From assembly GCA_029252555.1 (NCBI GenBank), contig JAQXBF010000026.1, forward strand, positions 1 through 64,000: a DNA stretch of 64,000 bases, written 5' to 3'. Of this stretch, positions 1-64,000 are shown piece by piece (the stretch's first letter is position 1; each line of letters begins with the position of its first letter). The position numbers were made by a program, and so were the translations under genes. The DNA comes from Porticoccaceae bacterium. Lineage in GTDB: Bacteria; Pseudomonadota; Gammaproteobacteria; Pseudomonadales; Porticoccaceae. The notes below the pieces were generated by a model, which saw only the letters and a list, made by a program, of their open reading frames with translations, did no database searches and was not told the origin of the DNA.

Positions 1-423
1 ATTTTTTCCCGCGCCATTGTGGCTGTGTGCGCCGAGGCGGTGGGTGCGATGGATGCGCTACTTGAGGCGACGGTCGACTACACCAAACAGCGCAAACAAT
101 TTGGTCAGTCAATTTCCAGCTTTCAAGTATTGCGTCACCGCATGGTCGATATGTATATGGAAATTGAATTAACCAGATCACTGCTAATGGCGACGGCCTG
201 GAAACTGGATAACGGCTCTGACGATGCAGAGCAATGTGTTGCCGCCTTGAAAGCAAAGGTGGGCAAGGCAGGGCGCTATGTTTCGCACAATGCGATACAG
301 CTCCACGGAGGAATAGGTACGACTGACGAGTTTAGTGTCGGTCATTATTTTAAACGCTTGGCGGCTATTGGTGTGATGTTTGGATCGCGAGATTCTCACC
401 TGACACGCTATATGCAGGCCTAA
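1..423 (+). CDS. Acyl-CoA dehydrogenase, C-terminal part (5' end outside the window)
   Basis: The reading frame is open from base 1, so the gene starts before the window; the last 140 codons are present. This is the C-terminal alpha-helical FAD domain of an acyl-CoA dehydrogenase: RKQFGQSISSFQ near the start of the fragment and QLHGGIGTTDEFSVGHYFKR near the end are family hallmarks. The tail resembles the small subunit of pimeloyl-CoA-type or steroid FadE-type heteromeric dehydrogenases (my recollection, not a search). The usual catalytic Glu of medium-chain enzymes is not obvious in the visible part. In beta-oxidation the enzyme would put a 2,3 double bond into an acyl-CoA. It lies 42 bases upstream of an SDR gene and probably shares its transcript. 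Confidence 0.9.
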   Translation: MFSRAIVAVCAEAVGAMDALLEATVDYTKQRKQFGQSISSFQVLRHRMVDMYMEIELTRSLLMATAWKLDNGSDDAEQCVAALKAKVGKAGRYVSHNAIQLHGGIGTTDEFSVGHYFKRLAAIGVMFGSRDSHLTRYMQA

Positions 424-465
424 GCTTCGTCGTTATATAAAAATTAATAATAAGGAGCGATCAAT

Positions 466-1227
466 ATGGATCTGCAATTAAAGAATAAATCAGTTTTGAT
501 TACTGGCTCATCCAAAGGCATTGGTTTTGCGCTGGCAAAAATGCTGGCAGGTGAAGGCTGTAATGTGGGCATCTGTGCGCGCAATGCCGATGAGGTTAAT
601 GCAGCGGTAGATACCATTAAGGCAATGGGCGTGAAAGCCCACGGTGAAGTGGTTGATGTTACAGACTCCGCTTCTCTAGAAGCCTGGGTGGGTAACTGTG
701 CCGATGCACTGGGTGGCGTAGATGGCTTTGTCGCTAATGTCAGTGCCGGTGGTGCTGATGCAGAGGAATCTGGATGGCGCAGCAATTTTGAAGCGGATGT
801 TCTGGCCAGTTGGAAAGCGGTTAATGCAGCTAAGCCCCATCTGGAAAAATCTGACTGTGGCTCTATTGTCAGCATTGGTTCTACCGCTTCACTGGAAGCC
901 TTTGCCGGTGCTGTGCCCTATGGCGCGATGAAAGCTGCACTGCTTAACTACTTTGGCAATCTGGCCCAGGATCTGGCGCCGATGGGCATTCGCGTGAATA
1001 CCGTAAGCCCCGGCCCTATCTTTATCGATGGTGGTGCCTGGGATCAGATTAAAGCGGCGATGCCGGAAATTTACGAGTCCACAGTAGCCATGATTCCTGC
1101 GGGGCGCATGGGCACGGCTGAAGAAGTCTGTGTTCAGGTTGCGCTGTTGCTAAGCCCACTCTCGGCCTATACCTCGGGCACCAATGTGGTGATTGATGGT
1201 GGCTTTACCAAGAGAGTGCAATTTTAA
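466..1227 (+). CDS. SDR-family NAD(P)-dependent oxidoreductase
   Basis: A classical short-chain dehydrogenase of 253 residues. The Rossmann motif TGSSKGIG is at residues 13-20, the active-site Tyr-Lys pair is YGAMK near residue 155, and the conserved Ser lies upstream in SIGSTAS. The C-terminal GTNVVIDGGF is typical of SDRs. The NNAG motif is altered to NVSAGG. ATG is preceded by AAGGAG at good spacing. It follows an acyl-CoA dehydrogenase and precedes a second SDR and a P450, so oxidation of an alcohol intermediate in the same catabolic route is likely. The substrate is unknown. Confidence 0.9.
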   Translation: MDLQLKNKSVLITGSSKGIGFALAKMLAGEGCNVGICARNADEVNAAVDTIKAMGVKAHGEVVDVTDSASLEAWVGNCADALGGVDGFVANVSAGGADAEESGWRSNFEADVLASWKAVNAAKPHLEKSDCGSIVSIGSTASLEAFAGAVPYGAMKAALLNYFGNLAQDLAPMGIRVNTVSPGPIFIDGGAWDQIKAAMPEIYESTVAMIPAGRMGTAEEVCVQVALLLSPLSAYTSGTNVVIDGGFTKRVQF

Positions 1228-1272
1228 ACGCTGTAGATTGAGCTTAAAAAATAACAAGAAAAGGTGAATTCC

Positions 1273-2043
1273 GTGATAGATAAACTATTTTCCGTAAAGG
1301 GCAGAGTGGCAATGGTCAGCGGTGCATCCAGTGGTTTGGGAGAGCATATTGCTGAGTTGCTGGCAGATAATGGTGTAGCTGTGGTCTGTGCTGCTCGGAG
1401 GCTGGATTTGTTGGAGAACCTTGCGGAGCGTATCAAGGCGAGAGGCGGAAAAGCCCTAGCAGTGGCTATGGATGTCACCGATCGGGCCTCAGTCAAAGCA
1501 GGCTTTGATCTTGCGGAGAAGGAATTTGGCACGCCGGATATTATCTTTAGCAATGCTGGTGCCACGGGTCGCCAACCCTTTATCGAGATGGATGAGGACA
1601 ACTGGGATCATGTACTGAATGTGAATATTAAAGGGGTGTTTAATCTGGGTCAGGAAGCTGCTCAACGAATGTTGGCCTCGGGTATTGGCGGCAATATTAT
1701 TAATATTTCCTCTATCTGTGCAGTGTCTTCCTTTAAGGGTCTTACCCATTACAGTGCCTCTAAAGGAGCGGTTAATCAGTTGACTGCGGTAATGGGCCAT
1801 GAGCTGTTGGAGCATGGCATCCGAGTTAATGCATTGGCGCCGGGCTTTTTGCATACGGATCTGGTGGCTGACTACTATGAGACAGAGCAAGGCAAAGCTG
1901 ATCTGGCTAATCTGCCTCTCGGTAGAGCAGGCCGGCTATCTGAATTGGATGGCGCGATCTTACTGTTGGCCAGTAATGCGGCAAGCTATATGGCGGGCAC
2001 TGTGGTCACTGCAGATGCTGCCCATTCTCTCAGGTTGGGATAA
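1273..2043 (+). CDS. SDR-family oxidoreductase
   Basis: A second short-chain dehydrogenase, 256 residues from the GTG at 1273. An AAAAGG ribosome site lies 8 bases before this GTG; an in-frame GTG at 1264 would overlap that site and is less likely. The sequence shows SGASSGLG (cofactor loop), SNAG, and HYSASKGAV carrying the catalytic Tyr and Lys, and ends in a typical SDR C-terminus (AGTVVTADAAHS). It resembles 3-oxoacyl/gluconate-5-dehydrogenase-like SDRs. It lies 45 bases after the first SDR and 18 bases before the P450 gene, suggesting one operon. Confidence 0.88.
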   Translation: MIDKLFSVKGRVAMVSGASSGLGEHIAELLADNGVAVVCAARRLDLLENLAERIKARGGKALAVAMDVTDRASVKAGFDLAEKEFGTPDIIFSNAGATGRQPFIEMDEDNWDHVLNVNIKGVFNLGQEAAQRMLASGIGGNIINISSICAVSSFKGLTHYSASKGAVNQLTAVMGHELLEHGIRVNALAPGFLHTDLVADYYETEQGKADLANLPLGRAGRLSELDGAILLLASNAASYMAGTVVTADAAHSLRLG

Positions 2044-2061
2044 AACCTATTGGAGACTGGG

Positions 2062-3261
2062 ATGAGCACTGAATCATTACCTGACCATGTTCCAGAGTAT
2101 CTGGTTCGAGACTTTAATATGTACGGCCCCCCGGGCATTGATAAAGACTTCCACGAAGCCTGGGCCACATTATTGCAAGAGGACGATTCCTGTCCTCTGG
2201 TTTGGACTCAGGAAAATGAAGGCCATTGGCTGCCCACAAGAACGTCCATTATTGAAGAGATACTGACCGACTACAGCAGATTTTCCAGCCGCAGTATTAT
2301 CCTGCCCAAAAGCCACAGTGCTGACCATGGTTTGCTGCCCACCACTATCGATCCCCCGGAACATCATTTTTATCGTAAAACTCTAAATCACAGCATGGCA
2401 CCAGCTGCCGTCAATGCCATGGGCGATGATATCCGTGGCATTGTGACATCCCTAATCGACGGGTTTGTGGATAAAGGCGAATGTAATTTCACTCGTGATT
2501 TTGCAGATATTTTGCCCATCCGAGTCTTTCTGTCGATGATGGATTTACCGGAAGATGATATTCCCCAGACCAAGTACTGGACTGATCAGCTGATTAGGCC
2601 GGATGGCACTATTACCTTTGCCGACGCACTGCAAAATCTGAAGGATTATATTGCCCCCTACGTGGATGAACGCATGGGCGGCGATGGCACAGATATGCTG
2701 AGTCGCATGATTAATACTGAAACCAGTGGTCGCCGCCTGACCCGTGAAGAAGCAATTAAATTATCCATTCAGGTGTTTATTGCCGGTGTGGATACGGTGG
2801 TTAATTTATTGGGTTTTGTGTTTTTGTTTTTGGCTCGCAGCATAGAACATCGTTTACAAATTACCTCGGGTGAAACCGCTGTTAGCGACGCGGTAGAAGA
2901 AATCTTAAGGCGCTTTCCATTAGTCACTGTCGCTAGAGAAGTGACCGAAGATATGGAGTTTCATGGTGTGCAGTTAAAGGCGGGGGATATGGTAGCCGCA
3001 CCAACGCCATTGGCGGGTATGGACAATGCCTTTACACCTAATGCAGTGGATGTGGAGTTCGGTCGCAAGCAGGGCAATAGTCTAACCTTTGGTCGCGGCG
3101 CACATACCTGTCCGGGGAAAAACCTGGCTAGGGTGGAGTTGGGTATTGCGATTGAAGAATGGCTTAAGCGAATCCCTGATTTTCAGGTAGACAATAAAAG
3201 TCAGCTGAGTTTTAGCAGCGGTATCGTGGGTGTAGTGAATGAGCTAAATTTACGCTGGTAG
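2062..3261 (+). CDS. Cytochrome P450, CYP101 (P450cam)-like
   Basis: A soluble bacterial P450 of 399 residues, starting at the ATG after a GGAG site. It has the I-helix IAGVDTVVNL with the oxygen-activating Thr, the K-helix ExxR in EEILRRFP, and the heme loop FGRGAHTCPG with Cys about residue 350 as thiolate ligand. The N-terminus VPEYLVRDFNMYGPPG and the run MDLPEDDIPQTKYWTDQLIR closely follow P450cam as I remember it. The camphor-contacting Tyr96 position appears to be His (ungapped comparison from memory), so the substrate is probably not camphor. Electrons would come from a 2Fe-2S ferredoxin; a putidaredoxin-like one is encoded at 22997-23317. No ferredoxin reductase is visible. Confidence 0.93.
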   Translation: MSTESLPDHVPEYLVRDFNMYGPPGIDKDFHEAWATLLQEDDSCPLVWTQENEGHWLPTRTSIIEEILTDYSRFSSRSIILPKSHSADHGLLPTTIDPPEHHFYRKTLNHSMAPAAVNAMGDDIRGIVTSLIDGFVDKGECNFTRDFADILPIRVFLSMMDLPEDDIPQTKYWTDQLIRPDGTITFADALQNLKDYIAPYVDERMGGDGTDMLSRMINTETSGRRLTREEAIKLSIQVFIAGVDTVVNLLGFVFLFLARSIEHRLQITSGETAVSDAVEEILRRFPLVTVAREVTEDMEFHGVQLKAGDMVAAPTPLAGMDNAFTPNAVDVEFGRKQGNSLTFGRGAHTCPGKNLARVELGIAIEEWLKRIPDFQVDNKSQLSFSSGIVGVVNELNLRW

Positions 3262-3281
3262 TGCGTTAATGTAAACCGATT

Positions 3282-3311
3282 AAAAAAGGGGCATCAGATG
3301 CCCCTTTTTTT
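3282..3311. terminator. Bidirectional rho-independent terminator
   Basis: A perfect 8-bp stem, GGGGCATC/GATGCCCC with a one-base centre, is flanked by six A on the left and seven T on the right. It can therefore end transcription of both the P450 operon (+) and the convergent ThuA/Rieske operon (-). Confidence 0.85.
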
Positions 3312-3331
3312 GTGCTTTTTTCTCTTAAAAG

Positions 3332-4138
3332 TTATTCTGCAGCAGCCCGCGCCTTCGCCATGGCATCTGCAGTTTCTTTATCCATAGGTTCGATGGCCCA
3401 TTGAATACCTCTGCGCAGCAGTTCATAGAAAACCGGTAATTCCCATGAGCCTCGATCCATGGTGGGCCAGTAGTCCAGCATTGGCTGCATATCATGATGG
3501 TGGCGGCAGTGACCTAAAGTGAGATACAGAACCTCGCCTTCGCCAACCTTGTGGGTATAAAACACCGGGTGACGGGCATGTTCCCATTCATCTTCTTCAA
3601 ACCCCTCTGCCTTGCCGCCGTACTCTGTATCGAGAATTACATGCAGATCGCCGTAGGTCTTCATCAGATATAGCTCATCATCAGATTCAAAGGGTTCGAT
3701 ACCCTTAGCCAGGCGATGCTCAGGGTCGGCTACAGACACTGTATAAGGACTGATAGGTGGATGAGAACGGAACATTGAGCCAAGTGTTTCTACAAATAGG
3801 GGCGCCCAGTCGGGTGTGCCGTAAAGGCCGCTCGACATTAGCCGAATAATTGAATTTGTGCCATGCAGTGCATACCAGCGACCGCCTCGTTCAACCCAGG
3901 CTTTTAAGGCTTCCTGAGCGCCCAGAGAGGGCACCACATTGCAGGTGTAGCTAACAATAAAATCGGCTTCTTCTAGGGCGTCAAGATTCTCATAATCTTC
4001 AAAAACTCGCACCCGAAAACGATCGTCTTCCGACAATAGTTTCAATAGCTCAAGACGGGCATGATCAATATCATGCCAAACGCCTCCAGCAATCAGCAGG
4101 CAATTGATTCGGCCTGCGCGGTTGTCGTGAATGCTCAT
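3332..4138 (-). CDS. ThuA-like domain protein
   Basis: 268 residues resembling the ThuA (trehalose-utilisation) fold, related to class I glutamine amidotransferases. Supporting segments are LLIAGGVWHD at the N-terminus, the WYALHGTNS region near residue 95, and VGEGEVLYLTLGHCRHH near the C-terminus, which is a common ThuA signature. No signal peptide is seen, so it is likely cytoplasmic. Its start overlaps the stop of the Rieske oxygenase gene by four bases (ATGA), so the two are translationally coupled. ThuA proteins often accompany sugar catabolism; here the partner is an oxygenase, so the role is open. It is the last gene of a five-gene minus-strand operon. Confidence 0.8.
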   Translation of the reverse strand: MSIHDNRAGRINCLLIAGGVWHDIDHARLELLKLLSEDDRFRVRVFEDYENLDALEEADFIVSYTCNVVPSLGAQEALKAWVERGGRWYALHGTNSIIRLMSSGLYGTPDWAPLFVETLGSMFRSHPPISPYTVSVADPEHRLAKGIEPFESDDELYLMKTYGDLHVILDTEYGGKAEGFEEDEWEHARHPVFYTHKVGEGEVLYLTLGHCRHHHDMQPMLDYWPTMDRGSWELPVFYELLRRGIQWAIEPMDKETADAMAKARAAAE

Positions 4139-5331
4139 GAGGTACCCTTTTTTCTGTCGAGCTCAGGTTGAGGCGCGGAGGGATCCTGCGCTAAATACCA
4201 TTCAACCCATTTATGGAACAGTTGATTGCCCGCCTCATTGCGACCGAAGGTAACATTGGCATGAGCATTAGACTCAAGACCTTTCTGAATCTTCAGCCCT
4301 ACTTGATAGTCTTCGACATCCACCACTTCTTGGAAGAAGTCCATCATGCCCTGCAGTTCGGTATCTTCTCCGTCCGGCACAGTCGGATGAATAAAGTTGA
4401 TATAGGTGGTGTTCTGATTGGGCAATGGGCCAGGAATAATCTGACTGACCAGGGTAATCTCCGGAGCCACAAACAATGAGATATTAGGGAACAAGGTGCG
4501 AATCCAATCGTAGCCATTGTTTTCGTGTTTGTGATAATCCTCTGGGGCTACATCGGCAAGATTCTCTTTAATGGCCAGATGGGGGAAGCAGATCAAGGTA
4601 TGGGGGCCATAGGCATCAAACTGCATTATGTTGGAGTAGGTGCGCTCGGCAATGGTGTCTGGATGGGCGGCAGCAAAGTGGTATCCTTCCAAATAGCCGT
4701 CATAGGCCACTTTCCAGTTGGCACCGTCAATCTTGCGCTGACCACAGAAATGCCAGTTTTCCATACCCAAGCGACCAATATCATCCATTACATCGCCTAA
4801 GAAATCATCGAAATCGACGTCGTCTTCGCCGGGTTCAAGCACGGTAAAAATCATACCGCCGCGCTCGTAGACAGGTAGCTGGGTTAAGCCATTAGTCTGC
4901 TTGTCGAAGTCACCAAACTTCGCCTGATCCGCAACACCGCGCAGCACGCCATCATTGCTGTACATCCAGCCGTGGTAGGGACAGGTAAAGCGCGATTTAT
5001 TGCCGCAGGGTTCTGTAGCCACAGTCATGGCGCGGTGGGAACAGGCATTGAGCATCACTCGGGCAGTGCCGTCTTTGAGGCGCGTGATGAGCAGAGGCTT
5101 GTCGAGAAATTGAAATGTCTTGTAGTCACCGGGATTCGGCAGCTCCTGAGTCAGTGCCACAAATACCGGGACCTTTTTAAAGATCAGGTCCATTTCCTGC
5201 TGCCAGATATCAGCATCGGTATAATTTTTTGATGGCACAGTTAATGTGCCTTCGGCTTGGTCTGTGGTGCCGTTATCTACATCATCAATAATGCGGGCGA
5301 TAATGCGATTATAGTTCTCTGCAATAGTCAT
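4135..5331 (-). CDS. Rieske non-heme iron oxygenase, alpha subunit
   Basis: 398 residues with an N-terminal Rieske domain and a C-terminal catalytic domain. The 2Fe-2S ligands are Cys97 and His99 (ACSHR) and Cys117 and His120 (CPYHGW). The mononuclear iron site is DGYLEGYHFAAAHP, with His218 and His223. This is the architecture of aromatic-ring hydroxylating and demethylating oxygenases. No beta subunit or reductase follows, so it is probably a homomeric alpha-type enzyme using a reductase encoded elsewhere. AGGAA precedes the ATG. It lies between an ABM-domain gene (28 bases upstream) and the overlapping ThuA gene. The substrate is unknown. Confidence 0.92.
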   Translation of the reverse strand: MTIAENYNRIIARIIDDVDNGTTDQAEGTLTVPSKNYTDADIWQQEMDLIFKKVPVFVALTQELPNPGDYKTFQFLDKPLLITRLKDGTARVMLNACSHRAMTVATEPCGNKSRFTCPYHGWMYSNDGVLRGVADQAKFGDFDKQTNGLTQLPVYERGGMIFTVLEPGEDDVDFDDFLGDVMDDIGRLGMENWHFCGQRKIDGANWKVAYDGYLEGYHFAAAHPDTIAERTYSNIMQFDAYGPHTLICFPHLAIKENLADVAPEDYHKHENNGYDWIRTLFPNISLFVAPEITLVSQIIPGPLPNQNTTYINFIHPTVPDGEDTELQGMMDFFQEVVDVEDYQVGLKIQKGLESNAHANVTFGRNEAGNQLFHKWVEWYLAQDPSAPQPELDRKKGTS

Positions 5332-5359
5332 CTTGTGTGTTCCTCGACTGTTTCAGGTT

Positions 5360-5674
5360 TTAGCTTTCGGGCAGTACCAGCGGACCAGCGGCTGATACAT
5401 CATATTTAACAACATCCATGCCGGTAATCTCGACGGTGCCGCAGAAGGTCAGAAATTCAACAATATGGGGCATGCCCAAGTGCGCCATCAAGGCGTCTTC
5501 ATTCTCCCACTGCTCTGAGATCCAGATAACATTAGCGTCATTCACATCCACGGCAATGGCATAACGCAGACAGCCGGGTTCTTCATGGGTTAGAGCGATA
5601 ATTTTCTGTGCAGCGGCCACATAGGCAGCAGCATCTTTGGGGGCCAGTTCAATTTTTGCGGAGATAGCTAACAT
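5360..5674 (-). CDS. ABM-domain (YgiN-like) small monooxygenase-family protein
   Basis: 104 residues, one antibiotic-biosynthesis-monooxygenase (ABM) domain. Typical features are AKIELAPKDAAAYVAAAQ at the start, EEPGCLRYAIAVD in the middle and the WISEQWENEDALMAHL strand-helix. Such dimeric alpha/beta-barrel proteins include quinol monooxygenases and cofactor-free oxygenases, but many have no known activity. It sits inside the SnoaL-SRPBCC-ABM-Rieske-ThuA operon. A paralogous ABM/SnoaL pair occurs at 10228-11027, so the two domains seem to work together here. Confidence 0.82.
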   Translation of the reverse strand: MLAISAKIELAPKDAAAYVAAAQKIIALTHEEPGCLRYAIAVDVNDANVIWISEQWENEDALMAHLGMPHIVEFLTFCGTVEITGMDVVKYDVSAAGPLVLPES

Positions 5675-5693
5675 AATTTAATCCCTGATATTT

Positions 5694-6140
5694 TTATAGT
5701 TGTTGTGCAGACACTTTATCAAAACCCAGATACATCAATGAGTAAGCGCCGAGCAAAAACTCGCGCGCTTCGTCTTCGCGGCCGTCTTCCGCAAGAAACT
5801 CTGAGTTGTAGGTCAGGCGGCAGCCGCCGCCCTCGAGTTCGGTGAGCTGGCCTTTTGCCTGATAGTGCAACAGTCCAGCGGGCCGGTCTCCAACAATTGA
5901 TAGCGTAATAATGTAGTTTTCAAGATCCAGATCATCGAGGCGTTCAGCGACAGCACCATCAAAGCCTGCGTTATACATATAGCGGATCATGCCGGGGCCG
6001 CTGCCCTCAATCTCAACACGCTCAATTTGCACCGGCCCGTCTTCAGGCCACCAGGCTTCGATATTGCCAAAATCCATCAGCAGTCCCCAAATAGTGTCTC
6101 TGGATGCGCCCATATCGTGGTGAGAGTGCAGTTTTACCAT
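5694..6140 (-). CDS. SRPBCC (START/Bet v1-like) family protein
   Basis: 148 residues with the START-like helix-grip pattern: MGASRDTIWGLLMDFGNIEAWWP near the N-terminus, RYMYNAGFDGAVAERLDDLD in the middle, and CRLTYNSEFLAEDG before the C-terminal helix. Family members bind hydrophobic ligands or act as polyketide cyclases/aromatases. It is the second gene of a minus-strand operon, 60 bases after the SnoaL-like gene and 19 bases before the ABM gene. A role as ligand carrier or cyclase for a ring intermediate would fit, but this is only inference. Confidence 0.8.
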   Translation of the reverse strand: MVKLHSHHDMGASRDTIWGLLMDFGNIEAWWPEDGPVQIERVEIEGSGPGMIRYMYNAGFDGAVAERLDDLDLENYIITLSIVGDRPAGLLHYQAKGQLTELEGGGCRLTYNSEFLAEDGREDEAREFLLGAYSLMYLGFDKVSAQQL

Positions 6141-6200
6141 CTTGCTGTGCTCGCTTTTAATATTTTTATAGTCGGCAATAGCCGATGAAAAGGCTACAGC

Positions 6201-6641
6201 CTAACCATTCAGTCCAATATCCCCTGATGCATGCTGTGATGTCAATGTGCGGTGCTTAATACGCCATCCAACTGCAGTGCGAACTAACTCATCGCTGTAC
6301 TCGCCCCACACCGTCAGTGTTTCGGCTGCGTAATCGCCAAGCCCCACATGCAGGGCCGACAGATAACAGGTGGCCGTTGCTGTATCGCCAGTCACAACAA
6401 TATTGATGTTGCCGAGCAGGTGCTGTGTCACCGAGCATTGGGTGAGCACACTGGCTACTAGCTCGACAATTGCCTGGCGGCCTTCAAAGACGCCTATGCC
6501 GATAAAGTTAGCCACCGCATCATCGGTAAATACGCCTTCCAGAGCATCCCATTGCTGCTTGTCGAGAGCCGATGCATAGAGATTGATTACCTGCTGTATT
6601 TCTAGGTGGTCGGCAAAGTTTTGCGCGTCTGTTGTTGCCAT
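6201..6641 (-). CDS. SnoaL-like (NTF2-fold) protein
   Basis: 146 residues. The opening NFADHLEIQQVINLYASALDK and the DALEGVFTDDAVANF segment are hallmarks of SnoaL-like NTF2-fold proteins, and GWRIKHRTL ends the fold. Relatives include polyketide cyclases, ketosteroid isomerase-like enzymes and small dehydrases. It is the first gene of the five-gene minus-strand operon that ends at 3332. A second SnoaL gene (10614-11027), also followed by an ABM gene, supports a recurring SnoaL-ABM module. No specific reaction can be assigned. Confidence 0.82.
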   Translation of the reverse strand: MATTDAQNFADHLEIQQVINLYASALDKQQWDALEGVFTDDAVANFIGIGVFEGRQAIVELVASVLTQCSVTQHLLGNINIVVTGDTATATCYLSALHVGLGDYAAETLTVWGEYSDELVRTAVGWRIKHRTLTSQHASGDIGLNG

Positions 6642-6795
6642 TATGGCCTCCGTAGTAAAAATGTGCCGACCAGGCTCTTATGTAAACTCAAGCTTGATAT
6701 TGGCTGGCTTTGTGTCGCTATTGATTGCAACTTATGCCCCAATAGTACTGTGGTGCCTACAACTCGTCAATAAAAACCATCAGACATGTTTGTTA

Positions 6796-6824
6796 TTTAC
6801 CTGTGCCCATAGCTGAGGTAGTAT
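6796..6824 (+). promoter_or_regulatory. Possible sigma-70 promoter for the MDR reductase gene
   Basis: TTTACC and TAGTAT are separated by 17 bases, about 70 bases before the start codon at 6895. Each hexamer matches the consensus only partly, so this is a weak prediction. Confidence 0.3.
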
Positions 6825-6894
6825 GGGGGATAAATAGAGCGGCGAACCTGATGTTTTGGCGTATCAATAAAACAAGAAAAAATGGACATAAGTT

Positions 6895-7911
6895 ATGGCT
6901 CAGATGAATACACGTGTATTGCTCGCTCGCAGACCTGCGGATCATTTGGTAGCAGCGGATTTTGAAGTAGACACCCAGCCGCTGGGTACTATTAGTGAGG
7001 GGCAGTTTATGATCAAAAATCTCTATCTGTCTTTAGATGCAGGTTTTCGTCAGTGGATGAATGAGGGGTCAGGGGACAACTATCTGGAGTCAATGCCGCT
7101 GGGTGAACCTGTACAGAGCATTATTATGGGCACGGTTGTTGAGTCTCGCAATCCTGAGTACCCAGAAGGCAGTATCGTGATGGGTCGAACCGCTTGGGAG
7201 CAGTACAGTATTGCCGATGGCTCCGATTTGATGAGTATTATTGAGCCGGACCCCGCTGTGGAGCTGCATGAGTATCTCTGTAGTCTAGGGCCCTCTGGTA
7301 TGACCGCCTATTTCGGCATTATGGATATAGGCCAGCCGAAGCAGGGCGACTTATTTGTGATCAATGCCGCTGCTGGTGGTATCGGCTGTATTGCCGGACA
7401 GATTGCCAAGGCCGAAGGCTGCAGTACTGTAGGCATTGCCGGTGGCACAGAAAAATGTCAATGGCTACAGGATATCCTTGGCTACGACCAGGTAATTGAT
7501 TATAAATCGGCTCAACCCTTTGAGCAGCAACTTCAGCATGTGGCCCCTGAAGGCATGGATATTGTCTATGACAATGTCGGCGGCTCTATGCTCACAACCA
7601 TGCTCGGCCAGCTCGCCGAAAACTCGCGCATCATTCTCTGTGGTGCTGTGTCTCAGTATGAACGCGATGGTGGCCATGAGGCTGTGGGCAATATGTGGGA
7701 ACTTATTACCAAACGTGCCAGAGCAGAGGGCTTTATGTTCTCTGACCATGTGGATCGCTACCCGGAAGCCATTGACTATATTACCGCTATGCTAAAGGCC
7801 GGTTCATTGGTCAGCCCGGTTAACTGGTCTGAGGGTATTGAAACTTCAGGGCAAGCCTTTATCGATATGCTGGCTGGTGACAATCTTGGAAAATGTTTAA
7901 TTAAGCTGTAG
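6895..7911 (+). CDS. NADP-dependent oxidoreductase, zinc-free MDR (CurA/leukotriene-B4 dehydrogenase-like)
   Basis: 338 residues of the medium-chain dehydrogenase/reductase superfamily without zinc-binding Cys residues. The N-terminal half is the GroES-like fold (NLYLSLDAGFRQWM, GTVVESRNPEYPEG). The Rossmann loop is AAAGGIGCIAGQIAK and the NADP-binding region follows (VGIAGGTEKCQW). YDNVGGSML and ILCGAVSQYE are further family signatures. Such enzymes reduce alpha,beta-unsaturated ketones or aldehydes. It is the first of three paralogues in this island (see 11204-12214 and 13434-14447). It appears to be transcribed alone, with a terminator at 7951-7984. Confidence 0.9.
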   Translation: MAQMNTRVLLARRPADHLVAADFEVDTQPLGTISEGQFMIKNLYLSLDAGFRQWMNEGSGDNYLESMPLGEPVQSIIMGTVVESRNPEYPEGSIVMGRTAWEQYSIADGSDLMSIIEPDPAVELHEYLCSLGPSGMTAYFGIMDIGQPKQGDLFVINAAAGGIGCIAGQIAKAEGCSTVGIAGGTEKCQWLQDILGYDQVIDYKSAQPFEQQLQHVAPEGMDIVYDNVGGSMLTTMLGQLAENSRIILCGAVSQYERDGGHEAVGNMWELITKRARAEGFMFSDHVDRYPEAIDYITAMLKAGSLVSPVNWSEGIETSGQAFIDMLAGDNLGKCLIKL

Positions 7912-7950
7912 TACCCAACGATGAATTCCCCCGGATTCCTCGGCAACCTT

Positions 7951-7984
7951 CAAAACCCTCTGCGCTGTGCGTGGAGGGTTTTGC
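7951..7984 (+). terminator. Rho-independent terminator-like hairpin
   Basis: Ten perfect base pairs, CAAAACCCTC/GAGGGTTTTG, continue inward with five more pairs (two G-T wobbles) to a three-base loop. The right arm supplies four T before the G; the tail beyond is weak. It lies 40 bases after the MDR reductase stop codon and before the esterase start at 8033. Confidence 0.7.
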
Positions 7985-8032
7985 TTAATTGAGGCTGGGG
8001 ATTTAAACCATGTGCACAAGAGGGGATAAAAC

Positions 8033-8962
8033 ATGCCATTAGAACCAGTGACCGCCGCTATTTTGGCCCAGATTGCAGAATCTGGTGCTCCCGAGTATCA
8101 CCAGTTGCCTGTGAATGAGAGTCGCGCCCTGTATACAGAGGCCCAGTCGGTACCACCAACTGTTGAGGTCTATAGCGCTGAGGATTTTGTCGTGCCTGGC
8201 CCAGCAGGAGATATTGCAGTGCGCCTCTACAGGCCCAGCGATAAGCCTGTGCCACTGCATGTGCATTTTCATGGTGGTGGCTGGGTGATTGGTAATCTTG
8301 TTACTCATGATGCCGACTGTCGGGAGATTTGCGCGGCATCTGGGTGCATGGTGCTGGCGGTGGATTATCGTTTGGCACCAGAACACCCATTTCCTGCGGC
8401 ACCAGAAGACTGCTATGCGGTGAGTTGCTGGGCCGCTGCTCATAGTACTGAGCTGGGTGCTAGTCCCGGCCTAATCAGTATTGGCGGTGATTCCGCTGGC
8501 GGTAATCTGGCTGCTGTGGTGGCGTTGATGGCGCGGGATCGCAATGGTCCTGAATTCGCAATGCAGCTTCTGCTCTATCCAATTACTGAGCCCAGTATGA
8601 CCAGTGTTTCTTTTCAAGAGAATGCTGAGGGTTACCTGCTCACCAAGGCAATGATGACGTGGTTTTGGGATCACTACTGTCCGGAGATGGAAAAGCGCAA
8701 TGAGCCATTGGCCAGTCCGTTATTGGCGCCAGACCTCTCTGGATTGCCACCGGCTCTGGTGATTACGGCTGAATTTGATCCCCTGCGTGATGAAGGCGAG
8801 GCCTATGCTAAGCGTTTGGCGGAGGCAGGAGTGGATGTTGAGATGCGCCGCTTTGACGGTTTTATTCATGCTTTCTTTTCATTGGCAGGTGTCATTGAAG
8901 CAACCCGTGAAGCGGTTGATTGGGTGGGCAGTGCATTGCGCAAAGCCCATGGCCTGAAATAA
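8033..8962 (+). CDS. Alpha/beta hydrolase, hormone-sensitive-lipase (HSL) type esterase
   Basis: 309 residues. The oxyanion-hole motif HGGGW begins at residue 80 and the nucleophile motif GGDSAGGN places the catalytic Ser at residue 154. The acid residue lies in EFDPLRDEGE near 250 and the catalytic His in FIHAFFS near 280. This is the bacterial HSL (family IV) esterase/lipase pattern. No signal peptide is seen, so it is intracellular. It would hydrolyse a short or medium ester or a lactone; in this island a Baeyer-Villiger-type or terpenoid ester is possible but not shown. Confidence 0.92.
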   Translation: MPLEPVTAAILAQIAESGAPEYHQLPVNESRALYTEAQSVPPTVEVYSAEDFVVPGPAGDIAVRLYRPSDKPVPLHVHFHGGGWVIGNLVTHDADCREICAASGCMVLAVDYRLAPEHPFPAAPEDCYAVSCWAAAHSTELGASPGLISIGGDSAGGNLAAVVALMARDRNGPEFAMQLLLYPITEPSMTSVSFQENAEGYLLTKAMMTWFWDHYCPEMEKRNEPLASPLLAPDLSGLPPALVITAEFDPLRDEGEAYAKRLAEAGVDVEMRRFDGFIHAFFSLAGVIEATREAVDWVGSALRKAHGLK

Positions 8963-9012
8963 TGTTGGGTTAGGTCTCAGTGTTAGGCGGCATTGAGCGT
9001 ATTATCCTGCGG

Positions 9013-9219
9013 TTATAAAAACTGCAGGACCAGCACAATGCTACCGACCAACACGAGGGAGTAGAGCAGAATTTTCCATATTGAAAACTTCCGCACTGAC
9101 CAATCAATACGATCATCTCGCTCGGTTTGCTTTTTAGAGGCTTTAAACCGACCGAGATAAAAGAACATTGCCAATGACAAGACTGCCATTGAGCCAAAAA
9201 TTAAGCTATTGGCGTCCAC
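9013..9219 (-). CDS. Small two-helix membrane protein, unknown function
   Basis: 68 residues: an N-terminal hydrophobic helix (about residues 6-22), a charged cytoplasmic-type middle (KASKKQTERDDRIDWSVRK), and a second hydrophobic helix (about 48-67). I do not recognise a family. Its ATG overlaps the end of the Bax-inhibitor-1-like gene by one base, so the two are probably co-translated. That coupling is the main reason to call it a gene. It ends near the convergent esterase gene. Confidence 0.6.
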   Translation of the reverse strand: MDANSLIFGSMAVLSLAMFFYLGRFKASKKQTERDDRIDWSVRKFSIWKILLYSLVLVGSIVLVLQFL

Positions 9220-10013
9220 TAGCGGCTTCTGAGCTTGGCCAGTAGCCGCAGCATTTCAAGATAGAGCCATATCAGAGTCACCATCAGTGAAAATGCACCG
9301 AACCATTCCATATATTTAGGTGCGCCCATCTCAGAGCCCTGCTCAATAAAGTCAAAATCCAGCACTAGGTTGAGCGCGGCAATTGCCACTACAAACAGGC
9401 TAAAGCCAATACCGAACAGGCCGTTGGAATGAATAAACCCTATGCCACCAGAACCAAACATATTCATCAGCATACTCACCAGATACAGCATGCCAATGCC
9501 CATAGTGGCCGAAGTAATCATCAGGCGGAAATTTTCTGTCGGCTTAACAATACCGGTTTTGTAGAGAAACAATAACGATGCGAGAGTACCCAGAGTCAGA
9601 CCCACCGCTTGAATCACAATACCTGGATACTGCATCTCGAATATGCCTGAGATGGCACCTAGGAACAGTCCCTCCGCTATGGCGTAAAGTGGCGCTGTAG
9701 TGCCGGCCCACTGCTTTTTAAATATGGTTACAAGGGCGAAAATAAAGCCGGCGATCGCACCGCCAATGGCAATTGGCATAACCGTTGCTGGATTGCCGCT
9801 TTCAAAAAACAGGTTCCATGTCCATGAGGCTGACAAGACAACCAGTGCCAGTAGAATGCCTGTTTTATTGACTGTTCCCTCAAGAGTCATTGTCTCTGAC
9901 GACTTGAACTGAATGCCAGCTGGTGAGGATTTAGCGCTGTTACCAAAGGTATCTGCGTTTAAAGCAGGGTTACCTGAACGACCAAACATCTGCAACGCTC
10001 TATGATTTGACAT
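9219..10013 (-). CDS. Bax inhibitor-1/YccA-like membrane protein
   Basis: 264 residues with about seven hydrophobic helices after a soluble N-terminal stretch of roughly 45 residues. The long N-terminus with RSGNPALNADTF is typical of the BI-1/YccA subgroup found in actinobacteria and some marine proteobacteria. GLFLGAISGIFEMQYPGIVIQA and the acidic C-terminal part (LDFDFIEQGSEMGAPKYMEWFG) also fit. Family members are ion or calcium leak channels or FtsH modulators; no role can be fixed here. It is unrelated to the surrounding catabolic genes. Confidence 0.88.
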   Translation of the reverse strand: MSNHRALQMFGRSGNPALNADTFGNSAKSSPAGIQFKSSETMTLEGTVNKTGILLALVVLSASWTWNLFFESGNPATVMPIAIGGAIAGFIFALVTIFKKQWAGTTAPLYAIAEGLFLGAISGIFEMQYPGIVIQAVGLTLGTLASLLFLYKTGIVKPTENFRLMITSATMGIGMLYLVSMLMNMFGSGGIGFIHSNGLFGIGFSLFVVAIAALNLVLDFDFIEQGSEMGAPKYMEWFGAFSLMVTLIWLYLEMLRLLAKLRSR

Positions 10014-10227
10014 ATTTTGCTCTCGTTGATTTGCCTATAAAGGAATATTGCTGAGCCTAACCCAGACGATCTGAGTTTAGGGGCGGCAGCAGCTGCAAGA
10101 ATAATAGCGCAAGAGAGCGGCCAACCCAATATTGACCAGTAAAATAATTATGCGCCAGTCTCCATACCGGCTGCTCCCATCCTAAGATAGGAGGTTTTTG
10201 AAGTTGCTAACTCTTAGATTTGGGCGA

Positions 10228-10572
10228 TTATTTGGTAAAGAAATCAGCACGCGGTGTACCGGTTTCATCGTAGACTGGCTCGCAATGATCAACGCTATAC
10301 TTGAGAATATCGGTGTCGATAATCTCGTAGTTATAGAGGATCGCCAACATATCGGTATAAAAATGGCTGGCCAGATGGGCGCGCAGATGCTCAACAGACT
10401 CCCAGTTCTCATGCACATAGATTCTGCCGGGCACCGCCGGATCTAGACTCCAGACATAATGGCGGCAACCCTTTTGCAGCCGGGTATCCGCCATTAGCTG
10501 GGCAGTTTCGGGCAATACTTTTACCGCATCTTCAGGCTTGAAGTTAACGGTACCGTTAATCAGTACGGTCAT
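10228..10572 (-). CDS. ABM-domain small monooxygenase-family protein
   Basis: 114 residues with one ABM domain: a TVNFKPEDAVKVLPE start, then KGCRHYVWSLDPAVPGRIYVHENWESVEHLRAHL, the usual strand-helix pattern of YgiN-like proteins. It lies 41 bases downstream of a SnoaL-like gene, mirroring the SnoaL/ABM combination at 5360-6641. Its C-terminal extension (CEPVYDETGTPRADFF) is longer than in the other copy. It is probably a cofactor-free oxygenase or a structural partner; no direct evidence of activity. Confidence 0.8.
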   Translation of the reverse strand: MTVLINGTVNFKPEDAVKVLPETAQLMADTRLQKGCRHYVWSLDPAVPGRIYVHENWESVEHLRAHLASHFYTDMLAILYNYEIIDTDILKYSVDHCEPVYDETGTPRADFFTK

Positions 10573-10613
10573 GGTGGCTCCTTGAAAATCGGAGTTACTT
10601 TGGCAAGACGGAA

Positions 10614-11027
10614 TTATTCACCGTACATAGTGTGGAAAATACGCTCTTTAAACAGCCACTGGCCGTCAATCTTAACCAGCTGGTCATCGTACTGACCTCT
10701 AGGGCGAATCTCTTCACCCTCTTGCGTAGTGCCCACTTCTGCGGCATAGCATCTTACCTTGGCTGTGTCGCCATTCACTTCAATGCCTCCTACAGAAAAG
10801 GCCATAAAGATAAAGGGAAACATGGACATGCCAGTCTGCCAGGCACTGATTATATTCTCTTTGCCTTGGACATTTTCCATGCCCGGAATCACCGGAAGCT
10901 TCCAGCTGGAATCCTCCGCCCAGGTTGAGGCCCAGAGTTCAGTGTCACGCTGATTGACTGCGTCGGCATAGACATCCAGCAGCTCGCGGATGGCGAGACG
11001 GTCTTCGATAGATCCGGAAAAAGGCAT
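10614..11027 (-). CDS. SnoaL-like (NTF2-fold) protein
   Basis: 137 residues, beginning SIEDRLAIRELLDVYADAVNQRD, a standard SnoaL/NTF2-like opening, followed by ELWASTWAEDSSWKLP and ending QWLFKERIF. The fold hosts isomerases, dehydrases and cyclases. It is the first gene of a two-gene minus-strand unit with the ABM gene. A predicted promoter lies upstream at 11066-11095. Confidence 0.82.
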   Translation of the reverse strand: MPFSGSIEDRLAIRELLDVYADAVNQRDTELWASTWAEDSSWKLPVIPGMENVQGKENIISAWQTGMSMFPFIFMAFSVGGIEVNGDTAKVRCYAAEVGTTQEGEEIRPRGQYDDQLVKIDGQWLFKERIFHTMYGE

Positions 11028-11065
11028 AATAATCGTCCTATTATTGGTTTTATTGACGTCAATTC

Positions 11066-11095
11066 ACTATACATGACAGTCGATCAAAAAAACAA
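11066..11095 (-). promoter_or_regulatory. Predicted promoter for the SnoaL-ABM unit
   Basis: Read on the minus strand: TTGTTT, an 18-base spacer, then TATAGT preceded by ATG. A very similar arrangement with the same ATGTATAGT block lies upstream of the E1alpha operon at 22787-22815. The repeated match makes it more credible than either site alone. Confidence 0.4.
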
Positions 11096-11203
11096 TCTTA
11101 GTTGATTTTTTATTTTTAAAGGGGTACCTTAAAGGTTGAGTTTATAAGGTCGCATGTAGGTATTGTCGACCACCATCTACTGACAATAAAAACGGGAAAA
11201 AGC

Positions 11204-12214
11204 ATGTCGATCAACTACCAGCAATACTACCTGCACCAGCGTCCAAAAGGCGCTACCACTGACAATGACGTTAAGGTCCGCACCGTTGAGGTTGATGACT
11301 TAGCTGATGGCCAGATACTGATTAAAAACGAGTATTTCTCACTGGATCCCGCTATTCGTGGCTGGATGAGCGATGAGCCCAGCTATATGCCGCCGATAGA
11401 AATTGGTGATGTTATTCGCAGCTCAACCGTGGGCACTGTTGTTGAGAGCACCCATGCAGATTTTGCCGTGGGCGATGAGGTCTATGGTCTAAATGGTTGG
11501 GAAGAGTACAGCCTGTCTGATGGCTACTTTATTACCAAGGTACCCAAGGACAACCAATTCCCGTTGCACTACTATTTAAGTGTCTTTGGTGCTGTGGGTC
11601 TGACCGCTTACTTTGGTATTCAGGATGCGGCGCAACTCAAGCCGGGCGACACATTGTTAATGAGTGCTGCCGCTGGTGCTGTGGGTTCACTGGGTGGTCA
11701 GCTGGCCAAAAACATGGGCTGCCGAGTGGTGGGTCTGGCAGGCACAGATGACAAGTGTCAGTGGCTCAAGGACGATCTTGGCTTTGATGCGGTGATTAAC
11801 TACAAAACTGAGTCCGGTAACCTCAATGCTGCCATTGCTGCGGCTTGCCCAGAGGGTGTCGATGTTTACTTTGATAATGTGGGTGGCGAAATTCTCGATG
11901 CGGCGCTACTGAACATCAATAGCAATGCGCGCATTGTCTTCTGTGGTTCTATTTCAACGTATAACGCTTCAGAGCCTGTTCCCGGCCCCTATAACTGGTG
12001 GCAGGTGCTGGCTAAAAGCGCCACCGTTAAAGGCTTCTTAATTAGCAATTATCTCGACCAGTTTGAGGCGGGTGCCAGTGCTATTGCCAAGTTGTTAACT
12101 GACGATAAAATTCAGTTTAAGTATGACATTGTCGATGGTTTTGATAACACATTGACGGCTTTCCACAAGCTGTTTGATGGCAGTAATACAGGCAAATTAA
12201 TGCTTAAGGTGTAG
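11204..12214 (+). CDS. NADP-dependent oxidoreductase, zinc-free MDR family
   Basis: 336 residues, paralogous to the proteins at 6895 and 13434. It shares EYFSLDPAIRGWM, GTVVEST, GAVGLTAYFGIQD and the Rossmann loop SAAAGAVGSLGGQLAK, and ends with the typical NTGKLMLKV. Zinc ligands are missing. It should reduce a C=C bond conjugated to a carbonyl using NADPH. The stop is four bases before the ATG of an SDR gene, so the two are co-transcribed and may act on successive intermediates. Confidence 0.9.
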   Translation: MSINYQQYYLHQRPKGATTDNDVKVRTVEVDDLADGQILIKNEYFSLDPAIRGWMSDEPSYMPPIEIGDVIRSSTVGTVVESTHADFAVGDEVYGLNGWEEYSLSDGYFITKVPKDNQFPLHYYLSVFGAVGLTAYFGIQDAAQLKPGDTLLMSAAAGAVGSLGGQLAKNMGCRVVGLAGTDDKCQWLKDDLGFDAVINYKTESGNLNAAIAAACPEGVDVYFDNVGGEILDAALLNINSNARIVFCGSISTYNASEPVPGPYNWWQVLAKSATVKGFLISNYLDQFEAGASAIAKLLTDDKIQFKYDIVDGFDNTLTAFHKLFDGSNTGKLMLKV

Positions 12215-12218
12215 GCTT

Positions 12219-12986
12219 ATGGCAGAGCAAAAGCTATTGGGTAAGCGGGCCATCGTCACCGGTGGCGCCACGGGTATTGGCTATGGTATTGCTCTGCGCT
12301 TTATCGCTGAAGGTGCGACGGTCATTATCACGGATATTGATCAGCCTGGTGGCATAGCAGCCGCGGAAAAGTTAGGGCCAAACTGCGACTTTGTTCATCA
12401 TGATGTGTCAGTCCCGGCAGATTGGGATGCTGTGTTTGCTATTGCCAAGGAAAGATTTTCTGGCCTGGATATCATGGTCAATGTTGCCGGTGTGACCTTG
12501 ATGGGCACTATTGAAGAGTTGGATGTTGAGACCTGGGATAAAACCATGGGCATCAATGTTCGCAGCTGTTTCCTCGGCTGTCAGGGCGCCATCAAGCTAA
12601 TGAAAACCGATGGCGGCGGTTCGATTATCAATATGGCCTCGGTCTCGTCCTTTAAAGCCCAGCCTGAGCTGGTCGCCTACAATGCGTCCAAGGCTGGGGT
12701 TGATATGATGACTAAATCGGTCGCCTTACACTGCGCTCGCAGTGGCTATGGCATCAATGTTAATTCGATTAATCCCGGTGTTATCCAGACCGATATGCTG
12801 AAGAAGGTGGTCAGTCAGGTGGACAATGGCGAAGCGCTAATGGACAGTTACAAGGCCATGCATCCGATTGGTCGTATTGGCGAGCCGGAGGATGTGGCGG
12901 CTATGGCAGTTTATCTGGTTAGTGCAGAGGCTTCATTTATTACTGGGTCTGCGTTTACCGTGGATGGTGCGTTGGGTCTTAACTAA
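12219..12986 (+). CDS. SDR-family oxidoreductase
   Basis: 255 residues. TGGATGIG forms the cofactor loop, followed by an acidic residue in ITDIDQPGG, which suggests preference for NAD. NVAG replaces NNAG; the catalytic Ser is in MASVSS and the Tyr-Lys pair in AYNASKAGV. The closing GSAFTVDGALGLN is typical. It resembles cyclopentanol or 3-hydroxy-steroid-type SDRs in general layout, but substrate assignment is not possible. It sits tightly behind an MDR reductase and 20 bases before a GFA-family gene. Confidence 0.9.
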   Translation: MAEQKLLGKRAIVTGGATGIGYGIALRFIAEGATVIITDIDQPGGIAAAEKLGPNCDFVHHDVSVPADWDAVFAIAKERFSGLDIMVNVAGVTLMGTIEELDVETWDKTMGINVRSCFLGCQGAIKLMKTDGGGSIINMASVSSFKAQPELVAYNASKAGVDMMTKSVALHCARSGYGINVNSINPGVIQTDMLKKVVSQVDNGEALMDSYKAMHPIGRIGEPEDVAAMAVYLVSAEASFITGSAFTVDGALGLN

Positions 12987-13006
12987 ATAGTTGGGGAGAC
13001 AGGGCG

Positions 13007-13423
13007 ATGACAGAAGGATTGAGAGAGGGCGGTTGTCTCTGTGGTCAGGTGCGCTACAAGGTGCCTCAAACTCCGGTGGAAACTGTGGTCTGCCATTGTA
13101 AAAATTGTCAGAAACAGGCGGGCTCTGCCTTTTCGGTAGTGGCCTTTTACCCTCGCGATAGTTTGCAATTAACCGGTGAGTTAAAAACCTTCGAAGATGC
13201 AGGTACCAGCGGTCAAACTGTGTTTCGCCGCTTCTGTGGCAACTGTGGGTCGCCGGTGATTACAGATACAGAGAATGCGCCGGATATGGGTTTAATTTTT
13301 ATTAAAGCCGGTACCCTGGACGATGTAGATGATTTAAAACCGTCGGTTCATGTTTGGACGGAGAGAAAGCACTGTTGGTTGATGTTAGCCGAGGATCAGG
13401 TTCAGTTGGAGAGGGAGACATAG
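13007..13423 (+). CDS. GFA-family (glutathione-dependent formaldehyde-activating enzyme-like) zinc protein
   Basis: 138 residues with the zinc-binding Cys pattern of the GFA/CENP-V family: GGCLCGQVRY near the N-terminus, CHCKNCQKQAGSAF near residue 28, and FCGNCGSPV near residue 78. Despite the family name most members have no proven formaldehyde activity. It is the third gene of the plus-strand MDR-SDR-GFA unit and converges on the minus-strand operon with only 10 bases between stops. Confidence 0.88.
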   Translation: MTEGLREGGCLCGQVRYKVPQTPVETVVCHCKNCQKQAGSAFSVVAFYPRDSLQLTGELKTFEDAGTSGQTVFRRFCGNCGSPVITDTENAPDMGLIFIKAGTLDDVDDLKPSVHVWTERKHCWLMLAEDQVQLERET

Positions 13424-13433
13424 TCTCTGTAGC

Positions 13434-14447
13434 CTACAAGTCGATCTTAACCAACGCCTTACCCACCGTTTGACCCGACATCAGTTCACAAAAAGCGGTA
13501 GGCGTATTGGCAAACCCCTCAGTAATATTTTCGATCACGGTAATCTTTTCCGCCCTAATCCATTCCTCAAGCTGAGCCATTGCTGCCGGCACCTTGGCTT
13601 GATAGGTGGGCAATAAAAACCCCTGCATGGTGAGCTGCCGTGACACCATTTCCCACAGATTGGTAATTGGGTTTGGATTATCGGTACGATTGTAATCAGA
13701 GATCATGCCGCAGCCGACAATACGGCCATAGACTTTCATGGCGGGTAGCATGGCATTTAATACTGGGCCACCAACATTATCAAAATAGATATCCGCACCT
13801 TCCGAGGCAATGGCCATCACAGCGGCGGTGATATCATCGGTTTTGTAGTTAATGGCGGCATCAAAACCAAATTCGTCCACAATCAATTGCGCCTTATCAT
13901 CACTGCCGACAATGCCTATCACGGTGCAGCCGCAGAGTTTGGCGATCTGTCCGGCCATGCTGCCGGTGGCCCCTGCAGCGGCACTGACCACAACGGTTTG
14001 TCCTGCCTGAATCTGGCCTACTTCATGGAGGCCAATGTAGGCTGTGGCCCCTGCGCCGCCGAGTGAGCCAACATAGTAGGAAAGGGGGATGCCGTCTTCT
14101 GGCTGAAGTTTTTCTAACAATATGGCGTCACTGTGGCAGATTGAATAGTCTTCCCATTGATTGAGGGCAAACACATATTCACCTTCGGCAAAATCATTAT
14201 TGCGCGACTTAATAACCTGCCCGACGGAAGGGCCGCGAATCACACCCCCGATGGGGATTGGCGCAAAGTAGTTGGCCTTGCCATCGACCCAACCGCGAAT
14301 AGCGGGCTCCATTGAAAAGTACATGTTGCGCAGCAGAAACTCGCCTTCCGTCGGTTCAGGTATTGGGCCCTCTGACAGCGCAAAGTTTTCCGGCTGAGCA
14401 GCGTCAGTGACGTAAGAGGCGAGAACAACTTGGCGATTGGTGATCAT
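13434..14447 (-). CDS. NADP-dependent oxidoreductase, zinc-free MDR family
   Basis: 337 residues, the third paralogue in the island. NMYFSMEPAIRGWV, GGAGATAYIGLHEVGQ, the Rossmann loop SAAAGATGSMAGQIAK and IYFDNVGGPVLNAML identify the family. It is the last gene of the nine-gene minus-strand operon and its start lies two bases after the Rieske ferredoxin stop. Likely role: reduction of an unsaturated carbonyl intermediate made by the oxygenase genes upstream. Confidence 0.9.
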   Translation of the reverse strand: MITNRQVVLASYVTDAAQPENFALSEGPIPEPTEGEFLLRNMYFSMEPAIRGWVDGKANYFAPIPIGGVIRGPSVGQVIKSRNNDFAEGEYVFALNQWEDYSICHSDAILLEKLQPEDGIPLSYYVGSLGGAGATAYIGLHEVGQIQAGQTVVVSAAAGATGSMAGQIAKLCGCTVIGIVGSDDKAQLIVDEFGFDAAINYKTDDITAAVMAIASEGADIYFDNVGGPVLNAMLPAMKVYGRIVGCGMISDYNRTDNPNPITNLWEMVSRQLTMQGFLLPTYQAKVPAAMAQLEEWIRAEKITVIENITEGFANTPTAFCELMSGQTVGKALVKIDL

Positions 14448-14449
14448 GG

Positions 14450-14764
14450 TTATTCCAATTCTATTCGCAGATTGCCGTTGTCAGCCAGGCTGACATCATA
14501 GGTTTTCAGGGGCACCCTGGTGAGCTCGCCCATGGGTTTACCTGTGCGTAAATCAAAGCGCACGCCATGTAAGGGGCAGGCTAGATAACAATTTCTAATA
14601 CGACCACCGGTCAGTTCTGCGCGCTGGTGCGTGCACATATTATCAACCGCATAAAAATCGCCATTAGCCTTGCAGATAAGAATATTCTTCCCATCCAAGG
14701 TGACAGGGACTGTTTGATTGTCGGTAATATCGGTTGCGGGAATTAACGTATCGGTGGTGGCCAT
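14450..14764 (-). CDS. Rieske-type 2Fe-2S ferredoxin
   Basis: 104 residues forming a single Rieske domain: Cys44 and His46 (MCTHQ) and Cys63 and His66 (CPLHGVRFDLRTG). This is the size and pattern of the ferredoxin component of ring-hydroxylating oxygenases. It is encoded directly downstream of a Rieske oxygenase alpha subunit (75-base gap), which makes it the probable electron donor. The matching flavoprotein reductase is not in the window. Confidence 0.93.
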   Translation of the reverse strand: MATTDTLIPATDITDNQTVPVTLDGKNILICKANGDFYAVDNMCTHQRAELTGGRIRNCYLACPLHGVRFDLRTGKPMGELTRVPLKTYDVSLADNGNLRIELE

Positions 14765-14839
14765 GCAAATCTCTTCAGTAAATTGTTAGCTCTGTGCGCC
14801 GGGTCCAGTGTAAGGGCTGGAACCCGGCACTAAAAGCCT

Positions 14840-16222
14840 TTAGGCATTGAGGTACTTATCAATGGTTTGGTGCAGATGACGAATACGGCTCTCTTGATAA
14901 CTGGCCAGGCTTACCGCCCCTTTCTTGGAGGCAATCATACCTTTTTGCACTGCGGCCATATTGCTGTCGTCCTGATCAAATACTGGACCCAGGCCACCAA
15001 TTTCTGGCGCTTCACTAAAGGCTTGATCTGGGCGCAGTGTGTTTTTCTCTGCGGGATCGGGCTTTTTAGTACCCTTTGGGTAGCGCATCAGAATCATGGT
15101 TTCGAAGATACAGCTATTGTGGTCGTCACCATTAGGCAGGAAACGATAGACAATATTGCCGTGGTAGCCAGTCCATACCTGAGTATTGGGGAACAGCATA
15201 TAAAGTATGGCGTCTTCCAGTTCTGACTTGGTGGCCTGATCCAGTGGCTCGCCAATAATCTCGCTAAACATTTCACGATTGGTCTCTGCTACGTAGGTAC
15301 GTGCAGTCAGGCCTTCGGGCATTTCGTGTCCCTCGGCGCTATCGGTTGCCATACGGCCCGACAGCTCAAGAATATCGCGCATGGTCTCAGCTTCAGTGAC
15401 TTCTGGCATATGCGGACTGGGCACACCCATAGGGGTGACAGACCGGCTTACATGATCACCAAAGGTGTCATACTGGGAGTTGGCATCACCGGTAAAGGTG
15501 AGAATTTCGCTGTGGGTTTCGAGGGTATGGAATGACTCCATAAAGGCCTCGGCGCCGACTTTCCAGTTGCACTGAACGACGCGCTCAACATGGGCGCCCT
15601 TGTAGTAGTCGTGCAGCGGGAAACGGGCGAAATGCTCTGGCAACGGGCTGAGGTAGTCTTCCAGAGGGACGCAGTTTTCATCAAAGTTTATAAAGATAAA
15701 GCCACCCCAGGTACCGGTTTTGACCTGTGGCAGACTCATATCTTTCTCGTCTAAATGGCTAAAGTCCCACTTGCAGGGGATACCTTTAAAGTTGCCATGA
15801 ATATCCCAGGTTGCGCCGTGGAATGGGCACACAAACTCTTCCGCATGACCGTCGTTGTCGCGCAGTATGCGGCCGCGGTGTAAGCAGGAATTAATAAAGG
15901 CTTTAAATTCATTTTCACCGGTGCGAGTAACAATAATCGACTGGTCGACAATCTCATAAACATGATGGTCGCCCACTTCAGGAATATCTTCCTCGCGGCA
16001 GGTCATTTGCCAGACCTTGGGCCATAGCTTTTTCTTTTCTTGCTCGTGAAAATCACGGCCGATCCAGCGTGCTACATCTATGTCTTCGTCACCCATGTAA
16101 GGGTTGTTATCTTCGCGCAGGTAGGCCGGTACTTCGATAGTTTCGTCGTTGAGCAGATCCTGATAGCTCAGACCTTCACAGCGGGCTTCACCCTGCTGTT
16201 TTACTTTAATTAATTCAGACAT
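14840..16222 (-). CDS. Rieske non-heme iron oxygenase, alpha subunit
   Basis: 460 residues. The Rieske ligands are Cys113/His115 (SCLHRGR) and Cys132/His135 (CPFHGATWD). The catalytic iron site is EAFMESFHTLETHSE with His232 and His237. The protein is longer than the other oxygenase in the window and belongs to a different branch, with an insert after the metal site. ATG follows GGAG at eight bases. It stands between a thiolase-fold protein and its ferredoxin in the operon, so it probably acts on a CoA-linked or ring intermediate; substrate unknown. Confidence 0.93.
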   Translation of the reverse strand: MSELIKVKQQGEARCEGLSYQDLLNDETIEVPAYLREDNNPYMGDEDIDVARWIGRDFHEQEKKKLWPKVWQMTCREEDIPEVGDHHVYEIVDQSIIVTRTGENEFKAFINSCLHRGRILRDNDGHAEEFVCPFHGATWDIHGNFKGIPCKWDFSHLDEKDMSLPQVKTGTWGGFIFINFDENCVPLEDYLSPLPEHFARFPLHDYYKGAHVERVVQCNWKVGAEAFMESFHTLETHSEILTFTGDANSQYDTFGDHVSRSVTPMGVPSPHMPEVTEAETMRDILELSGRMATDSAEGHEMPEGLTARTYVAETNREMFSEIIGEPLDQATKSELEDAILYMLFPNTQVWTGYHGNIVYRFLPNGDDHNSCIFETMILMRYPKGTKKPDPAEKNTLRPDQAFSEAPEIGGLGPVFDQDDSNMAAVQKGMIASKKGAVSLASYQESRIRHLHQTIDKYLNA

Positions 16223-16249
16223 AGAATTTACTCCTACTTATTATTTTAA

Positions 16250-17392
16250 TTATTTAGTAATAATATTAACGCCACTGATGCCGGGGGCACCATAGACATG
16301 GGTGTAGCCAACTTTGGGCTCGTTAGGCACCTGTCGAGCACCACCTTCACCGCGTAATTGCACGCATACTTCATACACCTGCCGCAGGCCAGAGGCGCCA
16401 ACGGGTTCACCATTGGCTAAACAGCCGCCATCGGTATTAATAGGTAGACGGCCATGAATACCGGTGGCGCCCTCAAGGAGCAGTTTTTCCTGCTCGCCGT
16501 GCTCACAGAAGCCATTTTCTGCCATGTGCATAATCTCTGTGCCGCTGTCGGTATCCTGAAGCTGCATAACATCCACATCTTCTGGGCCAATGCCCGCCTG
16601 TTCAAAGGCGGCCTTGGAGGCAGTGACGGTTGGTGCGTCGGCAACCTCCATTGCCTGAGACGGGGCAAATACTTCAAAGCTGCCATAGTGGCGGGTGCGC
16701 ACGGCGGCCGCTTTCAAAAATAACGGGTTACTGCAGTACTGATGAGCCTTGTCGGCATTGCAAATAATTAGCGCCGCGCCACCTTCGGCAGGGCTGCAGA
16801 ACATATACTTGCGCAATGGGTCGCTGACCATGGCCGAGTTGGCAATCTCTTCATAGCTCAGGGCCTGCTGGCGCCAGGCGGTTGGTGTCAGCGAGCCATT
16901 GGTAAAGGCTTTTTCGGAGACGCGAATTAAGGCATCTTCGGTAATACCGTGATCGTGCATATAGCGCTGGGTCTTAAGGGCAAAAAACTGGGTGGTGAGC
17001 ATAAGCCCAGTCTCCCCATACCATTCGTCCAATCCCCATTCTTTGGGTCGGGGATTAAAGGCACCCCGCGGGTGCTTGTCGAAACCAACCACAACGCCTA
17101 CATCATACTCTCCAGATTTAATCGAACTGTAGGCGGCATGCAATGAACTGCCGCCTGTGGCACAGCCATTCCAGATGTTGGTAAATTGCAGCCCAGTCAG
17201 TCCGAGCTCATTAACCAGCGCGTCGGCATTGCCGCCGTCTTGACTGCCACCGTAGGCGAATTGCATATCTGCCCATGAGAGACCGGCATCGGCTAGCGCT
17301 GCGCGCACTGCAGAGGCACCTTGCTGCATGCCAGACATATTGGGAGAACGACCAAAGCGATGAAGTCCTATACCTATAATTGCTACATTCAA
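16250..17392 (-). CDS. Thiolase-fold lipid-transfer protein, probable Ltp2-type aldolase/thiolase
   Basis: 380 residues of the SCP-x/lipid-transfer thiolase family. The N-terminal nucleophile region is present as NGCATGG with Cys77. The usual C-terminal His of GHP is replaced: the segment reads NTDGGCLANGEPVGASG, with Glu about residue 329, and the second active-site Cys of CxG is absent (HVYGAPGISG). A DUF35 protein is encoded three bases upstream. Ltp2-DUF35 pairs in steroid side-chain breakdown are retro-aldolases that release an acyl-CoA, so the same chemistry is likely. Either way it would be a C-C cleavage step of the pathway. Confidence 0.88.
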   Translation of the reverse strand: MNVAIIGIGLHRFGRSPNMSGMQQGASAVRAALADAGLSWADMQFAYGGSQDGGNADALVNELGLTGLQFTNIWNGCATGGSSLHAAYSSIKSGEYDVGVVVGFDKHPRGAFNPRPKEWGLDEWYGETGLMLTTQFFALKTQRYMHDHGITEDALIRVSEKAFTNGSLTPTAWRQQALSYEEIANSAMVSDPLRKYMFCSPAEGGAALIICNADKAHQYCSNPLFLKAAAVRTRHYGSFEVFAPSQAMEVADAPTVTASKAAFEQAGIGPEDVDVMQLQDTDSGTEIMHMAENGFCEHGEQEKLLLEGATGIHGRLPINTDGGCLANGEPVGASGLRQVYEVCVQLRGEGGARQVPNEPKVGYTHVYGAPGISGVNIITK

Positions 17393-17395
17393 AAT

Positions 17396-17827
17396 CTATA
17401 CTCCCTGTGCAGCGCTAAAACTAAAGGTCATTTTTTGATTGCCATTTTTGTCGGTGCGAAACGGAATAATATCCAGCTGCATGGGCATGCCTATTTGCAG
17501 CTGATCTGGACTATTGGCTTGCAGTCGCGCCTCGACACGCACGCCACCGGGCATTTCCACATAGCCTACGCCATAGGGGCGAAATGTCTCTGGGGTCTCG
17601 TCACTGCGGTAGGGCTGTTTGGGCATAAAGGTCTGAATGGTCCAGGTCCACAATATGCCTCGGTCACCCAGTTCAACAATCGTTGTTTGCCGTGAGCCAC
17701 AGCTGCGACAATCGGGTTGGGCAGGGAAGGTGGCCTCGGCACATTGGTTGCAGCGGCTGCCCAGCAACTGGGGTTTGGCGGCTGGCCAGGTAAAAAGACC
17801 TTCATGGAGTGGAACTTGGTTGCTCAT
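17396..17827 (-). CDS. DUF35 OB-fold / zinc-ribbon protein, partner of the thiolase-fold protein
   Basis: 143 residues. The N-terminal rubredoxin-like zinc ribbon has two CxxC pairs (CNQC and CRSC, near residues 26 and 40), followed by an OB-fold with GILWTWTIQTF and RPYGVGYVEMPGGVRVEARL. DUF35 proteins bind thiolase-fold enzymes and are required for Ltp2 aldolase or acetoacetyl-CoA-type activity. Placement immediately before the thiolase gene (three bases) and nine bases after the E3 gene supports a complex. Confidence 0.92.
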   Translation of the reverse strand: MSNQVPLHEGLFTWPAAKPQLLGSRCNQCAEATFPAQPDCRSCGSRQTTIVELGDRGILWTWTIQTFMPKQPYRSDETPETFRPYGVGYVEMPGGVRVEARLQANSPDQLQIGMPMQLDIIPFRTDKNGNQKMTFSFSAAQGV

Positions 17828-17836
17828 AAATCGACT

Positions 17837-19234
17837 CTATTGATGAATCGCAACACCGAGGCTGTCTAAAACGGACTCATGCATGCTTTCTGATACGGTT
17901 GGGTGGGCGTAAATGGTATGGGCCAAATCATGCTCTGTGGCTGCGAGCTGTTGGGCTATACCAAACCCCTGAATTTGTTCTGTGACCTCTGGGCCAATCA
18001 TGTGGGCACCAAGTAGCTCACCACTGTTGGCATCAAAGACAGTTTTGACCAGCCCTTCGGCTTCATGGATGGCCAAGGCCTTGCCGTTGGTACTGAGGCT
18101 GGAGCGTCCCACTCGAACGCTATGTCCCGCGGCCCTAGCCTGGGCTTCGGTCAGGCCGACGCTGGCAATCTGCGGACGGCAATAGGTACAGCCGGGCACG
18201 CGGTTTTTATTTAACGGCTCTACTGCCTCGACACCGGCAATATTCTCCACGCAGACAACGGCTTCATGGCTGGCTTTGTGAGCCAGCCATGGAGCACCGG
18301 CGACATCGCCGATGGCGTAAAGGCCGACCAGATTGGTTTTACCAAAGGGGTCAGCGATTAAAAAACTGTTTTCGGTTTTAACACCCAGACGCTCAAGGCC
18401 AAGTCCTTCGATATTGCCCTGTATTCCCACCGCCAGAATGACCTGATCAAATTTTAGCTGCTGATCGCCATCGGCGCCTTTAATCAGAGCGAGTGCCTGT
18501 TTTCCAGCGCCTTCAATGGAGTCGACCAAGGTATTGGTCAGTACCTTGATACCTCGCTGTTTAAAGGATTTTTCTGCCAGGGCAGAAATCTCGGCATCTT
18601 CTGCCGGGGTAATGCGGTCTGCGGCCTCGACCAAGGTGACATCGGTACCCAGATCATTGTAGAGACTGGCAAATTCCACGCCTATGGCACCGCCACCAAT
18701 AACCAGCAGGCTGCCGGGCAGGGTGGTGGGGGTCATAGCTTCGCGGGCACCCCAGACAAGATCGCCATCGATTTCAATATTGGGAAGATTGCGCGCTCGG
18801 GCGCCGGTAGCGAGAATAATATGGTTGCTGCGGTACTGGGTGACTGTGCCATTGTAGCTTACATCAAGGCGACATTTATCGGCTACAGTGGCAGTGCCAT
18901 CAATAACGGTGATGTTATTTTTCTGCATCAGAAAGGCGACACCGCCACTGAGCTTGCTGGCCACAGAACGGCTATGCTTAACCAGTTTATTAATATCAAA
19001 ACTGAGGTTGTCGAAGCTAAAGCCGAAGTGGTCTGCCTCTTTTAAAGTATGTGCAATATCTGCACCGCGAAGCAGTGACTTGGTGGGAATACAGCCCCAG
19101 TTTAGGCACACGCCTCCCAGGTGCTGTTTTTCGACCAGCGCGGTTTTAAAACCCAATTGGGCGGCACGAATAGCGGCCACGTAGCCACCGGGCCCACCGC
19201 CTACTACCATTAGGTCATATTGCTGAATACTCAC
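17837..19234 (-). CDS. lpdA: Dihydrolipoyl dehydrogenase (E3)
   Basis: 465 residues, full family length. FAD binding is shown by VVGGGPGGYVAAIRAAQLG, the redox disulfide by GGVCLNWGCIPTKSLL, NAD binding by VIGGGAIGVEFASLY and the C-terminal active-site His-Glu pair by HPTVSESMHE. It reoxidises dihydrolipoamide on the E2 subunit using NAD. It is the fourth gene of the operon, 23 bases after E2, so it probably is a dedicated E3 for this complex and not the housekeeping copy. Confidence 0.95.
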   Translation of the reverse strand: MSIQQYDLMVVGGGPGGYVAAIRAAQLGFKTALVEKQHLGGVCLNWGCIPTKSLLRGADIAHTLKEADHFGFSFDNLSFDINKLVKHSRSVASKLSGGVAFLMQKNNITVIDGTATVADKCRLDVSYNGTVTQYRSNHIILATGARARNLPNIEIDGDLVWGAREAMTPTTLPGSLLVIGGGAIGVEFASLYNDLGTDVTLVEAADRITPAEDAEISALAEKSFKQRGIKVLTNTLVDSIEGAGKQALALIKGADGDQQLKFDQVILAVGIQGNIEGLGLERLGVKTENSFLIADPFGKTNLVGLYAIGDVAGAPWLAHKASHEAVVCVENIAGVEAVEPLNKNRVPGCTYCRPQIASVGLTEAQARAAGHSVRVGRSSLSTNGKALAIHEAEGLVKTVFDANSGELLGAHMIGPEVTEQIQGFGIAQQLAATEHDLAHTIYAHPTVSESMHESVLDSLGVAIHQ

Positions 19235-19257
19235 TGTTGTCTACTCCCGCTGATAGC

Positions 19258-20718
19258 TTATACCAACATAGTCGCGGGCTGCTCGAGGAAACCTTTGAGT
19301 ACAGACATAAATTCAGCGGCAACAGCCCCATCAATAATGCGATGGTCGCTAGACAGGGTAAGGCTTATAACAGTGGCAACGGCCAGTTCGCCATTTTTAA
19401 CCACGGCTCTCTGCTCCCCTGAACCCACGGCTAAAATCGCGCCCTGGGGTGGATTAATAATGGCGTCGAACTGCTTGATGCCATACATCCCCAGGTTAGA
19501 GATACAGAAACTGCCTCCCTGAAACTCTTCAGACTTGAGACGGTTGAGTTTGGCTCTGGTAGATAGGTCGCGCATCTCATGGGAAATGCTTTCCAGCCCT
19601 TTGGTGTTGGCACCAGAAATAATGGGGGTAATCAACCCATCTTTGATGGCTACCGCAACACTGATATCGGCATCAGTAAACTGAGTGACCTGCTCGCCAT
19701 CAAACTGCACATTGACCGCTGGCACTCTTATTAATGCGCTGGCACAGGCTTTGATAATAAAGTCATTGACCGAGACTTTGGTCTGGGTGTTGACATCATT
19801 AATCTGCTTGCGTGTGGCTAGCAGGTTGTCCAGTTCGGCATCAATCTGCACACGGTAATGCGGTGCTGTCTGTTTGGATGCTTGCAGACGCCCGGCGATG
19901 GTCTTGCGCATACTACTAATCGGCTGGGACTCTGGGCTACTCACGCTTGGCGCAGAAACCTCTACTGGTAGCTTATTTTTCAGGGCAGCGGCAGCTTCGA
20001 CATCGGCCTTACATACCCGTCCGCGATCGCCACTAACTCGGCATTCCAGTAGGTTAATACCCAGCTGCTCGGCAAGTCGCCGCGCCACGGGAGTGGCTTT
20101 GACCTGGCTGTCATCGCCAGGTTGATTGCTGCTTGGCGGCGCATTATGAGTCTCTATCAGGCGGCCACCGGCGGCGATTAAAGCCGCCTCTAGGTCGCGC
20201 TTGGAAACACGCCCATGGCGTCCAGTGCCGGAAATATTGTTGAGGTTAACGCCATACTCTGCTGCTAGGCGGCGAGCCACTGGCGAAGCTGAGACATGAC
20301 TATCATCTTCGCCTACAGCTAATGTATCGGTGTTGCCAGCCAATTGTTCGGCTGGAGCTGATGCTTCATTTGCAACTTCGGTCATGGTCGGCGCCTCTTG
20401 TAAAACAACTGCTTCGCTATTGCCGGAGTAACTATTGATAAACTTATTAATTTCTTCTTCGCTGGTCTCTGCAGACGCGATAACACCCAGCAGAGCGCCC
20501 ACGATATGAGTTTCGCCAGGCTCCGCGACTATGGCGCGGACTATGCCGCTGTCAGACGCAGCCACTGTATTAATAATTTTCGCAGTCTCAACGTCGACCA
20601 GATCGGTCTCAACAGTTACCTGATCCCCCACTTTGACATGCCAGGCATTGATCTCGCCCTCGGACATTTCCATGCCCCATTTGGGCATGGAAATAGGCTT
20701 AATATTATTGGTCATCAT
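19258..20718 (-). CDS. 2-oxoacid dehydrogenase E2 (dihydrolipoamide acyltransferase), two E1/E3-binding domains
   Basis: 486 residues. One lipoyl domain spans about residues 5-80; the lipoylated Lys is probably Lys47, in DVETAKI. Two peripheral-subunit-binding domains follow: ASPVARRLAAEYGVNL and ATPVARRLAEQLGINL, each ending in a GRV(S/C)K block, near 140-180 and 208-245. The catalytic domain (last about 220 residues) holds SSDHRIIDGA with the active-site His. Most E2 proteins have a single binding domain, so the duplication is unusual. The ATG overlaps the E1beta stop (TAATG). The acyl group transferred may be acetyl or branched-chain. Confidence 0.92.
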   Translation of the reverse strand: MMTNNIKPISMPKWGMEMSEGEINAWHVKVGDQVTVETDLVDVETAKIINTVAASDSGIVRAIVAEPGETHIVGALLGVIASAETSEEEINKFINSYSGNSEAVVLQEAPTMTEVANEASAPAEQLAGNTDTLAVGEDDSHVSASPVARRLAAEYGVNLNNISGTGRHGRVSKRDLEAALIAAGGRLIETHNAPPSSNQPGDDSQVKATPVARRLAEQLGINLLECRVSGDRGRVCKADVEAAAALKNKLPVEVSAPSVSSPESQPISSMRKTIAGRLQASKQTAPHYRVQIDAELDNLLATRKQINDVNTQTKVSVNDFIIKACASALIRVPAVNVQFDGEQVTQFTDADISVAVAIKDGLITPIISGANTKGLESISHEMRDLSTRAKLNRLKSEEFQGGSFCISNLGMYGIKQFDAIINPPQGAILAVGSGEQRAVVKNGELAVATVISLTLSSDHRIIDGAVAAEFMSVLKGFLEQPATMLV

Positions 20719-21764
20719 TAGGCTCCCAGTACGTCCCGAACAGCGGCAAGGACTTTATCGACATTGGGAACATAGGCGTCTTCTAGCGCAGGAGCAAATG
20801 GAACTGGCGTATGCGGGGCAGTCACTGTACGGATCGGCGCCTTGAGGCTGTGGAAGCCTTTTTCGGCGACAATACCGGCAATATCAGAGGCTAGACCACA
20901 GCGCGGGTTGCCCTCGTCCACAACAACGAGCCGTCCGGTGACTTCAACGCTTTCAAGGATCGCCTCATCGTCCAGTGGCGACACAGTGCGCGGATCAATA
21001 ACATCACAGGTGATTCCCTCTTCCGCCAAAATATCGGCCGCAGCAATCGCATGAGTGACCATATTAGAGATGGCAACGATGGTGACATCTTTACCCTGGC
21101 GGGGGAATGCGGCTTCTCCAAAGGGAATCGCATACTGCTCGTCTGGGACTTCACATTCATTGTTATACATGACCTTGTGCTCGAGAAAAATCACTGGATC
21201 CTCATCACGAATCGCTTGCACCATAAGGCCTTTGGCATCATAGGCGTTGCTGGGCATAACGACTTTTAAGCCAGCGATATGGGTAACCACTGAATGCAGC
21301 ATACTTGAATGCTGAGCACCCGCACGCCAACCGGCACCCACTGTTCCGCGAATCACCATAGGTGTTTTTGACTTGCCACCAAACATATAGCGGAACTTGG
21401 CTGCCTGATTAAAAATCTGATCGAAGGAAACGCCGATAAAATCGAAGAACATAAGCTCGGCGATCGGGCGCAGACCATTGTTGGCAGCACCGGCGGCAGC
21501 ACCAATAATAGCCGCCTCAGAGATAGGCGTATCGATAACGCGCTCGCGGCCAAATTCGGGCATCAGCCCTTTTGTAACACCAAAAACACCACCGTAGGCG
21601 TCGTCTTGACCATCACAGCCAGCGCCACCGGAGACTTCTTCTCCGAGAACAATCACTGTGGGGTCACGGCGCATCTCTTCACGAATGGCATCGTTAAGGG
21701 CTTCACGGTAGGACTTCATTGAAGTAGTACCGGCAATTTTTGCAATTTTAGAATTAGTAGTCAT
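20718..21764 (-). CDS. 2-oxoacid dehydrogenase E1 component, beta subunit (acetoin/pyruvate/branched-chain type)
   Basis: 348 residues from the ATG at 21764, which has AAGGG seven bases upstream; an ATG ten codons earlier (21794) would overlap the E1alpha stop and is less likely. YREALNDAIREEMRRDPTVIVLGEEV, RVIDTPISEAAIIGAAAGAA and the C-terminal transketolase domain (GKDVTIVAISNMV, IDPRTVSPLDDEAI, VVVDEGN) identify the beta subunit. With E1alpha it forms the thiamine-diphosphate heterotetramer that decarboxylates a 2-oxoacid or cleaves acetoin. Specificity cannot be read by eye. Confidence 0.93.
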   Translation of the reverse strand: MTTNSKIAKIAGTTSMKSYREALNDAIREEMRRDPTVIVLGEEVSGGAGCDGQDDAYGGVFGVTKGLMPEFGRERVIDTPISEAAIIGAAAGAANNGLRPIAELMFFDFIGVSFDQIFNQAAKFRYMFGGKSKTPMVIRGTVGAGWRAGAQHSSMLHSVVTHIAGLKVVMPSNAYDAKGLMVQAIRDEDPVIFLEHKVMYNNECEVPDEQYAIPFGEAAFPRQGKDVTIVAISNMVTHAIAAADILAEEGITCDVIDPRTVSPLDDEAILESVEVTGRLVVVDEGNPRCGLASDIAGIVAEKGFHSLKAPIRTVTAPHTPVPFAPALEDAYVPNVDKVLAAVRDVLGA

Positions 21765-21774
21765 CTGGTTACCC

Positions 21775-22746
21775 TTAGTATGAGCAGTAGACATCGGACA
21801 AGAGGTCCGTGGCAGGATCTGGGTGCGGTGCAGCTAGGCCGTCCGCAACCGCTTTTTCTATTTCGACCATGATTTCTTTATCTATTGCATTCATGGCGGC
21901 AGCTTTAAGCCAGCCTTCCTTTATAACTCGATCACGGAATATTTTTAAGCAGTCTTGATCCTTGCGAGCATTTTTAATTTCATCTTTACCGCGGTACAGC
22001 TGAGGGTCACCAATAAAGTGGCCGTCAAAGCGCACACATTTGGCTTCGATAGAAGTGGGGCCGCCGCCGTCGCGAGCCCGTTGCGTTGCAACCTTAATCG
22101 CCTCATAGGTGGCAAAGAAGTCGTTGCCATCAATGCATTCAGACGGCATGCCGAACCCCGCGTTACGATCTGTAAGGCTGTCGCAGCCAAGACCGTAGTT
22201 GGCCGCAGTGCCTTCCGCGTAACCATTGTTTTCGTAGATGAAGATATGGGGTAGCTGCAAAACCACAGCCATATTCATGGCTTCCATGGTTGTACCCTGA
22301 TTGGCACTGCCGTCACCGTTAAACGACAGGGCAACATTGGTAGTGCCTAATGTTTTGGCCGCCAGCGCAGCACCATTGACCAGCGGTGGACCACCACCAA
22401 CAATAGCGTTGGCGCCGAGCATTCCTTTATCGATATCGGCAATATGCATGGAGCCGCCTTTACCTTTACACAGGCCACTTGAGCGACCCATGATCTCTTT
22501 CATCATGCCGCCAACATCACAGCCTTTGGCAATACAGTGGCCATGGCCACGGTGGGTACTGCCGATAATGTCACTGTCGCTAAGGTCGATACAGGCGGCA
22601 ACTGCGATTGCCTCTTGACCGTTAGATGCGTGAACGAACCCAGGCACATTTCCTCCCATAAACTCCTTAATACAGCGCTCTTCGAATTCGCGGATGGTTT
22701 TCATTGAGCGATAGGCTCTGAGTAGAAATTCCTCTTGATATGGCAT
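21775..22746 (-). CDS. 2-oxoacid dehydrogenase E1 component, alpha subunit (acetoin dehydrogenase-like)
   Basis: 323 residues, the length of acetoin or pyruvate dehydrogenase alpha subunits. STHRGHGHCIAKG is an early motif, and the thiamine diphosphate motif runs from GDGSANQG to ENNGYAEG about 30 residues later. The GGSMHIAD segment is typical of acetoin/pyruvate E1alpha. It is the first gene of a nine-gene minus-strand operon reaching 13434 with short gaps and several overlaps. A predicted promoter lies 40-70 bases upstream. Confidence 0.94.
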   Translation of the reverse strand: MPYQEEFLLRAYRSMKTIREFEERCIKEFMGGNVPGFVHASNGQEAIAVAACIDLSDSDIIGSTHRGHGHCIAKGCDVGGMMKEIMGRSSGLCKGKGGSMHIADIDKGMLGANAIVGGGPPLVNGAALAAKTLGTTNVALSFNGDGSANQGTTMEAMNMAVVLQLPHIFIYENNGYAEGTAANYGLGCDSLTDRNAGFGMPSECIDGNDFFATYEAIKVATQRARDGGGPTSIEAKCVRFDGHFIGDPQLYRGKDEIKNARKDQDCLKIFRDRVIKEGWLKAAAMNAIDKEIMVEIEKAVADGLAAPHPDPATDLLSDVYCSY

Positions 22747-22786
22747 TTGGCTGCCCCTTTTGTTTGTTTGTTTTTAAGCAGACCAA

Positions 22787-22815
22787 ACTATACATCTTTT
22801 AAATAAAAAAACAAA
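22787..22815 (-). promoter_or_regulatory. Predicted promoter of the E1alpha-to-MDR operon
   Basis: Minus strand: a TTTGTT/TTGTTT -35 in an A/T-rich stretch, a spacer of 16-17 bases, then TATAGT preceded by ATG. The same ATGTATAGT block is found at 11066-11074. TATAGT is 40 bases before the E1alpha start codon. Confidence 0.42.
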
Positions 22816-22943
22816 CGTGATGGTTTTAGGTTTTATCTTGTTAAGCGCAGCTGCATGCACTGTTCAGCCTGACGTGAGTTTATTAAATTCAGGAGAGGAA
22901 CAGATCCGACATCATTGGATCCCTATCTTTTTTAAGAGGATAT

Positions 22944-22967
22944 TTTTTAATGGCTAGCTATTAAAAA
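22944..22967. repeat. 24-bp near-perfect palindrome
   Basis: TTTTTAAT-G-GCTAGC-T-ATTAAAAA reads the same on both strands apart from one G/T pair. It lies 30 bases past the ferredoxin stop codon and about 200 bases before the E1alpha start. There is no T-run on the correct side for a minus-strand terminator, so a protein-binding site is an alternative. Function unknown. Confidence 0.5.
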
Positions 22968-22996
22968 GTCTAGATGTTGAGCGAGGAAGCTATCAA

Positions 22997-23317
22997 CTAA
23001 AACTGCGACTCGGGCAGATATGCTACTAGGCCATCATGTGCGTCGGTCACATTGATCTGACAGGACAGGCGACTATTATCTTTGGGGGCTGTAACACAGT
23101 CCAGTAAATCTTTTTCCATCTCACTAGCCGGATCTACCTTATCGACCCAACTCTCTTCTATATAGCAGTGGCAGGTCGCACAACTGCATGAGCCACCGCA
23201 CTCGGCGACAATACCCTCGATCATGTTATCGACCGCAGCCTGCATTAGACTAGTGCCAGAGTCGATATTAACTTCATGGCTCTCGCCGCTGGCCTCTATA
23301 AATGTAACTGTGGGCAT
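22997..23317 (-). CDS. Putidaredoxin-like 2Fe-2S ferredoxin
   Basis: 106 residues, the same length as putidaredoxin. Cluster ligands are Cys40, Cys46 and Cys49 (ECGGSCSCATCHCY) plus Cys86 (NSRLSCQI), spaced as in adrenodoxin/putidaredoxin ferredoxins. An extra Cys44 lies within the cluster loop. Putidaredoxin ends in Trp106, which helps electron transfer to P450cam; here the last residue is Phe. The P450cam-like gene at 2062 is the obvious partner although 20 kb away. A ferredoxin reductase is not present in the window. Confidence 0.93.
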   Translation of the reverse strand: MPTVTFIEASGESHEVNIDSGTSLMQAAVDNMIEGIVAECGGSCSCATCHCYIEESWVDKVDPASEMEKDLLDCVTAPKDNSRLSCQINVTDAHDGLVAYLPESQF

Positions 23318-23390
23318 TTTTAAACTCCAGTAAGGAATGGTCTAACAAATAATCGGTTGAGCAAAGCAACGCTGTTTTTCGTCGAAGAGC

Positions 23391-23418
23391 AATATACAGC
23401 GTTTGATAAATAAAACAA
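23391..23418 (-). promoter_or_regulatory. Predicted promoter of the ferredoxin gene
   Basis: Minus strand TTGTTT, a 16-base spacer, TATATT preceded by TG, about 75 bases before the ferredoxin ATG. It resembles the promoters predicted at 11066-11095 and 22787-22815. Confidence 0.35.
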
Positions 23419-23515
23419 ACAAGTTAGATTGTAATTTTATTTGTTCGAGCATTGTTGATTTAAAGAAAAGCCTGGATCTGATGGCAGGTCCGAGCTTGAT
23501 AAGGCTGCTTAACTA

Positions 23516-23812
23516 TCACTTCAGGCTGGCGTAGTAGGCTGCAAGATTGGCAATATCCGCATCACTCAAACCTTTGGCCATGGCTGTCATCATAGCGTTA
23601 TTGCGCTTGCCATCTCGGAACTGCTTAAGTTGGCTCGCTAGGTAGGGTTCTTTTTGCCCAGCGAGGTTAGGCCACATACCATTGTTGCTAATGCCGTTCA
23701 TGCCGTGACAGCCAGCACAGGTCATAGACTTGGCTTTGCCAGCCGCAGGATCACCAGCCAGTGCGCCAAATGATAATGTGGCAGCGGCGAATGTAATAAC
23801 TAACTTCTTCAT
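23516..23812 (-). CDS. Periplasmic c-type cytochrome (class I, c4/c553-like single heme)
   Basis: 98 residues. A signal peptide covers about residues 1-19 ([19 protein letters not shown]). The heme motif CAGCH follows, with a distal Met in [16 protein letters not shown]. The C-terminal helix [12 protein letters not shown] is standard. It is a small periplasmic electron carrier, probably feeding a terminal oxidase. It lies 16 bases downstream of the heme A synthase gene on the same strand. Confidence 0.92.
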
Positions 23813-23828
23813 GTTGCTTCTCCAATGA

Positions 23829-24896
23829 TTAATTTGGTTGGGCTACGGTGTGGGAGCCGCTGTTAGCGAAACAGTGGCTGACAAACAACGAGGCGCTCAA
23901 AAGGGCGACGGCTCCCACCTGATGAGCGGCGGCCACGGGTACGGGAACATAGAAAATTAAGGTGCTGACACCCAGTGTAACCTGAAGTATTAACAGACCG
24001 ATAAGGCAAAAGACCCCTGTTTTGGCTGAGCCTTTAATGTCGGCTTTTAGAGTCTTTGCAGCAAAGACCAGTACTAGTGCGACGATCAGATATGCAAAAA
24101 TGCGATGGTTAAACTGTATGGTGGTAATATCTTCAAATGCCGACAGCCAGGCTGGTGCCATGCTGTAGAGACCTGCAGGAATGAAGCTATCGCCCATCAG
24201 TGGCCAGGTGGGGTAGGCGAAGCCCGCCTTGGTGCCCGCCACAAGGCCGCCAGATAAAATCATTAGGAAAATAAGACCACTTAGGGCATAGGCAAAACCA
24301 CTTAAAGCGATGGGTTGCTCATATTTCTCAGTGACCAGATCAAAGGCAGTCCAGAGAATAAATGAGTAAATTAAGACTGCCGCGCCGAGATGGGCAGTGA
24401 GACGATACTGGCTGACATCGGGTTTGTCGACCAGTCCGCTCTTGACCATATACCAGCCCAATAAACCCTGAAAGCCGCCACCAAGGAGCATCAGCACAAG
24501 CTTTGGCGTCAAGCCGGCTCTGATGCGCTTGGTAATCAAAAAGAACAAAAAGGGCAATATAAAGATTACGCCAATTAAGCGACCCAGCACGCGGTGGAGA
24601 TACTCATACATAAAGATCGGTTTAAAGTCCTCGAGAGACATACCCATATTGATCTTTTGGTACTCGGGAAACTGCTGATATTTATAAAACATATGTTGCC
24701 AGTCGGCTTCCGACATTGGCGGTATTACGCCCATCAAAGGTTTCCAGTCGACCATCGACAGGCCTGAGTTGGTGAGGCGTGTAACCCCGCCCAAAAGGAT
24801 CATGCCAAAAATCACCGCGGCACAGAAAAACAGCCAGTAGGCAATCTGGCGGTCGAACTGAGGTTCTGGGGTTGAAGCAGATTTAACTAGGGGCAT
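23829..24896 (-). CDS. ctaA: Heme A synthase (COX15/CtaA family)
   Basis: 355 residues with about eight membrane helices. Signature segments are [19 protein letters not shown] near the N-terminus, [13 protein letters not shown] with a heme-binding His near residue 96, [11 protein letters not shown] near 170, [13 protein letters not shown] near 270 and [13 protein letters not shown] near the C-terminus. It oxidises heme O to heme A in the inner membrane for aa3-type cytochrome oxidase. The oxidase genes are not in the window. Confidence 0.93.
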
Positions 24897-24919
24897 TTAA
24901 GGCTCTGTATGTTGATCGA

Positions 24920-26254
24920 TTACTGGGTGTTGGGTTGTCCCACACCTTGCCACTTTTTGTTACGAAAGCGGCGCATATTTAGACTAGATTTTATACCAAA
25001 ATCCAATAACGAAGTTGCATAGAGCCACATCACGTCTGCGCCCATCTGCACCATGATAAAGGGCACGAGTATTCGACTGAGGCCGATGCTAAACAAAGTC
25101 ACCATCATGGGGTATCTGGTATCGCCCGCACCACGCAGCGCACCGGCCATACTAAACTCAATGCCCATCAATGGCAGGCTGCAGCTAATGATGTAGGTAA
25201 ATGGCACTAACAGCGCGATAACCTCAGGATCATTGATCATAAAGCGCGCAATTTCTTCGGCAAAGAAACTCATCAGTAGCCCCCCCGCAACCATAATATA
25301 GACGCAGGTGCGCATAGTTCGCCAGCCAGCATCATAGGCGCCTTTTTTATCTCCGGCCCCAAGATATTGGCTGACCAGAGTGGCACTGGATATGGAAAAG
25401 CTAAAGGCAACGACAATCATCAATCCAAGAATAGATAGGCCAACACCATAGGTAGCAAAAGCTGCATTGCCATAGCTGGCCAAAAACACCAAAAATATTA
25501 ATAGACCACCTTGGAAAAACATCTGCTCGAACGCGGCTGGCATACCAATTTTTACCAGTTCACGACCATTGGTTAGCAGACCGGGTAAAGGGTTAGCTGG
25601 TTTAAAGGAGAGCTTGCCGAATATCCATAGCAGCAAGAAAATAATGACGGTGATAATAGAGCCGACACCATTACCTATGGCTAGGCCTATTAGGCCGACC
25701 TGCTCCATGTCATGCCAGCCATAGGTATAGGTAATACCCAGATACACCCCTAAAACAGCGCCCACTACCGCAGCCCATAATGGCGTTTTACTGTCGCCAG
25801 TGGCGCGAAAAGCCATGCTGAAAACCAGCACAACAAGCAGGGGTGGCGCATAGAGTACAGTGTAGAAAACAAAGTCGACTGCGAGCGCCTGGGCCTCTGG
25901 GGTAAGCCCGAAAATGCTCACGAGGGGTTCGAGAAATGGAATCGCAATCCACGACAATAGTAATCCATCAACGAAAAATATAATTACCGACAGCGCCGCA
26001 ACACGACCTGCGCGCTCTTTATCGCCTGCGCCCCAATAGCGACCCACTAACGCCGTTGTGCCACTGGATAGCCCCATCATTACCGCAAACAAAATAAAGA
26101 ACACACGCTGACCCGTGGTAACCGCGGCTACTGCGTCGGTACCCATGCCTCCTGCAATTTTCAGGAATATAAGACTCGTCAGCATAAAGGCCATATTGCT
26201 GAGGATGGTCGGCCAGGTGAGGCGCCAGATATTGAAAGTGGAGACAGGTTGCAT
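24920..26254 (-). CDS. MATE-family multidrug/metabolite exporter
   Basis: 444 residues with about 12 membrane helices in two similar halves. The first half opens with WRLTWPTILSNMAFML and contains SGTTALVGRYWGAGDKERAGR; the second has SSATLVSQYLGAGDKKGAYDAGW, the matching repeat. MATE proteins export cationic compounds using Na+ or H+ gradients. It is transcribed divergently from ung with about 68 bases between. Confidence 0.92.
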   Translation of the reverse strand: MQPVSTFNIWRLTWPTILSNMAFMLTSLIFLKIAGGMGTDAVAAVTTGQRVFFILFAVMMGLSSGTTALVGRYWGAGDKERAGRVAALSVIIFFVDGLLLSWIAIPFLEPLVSIFGLTPEAQALAVDFVFYTVLYAPPLLVVLVFSMAFRATGDSKTPLWAAVVGAVLGVYLGITYTYGWHDMEQVGLIGLAIGNGVGSIITVIIFLLLWIFGKLSFKPANPLPGLLTNGRELVKIGMPAAFEQMFFQGGLLIFLVFLASYGNAAFATYGVGLSILGLMIVVAFSFSISSATLVSQYLGAGDKKGAYDAGWRTMRTCVYIMVAGGLLMSFFAEEIARFMINDPEVIALLVPFTYIISCSLPLMGIEFSMAGALRGAGDTRYPMMVTLFSIGLSRILVPFIMVQMGADVMWLYATSLLDFGIKSSLNMRRFRNKKWQGVGQPNTQ

Positions 26255-26322
26255 GAACCGCTATGATAACATTCGCGGTGTATCTAAAGTTAGTTTTTCA
26301 TGGGTTTATATAGGATATCAGT

Positions 26323-27036
26323 ATGGTTGATCAGGGAACTGTAAAGCTAGATCCGAGCTGGCTGGCGATACTGGGAAATGAGTTTGATCAGCCCTATATG
26401 CAGAGGTTGCGACAGTTTTTGCAGCAACAAAAAGACAGTGGCAAGGTAATTTATCCTCCCGGATCTCAATGGTTTTCTGCGTTTAATAACACCCCTTTTG
26501 ATCAGGTGAGGGTGGTGATTTTGGGTCAGGACCCTTATCACGGACCCAATCAGGCCCATGGTCTTTGCTTTTCTGTTTTGCCTGGGGTTAAAGTGCCGCC
26601 CTCGCTGGCAAACATGTATAAAGAATTAGCGGATGATTTGGGGGTTGTTCAACCCAGCCATGGTTGCCTCACAAGCTGGGCCAAGCAGGGGGTGTTGTTA
26701 CTCAATGCGACCCTGACTGTTGAACAGGCTAATGCCGGTGCCCATCAGGACAAGGGCTGGGAGACGTTTACTGATCAGGCGATTCGTGCCCTCAACGATC
26801 AGCGGGAAGGAATTGTGTTCTTGCTTTGGGGCAGTTATGCGCAGAAGAAAGGCGCCTTCATTGCCCAGTCGCGGCACTTGGTTTTAAAGTCTGTACACCC
26901 GTCGCCACTCTCTGCTTATCGTGGATTTTTGGGTTGCAAGCACTTCTCTGCTACCAACCAATATTTACAACAGCAGGGCCAGCCAGCCATAGATTGGCAA
27001 TTGCCTTCAGTAGAGGTTGTGCTGGAGGGGATGTAA
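26323..27036 (+). CDS. ung: Uracil-DNA glycosylase
   Basis: 237 residues, family 1 UDG. The catalytic water-activating motif [18 protein letters not shown] and the C-terminal minor-groove loop [11 protein letters not shown] are intact. [18 protein letters not shown] and [12 protein letters not shown] are further hallmarks. It removes uracil from DNA for base-excision repair. The gene appears to stand alone. Confidence 0.97.
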
Positions 27037-27078
27037 GATACCGTGCGGCACTCTGGATGATAAGGGAATAAACCCCCT

Positions 27079-27104
27079 GACATTCTGAGCTATGCGAAGA
27101 ATCT
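27079..27104. repeat. Dispersed-repeat fragment
   Basis: The block around CATTCTGAGC...GCGAAGAATCT matches a type of dispersed repeat seen in many bacterial genomes (read-through often gives CHPER/SEGSP-like peptides). A related inverted pair lies at 28355-28433, so the MFS gene is bracketed by this family. Confidence 0.5.
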
Positions 27105-27145
27105 TTTACGGCGCTCTTAGGGAAAACTATTTTGGAGACTAATCG

Positions 27146-28339
27146 GTGGTAACAAAATCTTGGCAGACGCCAAAAAATTTACTGGTAGTGATGACAGTGG
27201 CAATGACCATCGCCTTTGCTACCTGGATGGCACTATTAAATAATTTTGTTATTGAGAAGGCCAATTTCACCGGTGCTGAAATTGGCATATTACAGAGTAT
27301 TCGAGAGATTCCCGGGTTTTTGGCCTTTACTGCAGTGTTGGTATTGTTGATTATCAAGGAGCAGCTATTTGCCTACCTATCTTTGGCCATATTAGGTATT
27401 GGCGTTGCTATAGCAGGCTATTTCCCTTCGGTGGTGGGGCTCTATCTAACCACTTTTGTCATGTCAGTCGGTTTTCATTATTACGAGACTGTTAAGCAGT
27501 CTCTGTCATTGCAGTGGCTAAGTATTGATGAGGCACCCAAGGTTTTGGGGCAGTTGATTGCTGTTGGCTCAATGGCTTCACTGGTTGTTTATAGCTTTCT
27601 GTGGTTGGCTCAGGATCAATTTAGCCTTAGCTATCAGGGTATTTATCTTATTGGCGGCGGCGCCTGTCTTATTCTAACTGCTGTCGCTTGGTTGAGTTTC
27701 CCCCGTTTTGAAAGTGCCACGCCTCAGCGCAAGCACCTGCTAATGCGAAAACGCTACTGGCTGTATTACGCGTTGACCTTTATGGGCGGTGCGCGGCGGC
27801 AGATTTTTGTTGTTTTTGCCGGGTTCTTAATGGTTGAGAAGTTTGGCTATTCGGTGAGTGACATCGCTGCTCTGTATTTGGTTAATCATTTATTTAACTG
27901 GGCCTTTGCTGGAAAAATGGGTGCCCTGGTGGGTCGCATTGGCGAACGCCGTGCGCTGACCTTTGAGTACTGCGGTTTGATTTGTGTATTTACAGCCTAT
28001 GCCTTTGTCGACAGCGCTCTGTGGGCAGCAAGCCTTTATGTGCTGGACCATCTGTTCTTCTCATTGGCCATTGCTATTAAAACCTACTTCCAAAAAATTG
28101 CTGATCCAGCGGATATGGCGTCGACTGCTGGCGTGGCGTTCACTATCAATCATATTGCGGCTGTAGTGATTCCTGCTGCATTTGGGCTGGTGTGGCTGGT
28201 TTCACCCACGGCAGTATTTTTGATGGGCACAGGGATGGCGGCCATTAGTTTGGTGCTGGCTCGCAATATTCCCTCTGCCCCGTCGGCGGGCAATGAGGTT
28301 GTTATGGGCAAGGTGACATTTGAGGCTGTGGCGAGGTAG
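27146..28339 (+). CDS. MFS transporter
   Basis: 397 residues with about 12 membrane helices. The start is GTG with GGAG eight bases upstream (27134-27137). Helix 1 (NLLVVMTVAMTIAFATWMALL) and a short charged loop IREIPGF in the first half fit the major facilitator fold; the second half begins about residue 205 after the KHLLMRKRYW loop. No substrate can be inferred. The gene is flanked on both sides by copies of a dispersed repeat, which hints at acquisition or rearrangement. Confidence 0.85.
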   Translation: MVTKSWQTPKNLLVVMTVAMTIAFATWMALLNNFVIEKANFTGAEIGILQSIREIPGFLAFTAVLVLLIIKEQLFAYLSLAILGIGVAIAGYFPSVVGLYLTTFVMSVGFHYYETVKQSLSLQWLSIDEAPKVLGQLIAVGSMASLVVYSFLWLAQDQFSLSYQGIYLIGGGACLILTAVAWLSFPRFESATPQRKHLLMRKRYWLYYALTFMGGARRQIFVVFAGFLMVEKFGYSVSDIAALYLVNHLFNWAFAGKMGALVGRIGERRALTFEYCGLICVFTAYAFVDSALWAASLYVLDHLFFSLAIAIKTYFQKIADPADMASTAGVAFTINHIAAVVIPAAFGLVWLVSPTAVFLMGTGMAAISLVLARNIPSAPSAGNEVVMGKVTFEAVAR

Positions 28340-28354
28340 TTGCGGATGTGCTCT

Positions 28355-28433
28355 TGATTGAGTGAAGTGAGAGGAAGGGTTCTGATCGTTGGTTGGGAGT
28401 ATTGGAGACCCTTCACCTCGCTCAGGATGGCAG
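28355..28433. repeat. Inverted pair of dispersed repeats between convergent genes
   Basis: The left arm (TGAGTGAAGTGAGAGGAAGG region) and right arm (ACCCTTCACCTCGCTCAGGA region) are imperfect inverted copies of each other and of the 27079 element, and could fold into a long hairpin. It lies between the ends of two convergent genes and could also terminate transcription from both sides. Confidence 0.55.
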
Positions 28434-28455
28434 GTTGAACGATAACGTCCCAGCA

Positions 28456-28869
28456 TCAAATCAGTGGTGGTTTGTTCGCCTTGGCTCGTAACCAATTGAG
28501 GCTCTTTAGTATCGCTGGAGTGCTGACAATCTTGCGCTCAAGGCGAAATTTACCCGGGTAGTCAATTAGCAATAACCCGGTAAGCATTGTGAGAACACCC
28601 TGACCGGGTAAAAACAACATCAGTATCCCGCCCATCAACAACACATATCCCAGCCAGTTTTTGCCAAGCAAAATAATTAATCTAACCAGCGGTCGCTCGG
28701 TTTTCCATTGGGTGGGTTGCCGTTTTTTTGGCACAAAATAATCATCGGGAATCTGTGCCACCAGCCAAGGGAGGCTGAGGAGGCTAATTACAAAAACAAA
28801 CGCTGAGCCTATACCCATCCAGACCAGCAAATACTGGTGTTCAGCCAGTGCGTCCAACATGGCGGTCAT
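28456..28869 (-). CDS. PGPGW-like small membrane protein
   Basis: 137 residues with two or three hydrophobic helices: residues 15-40, 66-84 and 85-103. The segment LMLFLPGQGVLTMLTGLLLIDYPGK is the core of the PGPGW family of putative transmembrane proteins (here PGQGV). It ends in a basic cytoplasmic tail. The ATG overlaps the ygfZ stop (ATGA), so the two are translationally coupled. Function unknown. Confidence 0.75.
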   Translation of the reverse strand: MTAMLDALAEHQYLLVWMGIGSAFVFVISLLSLPWLVAQIPDDYFVPKKRQPTQWKTERPLVRLIILLGKNWLGYVLLMGGILMLFLPGQGVLTMLTGLLLIDYPGKFRLERKIVSTPAILKSLNWLRAKANKPPLI

Positions 28870-29600
28870 GGGCCAGTGGGAATGCCATAGGGCAGGCTAA
28901 GATGAGTCACGGCGTAGCGTTGCTCTCCAAGCCCGATCTCTGTGCAGTCACTAGATTTATCCGCAAGAACTGCCAATAACTCAACGGTATGGTCATCTAC
29001 CTGCGCTGCGCTGGCGATATTGCCAATGGCTCTGCCCTCGGCATTGAGAATCTCAGTGCCCGGTGCTGGCACTTCAGCGGCCGAAAGTTGCAGGTGGTGC
29101 ATTCTGCGTTTTACTGAGCCCCTGTAATGGGCGCGGGCGACAATTTCTTGGCCCGTGTAGCAGCCTTTTTTAAAGCTGATATAACCCAGCGCATCTAGGT
29201 TAATCATCTGCGGTATAAACATATCGCTAGTGGCTGCAGTAATATCAGCGGAACCGGTGCGCAGTCGCTGCAGGTCTGTGACAGATTCTGCTTGAATCTG
29301 TCCGCTGATATCGGTGATCTCGGTTTTAAAAAACACGGCATATTTTTTTAGGCTGGCAATCGCGTTATCTGTAATCGAGCTATGTGTCTCGAGCACAATA
29401 TTGTCTCCGCCATCACAGCTGGCCACAAACAGGAAAATGATGCGGCCTTTGGGGGTGCATTGAGCACCGCAAATACTCTGCTCAGAAGATAACGTGTCCA
29501 TATCGCAGGTGACCTGACCCTGCAAAAATTTGCGGCTGTCGGGGCCGGAGAGTTGGATATAACCCCGTGGGTCAATGGCGCTATGGTTCTTTTCCGTCAT
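28866..29600 (-). CDS. ygfZ: Folate-binding tRNA-modifying/Fe-S repair protein YgfZ
   Basis: 244 residues, related to the T-protein of the glycine cleavage system. The diagnostic KGCYTGQEIVAR motif is present near residue 140, and LSGPDSRKFLQGQVTCDM at the start is typical. YgfZ uses tetrahydrofolate to maintain some Fe-S enzymes such as MiaB. The divergent arrangement with sdhE is conserved in gammaproteobacteria. The protein is short compared with E. coli YgfZ (about 326 residues). Confidence 0.93.
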   Translation of the reverse strand: MTEKNHSAIDPRGYIQLSGPDSRKFLQGQVTCDMDTLSSEQSICGAQCTPKGRIIFLFVASCDGGDNIVLETHSSITDNAIASLKKYAVFFKTEITDISGQIQAESVTDLQRLRTGSADITAATSDMFIPQMINLDALGYISFKKGCYTGQEIVARAHYRGSVKRRMHHLQLSAAEVPAPGTEILNAEGRAIGNIASAAQVDDHTVELLAVLADKSSDCTEIGLGEQRYAVTHLSLPYGIPTGP

Positions 29601-29696
29601 AATTTGTCCGTTGATTCAAATCTACCTAACAAGCAGCTGTAGGCTAAACGGTGATTGTCTCTTATAATGCAGCTTTAACACAATCGCTGATTCCAA

Positions 29697-29942
29697 ATGA
29701 ATAAAAACCGTCTTCTGTGGGCCAGTCGTCGAGGTATGCTTGAGCTCGACCTGATTTTGCAACCCTTTGTTGAAAACTCCTATGATTCTCTCTCCGAGAA
29801 CGATCAACTTCGCTTTGAGGCGTTGCTAGAGCGCGAGGACCAGCAGCTGTTTATGTGGCTGATGAAGCGCGAGCAAGCCACTGATCCGGATACCCAAAGG
29901 ATAGTGCAAATTATTCATGAGAGCCGCCAAAAGCCCGCTTGA
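29697..29942 (+). CDS. sdhE: FAD assembly factor SdhE
   Basis: 81 residues. RRGMLELDLILQPFVE contains the RGxxE motif needed for covalent flavinylation of succinate dehydrogenase subunit A, and EREDQQLFMWLMKRE fits the rest of the fold. It overlaps the downstream ygfX-like gene by 26 bases. Divergent from ygfZ, as in E. coli. Confidence 0.95.
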   Translation: MNKNRLLWASRRGMLELDLILQPFVENSYDSLSENDQLRFEALLEREDQQLFMWLMKREQATDPDTQRIVQIIHESRQKPA

Positions 29943-30408
29943 ACTCAGTTTAATTCCATCGAAAATTCTTTTTCTTGCCCGGCTGGGTCTGGTTGTTATT
30001 GCCAGCATTAATTTAATACTGCTACCCATTTTTGTTTGGGCCAAATTATTGGCTTTTGCTGTGGTTGCCATTCAGGCCCTGACTTGGGTGCGCCAATGGC
30101 ATCGAAGCGAGCCTAAAATTTTACGTTTTTACCCGGCCAAAGGGCATTGGCGCGTTGATAATAGTGTGGAGTTGCGGCCTGAAGCAGATCAGTTTGTCAC
30201 TCGCAGCCTAGTGATTGTTTATCTTGCCGGGGGTGATGGGCGGCGTTGCTGTAGAGTTATTCCTCGGGATGCGCTCTCCAATCAACAGCATAGACAGCTA
30301 CGCCAACTGCTGCTCTTCCCAGTGCTAGCTCTGATCGCGATGGATAATAACATCCTGCCCCGCAAAATTGATCGGTACCATAATTGTATCTCGAGCAATC
30401 GGGGATAA
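29917..30408 (+). CDS. YgfX (CptA)-like membrane protein
   Basis: 163 residues. It begins [19 protein letters not shown], has two hydrophobic helices (about 17-34 and 38-56) and a soluble C-terminal domain with [26 protein letters not shown]. Gene position after sdhE is the conserved ygfYX order. The normal domain ends about residue 135; the remaining tail reads 84 bases into the 3' end of the convergent nadB gene, so an original stop codon may have been lost. YgfX is debated as a toxin-like regulator or a membrane accessory of SdhE. Confidence 0.75.
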
Positions 30409-31953
30409 ATTTGGGTAGTCCATGGTGTAGTGTAGGCCGCGGCTCTCTTTGCGCTGCAAGGCGCAGCGAATAATCAGCTCTGAAACCGTCGCCAAGTTGC
30501 GAAGTTCTAACAGGTCTCTGCTGACTTTGCAGTTGCTGTAATACTCTTGAATCTCACTCTGTAACAGCTTTATGCGGTGCTGGGCGCGCTGTAGACGCTT
30601 ATCGCTGCGCACAATACCTACGTAGTCCCACATAAACCGGCGCAACTCATCCCAGTTATGGGAGATCACCACATTCTCATCTGAGCTACTCACTCGAGAC
30701 TCGTCCCAGTTGGGAATAAAGTCGGGCTCAGGTATCTGAGGAATTAACTCATTAATTGCGCCAGCCGCCGCCTGAGCATAAACCAGACATTCCAGTAGCG
30801 AGTTGCTGGCCATGCGATTAGCGCCATGTAACCCGGTAAAGGCGGTTTCGCCAATCGCGTATAAGTTAAGCAGGTCTGTCTGCCCGCTCTTATTCACGAC
30901 CACACCGCCACAGGTGTAATGGGATGCAGGTACCACGGGAATTTGATCCACCGTGATATCGATGCCAAATTCCAGGCAGCTTTTATACACAGTTGGAAAG
31001 TGATCAATAATAAAGTCGGCGGGTTTGTGGGTAATATCCAGATACAGACAGTCGCTGCCCAGTCGCTTCATCTCATGATCAATGGCCCGAGCCACCACAT
31101 CTCTAGGTGCCAATTCCCCGTCAGCATGGAAGTTATCCATAAAGCGGTTGCCATCGGGCAGGCGCAGCAGGGCACCCTCACCACGCAGGGCCTCGGTAAT
31201 CAGCAACGATTTAGCTTTGGGATGATACAAGCAGGTGGGGTGAAACTGGTTAAATTCCAGATTGGCCACGCGACAGCCGCGCCGCCATGCCATAGCCAAG
31301 CCATCGCCGCTGGCACCATCTGGATTGCTGGTATAAAGGTATGCTTTGCTCGCACCCCCAGAGGCTAGTGCCACACTTTTGGCCTGAAACAGGGAGACCA
31401 CATCTGTACTTATATCGAGAACATAGGCGCCGGTGCAGCGAATTTTTCGCGAGTCATTGTCTGCCTGTGTCACCAGATCAACGGCACAGTGTTGTTCAAA
31501 AATATCTATATTCTCAGCAGCAATAACCTGGTCGACCAGAGTTCCAGTGACCTCTTTACCCGTGGCATCTGCTGTGTGCAAAATACGGCGGTGGCTATGG
31601 CCGCCTTCCTGAGTCAGATGGTAGTGCTGCTGATCAGAGTCGCGGGTGAAATCGACGCCTTGATCAATGAGCCAGTTAACCGCATCTGGGCCATTCTCAA
31701 CCACAAAGCGCACAGCGTCTTCATGGCAGAGGCCGGCGCCAGCCACCAGGGTGTCTGCGATATGGGCGTCTGCACTATCATTTTCATCAAACACAGCGGC
31801 AATGCCACCCTGGGCTAACCATGAGGCTCCGGCCTGCAGAGAAGCCTTGCTGATCAACGCAACACTCAGGTTTTTGTCGAGCTGCAATGCCAGGGTCAAG
31901 CCCGCGGCACCGCTGCCGATAATTAAAACATCGTATAGATGGTTTTGTTTCAT
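30325..31953 (-). CDS. nadB: L-aspartate oxidase
   Basis: 542 residues, full length. FAD binding: [16 protein letters not shown]. The active-site region [19 protein letters not shown], the [14 protein letters not shown] block and [16 protein letters not shown] are all diagnostic of NadB against fumarate reductase/SdhA. It oxidises aspartate to iminoaspartate, the first step of NAD synthesis. The gene is divergent from rpoE, the same order as in Pseudomonas. Its 3' end overlaps ygfX by 84 bases on the opposite strand. Confidence 0.96.
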
Positions 31954-32019
31954 TTTATAGCCACACAGATTTGTCGCAGCATGATAGTATAAGCTCAGAA
32001 ATCCTGCGACTAAATACGC

Positions 32020-32046
32020 GAACTTATTGGTTCACTTCGTATCTTT
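32020..32046 (+). promoter_or_regulatory. Probable sigma-E (AlgU) autoregulated promoter
   Basis: GAACTT, a 16-base spacer, then TCTTT, about 75 bases before the rpoE start. GAACTT-N16-TC is the consensus of RpoE/AlgU promoters, and the rpoE operon is typically transcribed from such a site. Confidence 0.55.
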
Positions 32047-32121
32047 CTTTGGTGGCCGCTGAAAGTTGTGATTTCTCAGCTATAAAAAATAACCCATAGG
32101 GTTGGGAAAACGGATTGCTCC

Positions 32122-32712
32122 ATGATGGAAACTAAAACAGAACCTACTGATCAGCAGTTGGTGGTTAGAGTACAAAAAGGCGACAAACACGCGTTTGATC
32201 TGCTGGTTTTAAAATATCAATATAAAGTCCATGCTATTGTCGGGCGCTTTATTCGCGATACGGATGAAGTTGCCGATGTGACCCAAGAAGCTTTTATCAA
32301 AGCTTATCGCGCACTGCCGAGGTTTCGCGGCGACAGTCAGTTTTATACATGGCTCTATCGAATTGCCGTGAATACGGCGAAAAATTATCTGGTTGCTCGC
32401 AGCCGTCGCCCGCCGTCCTCAGATGTCGACTTGGGTGATGCTGAGTACTATGCGGGCAGTGACAGATTAAAAGATGTAGGTAGCCCGGAAAATCAGTTAT
32501 TTCGCGATGAGCTTGAGACTGTTATCAATAGGGCGATGGAAGATCTGCCTGAAGATTTGCGCACCGCAGTGACATTGCGAGAGTACGAAGGCCTTAGTTA
32601 CGAGGATATAGCGGCGGTGATGGACTGCCCGGTAGGCACGGTGAGGTCGAGAATTTTCCGCGCCAGAGAGTCTATCGATGTGCGAGTTTTAGATTTAATG
32701 GATGGTAAATAA
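32122..32712 (+). CDS. rpoE: RNA polymerase sigma factor RpoE (AlgU)
   Basis: 196 residues, ECF sigma factor. Region 2 is LVVRVQKGDKHAFDLLVLKY...EVADVTQEAFIKAYRALPRF (residues about 15-75); region 4 is EDLRTAVTLREYEGLSYEDIAAVMDC (about 140-165) with the helix-turn-helix and GTVRSRIFRARE. It directs the envelope-stress response. It is followed by its anti-sigma factor RseA, RseB, RseC and the protease MucD. Confidence 0.97.
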   Translation: MMETKTEPTDQQLVVRVQKGDKHAFDLLVLKYQYKVHAIVGRFIRDTDEVADVTQEAFIKAYRALPRFRGDSQFYTWLYRIAVNTAKNYLVARSRRPPSSDVDLGDAEYYAGSDRLKDVGSPENQLFRDELETVINRAMEDLPEDLRTAVTLREYEGLSYEDIAAVMDCPVGTVRSRIFRARESIDVRVLDLMDGK

Positions 32713-32798
32713 GATTTCGGTGAACCTTTCGAATAAACACCGGTCATACCATCAGACTTTTTGGCAACACGACTTATTTTTGAGCATGAGGTAAATTA

Positions 32799-33524
32799 AT
32801 GAGCGACCAAACTGAGCGCTTGGCAGAATCACTCTCGGCCCTAATGGACGGGGAGGCTAGCGAGATAGAAATGCATCGGATTCTCAAGGAAGTGGGTATT
32901 GATCAGGATCAAAAAACATCGGATCAATTGAGTTCCTCTAGTGCTAGCTCTTCCAAACCTAGTAGTGCCAGAGCTATTTGGCAGCGTTACAACATGGTCT
33001 CTGCCTCTTTGGCAGGTGAGCCGGTTGCCAAAATCGACTTTTCAGCTGCCATATCAGCCGCAATTGACGAAGAGGGTGCTCATAAGGTTAGTGTGATCGG
33101 TAATATAATGAGCTCCATGGGCCGCTTAGCTATCGCGGCTTCTGTAGCCATGGTGGCTATTTTGGGTGTCCAGCAGCTGAACGCCCCAGACCCTGCTAGT
33201 GCAGATGTGATTCAGTTTGCCGAGATGGATATTGAGAGCACAGAGCAGAACACAGGCCCCGCCATTCAGTTTCCCTCAGGTTTTCAGCCCAGTATCCAAG
33301 CCCGTACAGTCAGTGCCGGTGGTAATGTCAAAACATCTCAACACCTAGTACCTGTGGTTGAGGTGCGCAAGTCTGCTGAGCAGCAGTTTTCAGAAAAAGA
33401 ACTTCGCGCCTATATGGATGATATTATGCTCAAACATTCCAATAATGCAGCGTTAAATAGTAATCAGGGTATGTTGCCATTTGCCCGGGTGACAAAAAGT
33501 GAGGCGCGCTCCGATAAAGAGTGA
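32799..33524 (+). CDS. rseA: Anti-sigma-E factor RseA (MucA)
   Basis: 241 residues. The N-terminal sigma-binding domain begins ERLAESLSALMDGEASEIEMHRIL; one membrane helix lies about residue 105-120 (LAIAASVAMVAILGVQ), with a periplasmic C-terminal region. A Ser-rich stretch (residues 48-60) splits the cytoplasmic domain and is longer than in MucA. It holds sigma-E at the membrane until cut by DegS/RseP. GAGG precedes the ATG. Confidence 0.93.
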   Translation: MSDQTERLAESLSALMDGEASEIEMHRILKEVGIDQDQKTSDQLSSSSASSSKPSSARAIWQRYNMVSASLAGEPVAKIDFSAAISAAIDEEGAHKVSVIGNIMSSMGRLAIAASVAMVAILGVQQLNAPDPASADVIQFAEMDIESTEQNTGPAIQFPSGFQPSIQARTVSAGGNVKTSQHLVPVVEVRKSAEQQFSEKELRAYMDDIMLKHSNNAALNSNQGMLPFARVTKSEARSDKE

Positions 33525-33525
33525 T

Positions 33526-34536
33526 TTGATTTTGGCTCAGCAACTTTTTAAAAACTTAAAGCTGGCGGCCTTATTAGCCGCCGTTTTTGCGCATGGGTCA
33601 TTGAGCGCAGAGCAGATGGAATCTGCCTATGATCTGATGGCGCGCATGGCTAAGGCCTCGAAAGAACTTAGCTATAAAGGCTTATTTACCTATGAGTATC
33701 GCGGCCAGCTTCGCAGTATCAAGGTGGTTCATCTGGTTCGTGATGGTCAAACCTATGAGCGAATTGTGCATATGGATGGGCCGGAGCGTGAGATTTTTCG
33801 TCGAGGTGATAATCTCGACTGTCTGCGGGCCGCAGACATGTTACTCCGCGGCAGCTCCTTAAAAGTTAATGATACCTACGCTGAACTGGAAGACTATTAC
33901 GAGTTTTATATTCGTGGTGACGGTCGTATTGCGGGCCGTCAGGTGTCACTGGTAGAGATATTACCCAAAGACAAGCTGCGCTATGGTTATGTTGTCGCTA
34001 TCGATAAAGAAACAGGTTTAATGCTGCAGTCTGTGTTGCTCAGTCAATCTGGCAAGCCCTTAGAGCGTTTTCAATATGTTGAAATTTCATTAGCCACCAA
34101 TCTGGATAACTTTCAGTTGTCCTCAGAGATGGCCAAGTCTGAAGATATAGATGTTAATCAATCTGCCTGTCTTGAAGCCAATCAGGAAATAGAACCTGTC
34201 CCCTCAATTTGGGAACCCCAGTGGCTGCCCCCAGGGTTTGTACTGTCTTCCTATCAGCCCGAGGGAGCCGATGGCCAAGAGTCATGGATGTACACCGATG
34301 GCCTAGCTGTATTTTCAGTATTCATCGACTCCACCGAAGGGACCCGAAACTTCCCACCTCTGGATGCAAAGCTGGGAACCACGGTAGCAGTGCTGACCAA
34401 AACTCAATATAGAAATAAGCTCTATGCCATTTGCGTGGTGGGAGAGATTCCCCGTGCTACCGCTGCTCAGGTTGCCAATGCTATTCGCCCTTCGGCTATA
34501 GGCGAAGTCGGTTCACCTCAGGGGCAGGGTAATTAG
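33526..34536 (+). CDS. rseB: Sigma-E regulatory protein RseB (MucB)
   Basis: 336 residues from TTG at 33526, one base after the rseA stop, with AAAGAG just upstream. An in-frame GTG at 33499 would put charged residues before the signal peptide, so the TTG is preferred. The signal peptide is KNLKLAALLAAVFAHGSLSA. The MucB/LolA-like domain follows (MAKASKELSYKGLFTYEYRG). RseB protects RseA from proteolysis and senses mislocalised lipid or LPS signals in the periplasm. Confidence 0.92.
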   Translation: MILAQQLFKNLKLAALLAAVFAHGSLSAEQMESAYDLMARMAKASKELSYKGLFTYEYRGQLRSIKVVHLVRDGQTYERIVHMDGPEREIFRRGDNLDCLRAADMLLRGSSLKVNDTYAELEDYYEFYIRGDGRIAGRQVSLVEILPKDKLRYGYVVAIDKETGLMLQSVLLSQSGKPLERFQYVEISLATNLDNFQLSSEMAKSEDIDVNQSACLEANQEIEPVPSIWEPQWLPPGFVLSSYQPEGADGQESWMYTDGLAVFSVFIDSTEGTRNFPPLDAKLGTTVAVLTKTQYRNKLYAICVVGEIPRATAAQVANAIRPSAIGEVGSPQGQGN

Positions 34537-34992
34537 ATGATCGTTGAAACTGGGACTGTGGTTGCCGTCGAATCCGATAGCCTGTGGGTTGAGACCATTC
34601 AGAAGACGGCCTGCGAAGCCTGTGTTGCGAAAAAGGGCTGTGGCACCCGTGTTCTCTCCAAGCTGACTGGCAAGACTAATCGCATTCGCGTGTTGCAGCA
34701 GCAGTCAGCAGATGATCTAGTGATAGGCCAGGACGTCAGCTTTGCAATTCCCGAAGACGTTATAGTGAAGAGCTCTATGCTGGTTTACATTGTGCCGATC
34801 GCCTGCTCGGTTTTAGGTGCTTGGTTGGCCGGTTCCACAAGTGATCTAACCAGTATTTTGGGTGCTATTAGCGGCCTTTTACTAGGCGGGCTTATTGTTA
34901 ATATCCAAAGTAAAAAAACACGGAACGATTTGCGCTATAACCCTGTCTTATTTGATGGCAGCGGTGTGAAGCAAAATTTAGATTTTCTGTAA
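34537..34992 (+). CDS. rseC: RseC/MucC-family membrane protein
   Basis: 151 residues. The N-terminal cysteine-rich cytoplasmic part (KTACEACVAKKGCGTRVLSKL, four Cys) is followed by two membrane helices about residues 83-100 and 104-124. ATG follows the rseB stop directly. RseC is a positive modulator of sigma-E in some species and is linked to Fe-S or redox assembly in others. A 13-bp inverted repeat brackets its stop codon (34950-35006). Confidence 0.92.
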   Translation: MIVETGTVVAVESDSLWVETIQKTACEACVAKKGCGTRVLSKLTGKTNRIRVLQQQSADDLVIGQDVSFAIPEDVIVKSSMLVYIVPIACSVLGAWLAGSTSDLTSILGAISGLLLGGLIVNIQSKKTRNDLRYNPVLFDGSGVKQNLDFL

Positions 34993-35006
34993 AGCTGCCA
35001 TCAAAT
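34950..35006 (+). repeat. 13-bp perfect inverted repeat bracketing the rseC stop codon
   Basis: ATTTGATGGCAGC (34950-34962) and GCTGCCATCAAAT (34994-35006) are exact inverse copies with a 31-base loop that contains the rseC stop. A short T-rich run (TTTTC) follows the right arm. It could act as a weak terminator or processing site that sets the level of mucD relative to rseABC. Confidence 0.6.
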
Positions 35007-35047
35007 TTTCACTATAATTCTAAACCATAAATATCGGAGATAGCTCT

Positions 35048-36424
35048 GTGCTAAAGAAATTCATCTTTGTTACCACTTTTTTCTTTTTTGTTATTTCACC
35101 TGCTTATGCTCAATTACCTAACTTTGCCGACCTTGTTGAAGATGTTTCACCTGCTGTGGTTAAGATTAATACTGTTATTAAAGGGCCCAAGCAATCAGCT
35201 CAACAGAATTTTCAGGGCCAACTGCCAGAGATTTTTCGCGAACTTTTAGAGCAGCGCAACCGTCAGCAACAGCAACCTCGGCAGGCCCGTTCAATGGGGT
35301 CTGGATTTGTGATTTCTGAGGACGGTTATTTACTGACCAACCATCATGTGATTGATCAGGCAGACGAGATACAGGTGCTATTTTCAGACCGTCGGGAATA
35401 CAGTGCTGTAGTTATTGGCTCTGACCGCCGCTCTGATTTAGCGCTGCTGAAAATCGAAGCTAATGATTTGCCAACGGTAAAATTTGCGGAAGCCGACCAG
35501 CTGCGTACTGGTGAATGGGTTCTAGCTATTGGTTCTCCTTTTGGCCTTGATTACTCTGTAACAGCGGGTATTGTCAGTGCCATTGGGCGCAGTATTCCCA
35601 CGGAAAAGGGCGAGAATTATGTGCCGTTTATCCAAACAGATGTCGCGATTAATCCCGGTAACTCCGGAGGCCCGTTATTTAACCTTGAGGGGGAAGTGGT
35701 GGGTATCAACTCACAGATTTATTCTCGCTCTGGGGGCTCTATTGGCTTGTCCTTCTCGATTCCCAACAGCGTTGCTCTAAGCGTAGTGGATCAGCTCAAG
35801 AAAAATGGCAAGGTTCAGCGCGGCTGGCTTGGTGTGGTGATGCAGGATATTGATAAAGCCTTGGCAGAATCCCTTGAGTTGGGCAAGCCGCAAGGGGCTT
35901 TGATCAATGCTGTGGAGCCAGATGGCCCAGCGGATAAAGCAGGAATTGTTCCTGGTGATGTGATTGTCCGATTTGACGGCCAGGGAATCGTTGAATCTGG
36001 CGACCTGCCCCATGTGGTTGGTTCTATTGCTCCGGGCAGCAAAGCTAAAGTAGAGGTGTATCGCGAAGGTAAGCGCAAAACCTTTACTGTGGTGGTCGGT
36101 GCTCTTGATAAAGATGGCGATGTGGTTGCCGATAACAGTAGTGATAATGACCGGCTCGGCTTGATGGTAGAGAAGCTAGATGATCAAGAACGTCAGCAAC
36201 TGCGTTTGCGCGGTGGCATTCGGGTAACTGAAGTCGCAGGGGATTCGGCCGCTGCCAACGCCGGGTTGAGAGCTGGAGACATCATTGTGCAACTCGGCTA
36301 CAGCCGCATTGATGATCTCGAGGAATATCAGCAGATGATTGCTGAGTTGCCGAAAAGCACACCTATTGCGATTCGTTTTTACCGCCAGGGTCAGGCGATA
36401 TTCAGAACGATTCAAATTGATTAG
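35048..36424 (+). CDS. mucD: Periplasmic serine protease DegP/MucD (HtrA family)
   Basis: 458 residues. Signal peptide to about residue 21 (PAYA|Q). The catalytic triad is His100 (TNHHVID), Asp130 (RSDLALL) and Ser206 (GNSGGPL). Two PDZ domains follow, about residues 255-345 and 365-450. A Gln-rich linker (RNRQQQQPRQ) precedes the protease core. GTG start with GGAG upstream. It degrades misfolded periplasmic proteins and closes the sigma-E operon. Confidence 0.96.
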   Translation: MLKKFIFVTTFFFFVISPAYAQLPNFADLVEDVSPAVVKINTVIKGPKQSAQQNFQGQLPEIFRELLEQRNRQQQQPRQARSMGSGFVISEDGYLLTNHHVIDQADEIQVLFSDRREYSAVVIGSDRRSDLALLKIEANDLPTVKFAEADQLRTGEWVLAIGSPFGLDYSVTAGIVSAIGRSIPTEKGENYVPFIQTDVAINPGNSGGPLFNLEGEVVGINSQIYSRSGGSIGLSFSIPNSVALSVVDQLKKNGKVQRGWLGVVMQDIDKALAESLELGKPQGALINAVEPDGPADKAGIVPGDVIVRFDGQGIVESGDLPHVVGSIAPGSKAKVEVYREGKRKTFTVVVGALDKDGDVVADNSSDNDRLGLMVEKLDDQERQQLRLRGGIRVTEVAGDSAAANAGLRAGDIIVQLGYSRIDDLEEYQQMIAELPKSTPIAIRFYRQGQAIFRTIQID

Positions 36425-36438
36425 CCAAACGCTGATGA

Positions 36439-36472
36439 GCCGCTTGAATTGTCCTTCTGATATTCAAGCGGC
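36439..36472 (+). repeat. Hairpin between mucD and lepA
   Basis: An 11-bp perfect stem GCCGCTTGAAT/ATTCAAGCGGC with a 12-base loop. No T-run follows, so it is not a classical intrinsic terminator; it may protect the 3' end of mucD mRNA. Confidence 0.5.
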
Positions 36473-36487
36473 ATGGGGCCGTTCTAA

Positions 36488-36516
36488 TAGCCACTGGGCC
36501 TTAAATAGGCTAGAAT
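36488..36516 (+). promoter_or_regulatory. Possible promoter for lepA
   Basis: TAGCCA, 17 bases, TAGAAT; the -10 ends 34 bases before the lepA start codon. Moderate match only. Confidence 0.33.
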
Positions 36517-36549
36517 CCGCACGCATTTTTCAACGGCAGCGAAAACACT

Positions 36550-38343
36550 TTGTCAGGTCTTAGTCATATCAGAAATTTTTCCATTATCGCCCATATTGAT
36601 CATGGCAAATCGACCATTGCAGATCGATTTATTCAGCTCTGTGGAGGGCTTACTGAGCGCGAGATGGCCTCTCAGGTTTTGGACTCTATGGATATTGAGC
36701 GCGAGCGCGGTATCACGATTAAGTCCCAGTCTGTGACCCTGCCGTTTACTGCCGCAGATGGCGAAACCTACCAGCTCAACTTTATTGATACCCCAGGTCA
36801 TGTGGATTTCACCTATGAAGTTTCCAGATCTCTGGCCGCCTGCGAGGGTGCGCTGCTAATTGTCGATGCCGCTCAGGGTGTAGAGGCTCAGTCAGTAGCC
36901 AACTGTTACACGGCTATTGCCCAGGGGCTGGAAGTGATTCCGGTACTGAATAAAATGGATCTGCCTCAGGCCGAGCCAGAAAAGGTGATTAACGAGATCG
37001 AAAACATTATCGGTATAGAAGCCACAGAAGCTGTGCGTTGTAGTGCTAAGACTGGAGAAGGTATTACCGAGATTCTCGAAGAGCTAGTCAAACAGGTGCC
37101 AGCGCCGGTAGGCGACGTGGACGCACCGCTACAGGCGCTAATTATTGATTCTTGGTTCGATAACTATCTTGGTGTTGTTTCTCTAGTACGCGTGATGCAG
37201 GGAACCCTGCAAGTTAAGAGTAAAATTGTTGCCAAGTCCATCGGCAAGCCCCATGTGGTCGATAGCGTGGGCGTGTTTACCCCCAAGCGCAAAGAGACTG
37301 GTGTGCTTAAGGCCGGCGAAGTGGGCTTTATGGTCGCTGGTATCAAAGATATTCTGGGAGCCCCTGTTGGCGATACCCTGACCCATCAGAACACGGCCGA
37401 TGCAGAGGCACTGCCCGGATTTCAACGTATCAAGCCGCAGGTCTATGCGGGCATGTTTCCCGTGGACTCCGATGATTTTGAAGATTTCCGAGAGGCGCTG
37501 GCTAAATTAGCGGTTAACGATGCTTCGCTATTTTATGAGCCAGAGAGCTCTGATGCCCTTGGCTTTGGTTTCCGCTGTGGTTTCCTTGGCATGTTGCATA
37601 TGGAGATTATTCAGGAGCGTCTAGAGCGCGAATATAATCTGGATCTGATTACCACAGCCCCTACAGTGGTCTATGAAATTATCACCAGTAAAGGTGAGAC
37701 ACTGTATATCTCAAACCCATCCGATTTGCCTGATCCCGGCAATATCGAAGAGATGCGTGAGCCTATCTGCGAAGCCAATATTTTGGTTCCAAAAGACTAT
37801 GTCGGCAATGTTATTACTCTCTGTGTTGAGAAGCGCGGTGTACAAAAAGATATGCAATTTATTGGTGGCCAGGTATCTATTCGCTACGAATTGCCCATGA
37901 GTGAAGTGGTTATGGATTTCTTTGACAGGCTGAAGTCAGTTAGTCGCGGATTTGCTTCGTTGGATTATTCGTTTATCCGTTTTGAGGCCGCATCACTGGT
38001 CAAGCTCGATATTCTGATTAATGGCGATCGTGTGGATGCTCTGGCAGCTATTATTCATCGAGATCACTCGGTACAAAAAGGCCGCAACCTGGCCGATAAA
38101 ATGAAAGAACTGATTCCCCGACAGATGTTTGATGTGGCGATTCAGGCAGCGATTGGCGGCAGTGTTATTGCTCGAACCACGGTTAAGGCACTGCGCAAAA
38201 ATGTCACCGCTAAATGCTATGGTGGCGATGTAAGCCGCAAGAAAAAGCTATTGGAAAAGCAAAAAGCCGGTAAAAAGAGAATGAAGCAGGTGGGCAGCGT
38301 TGAGATTCCCCAGGACGCATTCTTGGCTGTACTAAAAACCTAA
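36550..38343 (+). CDS. lepA: Elongation factor 4 (LepA)
   Basis: 597 residues, the usual length. GTPase motifs: AHIDHGKST (P-loop), RGITIKSQ (switch I), DTPGHVDF and [10 protein letters not shown]. The C-terminal LepA-specific domain ends [25 protein letters not shown]. The start is TTG, matching where the protein aligns (SGLSHIRNF). LepA back-translocates or remodels stalled ribosomes. The lepA-lepB pair is conserved. Confidence 0.97.
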
Positions 38344-38362
38344 TGCAATGGAGGCAGATCCA

Positions 38363-39094
38363 ATGGATCTCAACTTTGAACTGATACTAACACTAATTTT
38401 TCTGCTCTCTGGTGGTTTTTTGCTGCTAAACAAATACATTGTTAAGCAGGAAGAGGGCATTATTGAATTTACAGGGTCTCTGGCACCGGTGCTGGGGCTT
38501 GTTCTAGTGTTGCGTTCGTTCCTGATCGAACCATTCCAGATTCCTTCACAGTCTATGGTGCCTACGTTGAAAGTTGGTGATTTTATTCTGGTCAGCAAGT
38601 GGACCTACGGTATTCGCCTGCCGGTTTTGCGTACTAAAATTATCGATATTTCCTCCCCTGAGCGCGGTGATGTTATGGTGTTTTTCCCGCCTCATGAAGA
38701 TCGCTACTTCATTAAACGTGTTGTCGGCCTGCCCGGTGACCGTATCCACGTCTTAAATGGTGTCCTCTATGTCAATGGTGACAAGATGACCCAGCAGGTA
38801 TTGCCCGATGAGGCTGAATCTGCTCGCTCAGTGGTAATGACAGAAAACCTTGCTGGTGTTGAGCACCTGATGCAAAAGCGCACTTCACCCACACGTCTAA
38901 GCCAGAATTATTCATCTGTGGTGCCTGCCGGCCATTACTTTATGATGGGCGATAATAGAGATAATTCAAGTGATAGCCGTGTCTGGGGCCCGGTGCCAGA
39001 AGAGCGTATTGTGGGCAAAGCATTTGCCCGTTGGATGTTTTGGAATGAGTTTGCCAGTATTCCCAGTTTTGATCGCGCGGGTACAATTCGCTAG
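38363..39094 (+). CDS. lepB: Signal peptidase I
   Basis: 243 residues from the ATG at 38363, which has GGAGG eight bases upstream; an ATG at 38348 overlaps that site and is unlikely. Two N-terminal membrane helices (5-22 and 41-56) precede the periplasmic catalytic domain. The nucleophile is Ser64 (IPSQSMVPTL) and the general base Lys118 (RYFIKRVVGLPGDR). GDNRDNSSDSRVWGPVPE is box E. It cuts signal peptides from exported proteins. Confidence 0.96.
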   Translation: MDLNFELILTLIFLLSGGFLLLNKYIVKQEEGIIEFTGSLAPVLGLVLVLRSFLIEPFQIPSQSMVPTLKVGDFILVSKWTYGIRLPVLRTKIIDISSPERGDVMVFFPPHEDRYFIKRVVGLPGDRIHVLNGVLYVNGDKMTQQVLPDEAESARSVVMTENLAGVEHLMQKRTSPTRLSQNYSSVVPAGHYFMMGDNRDNSSDSRVWGPVPEERIVGKAFARWMFWNEFASIPSFDRAGTIR

Positions 39095-39158
39095 GGGAAT
39101 CCAGTAAAGTAAACCTCAGATATTCGGAGAGCAATTAACAGGGCACAAGGAGCTAGTG

Positions 39159-39525
39159 ATGAAACAGCATGGAGCGACACTGACTTCGGCAATTATCACC
39201 CTTTTTTTGATTGGGTTTTTTTATGACCCTGCTTTTTAAGATAGGGCCTCATTATTTGGATAACCGTATTACTGCGGGTGCGATGCAGCAGGTTAGCTAG
39301 TCGGGTCTAGAGGATCAGTCCAGCACAGAGATTCGGCGCAAAGTTGCAGACTTTTTCACAATTAATAATATACGCGATGTGAAGGTGACACAGGTCCAGA
39401 TAAAGCGTAGCAGGCGGGGCGTAAAAATTAATCTGGACTACGAAACAAGAATTGAAATGTTTGGCAATGTCGCCGTTGTACTTAAGTTCACCGACCAATA
39501 TGACAGTGCTGAGCAAACTCATTAA
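39159..39525 (+). pseudogene. Broken DUF4845 membrane-protein gene
   Basis: A gene for a DUF4845 protein normally sits between lepB and rnc. Here AAGGAG and ATG (39159) open a hydrophobic N-terminus (SAIITLFLIGFF), but a run of seven T at 39216-39222 shifts the frame and a TAA stops it at 39237. The other frame continues with LLFKIGPHYLDN, meets an in-frame TAG at 39298-39300, and then runs on as EIRRKVADFFTINNIRDVKV and FGNVAVVLKFTDQYD to a TAA at 39525. These blocks match the family as I know it. Two independent lesions make a pseudogene much more likely than a single sequencing error. Confidence 0.82.
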
Positions 39526-39539
39526 TCTGAGGTTTATTA

Positions 39540-40220
39540 GTGGCAAGCAATGTCCGGCTGCTCCAAGAGCGCCTGCAATATCAGTTTAGCGATAAAGAGC
39601 TACTCAGTCTTGCCCTGTCTCATAGGAGTTGTGGCAGTCGCAATAATGAACGCCTGGAGTTTCTGGGCGATTCTATTTTAGGTGTCACAGTTACCGATTT
39701 TCTCTATCACCAGTTTCCTCAGGCTCGCGAAGGTGATCTCAGCCGTATGCGCTCCCATATTGTGCGCGCCGAGTCTTTGGCTCAGGTGGCCAAAAACTTA
39801 GAGTTGGGCCCTGAGCTATCTCTGGGTCCCGGCGAAATGAAAAGTGGTGGCCAGCGGCGAGACTCTATTTTAGGGGATACCGTAGAGGCACTGATTGGTG
39901 CTGTCTACCTGGATAGTGGCATTGATAAAGCGCGGCGATGCATTGGTATCTGGTTTGCAGAGCTATTAGATGCTGCTTCAGATGTTCAGCCTATCAAGGA
40001 CGCTAAAACTACATTACAGGAATGGCTACAGCAGCGGTCCAAGCCTGTGCCAGAATATGAGTTAGTGAATACTGGGGGCGAGGCCCACAGCCGTCTATTT
40101 ACTGTCAGCTGCAAAATAGATGCAGTGGATAAAACCGTTAGCGCCACCGCTAGCAGTCGCCGTAAAGCGGAACAGCTAGTGGCAGAGCAATTATTAGCAG
40201 AATTGGAGCAGGGGCTTTGA
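39540..40220 (+). CDS. rnc: Ribonuclease III
   Basis: 226 residues. The catalytic signature [13 protein letters not shown] lies near residue 34; the second acidic cluster is [16 protein letters not shown] (about 111). The double-stranded RNA-binding domain occupies the last 70 residues ([13 protein letters not shown]...[14 protein letters not shown]). GTG start with GAGG upstream. It processes rRNA and mRNA. The stop overlaps the era start (TTGA). Confidence 0.97.
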
Positions 40221-41116
40221 CAGACAAAAATACACGCTGTGGCTATGTGGCTATTGTTGGTCGACCCAATGTAGGTAAGTCTACATTGCTCAACCATATA
40301 CTGGGTCAAAAGCTCTGTATTACCTCGCGCAAACCGCAAACTACTAGGCACACTTTGCTGGGTATCAAAACTGAAGATGATATGCAGATGATCTTTGTTG
40401 ATACTCCGGGAATACACACTAATCAGGAGCGCGCCATCAACCGTGTGATGAATCGCTCAGCGGCCAGTGTGATCTCCGATGTGGACTTAGTGATTTTTGT
40501 GGTGGACCGTTTCGAGTGGAGCGAAGCTGATGAATATGTGGCCAAGTATCTAGGGAATAATTCAACGCCGGTGATTGTTGCCGTTAATAAAGTCGATATG
40601 GTGGAAGACAAAGAAGCGCTGTTGCCCCACCTACAATTCTTGTCGAGCAAAGTAGATGCAGCAGACCTGATTCCACTGTCTGCACTGCGCAAAACGAATC
40701 TGGATGAGCTGGAAGCTAAAATCAAAATCTATATCCCGGAAGGTATGCATATTTTCCCAGAAGATCAGATTACTGATCGTAGCGAACGTTTTTTGGCAGC
40801 GGAAATTGTGCGGGAAAAAATCACCCGTCAGCTCGGCGCCGAAGTTCCCTATCAGGTTACGGTTGAGATCGAAGAGTTTCGCGCGGAAAAGAAAATCACG
40901 TATATCAGTGCGCTGATTCTGGTTGAGCGCGACGGGCAGAAGAAAATTATTATTGGTACCAACGGTGAGCGTATCAAAAAGATTGGTGAGCAGGCTCGAG
41001 CTGATTTAGAAAGCCTGCTCGATTGTAAGGTAATGCTTAGAACCTGGGTCAAGGTTCGCAGTGGCTGGTCCGATGATGAGAGAGCACTGCGCAGTCTTGG
41101 CTATATGGACGAGTAA
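40217..41116 (+). CDS. era: GTPase Era
   Basis: 299 residues. GTPase motifs [15 protein letters not shown] and NKVDMV, and the C-terminal KH domain ([20 protein letters not shown]). It binds 16S rRNA and helps 30S assembly. The TTG start overlaps the rnc stop by four bases, consistent with coupling in the rnc-era-recO operon. Confidence 0.97.
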
Positions 41117-41122
41117 CCTGCC

Positions 41123-41881
41123 ATGCGTGTTGAAGCCCAATCTGGATTTGTGCTGCATTCCACGCCCTATCGAGAAACTAGCCTTTTAGTAGACCTTTTT
41201 ACCCATCAGTACGGCCGCATTCGCTGCGTGGCTAAAGGTTTTCGCAAACCAAACAAAAAAGGCATTAGCCGCGCAATATTCCCCTTTACAGAGCACCAAT
41301 TTAGCTGGCAGGGCAAAGGTGAGCTAAAAACCTTGACCGGCTCCGATGCCTTTGGGGCTCCGGTTTTTTTGCAGCAGGAAACATTGTTTACCGGCCTGTA
41401 TATCAATGAGTTGTTATTCCGGCTGCTTCACGAGCACGACCCCCACGAGTTTCTCTATCAACAGTATCGTCATTTTGTTATGCAGCTGGCTGATATGGGG
41501 CCGGATGAGCTGATGCTGCGGCGTCTTGAAATGTTGCTGTTGGAGGAGCTGGGTTATGGGTTGGTGTTGGACACAGATACTCACGGAGCGGAGATTAATC
41601 CGGATCGGCTATATCAGTACATTCCTGAGCAGGGTCTGGTCGAACTGGCCAATCAACAGAAGGTTAATGCGCTAGCACTTAAAGGAGCGGATCTTTTGGC
41701 CCTGCTGCAGGGAGACTTTAGTCAGCGCGCGGTTATGCAAACTGCTAAACAGCTTACCCGCAGAGTGATAGACTTTTATTTAGGTGGCAGACAGCTGCAT
41801 AGTCGGGAGCTGTATCGGCAGCACCTGATGTCCGCGTCTCCAAATCAAATAACGAGCAATAATGTTCAAGGACAATCCTGA
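41123..41881 (+). CDS. recO: DNA repair protein RecO
   Basis: 252 residues. The N-terminal OB-fold (GFVLHSTPYRETSLLVDLFTHQYGRIRCVAKGFRK) is well conserved, followed by the helical domain (TGLYINELLFRLLHEHDPHEFLYQQY). RecO loads RecA on SSB-coated gaps with RecR. The stop shares one base with the acpS start. pdxJ, usually the next gene in Pseudomonas, is missing. Confidence 0.95.
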   Translation: MRVEAQSGFVLHSTPYRETSLLVDLFTHQYGRIRCVAKGFRKPNKKGISRAIFPFTEHQFSWQGKGELKTLTGSDAFGAPVFLQQETLFTGLYINELLFRLLHEHDPHEFLYQQYRHFVMQLADMGPDELMLRRLEMLLLEELGYGLVLDTDTHGAEINPDRLYQYIPEQGLVELANQQKVNALALKGADLLALLQGDFSQRAVMQTAKQLTRRVIDFYLGGRQLHSRELYRQHLMSASPNQITSNNVQGQS

Positions 41882-42255
41882 TGGCTCTGGCAATTGGTAC
41901 AGATATTGTTGAAATACAGCGCGTAGCTCAGGTACTGGAGCGGCAGGGAGATAAATTTGTACAGCGCATACTCTCTCAGGCCGAACAAGCTGAGTATCAG
42001 CGCCTTAACCAGAGTATAGGGTTTCTTGCCAAACGCTTTGCCGCCAAAGAAGCGGTAGCCAAAGCTCTGGGCACGGGCATAGGCCATGGGGTGAGTTTTC
42101 AGGATGTTTCAGTCGTTAACAATGACAAAGGTGCACCGGCCATTGAGTTAACTGGTGGGGCGGCAGAGATATTACAGTCTATGGGAGGCAGCAAGGTGTT
42201 AATCAGTCTTGCGGATGAGCAGCATTATGCCTTGGCTTATGCCGTCTTGATTTGA
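41881..42255 (+). CDS. acpS: Holo-[acyl-carrier-protein] synthase
   Basis: 124 residues. GTDIVEIQRVAQVLERQGDKFVQRIL with the Mg-binding Asp, and LAKRFAAKEAVAKALGTGIG with the catalytic Glu-Lys, are both intact. It transfers 4'-phosphopantetheine from CoA to ACP. Overlaps recO by one base (TGATG). Confidence 0.96.
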   Translation: MALAIGTDIVEIQRVAQVLERQGDKFVQRILSQAEQAEYQRLNQSIGFLAKRFAAKEAVAKALGTGIGHGVSFQDVSVVNNDKGAPAIELTGGAAEILQSMGGSKVLISLADEQHYALAYAVLI

Positions 42256-42353
42256 GATATCTTATGCAAATTAGTTCTTTGGGTAAGATGCGCTGAAGAG
42301 GCGCAACGCCCAAGCTTCGGGCACAATACCGACCTCGGTTAACAAATTTATTA

Positions 42354-43259
42354 ATGTGGCAGAACATGACAGTGGATTACCCAACAATAGAGCAATGTAT
42401 TGGCAAGACTCCCATGGTGCGTTTGCAAAGACTGGGTGGCGAAACGTCGAATACCATTTTGGCCAAACTTGAGGGACATAACCCTGCGGGCAGTGTAAAA
42501 GATCGTCCTGCACTCAGCATGATCGTGCGGGCTGAGGCCCGAGGTGACATCAAGCCCGGTGATCGCCTGATAGAAGCTACCAGCGGCAACACAGGTATTG
42601 CTCTAGCGATGGTAGCGGCAATGAAAGGCTACAAGATGACATTGATTATGCCGGACAATGCCACCGATGAGCGCAAGTGGGCAATGACAGCTTACGGGGC
42701 AGAATTAATTGAAGTGACTCAGGCGCAAGGCATGGAAGGTGCGCGAGATCTGGCGCAAAAGATGCAGTCTCAGGGTTTGGGTACGGTGCTTGATCAGTTT
42801 AACAACCAAGATAACCCCCTGGCTCATTATCATGGCACAGGGCCTGAAATTTGGCAGGACACCAAGGGAACCATCACACATTTTGTCAGTTCTATGGGTA
42901 CCACCGGCACTATTATGGGCGTCTCTGCTTATCTCAAAACTCAGAATCCGGATATTCAGGTGATTGGTTTGCAGCCAGAAGACGGCGCCTCTATCCCCGG
43001 TATCAGGCGTTGGCCGCAGGAGTATATGCCGGGTATTTTTGATGCTGCGAAGGTGGATACAGTAATGGACATCTCCCAGCAGGATGCGGAACATGCGATG
43101 CGCCGTCTAGCCATAGAAGAGGGAATATTTTGTGGTGTTTCGGCGGGCGGGTCGGTTGCTGCTGCGCTTGCACTTAGTGAAAAAGTTGAGAATGCGACCA
43201 TCGTGGCTATTATTTGTGATCGTGGCGATCGCTATTTGTCATCAGGTATTTACGCCTAA
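42354..43259 (+). CDS. cysM: Cysteine synthase B
   Basis: 301 residues. The PLP lysine is in NPAGSVKDRPALSMI, the substrate loop is EATSGNTGIALAM and the phosphate-binding loop is SSMGTTGTIMGV. GIRRWPQEYMPGIFDA and IICDRGDRYLSSG favour CysM over CysK. It makes cysteine from O-acetylserine and sulfide or thiosulfate. The second ATG at 42366 is an alternative start; neither has a clear ribosome site. Confidence 0.95.
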   Translation: MWQNMTVDYPTIEQCIGKTPMVRLQRLGGETSNTILAKLEGHNPAGSVKDRPALSMIVRAEARGDIKPGDRLIEATSGNTGIALAMVAAMKGYKMTLIMPDNATDERKWAMTAYGAELIEVTQAQGMEGARDLAQKMQSQGLGTVLDQFNNQDNPLAHYHGTGPEIWQDTKGTITHFVSSMGTTGTIMGVSAYLKTQNPDIQVIGLQPEDGASIPGIRRWPQEYMPGIFDAAKVDTVMDISQQDAEHAMRRLAIEEGIFCGVSAGGSVAAALALSEKVENATIVAIICDRGDRYLSSGIYA

Positions 43260-43277
43260 CCCAGCGGGGCTGTGACC

Positions 43278-44090
43278 ATGAGTGCAGAATACAGCATTGC
43301 CGATTTACGCTATCTGATGTCTCGCTTGCGAGACCCTCAAACCGGTTGCCCCTGGGATATAAAACAGACCTATAAAACCATCACACCCCATACCGTCGAA
43401 GAAGCCTATGAAGTTGTCGATGCCATTGAGCGCGGCGATATTCATCATCTCAGTGAGGAATTGGGCGATCTTTTATTCCAAATTATTTTTTATAGCCAGC
43501 TGGGTGAAGAAGATAATCAATTTAATTTTGACGCAGTAGTGTCCCAAATCACAGGGAAGTTATTGCGGCGGCACCCTCATGTTTTTCCCGATGGCACATT
43601 GCAATCGGTCCGCGATAGCGATTCTGTCGCAAGCGAAGCGGAGATCAAGAAAAACTGGGAAACCATAAAACAACAGGAGCGCTCAGAGGTTGGGACCGGG
43701 GGAACATTAGACGACATTCCCCTTGCGCTGCCAGCCCTGAGCCGTGCATTTAAACTGCAAAAAAGAGCAGCGAACACAGGTTTTGATTGGTCTAATATTT
43801 CCGATGTTGTCGATAAAGTAAAAGAAGAAATAGCCGAACTGGAAGTGGAGATAGCCAAAGGTGATTCTCAAGCTATGGAAGAAGAGCTGGGTGACTTGCT
43901 GTTTAGTTGCGTGAATTTGGCACGTCATCTTGCGATTGATCCAGAAAAAGCCTTGGCACTAGCCAGTGACAAATTTAAACGGCGATTTCAGGCTATGGAA
44001 GCCGCCGTTGGGCAGGGTCGTTTCGCCGATCTCAGCCTAGATGAAATGGAGTTGCAATGGATACAGGCAAAGGGTTTGGAATCACTCTGA
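43278..44090 (+). CDS. mazG: Nucleoside triphosphate pyrophosphohydrolase MazG
   Basis: 270 residues with two MazG domains: one about residues 10-115 (CPWDIKQTYKTITPHTVEEAYEVVDAI, ELGDLLFQIIFY) and one about 150-255 (GFDWSNISDVVDKVKEEIAELEVEI, EELGDLLFSCVNLARHL). The EExxE-type Mg sites are present in both. ATG at 43278 is chosen over GTG at 43272. It lies 18 bases after cysM; rlmD and relA, which separate these genes in Pseudomonas, are absent. Confidence 0.95.
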   Translation: MSAEYSIADLRYLMSRLRDPQTGCPWDIKQTYKTITPHTVEEAYEVVDAIERGDIHHLSEELGDLLFQIIFYSQLGEEDNQFNFDAVVSQITGKLLRRHPHVFPDGTLQSVRDSDSVASEAEIKKNWETIKQQERSEVGTGGTLDDIPLALPALSRAFKLQKRAANTGFDWSNISDVVDKVKEEIAELEVEIAKGDSQAMEEELGDLLFSCVNLARHLAIDPEKALALASDKFKRRFQAMEAAVGQGRFADLSLDEMELQWIQAKGLESL

Positions 44091-44271
44091 TTAATAGCAG
44101 ATATACATGCAGAGGCCGAATTACCCCAATTGAGTAGGGTTGTTTGACCTGCGCAATAAGTGTATTGTGACCGGCCATTTTTGGGGGGCTGGTTTAGCTC
44201 TGCAAACAAGTCAAATCTGGCTCTGGAAGTTATCTGTAAAGCTATTGTGATTATCTATAAGGAACGTATTA

Positions 44272-44922
44272 ATGAGACTGATTCTGTTAGGTCCACCTGG
44301 TGCAGGCAAAGGCACTCAAGCTCAATTTATTACCGAGAAGTATTCTGTACCACAGATTTCGACCGGTGATATGTTGCGAGCAGCTGTAAAAGCAGAATCT
44401 CAGCTAGGTTTGCAGGTAAAAGATATTATGGCCTCTGGTGGGTTAGTGTCTGACGATCTTATTATTGCTCTGGTCAAAGAGCGTATTACCCAGGCCGACT
44501 GTGCCAATGGTTTTTTATTCGATGGTTTTCCTCGCACCATTCCCCAGGCTCAGGCCCTGGTAGATGCCGGTGTTGATATCCAATATGTAATTGAGATGGC
44601 TGTTGATGATGAGGAGATTGTTGCTCGCCTGAGTGGCCGTCGTGTTCATGAGAATTCTGGCCGTATTTATCATGTTAAGCACAACCCTCCAAAAAATGTA
44701 GGTTTTGATAATGAAACCGGCGAAGCTTTGGTGCAGAGAGAAGATGATCAAGAATCGACAGTTCGCAACCGTTTGAATGTCTACCATGATCAAACTCAAC
44801 CATTGGTAAAGTTTTATACAGACTTTGCAAAAGATACGAAAAATGCGCCGACATTTGCATCAATTAATGGGCTGGGGCAGCTCGATGATGTGCAGGCAAG
44901 AATTGTAAAAATCCTAGGTTAA
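44272..44922 (+). CDS. adk: Adenylate kinase
   Basis: 216 residues, long form. P-loop [14 protein letters not shown]-binding [26 protein letters not shown], and a long LID region ([19 protein letters not shown]) without the zinc-ligand Cys set. It interconverts ATP, AMP and ADP. A terminator follows at 44997-45030. Confidence 0.97.
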
Positions 44923-44996
44923 AAGTGTAAAAATTCAGTTTTTGAAAAAACAAATTTTTAACTAAAATTTTAAAAATTAACAAATAATCCATGTAA

Positions 44997-45030
44997 AATT
45001 CACTAAAAAGCCGAAATTAGTGGATTTTTT
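44997..45030 (+). terminator. Rho-independent terminator of adk
   Basis: AATTCACTAA pairs with TTAGTGGATT (one T-G wobble), loop of ten bases, followed by four further T after the stem. The surrounding spacer is very A/T-rich and holds no other recognisable gene. Confidence 0.7.
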
Positions 45031-45112
45031 GCTGTATTTACCCCTTAAAGGTTGCTAAAGCAAATCGCTGGCGATTATGATTCATCTTCAAATAATTACC
45101 TACAGAAGAGCC

Positions 45113-46204
45113 ATGTCAATTCTAGATTCCCTATTAGCCAGGTCACGGAGAGTTCCAGTGAAAAGTTCAGCATCCAAGAGTTCGGCAAAGAAAGCCCCAG
45201 TTACGCCTCCTATTGCCACCCAAGCGCCTGCTGCTAAGGCAACAGTAAAGAAAGCAGTTGCGAAAAAAGCGACTGTTAAGAAAGTAGCAGCTAAAAAACC
45301 CGCCGCAAAAAAAGCAGCGCCTAAAAAGGCAGCTCCTAAGAAGATCGCAGCGAAAAAAGCAGCGCCTAAAAAAGCAGCAGCTAAAAAACCCGCCGCAAAA
45401 AAAGCAGCTCCCAATGCGGTTAGCAAATCTGCAGCGGAAGTTAGCGCACTAAACTCGAAAGTTGCAGCTCAGTTAACTAGAGTGGAAGGTTCACGTAAGA
45501 AAATTGCAGCAGCAAAAGACCGAGTGGCCAAAAAAGCAAATGCGGTTAGCCGCAAGTCTTTGGCAGCGGCCCGGAAAGATTTTAAATCGACCAATGGCAA
45601 ATTGAAGACTCTGCAAGAACAAGTCAAACAAGCCAAGTCTGCTCAACGAATTGCTCAGATTCTGGAAGGCGTAGCCAGTGCCCAAGCAAAAAATACTGCT
45701 TCAGTGGCTACCCGAGCTGCGAGCTTAGAGAAAAAATCCAAAGCGGACCTGACTGCTGCACTGGCAAAGTTTGAAGCCAAATGGTTGAAAGCACGCGCGG
45801 CAGCAAATGCGAAAAAAGTAAAAGCGGCTGAGAAAGCTGCTGCTGCCAACGTTAAAGCGGCAGAAAAGAAAGCAGCTTCTAAGGTGAAAGCTGAAACAGC
45901 GAAAGCCAATGCCAAGCCTAAAAAGAAGGCCGTAGCTAAAAAGCCTGCAGTTAAGAAATTAGTAGCTAAAAAACCAGCGGCTAAAAGACCAGTGGCTAAA
46001 AGACCAGTGGCCAAGAAAGCTGTAGCTAAGAAAGCGGCGGCTAAAAAAATAGCTCCTAAAAAGGCAGCTGCTAAAAAGGCGACAGTTAAGAAAGCGGTAG
46101 TCAAAAAAACTGTAGCTAAAAAATCAGCGTCAAAGAAGCCGGCAGCTAAGAAAGCCGTTGCGAAAAACTCTGCAGCGAAAAAGGCGACTGCCAAGAAATC
46201 CTGA
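45113..46204 (+). CDS. Histone-H1-like/AlgP-like Lys-Ala-rich DNA-binding protein
   Basis: 363 residues from ATG 45113 (an ATG 12 codons earlier has no ribosome site). Three parts are visible: an N-terminal AAKK/KPAAKK repeat region (about 25-110), a central coiled-coil-like domain rich in Ala, Lys and Glu (about 115-270, KVAAQLTRVEGSRKKIAAAKD), and a second KKPAAKR-type tail to the end. Part of the first repeat region is an exact duplicate displaced 90 bases (45287 and 45377). Lys-rich tails compact DNA; AlgP in Pseudomonas is the nearest known analogue. It lies between adk and tsaB, which are adjacent in Pseudomonas. Confidence 0.88.
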   Translation: MSILDSLLARSRRVPVKSSASKSSAKKAPVTPPIATQAPAAKATVKKAVAKKATVKKVAAKKPAAKKAAPKKAAPKKIAAKKAAPKKAAAKKPAAKKAAPNAVSKSAAEVSALNSKVAAQLTRVEGSRKKIAAAKDRVAKKANAVSRKSLAAARKDFKSTNGKLKTLQEQVKQAKSAQRIAQILEGVASAQAKNTASVATRAASLEKKSKADLTAALAKFEAKWLKARAAANAKKVKAAEKAAAANVKAAEKKAASKVKAETAKANAKPKKKAVAKKPAVKKLVAKKPAAKRPVAKRPVAKKAVAKKAAAKKIAPKKAAAKKATVKKAVVKKTVAKKSASKKPAAKKAVAKNSAAKKATAKKS

Positions 46205-46228
46205 TAGTGTAATTGGCCTTAGACCTGT

Positions 46229-46261
46229 AAAATCCCTCACCTCTGGTGGGGGATTTTTTTT
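46229..46261 (+). terminator. Rho-independent terminator of the histone-like gene
   Basis: AAATCCCTCACC/GGTGGGGGATTT stem with a TCT loop and a run of eight T. It lies between the histone-like stop and the tsaB start. Confidence 0.85.
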
Positions 46262-46284
46262 GCCCGTTGATTAATGGATTTATA

Positions 46285-46992
46285 ATGACATCATTTCTAG
46301 CTATCGAGACCTCTACACCAGCCTGCTCTGTTGCATTGCAAGCTGGTGGCTTATTGATTTCCTGTTATTCTGAAGAGCCCCGCTCTCACACTAAATTGGT
46401 GATGGCAATGGTCAATGAGCTACTAGCGGAAGCCAAGATATCGGTTCAGCAGCTGAATGGAATTGGCGTCACCATAGGCCCCGGATCATTTACTGGCCTG
46501 CGTATTGGCTTTGCCACTGTGCAAGGTCTAGCTTTTGCTGCAGACATCCCTGTTGTGGCTATCTCTACAATGGAGACCTTGGTGGCTACCTACCTGCGCT
46601 CTCAATGTGCCGATCAAAAAAATGAGGGCAAGATAATAGTCTCGGTGCTGGATGCGCGTATGGGAGAGTTCAATCTGGGTTGCTATCAGGTGACTGCCGG
46701 TGGCAAGCTTGGGTCGTTGGCGGCTGATCAGTTATTGGATGCACAGCAAGCGATGATATTTATTGAAAAACATCAGCCACAGATGATTGTAGGTGAGGCA
46801 GGTCAGCTACTTACTGAACATCCGGTTTGGGCGGCAAAATACGCACCGGTTTTCCCAGCCGCGGTTGATGTTTTGGCCATGACTGCTGCAGCTCATGCTA
46901 GTGGCTTGGCGCAGCCGATAGAGTCAATTGAGCTTGTATACCTGCGCGGCACTGATGCCTGGCAGAAAAGAAAACGTCTGAGGGCAGTTTAG
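46285..46992 (+). CDS. tsaB: tRNA threonylcarbamoyladenosine biosynthesis protein TsaB
   Basis: 235 residues from the ATG at 46285 (upstream in-frame starts fall within the terminator). AIETSTPACSVAL, SHTKLVMAMVNELL, GPGSFTGLRIG and VSVLDARMGEFNLGCY are all TsaB hallmarks. It lacks the metal-binding His of TsaD, as expected. It forms the complex with TsaD and TsaE that makes the t6A base of tRNAs. Confidence 0.95.
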   Translation: MTSFLAIETSTPACSVALQAGGLLISCYSEEPRSHTKLVMAMVNELLAEAKISVQQLNGIGVTIGPGSFTGLRIGFATVQGLAFAADIPVVAISTMETLVATYLRSQCADQKNEGKIIVSVLDARMGEFNLGCYQVTAGGKLGSLAADQLLDAQQAMIFIEKHQPQMIVGEAGQLLTEHPVWAAKYAPVFPAAVDVLAMTAAAHASGLAQPIESIELVYLRGTDAWQKRKRLRAV

Positions 46993-46995
46993 ATT

Positions 46996-47790
46996 ATGGA
47001 TATGGTACAGGCCATTTGGCTGGCAGTGATTCAGGGACTGTCCGAATTTTTACCGATTTCAAGTTCGGCGCACCTGATACTGCCGTCGCAGGTTTTAGGC
47101 TGGCCTGATCAGGGCCTGGCATTTGATGTCGCAGTGCATGTGGGCTCATTTGTTGCTGTGATGATTTACTTTCGCGCTGATATTAAACAATTAATTATCG
47201 CTTGGTTTCAGAGCCTGGGCTGTGATAGCAGCTCAGAAAGTAACCTGGCTTGGTGTATTATTCTCGGTACTATTCCAGCGGGATTAGCGGGCTTGCTACT
47301 GGGTGATTATATCGAAGCCAATTTGCGATCTATGGCAGTCATTGCCGCCACCACGATAGGCTTTGGTCTCCTTTTAGGTTGGGCAGACCACAGCCATAGG
47401 GGTTCAAAGACGCTGGAGCATCTAACCTGGAGAACCGCTCTTGTTGTAGGAGCAGCCCAGGCACTGGCGTTGATACCAGGCACCTCAAGATCAGGTGTGA
47501 CCATGACCGCTGCTCTTGCCCTTGGCTTTGATCGCACTACTGCCGCACGCTTTTCGTTTTTATTGGCTATTCCGATTATTGCACTTAGCGGTGGTTACAA
47601 AGCTTTACAGCTACTTGGGCAAGACTCTGTAGCTTGGCCTGAAATACTGGTTGGGACCGCATTATCTGGGCTTACTGCTTATCTATGCATCCATAGTTTT
47701 CTACGCTTGGTTGAGCGAGTGGGGATGATGCCCTTTGTGATTTATCGCCTTTTGTTGGGTGCATTTTTAATGTACCTGATAGGGAGCTAG
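46996..47790 (+). CDS. uppP: Undecaprenyl-diphosphatase
   Basis: 264 residues, about eight membrane helices. QGLSEFLPISSSAHLIL with the catalytic Glu and Ser residues near the N-terminus and PGTSRSGVTMTAALALGFDR in the middle are the UppP signatures. It recycles the lipid carrier for peptidoglycan synthesis. It follows tsaB by three bases. Confidence 0.96.
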   Translation: MDMVQAIWLAVIQGLSEFLPISSSAHLILPSQVLGWPDQGLAFDVAVHVGSFVAVMIYFRADIKQLIIAWFQSLGCDSSSESNLAWCIILGTIPAGLAGLLLGDYIEANLRSMAVIAATTIGFGLLLGWADHSHRGSKTLEHLTWRTALVVGAAQALALIPGTSRSGVTMTAALALGFDRTTAARFSFLLAIPIIALSGGYKALQLLGQDSVAWPEILVGTALSGLTAYLCIHSFLRLVERVGMMPFVIYRLLLGAFLMYLIGS

Positions 47791-47797
47791 CGCAAAG

Positions 47798-48700
47798 ATG
47801 GTACAGGCCAACACGGCGTTTATTGGACTAGGTGTGATGGGCTACCCCATGGCTGGGTGGCTGAGTCGTAATGGCCATAAGGTAACAGTCTACAATCGAA
47901 CCCCTGAAATGGCCGCGCGCTGGGTCGAGGAACATGCAGGTGAACTGGCGCAGACTCCGGGCGCGGCGGCGGCGGGCGCTGATATTATTTTTGTCTGTGT
48001 TGGCAATGACGACGATGTTAGAGAAGTAGTGTTGGGCGAGCAGGCTGTGATGAGCGGTATTAAAGTCGGTGCCTTGCTGGTTGACCACACCACTACCTCG
48101 GCAGAATTGGCCAAAGAGTTGGCAGCTCATTCCCAAGCAGCTGGCTGTGGATTTATTGATGCGCCAGTGTCTGGCGGGCAACAGGGCGCAGAGAATGGTC
48201 AGTTAACAGTGATGTGTGGGGGCGAAGCTAGTCACTTCAATCAGGCGCAGCCGTTAATGGCTTGTTATGCTAAAGCCGTGCAGTTAATGGGCCCCAGTGG
48301 TAGTGGCCAGCTGTGCAAGATGGTCAATCAAATCTGTATTGCCGGGCTAGTGCAGGGCCTGGCTGAGGGTTTGAATTTTGCTGAGCGAGCGGGTCTTGAT
48401 GCCCATCAGGTGATTGAGGTAATTAGCAAAGGTGCGGCGCAATCCTGGCAGATGGAAAATCGTTACAAGACCATGCTGGCTGGTGAATATAATCATGGCT
48501 TTGCCGTGGAGTGGATGCGCAAGGATCTGGCCTTTGCTTTGGCAGAGGCAAAACGTAATGGCACTGAGTTGCCGGTAACCGAGCTGGTTGATCAGTATTA
48601 CGCCGAGGTTCAGGAGTTAGGGGGTGACAGATGGGATACCTCAAGTCTGCTGGCTAGGCTTGTGTCACGTATTAATACGCAAACAGACAACAAAGGATGA
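47798..48700 (+). CDS. NAD(P)-dependent beta-hydroxyacid dehydrogenase (3-hydroxyisobutyrate dehydrogenase-like)
   Basis: 300 residues. FIGLGVMGYPMAGWLSRNGH (cofactor loop), DAPVSGGQQGAENGQLTVMCGG (substrate site) and KMVNQICIAGLVQGLAEG with the catalytic Lys identify the family. Members include 3-hydroxyisobutyrate, tartronate-semialdehyde and glyoxylate/succinic-semialdehyde reductases. The exact substrate cannot be told. Co-oriented with uppP (seven bases) and the aminopeptidase. Confidence 0.92.
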   Translation: MVQANTAFIGLGVMGYPMAGWLSRNGHKVTVYNRTPEMAARWVEEHAGELAQTPGAAAAGADIIFVCVGNDDDVREVVLGEQAVMSGIKVGALLVDHTTTSAELAKELAAHSQAAGCGFIDAPVSGGQQGAENGQLTVMCGGEASHFNQAQPLMACYAKAVQLMGPSGSGQLCKMVNQICIAGLVQGLAEGLNFAERAGLDAHQVIEVISKGAAQSWQMENRYKTMLAGEYNHGFAVEWMRKDLAFALAEAKRNGTELPVTELVDQYYAEVQELGGDRWDTSSLLARLVSRINTQTDNKG

Positions 48701-48705
48701 TTGAT

Positions 48706-50019
48706 ATGACCGATAAGGTCCAAGAATACAATCTTGGTTTAGGGGCGTTTCTCGATGCCTCACCAACGCCGTTTCATGCGGTATCAAGTATGAGCAAATT
48801 GCTGGAAGAGACAGGGTTTACCGGCTTGGATGAATCTCAGCCCTGGGCATTAACGCCTGGCGCTAAGCATTACGTTACCCGCAATGGATCATCAATTATT
48901 GCCTTTGTTGTGGGCTCTGAACCCTTAGCCAAGTCTGGTATGAGGCTGGCCGGTGCGCATACAGACAGCCCATGCCTGATGGTTAAGCCACAACCAGAAA
49001 TTAATAAAGCGGGTTATTTTCAACTGGGGGTAGAGGTTTATGGTGGCGCCCTGTTAAACCCTTGGTTTGATCGTGACCTGTCAATTGCTGGCCGCCTGGT
49101 TTACCGCGATGTTGACCAGCAGCTTAAACAGACCATTGTGGACTTTAAACAGCCCGTGGCGATGATTCCCAGTCTGGCTATCCATCTGGATCGTGAGGCC
49201 AACAGCGGCCGCACGGTCAATGCCCAGACCGATATTCCCCCGGTGATGATGCTGGCCCCGGCTGGCATTGACAAGACCGATTTTCGGGCCCTTTTAGCAG
49301 AGAAATTTTTACCCGTTAAATCTGAAGTACTAGACTTTGAACTCTGCCTCTACGATACCCAGCCAGCGGCTATGGTGGGTTTAAAGCAGGAGTTTTTAGC
49401 CTCCGCACGGTTAGATAATCTTCTTAGCTGTTATGTGGCTACCCAGGCGCTATTGCAGGCAGATGGAACCAACACCAGCCTGATTGTGTGTAATGACCAT
49501 GAAGAGGTTGGCAGCGTCTCTGCCATAGGTGCAGATGGGCCATTCCTGGAGGCAGTGATCGAGCGGATTGTGCAAGCGGAGAGCCGCAGTAGTATTAATT
49601 CCGTGTTGGACGGGTCATTAATGATCTCTTGTGACAATGCCCATGCGGCACACCCAAACTTTGCTGAAAAACACGATGGCGCTCATATGCCAGTGTTAAA
49701 TGGTGGGCCAGTTATCAAAGTGAACGTCAAACAGCGCTATGCCACCACGAGTTTAACCTCCAGTTTATTTAGGCAGCTCTGTGCTGATGTTGATGTGCCA
49801 GTGCAAACATTTGTCTCGCGCAGTGATTTGGGTTGTGGCAGTACTATTGGCCCTATTACCTCATCTAGATTGGGTGTGCCCACTCTGGACGTGGGTATCC
49901 CACAGTTGGCTATGCACTCCTGTCGCGAGGTGACGGGCTCTCAGGACCCAGTGCGCCTAACTCAGGTGTTAGAGGCCTTTTTTAATAAGCCGGGGCAATT
50001 AGCCATAGAGGTTGAGTAG
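48706..50019 (+). CDS. apeB: M18 family aminopeptidase
   Basis: 437 residues from the ATG at 48706, eight bases after AAAGGA. Metal and catalytic motifs: GAHTDSPCLMVKP (His, Asp), NDHEEVGSVSAIGADG (Glu-Glu), CDNAHAAHPNF and the C-terminal LAMHSCREVTGSQD (His). It is a zinc aminopeptidase acting on peptides with N-terminal acidic or apolar residues. ApeB is the Pseudomonas name. Confidence 0.94.
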   Translation: MTDKVQEYNLGLGAFLDASPTPFHAVSSMSKLLEETGFTGLDESQPWALTPGAKHYVTRNGSSIIAFVVGSEPLAKSGMRLAGAHTDSPCLMVKPQPEINKAGYFQLGVEVYGGALLNPWFDRDLSIAGRLVYRDVDQQLKQTIVDFKQPVAMIPSLAIHLDREANSGRTVNAQTDIPPVMMLAPAGIDKTDFRALLAEKFLPVKSEVLDFELCLYDTQPAAMVGLKQEFLASARLDNLLSCYVATQALLQADGTNTSLIVCNDHEEVGSVSAIGADGPFLEAVIERIVQAESRSSINSVLDGSLMISCDNAHAAHPNFAEKHDGAHMPVLNGGPVIKVNVKQRYATTSLTSSLFRQLCADVDVPVQTFVSRSDLGCGSTIGPITSSRLGVPTLDVGIPQLAMHSCREVTGSQDPVRLTQVLEAFFNKPGQLAIEVE

Positions 50020-50087
50020 TCGATTGACTATCATAACGTCCCTGCGTTAGTAGCAGATATCAAGTCATAGTATATGAGCCAGCATTT

Positions 50088-51095
50088 ATGAGCGAGAAGC
50101 GTGTTTTAACCGGTATCACCACATCTGGTACACCGCACTTAGGCAACTATGTGGGTGCCATTAGGCCAGCCATTGAAGCCAGCCTGACGGGTGAGTTCGA
50201 ATCATTTTTCTTTTTGGCAGATTACCATGCCCTGATCAAGGCTCAGGACCCGAATCTTGTGCATCAGTCTACTCTTGAGATTGCAGCAGCCTGGTTAGCA
50301 CTGGGTCTGGATACGGATAAGGTGATTTTCTATCGGCAGTCGGATATCCCAGAAATTCCAGAGCTGACTTGGTTGCTAACTTGCATGACGGCCAAGGGTA
50401 TGATGAACCGCGCCCATGCCTACAAAGGAGCGGTTCAAGCCAATATAGAAGCGGGTGAAGACGAGGATATGGCGATTACTATGGGCCTGTTTAGCTACCC
50501 CATCTTAATGGCTGCAGATATTCTGATGTTTAACGCCCATAAGATTCCTGTGGGCCGCGACCAGATTCAGCATGTTGAGATGGCGCGCGATATTGCCCAG
50601 CGTTTTAACCACCATTATGGCGAGCATTTTGTTCTGCCTGCGGCGCAGTTGGACGATGATGTGGCTATTCTACAGGGTCTGGACGGCCGCAAAATGAGCA
50701 AGAGCTACGGCAATACTATTCCGTTATTTTTGACGGAGAAGAAGCTGAAGAAGTATATCAACAAGATTAAGACCAATTTGTTGGAGCCGGGTGAGCCAAA
50801 AGATCCTGATGACTCGGCGGTGTTTCAAATCTGGCAGGCGTTTGCCAGTCAGGGTCAGATTGCCGAGATGCGATCGGAGTTTGCCAACGGCATTGCTTGG
50901 GGTGAAGCTAAGCGTCAGCTGTTTGAGCTGGTCAATGAACAGCTAAAGGAGCCCCGCGAAGAATATCTGCGTTTGCTGGAGAACCCCGCTGAGGTCGAAG
51001 CCGTATTACAGGTAGGTGCGGTGAAAGCGCGAGATCATAGTTCCAAGCTTGTCGCCAAGGTGCGCAGTGCCGTGGGTATTAGGCCTCTCGGTTAG
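50088..51095 (+). CDS. trpS: Tryptophanyl-tRNA synthetase
   Basis: 335 residues, class [17 protein letters not shown] holds the HIGH-type motif and [18 protein letters not shown] the KMSKS loop. [26 protein letters not shown] is typical of TrpRS. It charges tRNA-Trp with tryptophan. Confidence 0.97.
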
Positions 51096-51219
51096 TTTTT
51101 AGTCTGGTTGCGGGAGCCTCTTGCTGTATACTGCTCGCGTAATTTTGGTCACTTTTATCAAACACATTGGTCTGTGTTGATAAATCTTTATGGGAATAAT
51201 GAGTCTTATGGGAACAACA

Positions 51220-51645
51220 ATGAGTCATCTAAGAATTTTTGCTTTAATCGCCACTGCCTGTGTTGCCCTGATGGGTTGTAGCGCGAAAGAAAAATCGGAA
51301 TTAACGGCGGCTCAGGAAGCGGCTGTTGCAGAACGCATTGCACCTGTGGGTCATGTGGTTAAATCTGGCCAGGTGGTAGCAGTTGCCTCTACTGGTGGCA
51401 CAGAGCGTTCAGGTAGTGATGTTTATGGCACCAACTGCATGGCATGTCACACTTCTGGCATTGCCGGCGCGCCTATGTTTGGCGATTCAGGAGCCTGGGC
51501 GACGCGCCTGGCCCAGGGCATTGAAACTGTGTACAGCAATGCAATCAATGGTATCAATGGAATGCCAGCGCGTGGCACTTGCATGGATTGTAGCGACGAC
51601 GAAGTGATTGCTGCAATTAACTATATTCTGGATAACAGCAAGTAA
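51220..51645 (+). CDS. Lipoprotein cytochrome c5
   Basis: 141 residues from the ATG at 51220, chosen because GGGA precedes it and it begins at a typical signal peptide; ATG codons at 51190, 51199 and 51208 are possible. The lipobox is ALMGC, so it is lipid-anchored. The heme motif CMACH and axial Met (GMPARGTCMDCSDDE) follow; the extra CMDC disulfide is typical of cytochrome c5. It would carry electrons at the membrane. A terminator follows at 51664. Confidence 0.93.
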   Translation: MSHLRIFALIATACVALMGCSAKEKSELTAAQEAAVAERIAPVGHVVKSGQVVAVASTGGTERSGSDVYGTNCMACHTSGIAGAPMFGDSGAWATRLAQGIETVYSNAINGINGMPARGTCMDCSDDEVIAAINYILDNSK

Positions 51646-51663
51646 GTTTTGAGACTAAAAAAA

Positions 51664-51696
51664 CGCACTTTCTTGATTAGAGAGTGCGGTTTTTTT
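51664..51696 (+). terminator. Rho-independent terminator of the cytochrome c5 gene
   Basis: CGCACTTTCT pairs with AGAGAGTGCG (one wobble), loop TGATT, followed by seven T. A-run on the left (51657-51663) lets it also serve the convergent pckA transcript. Confidence 0.85.
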
Positions 51697-51739
51697 CGCC
51701 TGTTGCTTTCTTGCCGGCCTTCTATCCAGATTTGTTAAC

Positions 51740-53287
51740 TCAGGCCTTGGGGCCTGCATCAATAATGTCTTGAGAGGGCGCAAAGCTGACAATATTCTCA
51801 ACAAATAGCTTGGCTAATTTTACTGCCTGCTCGTCATAGTCAGCAGTGCTATCCCAGTTGTTGCGCGGATTCAGATAGGATTTATCCACCCCTGCAATCT
51901 TTAAGGGAATATCCAGATTTAGCAAGTCTAGGTGCTCAGTGGCGGCATTTTCCAATGAACCATTGGTAATTGCAGTAACCACGGCTCGGGTAATCGGAAT
52001 AGGGAAGCGATTGCCAGTGCCTTTAGCGCCTCCAGACCCGCCGGTCCAGCCGGTGTTAACCAGATAGACCTTAGAGCCAAACTCTTCGATTCGCTTCATT
52101 AATAGTTCTGCGTAGACGCTAGCGGGGCGAGGCATAAATGGCGCACCAAAACAGGTAGAGAATGTTGGGTGTATTCCTGCTTCACCACCCACTTCTGTGG
52201 AGCCAACCCGCGCGGTATATCCGCTTAAGAAATGATAAGCTGCCGCTTCTTTTGATAACAGCGATACGGGCGGTAATACACCGGTAACATCGCAGGTTAA
52301 GAAAATAATATTCTTTGGCTCACCAGCTTGATTGTCTTCGCAGCGTTTTTCCACATGTTCCAGAGGGTAGCTACAGCGGCCATTTTCCGAAATGCTGGTG
52401 TCGCAGTAATCAGCGAGACGCGTTTTCTCGCCCATAACGACGTTTTCAACAATTGCCCCAAACTTGATTGCTTCCCAGATGACGGGCTCGTTTTTCTGGC
52501 TTAGGTCGATGGTCTTGGCATAACAGCCACCTTCCAGATTAAAGACGGTGCCACGGCCCCAGCCATGTTCGTCATCACCAATCAAGAAACGATCAGGGTC
52601 TGCGGACAGGGTAGTTTTACCTGTGCCGGATAGGCCAAAAAATAATGCGGTATCACCATCATCGCCAACATTAGATGCACAGTGCATAGGCATCACATCC
52701 TTTTCTGGCAGCAGGAAGTTTTGCACAGAGAACATGGCTTTCTTCATCTCACCCGCATACTTCATACCAGCCAGCAATACTTTGCGCTTGGCGAAATTGA
52801 TAATCACTACACCCTCACTATTGGTGCCATCACGCTCTGGGTCGCAGACAAAGTCTGCAGCGTGGAGAATTTTCCACTCTTCCTTAGCGGCGTGATTATA
52901 TTTTTTGGCACGGATAAACATATTGCGGCCGAACAGGCCATGCCAGGCGGTTTCTGTGGTGACTTTAACGGGTATATAATGGTTTGAATCCTGCCCCACA
53001 TGGAGGTGAGAGACAAAGCGCTCTTTGTCGGCTATGTAGTCAGAAACACGACTCCATAAAGCATCAAATATATCGGCTGAGATGGGCCTATTGACTGAGC
53101 CCCAGTCGATGGCATCAGATGAACTGGGCTCATCGACGATAAAGCGGTCGGCGGGGGATCGGCCACTGCGCTGGCCGGTGGTGGTAACCAGTGCTCCAGT
53201 GCTGCCGAGCCTGCCTTCACCTCGTTGAATTGCAATTTCTACGAGCTCGCTAGAGCCCAAATCTAAATGAATTTGTGCTTCGGCCAT
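51740..53287 (-). CDS. pckA: Phosphoenolpyruvate carboxykinase (ATP)
   Basis: 515 residues. The kinase-1a motif [14 protein letters not shown], the metal-binding IGDDEHGWG and the substrate segment [16 protein letters not shown] are complete. [15 protein letters not shown] and [20 protein letters not shown] are family-specific. It converts oxaloacetate to PEP for gluconeogenesis, useful when growing on acids and acyl-CoA products. The order pckA-hslO-hslR-yrfG is conserved. Confidence 0.97.
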
Positions 53288-53443
53288 TCTCTTCCTCTCT
53301 TCCCAAAGTGAAAAAAATAAATTTTAGGGATCTTCCGATCTCGAGCCATATTATGCCAGAAACTAGCTAGGCGAATGCCATTTTTAAATGACCCTCAGCA
53401 ATACCCGACATCAGGATAGTTGATTGGACTTAAATCTTCAGGG

Positions 53444-54313
53444 TTAATGAAGTGTTGGCTTATCCTGCCTGAACATTTCTTTGACCTGCTGTTCATTAAA
53501 CTGATACTGCTCGTCGCAGAACTCACAGGTGATCAAGACTGACCCCTGTTCCTCGACAATATCCAGCACCTCTGGGGCCCCCAGGGAGACAAGCGCCCGC
53601 TCTGTACGCTGTCTAGAGCAACTGCAAAAGAAGTTTAAATGCTGAGGTTCAAACAGCCGCACGCCATCTTCATGGAACAGCCTATAGAGCTGCTCGCTAT
53701 GAGGCAGATTTAGCTGTTCTTCAGTTTTTAAGGTGTCCAAAAGGGCGCTAATATGCTGCCAATCTGCGTCAATTTTTTCGTGATCTTCACTGCTTGGCAT
53801 CTGCTGAATAAGTACTCCTGAGGCGACCTGCTGATTGGCGCATAGCTTGATCTGAGTGGGTAGCTGTTCTGACTGATCAAAGTAATGCTCCAAACATTCA
53901 CTGAGATGATCGGCATCAAGAGGCACAATGCCTTGATAGCGCTCTCCACCTTCTGGCTCAATGGTGATGGCTAGGGTGGCGCTGCCCAAAAAGCCCTGCA
54001 GGTTTTGGGCATTGGCAGCGGCATCCAGATCGCCACGAACAATGCCCCGCAGCTTATCGCCCTGAGTGCACTCGGCCATAATCGTTTTTAGCGGCCCGGC
54101 CCCTGTAGCCTGAATGGTAATAATACCTGGATATTTTAAAGTTGCGCTGAGTAAACTGGCGGCAACCAAAAACTCGCCGAAGAGTGCAGCTACTGATTCA
54201 GGGTATTTTTGTTGCGCGATAATGGCCTGATAGCTGCTGACTAGCGAGCTTATTTCGCCGCGAATATCAGTGCCATCAAAGAGGAATTTTTGCAGGGTAT
54301 CATGATCTGTCAT
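53444..54313 (-). CDS. hslO: Redox-regulated chaperonin Hsp33
   Basis: 289 residues from the ATG at 54313; a TTG seven codons earlier is not needed. The C-terminal zinc-switch holds two Cys pairs, FFCSCSRQR and CEFCDEQYQF. The N-terminal dimer domain shows SLVSSYQAIIAQQKYP and TIQATGAGPLKTIMAEC. On oxidation and heat, disulfides form and the protein becomes an active holdase. Confidence 0.95.
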   Translation of the reverse strand: MTDHDTLQKFLFDGTDIRGEISSLVSSYQAIIAQQKYPESVAALFGEFLVAASLLSATLKYPGIITIQATGAGPLKTIMAECTQGDKLRGIVRGDLDAAANAQNLQGFLGSATLAITIEPEGGERYQGIVPLDADHLSECLEHYFDQSEQLPTQIKLCANQQVASGVLIQQMPSSEDHEKIDADWQHISALLDTLKTEEQLNLPHSEQLYRLFHEDGVRLFEPQHLNFFCSCSRQRTERALVSLGAPEVLDIVEEQGSVLITCEFCDEQYQFNEQQVKEMFRQDKPTLH

Positions 54314-54352
54314 AGGCCGCGCATTGTACTGCAATATTGGGCAGCGGGAATC

Positions 54353-54742
54353 CTAATTCTTCAAAAACCGATGAATTTGGCGGCGTTGTTTTTTGTTGGG
54401 TCGTTCACTGGCAGGTACTGAGCTATTAAACGCTTTGCGCTCGGCGGCCAACTTTTCGCGCTGTTCAATGCTCTGCTCGGTTTCGCGATACAAATGCTGG
54501 GCTTCAGAGGCACCCCGGCGATGTTCTGACAGCTCTATCACCTCGACGGTTTTCTCATCGTAGCCCTGACGGATCGTCATGATAAGGCCAACTTCCAGCA
54601 CACGGCTGGGTTTGGATTTTTGGCCGTCGATTTGTACCTTACCGCCCTCGATTGCGGCCTTGGCCAGCCCGCGGGTTTTAAAGAATCGCGCTGCCCACAG
54701 CCATTTGTCGATTCGTACTTTGCCCGCGTCAGATTTTTCCAT
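54353..54742 (-). CDS. hslR: Ribosome-associated heat shock protein 15 (S4 domain)
   Basis: 129 residues. The S4 RNA-binding domain is VRIDKWLWAARFFKTRGLAKAAIEGG plus KVQIDGQKSKPSRVLEVG; a basic tail (NKKQRRQIHRFLKN) follows. Hsp15 binds free 50S subunits carrying nascent chains. It overlaps the upstream yrfG by 14 bases. Confidence 0.95.
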   Translation of the reverse strand: MEKSDAGKVRIDKWLWAARFFKTRGLAKAAIEGGKVQIDGQKSKPSRVLEVGLIMTIRQGYDEKTVEVIELSEHRRGASEAQHLYRETEQSIEQREKLAAERKAFNSSVPASERPNKKQRRQIHRFLKN

Positions 54743-55433
54743 GACTATCTTTTGGGTTCCTGAGGTTCAGAATCTGGGCGAACTGCTGGATAGCGGGAAA
54801 CCCAAAATAGGGCCTGGATGCCTGCTGGCTATCCGGCGTTTCTATCGCCAGTAGGTGCCCTATGCCATAGACTTCTGCCGAGCGCAGCACTGGCTCTGAA
54901 TCGTCGATAAACAATGTTCTTGCCGGGTCAAAGGGCATATTTTGTTGCAGTTGCTGCCAGAAATTTTGGTCTTCTTTGGGATAGCCGTAATCATGGGAGG
55001 AAATTACTTTATCTAGCAGAGGCTGGATGTCGGTAACCGAAAACTTAATATCCAGACTATCGCGATGGGCGTTGGTGATAAGCACTCGATCTTTGCCTCG
55101 ATCGCCCAGTGCTTGCAAGAAGTCGATGGTTTGCGGACGCTCACCAATCAAATGCTGAATTTCGCGCTTAAGCCCGATAATATCCATATCCAGCTCCCGG
55201 GACCAAAATTCGGTGCAATACCAGTCCAGGGTACCTTGCTTGTCGGCCAGGCGTTGCTTTATATCTGGAATCGCCTGCTCTATGGGCAGGCCATATTTCT
55301 GGCCGTAGCGCTTGGGCAGATGCTGCAACCAAAAGAAACTATCAAAGTGCAGGTCGAGCAAGGTGCCGTCCATATCCAAAAGGACAGTATCAACCTGGTC
55401 CCAGTTAAACCTGCTTGCCCAGTCAAGTATCAA
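54729..55433 (-). CDS. yrfG: HAD-family nucleotidase YrfG (GMP/IMP nucleotidase-like)
   Basis: 234 residues. DMDGTLLDLHFDSFFWLQHLP provides the nucleophile Asp of HAD motif I; motif II lies in VLITNAHRDSLDIK and the metal-binding motif is FIDDSEPVLRSAE. E. coli YrfG dephosphorylates GMP and IMP. It overlaps both hslR and mrcA by a few bases, so the mrcA-yrfG-hslR-hslO set is tightly packed. Confidence 0.92.
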   Translation of the reverse strand: MILDWASRFNWDQVDTVLLDMDGTLLDLHFDSFFWLQHLPKRYGQKYGLPIEQAIPDIKQRLADKQGTLDWYCTEFWSRELDMDIIGLKREIQHLIGERPQTIDFLQALGDRGKDRVLITNAHRDSLDIKFSVTDIQPLLDKVISSHDYGYPKEDQNFWQQLQQNMPFDPARTLFIDDSEPVLRSAEVYGIGHLLAIETPDSQQASRPYFGFPAIQQFAQILNLRNPKDSHGKI

Positions 55434-57916
55434 AAAAGATCCTCCGGTAATGGGCTGTCCTGTGGCACTAGAGTGCCATTGTCTGGAAGTTCGGCCACAT
55501 TACTCTGCTTGAAAAATTCGAATATCCCCTCTTGGTGGGGGGCGACACGCTCGCCAGTCACAGCATCAATTTTCACCATCACAATGCCATTGGGCTGGGG
55601 CTGAGTTATCTCTGTTTTGCCGTTTAGAGCGCCTCGCATAAAGTCGATCCAGATTGGTAGGGCAGCGGAGCCACCGTATTCGTTGCGGCCTAGGAGGCTA
55701 TTGTCGTCGAAGCCAACCCAGGTAGTGGTAACCAAATGGGGTGAATAGCCAGAGAACCAAGCGTCTCTAGGGCCATTGGTAGTGCCTGTTTTGCCTGCCA
55801 AGTCGGAGCGCTCTAGGACCTTGGCTTTAACCCCGGTGCCCCGCAAAATAACATCTTTCAGCATAGAGTCGATTAAGAAGGCGCTCTGTTCATCAATTAC
55901 CCGTTTGGCCGGCACAGTCTCAATGATATCGGTATTTTGTAGTGCTTGAGCAATGGCCTCCCAACTGTCTTGGTCGGTATCTGCCAAAGATTCTTGAGCG
56001 AGATTGGTAAGTAGCTCCTCGAGCTGAAGATCGACACTAAGTTCCGAGCTGGCCGCGGACTCTGCACTGCTATTACAGGGGTCACAAACCGTCTCTGGGC
56101 TGGCTTGGAAAATAACATGACCATCTCGGTCGATAACTTTGTCGAGAATATAGGGTTGTACCTGATAGCCGCCATTGGCAAATACCGCATAGCCGCCGGC
56201 AATTTGCAGAGGTGTTAGGGCATGGCTGCCCAAAGCCAGTGATAGATCCAGGGGCATCTCGCTAGTATCAAAACCAAAGGCCTGCAGCCCTTCTAGGGTG
56301 CGGTCAATACCCATGCGCCGCAATAGGCGAATGGAGACCAGATTGCGAGATCGATACAGGGCCTCTCGGAGACGAGTGGGGCCATAAAATTTTCCCCCAT
56401 CGTTCTCTGGCCGCCAGAGATCTTCGAGTTTGCTATCGTTGAACACCACCGGTGCATCGTTAATCAGAGATGCTGGAGTAAAGCCATTGCGCAGCGCGGT
56501 GGTGTAAATGAAGGGCTTGAAGTTAGAGCCTGGCTGACGGGTGGCCTGAGTGACTCGATTAAAGCGACTCTGGCGGTAATCAAAGCCACCTACTAAGGCT
56601 CGAATACCACCGTTTTCTGGTGCCAGAGCAACCATAGCAGCTTGGGCTATTGGCAGTTGCCCAAGAGTTACCCTGCTATTTTCATGGCGCTGGATGCGGA
56701 TTAAATCCCCGGGGCTAAACAGGTCCAGTGCTGAAGTAATAGGTGCGGTGCGAGCATTAACGGTTTTGTAGGTTCTGAGCTCCTCTAGGCCATCCATCCA
56801 ATTCAATGGCAGATTCAGGCCGTCTCTAGTCAGCAGTATAAGATGGTCATCTAGAACCTCCGTGACTATAGCGGGCTCAAGACCACCGTAGACCTTTGCT
56901 CGCAGAGCTTCAGGCCAGTCCTCTTCCAGCAGAGCCGACTGCTCGACACCCCTGTAACCATGACGATTATCATAGGCGATGATACCCGCTTGCAGAGCTT
57001 CTACTGCATGGCTTTGCATATTAGAGTCGAGAGTAGTGATAGCGGTATAGCCCTCGGTGTAGGCTTGCAGGCCAAATTTGTCGATCACCTGCTGGCGTAC
57101 CATCTCGGCTGCATAGGCTGCATCAAGTTCTGAAATTGAGCCATGATAAGAGGCATTGTCTTCCTCGTTGATGGCTTGCTGATACTGCACCTGATCTATA
57201 TTGCCCAGAGATAGCATGCGCCCAAGAATCCAGTCGCGCCGCACCATGGCTCTTTCGGTATTGGCTAGGGGGTTGTATCTGGAGGGGGCTTTGGGTAAGC
57301 CTGCTATGGTAGCTATCTCTGCCAGGCTGAGCTGATCCAGAGTTTTGCCATAGTAGACCTGCGCTGCAGCGCCCACACCATAGGCGCGGTTACCCATATA
57401 AATTTTGTTGGTGTATAGAGACAGAATCTCCTCTTTGCTCAGCTCTTCTTCGATTCTGAAGGACAGCAGTATTTCATTGAATTTACGGGTGAATTCCTGG
57501 CGCTTACTGAGGAAGAAGTTCCGCGCAACCTGCATGGTAATAGTGCTACCACCGCTGCGAATAGAGCCCGTGGTAATCAACTCAACCGCTGCCCGAGCCA
57601 AACCAGAGATCACAATGCCTTTGTGCTCGAAGAAACTATCATCTTCTGCCGCCAAGAATGCATCGATCATGGGTTGGGGTATTTCGTCAAAGCTAACGGG
57701 TGAACGCTTCTTTTCACCGAATTCTGCAATGACTTTCAAATCTTGTGAATGAATGCGCAGTGGAATTTGTAACTCGATTTCCTTTAGTTCCTCGACTGAT
57801 GGTAATTTTGGGCTAAGGTACAGATACAAACAGGAGACCACCAGGAGAAATCCACCGGTCCCTAGTATGGCCAGAATCGACAGATTCTTAAGTAATTTAC
57901 GTTTTTTTATGGACAC
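55430..57916 (-). CDS. mrcA: Penicillin-binding protein 1A (bifunctional)
   Basis: 828 residues from GTG at 57916, which starts the basic stretch before the membrane anchor (KNLSILAILGTGGFLLVVSCLYLYL). A -10 hexamer just upstream argues against an earlier start. Glycosyltransferase motif: AAEDDSFFEHKGIVISG. Transpeptidase motifs: RQPGSNFKPFIYT (catalytic Ser), SRN in ALYRSRNLVSIR, and LAGKTGTTNGPRDAWF. It polymerises and cross-links peptidoglycan. Divergent orientation to the pilM position is the Pseudomonas arrangement. Confidence 0.96.
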   Translation of the reverse strand: MSIKKRKLLKNLSILAILGTGGFLLVVSCLYLYLSPKLPSVEELKEIELQIPLRIHSQDLKVIAEFGEKKRSPVSFDEIPQPMIDAFLAAEDDSFFEHKGIVISGLARAAVELITTGSIRSGGSTITMQVARNFFLSKRQEFTRKFNEILLSFRIEEELSKEEILSLYTNKIYMGNRAYGVGAAAQVYYGKTLDQLSLAEIATIAGLPKAPSRYNPLANTERAMVRRDWILGRMLSLGNIDQVQYQQAINEEDNASYHGSISELDAAYAAEMVRQQVIDKFGLQAYTEGYTAITTLDSNMQSHAVEALQAGIIAYDNRHGYRGVEQSALLEEDWPEALRAKVYGGLEPAIVTEVLDDHLILLTRDGLNLPLNWMDGLEELRTYKTVNARTAPITSALDLFSPGDLIRIQRHENSRVTLGQLPIAQAAMVALAPENGGIRALVGGFDYRQSRFNRVTQATRQPGSNFKPFIYTTALRNGFTPASLINDAPVVFNDSKLEDLWRPENDGGKFYGPTRLREALYRSRNLVSIRLLRRMGIDRTLEGLQAFGFDTSEMPLDLSLALGSHALTPLQIAGGYAVFANGGYQVQPYILDKVIDRDGHVIFQASPETVCDPCNSSAESAASSELSVDLQLEELLTNLAQESLADTDQDSWEAIAQALQNTDIIETVPAKRVIDEQSAFLIDSMLKDVILRGTGVKAKVLERSDLAGKTGTTNGPRDAWFSGYSPHLVTTTWVGFDDNSLLGRNEYGGSAALPIWIDFMRGALNGKTEITQPQPNGIVMVKIDAVTGERVAPHQEGIFEFFKQSNVAELPDNGTLVPQDSPLPEDLF

Positions 57917-57946
57917 TATTTTCAGGCACCAGAAAAATGAGCGTCT

Positions 57947-57952
57947 ATTATA
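57947..57952 (-). promoter_or_regulatory. -10 element for mrcA
   Basis: TATAAT on the minus strand, 30 bases before the GTG start; no good -35 is seen at 17 bases (TGCACT). Confidence 0.35.
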
Positions 57953-58054
57953 AGGTGTAGAGAATGTGAAGTGCATCATTTGCACAGTTAGCAAACATCG
58001 TTAATGTCATTTCTCGCCTAGGACGGCCCAATTTACAAGGATGATAGCTAAGTA

Positions 58055-58111
58055 ATGAGCTTTTTAGACTTCTTATCAAAACCAACCAAACCGCTTGTGG
58101 GGCTCGATTGA
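58055..58111 (+). pseudogene. pilM: Remnant 5' end of pilM
   Basis: ATG (58055) opens 18 codons, MSFLDFLSKPTKPLVGLD, then TGA. The pattern (short hydrophobic N-terminus, Lys/Pro, LVGLD) matches the start of PilM proteins, which continue DISSTSVKLLEL; here the gene stops exactly after the Asp. It has a plausible ribosome site (AAGGA) and lies where pilM always sits, divergent to mrcA. The sequence then continues, in another frame, as the pilQ 3' end. The rest of pilM has been deleted. Confidence 0.8.
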
Positions 58112-58337
58112 TATTACTCGCATAGAAACCCAGGCTTTGATTGGAGATGGGCAGACTGCAGTCTTGGGAGGTATTTTTCAGACTGAGGAAGTTAATGGTA
58201 CAGAGAAGGTACCTATGCTGGGAGATATACCATTTTTGGGTAAGCTTTTCAGAAATGACCTGCGTAATACCGAAAAACGTGAAATAATCATATTTATAAT
58301 ACGTAAAATAATTGATGATAATCTTCTGGATCGATGA
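58107..58337 (+). pseudogene. pilQ: Remnant 3' end of pilQ (type IV pilus secretin)
   Basis: About 76 codons remain: IDITRIETQALIGDGQTAVL, then GGIF, KVPMLGDIPFLGKLF and REIIIFIIRKI. This is the C-terminal secretin core of PilQ (VPxLGDIPxLGxLF). The normal protein has several hundred more residues. The frame is uninterrupted to the TGA, which overlaps the aroK ATG (ATGA), the normal pilQ-aroK coupling. No valid start codon or ribosome site belongs to it. The junction with the pilM remnant is at about 58104-58110. Confidence 0.9.
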
Positions 58338-58852
58338 GCGAACAGCATATTTTTCTAGTCGGCCCCATGGGGGCCGGCAAATCTACAATTGGTAGACACC
58401 TTGCCGCTTTCTTAAATCGTCCTTTTTTTGATATAGACAATGAAATTGAAGCCCGCACTGGCGCTGATATTCAATGGATATTTGATATGGAAGGCGAAGA
58501 GGGATTCCGCGCGCGGGAAACCAAAGCGCTAATGCAGCTCATCGAAAATGACTCGTCTTCCGTGATAGCCACTGGGGGCGGGATTATTCTGCGGCCAGAA
58601 AATCGCGCGGCGTTAAGAGAAAATGGCCAGGTGATCTACCTTTCGGCGACCAAAGAGCAACTCTACGAAAGAACACGCAAAGACAAAAACAGGCCATTGC
58701 TGCAGGTTGATAATCGGCGGGACGTTATAGATCAGTTGGTTGAAAAGCGTGACCCGCTCTATCGAGATATTGCCGACCTAGTTTTCCCCTCCGGTTCTGT
58801 TGTGCCGGGGAAATTGGCAAAAAGTCTCGCCGAAGCACTTGCGGCGCTTTGA
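58334..58852 (+). CDS. aroK: Shikimate kinase
   Basis: 172 residues. P-loop GPMGAGKSTIGR, the shikimate-binding FFDIDNEIEARTGADIQWIF, and GGGIILRPENRAALRENG are intact. It phosphorylates shikimate in aromatic amino acid synthesis. Translation was originally coupled to pilQ; after the deletion it is probably driven by the old pilM promoter region. Confidence 0.96.
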   Translation: MSEQHIFLVGPMGAGKSTIGRHLAAFLNRPFFDIDNEIEARTGADIQWIFDMEGEEGFRARETKALMQLIENDSSSVIATGGGIILRPENRAALRENGQVIYLSATKEQLYERTRKDKNRPLLQVDNRRDVIDQLVEKRDPLYRDIADLVFPSGSVVPGKLAKSLAEALAAL

Positions 58853-58911
58853 TAATTCCCTTGGCCTAAGCATAATGTGCGCTCAGCAAACTGTTTAGAG
58901 CCCACAACCCC

Positions 58912-60003
58912 ATGAACCCATCAGCTACTACAGCTAGTGCAATCTCCCTTAACGTCGATCTTGGCGATAGAAGCTATCCTATCCATATTGGCTCAGGGCA
59001 AATTTCTGCGGCGAATATTGCCCAGTATATTCAGGGGAAAAAGGCGCTTATTGTTACCAACACCAGTATCGCGCCTCTCTATCTTCGAGCATTGACTGAT
59101 CAGTTGCAGGGCGTGCAAATTGACAAAGTTATTCTTGAAGACGGTGAGCAGTACAAGAATCTTGAAAACCTCAATAAGATATTTACTGCAATGATTGAAG
59201 GTCAACATGACCGCAAGACCACTCTGATTGCTTTGGGTGGGGGGGTTGTAGGCGATATGACCGGTTTTGCCGCGGCCTCATATCAGCGCGGTGTGCCTTT
59301 TATTCAGGTGCCTACCACATTGCTGGCTCAGGTAGATTCCTCTGTGGGAGGCAAAACTGCCGTCAATCACAGCCTGGGCAAAAATATGATAGGGGCATTT
59401 TATCAGCCTCAAGCGGTGATTATAGACACCGATACATTGTCGACATTGCCTGATCGCGAGTTTCGCGCCGGTCTGGCTGAAGTGATTAAGTATGGTTTGA
59501 TTGCTGATGCTGAATTTTTTGCCTGGTTAGAGCAGAACGCTCAGGCTTTGCTTGATCGTGATAGCAAGGCGCTGGCTTATGCCATTCAGCGATCCTGTAT
59601 CAATAAAGCCGAGGTTGTGAGTGCCGATGAGACTGAGCAGGGCATTAGGGCTATTCTCAATCTGGGCCACACCTTTGGTCATGCTATTGAAACATTCCAG
59701 CAATACCGTGGCTGGCTTCATGGCGAGGCTGTTGCCGTGGGCATGGTAATGGCTGCTCAGCTATCTGCATTGGCTGGCAATATGGCTGCTGAGGATGTTG
59801 AGCGGACCAAGAATCTGATAGCGCTCTGTGGTCTCCCAACCCAGTTCCCAGAGAATATGAGTCGCGATGATTTTATGGCCCTGATGGTTCGCGATAAAAA
59901 GGTTCTCGACGGGCAATTGCGATTGGTTTTGCTTAAAGGCATTGGTTTTGCGACGGTAAGTGCTGATTTTGAGTTGAACTGGTTAGAGCAGGTTCTTACC
60001 TAG
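58912..60003 (+). CDS. aroB: 3-dehydroquinate synthase
   Basis: 363 residues. NAD-binding [41 protein letters not shown], and the metal-binding HTFGHAIET and HGEAVAVGM motifs are all present. It closes the ring in the second step of the shikimate pathway. The aroK-aroB pair is conserved; here gltB follows directly with no damX-like gene between. Confidence 0.97.
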
Positions 60004-60208
60004 GCTTGCAACGGCTGACCCCAGACTCTCCCTAGGTTTTTCCGAAAAAAATTTACCCTGAAGTAGTCCAAACCCTGGTTATAGTGGGTATAACTCGTTG
60101 TCGAACATGCTCCCAAAGTGTAAAGTAAAGGGCTTTGTCCGATTGCGCAGACTTTCTGTTCATCCATCCATCAATACTTTTTTTGACAGGTCTACTGTGG
60201 GTTTAAAT

Positions 60209-63200
60209 ATGACTCAAAGCTTATGTCGGCTCGACGATTTTAAAGACAACTGTGGTTTTGGCCTGATAGCCCAAGTTAAGGGTGTCACCAGCCACAAGCT
60301 GTTGCAGAACGCGATTCAGGCTCTGACCTGCATGACGCACCGTGGTGGTGTGGCAGCTGACGGCAAGACCGGCGATGGCTGTGGCCTGCTGATGCAGAAG
60401 CCTGACAGCTTCCTGCGCACTGTTGTGAAAGATGGCCTGCAACTAGAGTTACCTGAATCCTATGCTGTGGGCGCCGTGATGATGAGCTCCGATGCGGTTG
60501 AGCGCAGCGCAGCAAAATCTATTCTTGAAGAAGAGCTGGTTAAGCAGGGTTTAACCATAGTGGGCTGGCGTGAAGTGCCTACAGACGATAGCTGTCTGGG
60601 GCCGATTGCGCTGGAGTCTCTGCCTGCCTTTGAGCAAGTATTTATTTCTCCAGGAGAGATTGCTGACGAGCAGAAATTTACTGCCAGGCTGTATATGGGT
60701 CGGCGTAAAGCAGAGCAACGCCTCGAGGCTGATGACAGCTTTCATATAGCTAGTCTTGGCACCAATGTTCTCAGCTACAAAGGCCTTATGATGCCGGTTG
60801 ATCTGCCGGGCTTCTATTTGGATTTGGCCGATGAGCGTTTGGAAACGGCCATTTGTGTGTTCCACCAGCGTTTCTCTACCAATACTATGCCTAAGTGGCC
60901 ATTGGCACAGCCATTCCGCATGCTGGCCCACAATGGTGAAATCAATACTATTATGGGCAACAGAAACTGGTCTGTGGCTCGCACTCCCAAGTACAAAACA
61001 GACCTGCTGCCAGACTTGTTAGAAGCGACTCCATTAGTCAACCGTACTGGTTCTGACTCCTCAAGCTTGGATAATATGCTTGAGATGTTGGTCACTGGCG
61101 GTATGGACTTACATCTGGCTGTGCGCAGTCTGGTGCCCCCCGCTTGGCAGAATGTTGAAGACCGCGACCCCAATCATCGTGCCCTCTACGATTATTTATC
61201 CATGCACCAAGAACCTTGGGATGGTCCTGCGGGGCTAGTGATTACCGATGGTCGTTACGCTGTCTGCACTCTGGACCGCAATGGCTTGCGACCCTCTCGT
61301 TGGGTGATGACCGATGACGATGTGATTACCGTAGCATCTGAGGTTGGCGTCTATGATTATGAGCCGGAAAATGTTGTGGCCAAAGGTCGCCTTGGGCCCG
61401 GTGACATAATGTCGATCGATACTCAGGAAGGGCGTATTCTATTCCGAGATGAGATCGAAGATCAGCTGGCAGCTCGCCATCCCTACAAAAAATGGCTCAG
61501 CGAAGGCCGCTTTGCCATAGAGTCTAGCTTTGCGACAGATAGTCTTGATATTGAAGGCACATTGACTCGGGAACAAATTAAAACCTACATGAAGATGTTC
61601 CAGATCTCCTTTGAGGAGCGAGATCAGGTGCTGCGGCCACTGGCCGAAGGTGGTCAAGAGGCCGTGGGGTCTATGGGTGATGATACGCCCATGGCGGTGC
61701 TGTCGACCAAGCAGCGCAATCTATTTGATTTTTTCCGTCAGCAATTTGCTCAGGTTACTAACCCGCCAATAGATCCCTTGCGGGAGGCTGTGGTGATGTC
61801 TCTTGGCGTAGAACTGGGCCGCGAGGGCAGCATCTTTAAAGAGAAGTCTTATTTGGGCCAGCGAATTGGTTTATCTAGCCCAGTGCTGTCGCCACGGAAA
61901 TACTACGCTCTAAAGAACAACGAATATGACGAGTTTCAGGTAAAGAAATTTGATTTAAATTATGACCCTGAAAACGAGAACCTCAAGCAGGGCGTTCTGC
62001 GTATCTGCGAAGAAGTCGAGGCCTCTGTTCGTAGTGGAACTGTGGTCTGCATCCTTTCTGATCACAATATAGTCGAAGGCAAGTTGCCTATCCATTCATT
62101 GCTTGCGGTGGGTGCAGTGCACAACCACCTGATTGAGAAAGGTGTGCGCTGTGATGCCAATCTTGTCGCCAGTACAGGTTACGCCCGTGATTCCCATCAG
62201 GTGGCTACCTTGATTGGTTGTGGCGCTTCTCTGGTGTACCCGTACCTTAGCTATCATGTCCTCTGTGATCTGATTAGCAGCGGTGAGTTGCTGGTGGATG
62301 TTGATACCGCCTTTAAGCAGTATCGCAAAGGAATTAATAAAGGCCTGCTGAAAATTCTATCCAAGATGGGTATTTCAACCATCGCGTCTTATCGTGGAGC
62401 GCTGCTGTTTGAGGCCATCGGATTGCACTCAGAAATTATTGAGCAATGTTTCCCCGGTTTGATCAGTCGCGTGCAGGGCGCCACCTTTGCTGACTTCGAA
62501 CAGGATCAGGCAGAACTGGCAAAAATCGCCTGGAAGCTGCGCAAGCCGATCAGCCCAGGTGGATTATTAAAATACGTTCATGGTCAGGAGTATCACGCCT
62601 ACAACCCGGATGTTGTGCAGACTATGCACAAGGCAGTGCAAAACAATGATTACAAAGCCTGGAAAGACTATGCCAGTTTGGTAAATACCAGACCAGCGGC
62701 AACACTGCGGGATTTGCTGTCGATAAATAGCAGCGCAAAAGCGATTGATCTGGCCGATGTTGAGCCAATGGAAGCGATAGTTAAGCGCTTTGACTCCGCA
62801 GGTATGTCTCTGGGTGCTCTGTCGCCCGAGGCCCATGAGTCTCTTGCAGAGGCAATGAATAATCTCGGTGGACGATCTAATTCTGGTGAGGGCGGTGAAG
62901 ATCCCGCTCGATACGGTACCATTAGATCATCCAAGATTAAGCAGGTGGCCTCTGGTCGCTTTGGCGTCACCCCAGCTTATCTATCCAATGCCGAAGTGAT
63001 ACAAATTAAAGTAGCTCAGGGTGCGAAGCCCGGAGAGGGCGGACAGTTGCCCGGTGGCAAGGTCAATGCATTGATTGCGCGACTGCGCTACTCAGTGCCG
63101 GGAGTGACTTTAATATCGCCTCCACCGCACCATGATATTTACTCCATTGAAGATTTGGCCCAGCTGATTTTTGACCTTAAACAGGTTAACCCCAGTGCAC

Positions 63201-64000
63201 TGGTGTCAGTGAAGCTGGTATCCCGTCCAGGTGTGGGTACTATTGCGGCTGGTGTGGCCAAAGCCTACGCCGACCTGATTACTATCTCTGGCTACGACGG
63301 TGGCACAGCAGCTAGCCCGATTAGCTCGATTCGCCATGCGGGTTCCCCATGGGAGCTCGGGCTCACAGAGACCCACCAAACACTGCGCGCTAACGATCTG
63401 CGTGACAAAGTGCGAGTGCAAACTGATGGCGGTTTAAAGACGGGTCTGGATGTAGTGAAAGCTGCGATCCTGGGCGCCGAGAGCTTTGGCTTTGGCACCG
63501 GCCCCATGGTTGCACTGGGTTGTAAATACCTGCGTATCTGTCACCTCAATAACTGCGCCACTGGCGTGGCTACCCAGGATGATCGCCTGCGCAATGATCA
63601 TTACCGTGGCACCGTGGCAATGGCGACTAACTTCTTTAAATTTGTGGCCATGGAAACTCGCGAGTGGTTGGCGGCGTTGGGTGTGCGTTCTTTAGAGGAG
63701 CTGATTGGTCGTGTGGACTTGCTAGAGGTACTGACGGGCACCACCAGCAAGCAGCAAAATCTTGATCTCAGCCCATTGATTGAAGATCGGCCAGAGATTG
63801 CCGGCAAGCCCCAATACTGTATTGAGCCCAAGAATGAACCCTTCGATAAAGGCCTTTTAGCAGAACGGATGGTTGTAGATGCATTACCAGCCATTGAAGC
63901 TCAGGCTGGGGCGGCTTTCGACTATGAAGTGGGAAACTGCGACCGTTCAATTGGCGCCCGCCTGTCTGGTGAAATCGCCAAACGTTATGGCAACACAGGT
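60209..64000 (+). CDS. gltB: Glutamate synthase [NADPH] large subunit, 3'-truncated by the window
   Basis: 1264 codons from ATG 60209 to the window end with no stop; the full protein is about 1480-1500 residues. A 14-residue propeptide precedes the catalytic Cys15 in [13 protein letters not shown], which becomes the N-terminal nucleophile of the glutaminase domain. The synthase domain contains [20 protein letters not shown], the loop [26 protein letters not shown] and the 3Fe-4S cluster region [20 protein letters not shown]. It makes two glutamates from 2-oxoglutarate and glutamine. gltD is expected after the window. Confidence 0.97.

Follow-up and report, generated by a model that had tools for sequence, protein, structure and literature searches.

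When an operon is deleted from a chromosome, which part of it is left behind, and what keeps that part in place? The question is raised by a window of 64,000 nucleotides from a Porticoccaceae bacterium (GenBank assembly GCA_029252555.1, contig JAQXBF010000026.1, positions 1 to 64,000 of the forward strand), a marine organism of the SAR92 type whose genome, G000 below, comprises 2.30 Mb in 40 contigs with an estimated completeness of 97.5%. The pilMNOPQ-aroK-aroB locus of type IVa piliated gammaproteobacteria has the same neighbours and gene order as the relatives compared here, whereas in the window all that remains of the operon between mrcA and aroK (58,055–58,337) is an 18-codon piece of pilM fused out of frame to the final 77 codons of pilQ. 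This scar is very probably the relic of a ∼4.8 kb deletion that formed part of the dismantling of the type IVa pilus, and the end of pilQ may have been kept for the sake of a cis-acting element.

Neither the scar nor the element was found described in the literature on SAR92 and Porticoccaceae pili, on pil gene loss or on aroKB promoters, covered mostly as titles and abstracts and with few subscription journals. Titles and abstracts likewise yielded nothing on an aroK-hofQ operon or on a promoter internal to pilMNOPQ, and pili went unmentioned in those parts of the SAR92/HTCC2207 genome literature that were available. One paper considered as an example of pilMNOPQ loss was set aside, since its accessible portion reports pilMNOPQ as present in both groups (PMC11774029).

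The scar between mrcA and aroK

On its left the interval is bounded by the whole of mrcA, encoding penicillin-binding protein 1A (55,430–57,994, minus strand; Pfam Transgly, Transpeptidase and PCB_OB), for which the listed start is TTG and the real start may lie further inside. On its right stand aroK, encoding shikimate kinase (58,334–58,852, plus strand; Pfam SKI, E 4e-53), and aroB, encoding 3-dehydroquinate synthase (58,912–60,003, plus strand; Pfam DHQ_synthase and DHQS_C). An earlier note on this DNA, made from its letters alone, had described the flanks in just this way, with mrcA divergent and aroK-aroB downstream, and mrcA is the divergent neighbour of pilM in relatives too.

Alignment with the relatives G019, G013, G011, and G022 shows that the old pilM leader is retained (57,995–58,054, plus strand), including a ribosome-binding-like AAGGATGATAG. 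It is followed on the same strand by the pilM relic (58,055–58,108), identified by tblastn and translation, which begins with an ATG at 58,055, runs for 18 codons and meets an out-of-frame TGA at 58,109–58,111; PilM residues 1–18 of G019 match it with 94% identity (tblastn). The pilQ relic (58,107–58,337, plus strand; tblastn, Pfam, and a codon table of 32 tails) consists of 77 codons and a stop and represents the C-terminal end of the secretin. Its frame can be read from 58,107 (ATT GAT ATT ACT CGC) to the stop at 58,335–58,337, it matches PilQ residues 692–768 of G019 with 92% identity (tblastn), and it covers positions 100–168 of the 169 in the Pfam Secretin profile (E 6e-22). Two independent protein matches, in the correct order and at the ancestral place, exclude chance. 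The pilQ tail is one codon longer than the ∼76 given in the earlier note, whose out-of-frame junction is borne out. Its aroK ATG over the pilQ stop can likewise be seen in the sequence, with the ATG at 58,334–58,336 overlapping the TGA of the relic.

The joint lies at 58,106–58,109 (plus strand), where comparison with five operon-bearing relatives leaves about two bases (AT) possibly common to both sides, in keeping with the two to three bases of microhomology proposed earlier; in these relatives, GAT or GAC stands at the eighteenth codon of pilM, with TCx-AT(A/T/C)-GAT on the pilQ side. The lost DNA amounts to ∼4.8 kb when distances are measured against G019 and G013, and the deletion would have removed everything from pilM codon 19 to about pilQ codon 691.

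Nearest relatives and direction of change

The locus was placed on a tree of MrcA, AroK, and AroB with 51 rows, comprising 47 loci of the genus and four outgroup genomes, from which G012 (49 residues of AroK), G006 (an aroK hit that is a distant paralogue), and contigs taken as duplicates were left out. The rows nearest to G000 are G019 and G013, both of which carry all five pil genes at this site. As these closest relatives have the operon in this position, its absence from G000 is the derived state; the deletion would have arisen in the G000 lineage after its split from them, and the loss of inner-membrane and secretin genes that the earlier note read from the window is upheld. The same locus is also found in HTCC2207, MOLA455, SAR92 clade bacterium H231, H921, and many Porticoccaceae MAGs.

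Two further proposals about the event hold in part. That the loss is recent is plausible, because the frame of the pilQ tail is still open, but the tail already lacks the Thr-Pro of the secretin C-terminal motif, which is retained in 31 of the 32 tails compared and is replaced by Ile-Arg in G000. That aroKB was re-wired to the old pilM promoter stands only partly, as the pilQ stop already overlaps the aroK start in 24 of the 26 operon loci (scripted placement, with the G027 start uncertain); aroK was thus the operon's downstream neighbour before the event, and what the deletion did was to shorten the operon.

In two of the loci classed as operon-bearing, G022 (L035) and G027 (L048), pilQ is recognizable over most of its length, yet the open frame before aroK spans only 289 and 84 codons, respectively. 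These may be fresh pseudogenes or sequencing errors.

The rest of the type IVa pilus

A look through the rest of the genome for other core pilus genes, suggested in the earlier note, found them gone or broken in G000. The evidence for absence comes partly from this one draft genome, with its estimated completeness of 97.5%. In a profile search of the genome no full PilM was recovered, the sole PilM_2 match being FtsA. No G000 match above the cut-off was obtained for PilB or for PilT/PilU, which exceed it in 35 and 47 of 56 genomes, respectively, and no match was obtained for PilY1, which 30 of the 56 possess. G019 matches each of these families. The only full secretin match in G000 is GspD, and its two T2SSF domains include none from PilC, both being GspF, which is the best match though its score falls below its NCBIfam cut-off. 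These belong to a retained type II secretion cluster, with GspD and GspF accompanied by GspE, GspG, and GspK on contig C15; a third T2SSE match in G000 is weak and was counted only.

Three further deletion scars are present in G000, each with flanks collinear to G019. Between nadC and the retained pilD, pilA-pilB-pilC is reduced to the last ∼48 codons of pilC, which are frameshifted (L107 1,880–2,200, on contig C19). At a second locus (L124, C2:36,000–48,000), with a joint near C2:40,692–40,739, ∼93 codons of pilT align while the remainder of the gene and pilU are gone. The third is the scar of a minor pilin-pilY1 cluster (L151 7,557–7,909, on contig C15), where ∼350 nt stand in place of ∼7.2 kb in G019 (L123 5,871–13,075). 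The last gene of this G019 cluster matches ComP_DUS, a family of DNA uptake sequence receptors, so that DNA uptake may have been lost as well.

Other pilus genes remain in place but are broken. A tfpB-like pilus ATPase gene (L101 11,423–13,176, on contig C39), lying between an argA-like kinase/acetyltransferase gene and glnE, carries a frameshift near codons 142–144 and a TAG near codon 384, whereas this second PilB-like ATPase gene is whole in G019 (L104 8,465–10,231; NCBIfam NF053534). The pilF gene (L147 837–1,478, on contig C1) has a stop after codon 213, where G019 and G013 have Trp. By contrast, pilD is retained (Peptidase_A24 and A24_N_bact at L107 2,232–3,092), as is expected if the prepilin peptidase also serves the type II system. 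A working type IVa pilus gene set (PilB, PilC, PilM, PilQ, and pilins) is not encoded in G000. From its gene content, the cell probably makes no type IV pilus, whose loss was presumably tolerated or favoured, and the pilMNOPQ deletion would be one part of the dismantling of the whole apparatus.

These data also bear on whether the operon is really present and was collapsed in assembly, a reading favoured by the draft state of the genome (40 contigs). Against it, the joint is internal to a contig of 140 kb (C17), PilM, PilB, PilC, PilT/U, and PilY1 are all absent genome-wide, and at three further loci pil clusters have dropped out cleanly from between collinear flanks. A misjoin, moreover, would not strip a tail of residues that 31 of 32 tails retain. 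Given these additional scars and the altered conserved residues, we reject collapse as the main explanation and consider it extremely improbable.

Some relatives show irregularities at other pil genes. In G013, where pilMNOPQ is present, the pilB match contains TGA and TAA (C17:25,193–26,866) and the pilU match a TAA (C21:17,432–18,457); judged from these reading frames, decay may start at pil genes other than pilMNOPQ. G020 (L058; completeness 90%) has pilMNOPQ, with PilB and PilT lacking matches above the cut-off, a pattern that reflects either an incomplete assembly or a different order of loss.

Recurrent loss across the genus

All five pil genes are recognizable at 26 of the 47 genus loci, which does not imply that they are intact (the pilQ frames of G022 and G027 are short); six loci hold partial relics, ten hold none of the genes, and five are cut by contig ends. 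With a two-state label and the five cut rows left out, at least six state changes are needed on the tree, a quick one with SH-aLRT support only, on which change counts alone cannot separate gain from loss. All four outgroups carry the operon. Neither this recurrence across the genus nor the further scars in G000 were anticipated in the earlier note.

Five relics, in G000, G004, G029, G028, and G024, keep the end of pilQ, and they do so with five different junctions. In G000, codons 1–18 of pilM are joined to pilQ codon 692, and in G004 the deletion runs from just 5′ of the pilM start to pilQ codon 664. In G029 (L036, L067), PilM 1–165 is fused in frame to PilQ 725–768, giving a frame of ∼205 codons that ends on the aroK start. 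G028, which is sister to the operon-bearing G003 (SH-aLRT 98), has a pilM piece and pilQ from codon 576, apparently the result of two steps, and G024 retains a frameshifted pilQ from about codon 715. The pilQ tails of these relics range from ∼44 to 193 codons in length. The sixth partial locus, L092, has pilM, decayed pilN and pilO, and ∼0.7 kb of other sequence before aroK; pilP and pilQ were not found at this locus.

The in-frame fusion of G029, together with the open frame of 80 codons at 58,095–58,337 in the window, might suggest that a functional small gene exists here, either this frame or a pilM′-pilQ′ product. The relics vary among lineages in both length and frame, the G024 tail is frameshifted, the conserved Thr-Pro is lost in G000, and the listed frame opens only with TTG, all of which make such a gene highly unlikely. 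The frame at 58,095–58,337 is better labelled a pilQ pseudogene than a small secretin.

Completeness-corrected genome sizes (rounded) have medians of 2.53 Mb for operon-bearing (n = 18), 2.47 Mb for partial (n = 5), and 1.52 Mb for total-loss genomes (n = 5). Total loss is thus seen in small genomes, whereas partial loss extends to larger ones; streamlining as the sole driver was rejected, since partial-relic genomes are as large as operon genomes and only the total-loss ones are small. Frequent loss of competence has been discussed, in the portion of the source available, for Legionella pneumophila and Acinetobacter baumannii (PMC11472951). As with the loss of competence or pili within species or genera, loss here is repeated and scattered; it differs from the Legionella and Acinetobacter cases in that whole gene blocks are removed at more than one locus, the genus is marine, and the survivors have a fixed 3′ remainder in common.

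A candidate control element at the end of pilQ

In operon-bearing relatives, the last 30 codons of pilQ show a ratio of synonymous mismatch to expectation of 0.56, the lowest of 1,482 sliding 30-codon windows over eight genes (19 genomes, 10 for aroB; window mean 1.01, sd 0.078), while blocks at the pilQ and mrcA starts that are also low (0.44–0.55) are poorly filled and fall below the size filter. A general gene-end effect is not supported as the cause: the corresponding blocks give 1.01 for pilM, 0.90 for pilN, 1.00 for pilO, 0.80 for pilP, 0.95 for aroK, 1.08 for aroB, and 1.00 for mrcA, a range of 0.80–1.08 against 0.56 for pilQ.

Within this stretch, a TGCG and the 12-mer AAACGTGAAATA are invariant at fixed spacing in all 37 tail-bearing genomes, a set of operon-bearing, cut and relic loci whose rows were anchored on the 12-mer and which includes none without it. 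The conserved element comprises the TGCG block and a TGAAATACT block, and its invariance holds though the −35-like half can open with either a Leu or a Met codon (CTG or ATG). In 32 of 32 tails no codons other than AAA CGT GAA ATA are used at their positions, and all five relics with pilQ sequence keep the TGCG and 12-mer motif. In the window, a pattern search places the 12-mer at 58,275–58,286, and the element as a whole spans 58,260–58,288 (plus strand): CTGCGT at 58,260–58,265, a 17-nt interval, TGA at 58,280–58,282, and directly thereafter AATAAT at 58,283–58,288. This −10-like hexamer is AATACT in the other tails and AATAAT in G000 alone. The 12-mer was rejected as a genome-wide regulatory motif: it matches 46 times across 43 of the 50 genomes of the genus, against 18 times for the reversed control pattern, and 39 of its matches, in 39 genomes, are placed at the aroK site.

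A sigma70 extended −10 promoter has TG-n directly before the −10 hexamer. The order nTGCGn, 17 nt, TGA, AATACT would fit such a promoter for aroKB and resembles it in having TG-n before AATACT (AATAAT in G000), a hexamer that 17 nt separate from a weak −35-like nTGCGn; the −35-like half matches the consensus at three of six positions by our count, and the TG and 17-nt spacing are conserved in 37 of 37. It departs from the classical form in lying inside coding sequence and in its weak −35 half. The invariance and synonymous constraint hint at a possible promoter-like function for this candidate. A consensus promoter scan did not report the site at 58,260–58,288. The same scan reported TTTATA-18-GATAAT at 58,293–58,322, found at the same place in L062, with counts near the shuffled mean.

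The end of pilQ might instead have been kept only because deletions cannot enter aroK, with joints otherwise random and no element present. The tail lengths of ∼44 to 193 codons favour this reading, as does the standing of aroK in a strain that we take to be Acinetobacter baylyi. In the accessible portion of the paper on that strain, which has the same operon order, pilQ lies upstream of aroK in one operon and aroK is called essential (PMC9596432). The constraint of 0.56 against a mean of 1.01 is found in operon-bearing relatives, however, and is independent of deletions. Between the frameshifted G024 tail and G003, differences fall at 3 of 79 positions near aroK and at 18 of 85 upstream (p 0.0008), while 27–43% of the 4-fold sites of mrcA, aroK, and aroB differ, but the operon-bearing pair G007 and G003 likewise differs less near aroK (8/79 against 18/84, p 0.056). 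For G028 and G003 the figures are 2/79 and 5/84 (p 0.44). Evidence against an element also comes from G000 itself, whose tail carries changes at 8 of 70 sites common to four relatives in the last 76 nt and at 5 of 121 upstream (p 0.07) and differs from G019 at 11 of these 76 positions, where G019 and G013 differ at five. On balance, we regard random joints without an element as unlikely, though credible.

A closer contender is that the end of pilQ acts in aroK translation, as a (re-)initiation region, through low structure or through pausing at ATA codons, and not as a promoter. The overlap of stop and start, several nearly invariant ATA Ile codons and the silence of the promoter scan on this site all accord with it, and constraint reaching into the first ∼20 codons of aroK (0.85 and 0.72) keeps a translation element in play. 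Against it, the conserved core lies 46–74 nt before the ATG, far upstream of a ribosome-binding site, and is invariant although anywhere from 30 to 51 nt separate the −10 from the assigned start of aroK; the pilM and pilO ends, which also adjoin the next gene, are unconstrained. RNA structure as the cause of conservation was rejected, as the RNAalifold consensus of 23 sequences is unpaired at every column up to the aroK ATG, and a search of 57,800–58,600 with Rfam returned nothing. Strict translational coupling from the pilM start is not supported either, since the G000 junction is out of frame, the start of pilM is missing in G004, and an in-frame junction occurs in G029 alone. Overall, a role in translation is a serious possibility that falls somewhat short of probable. 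The selection for aroK translation suggested by the earlier note can be refined: nucleotide-level constraint acts on the final ∼90 nt of pilQ, and either a promoter or a translation element could account for it.

To return to the cis-acting element, the end of pilQ would survive since it adjoins aroK and carries this element, most likely a sigma70-type extended −10 promoter and otherwise a translation element, which aroKB would need unless it is replaced. The motif is absent near aroK in the ten total-loss loci and in L092, so it can be replaced. We tentatively propose, with less than even confidence, that an aroKB promoter inside the last 30 codons of pilQ limits deletions on their 3′ side and that relics retain this end for as long as no substitute promoter has arisen; a substitute must then have evolved in the total-loss lineages. 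The C to A change in the −10-like hexamer of G000, its sole core change and seen in one of 37 genomes, may represent a step towards consensus after read-through from the pil genes was cut short.

Implications for the genus

As an event, the scar is ordinary gene loss. What sets it apart is the complete dismantling of a pilus by several separate deletions in one genome, its repetition across the genus, and the candidate control-like element conserved in the surviving fragment. Within the genus, one operon has been deleted on separate occasions, which gives a natural series that runs from five genes by way of ∼44–193 codons of pilQ to nothing, together with close relatives that still bear the operon. 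With this series one can ask why pili are shed by ocean bacteria, whether for reasons of cost, phage entry, attachment or DNA uptake, and what deletions may not touch. It also suggests a general route to control elements that lie concealed where a dispensable gene ends, namely a survey of what survives in independent relics.
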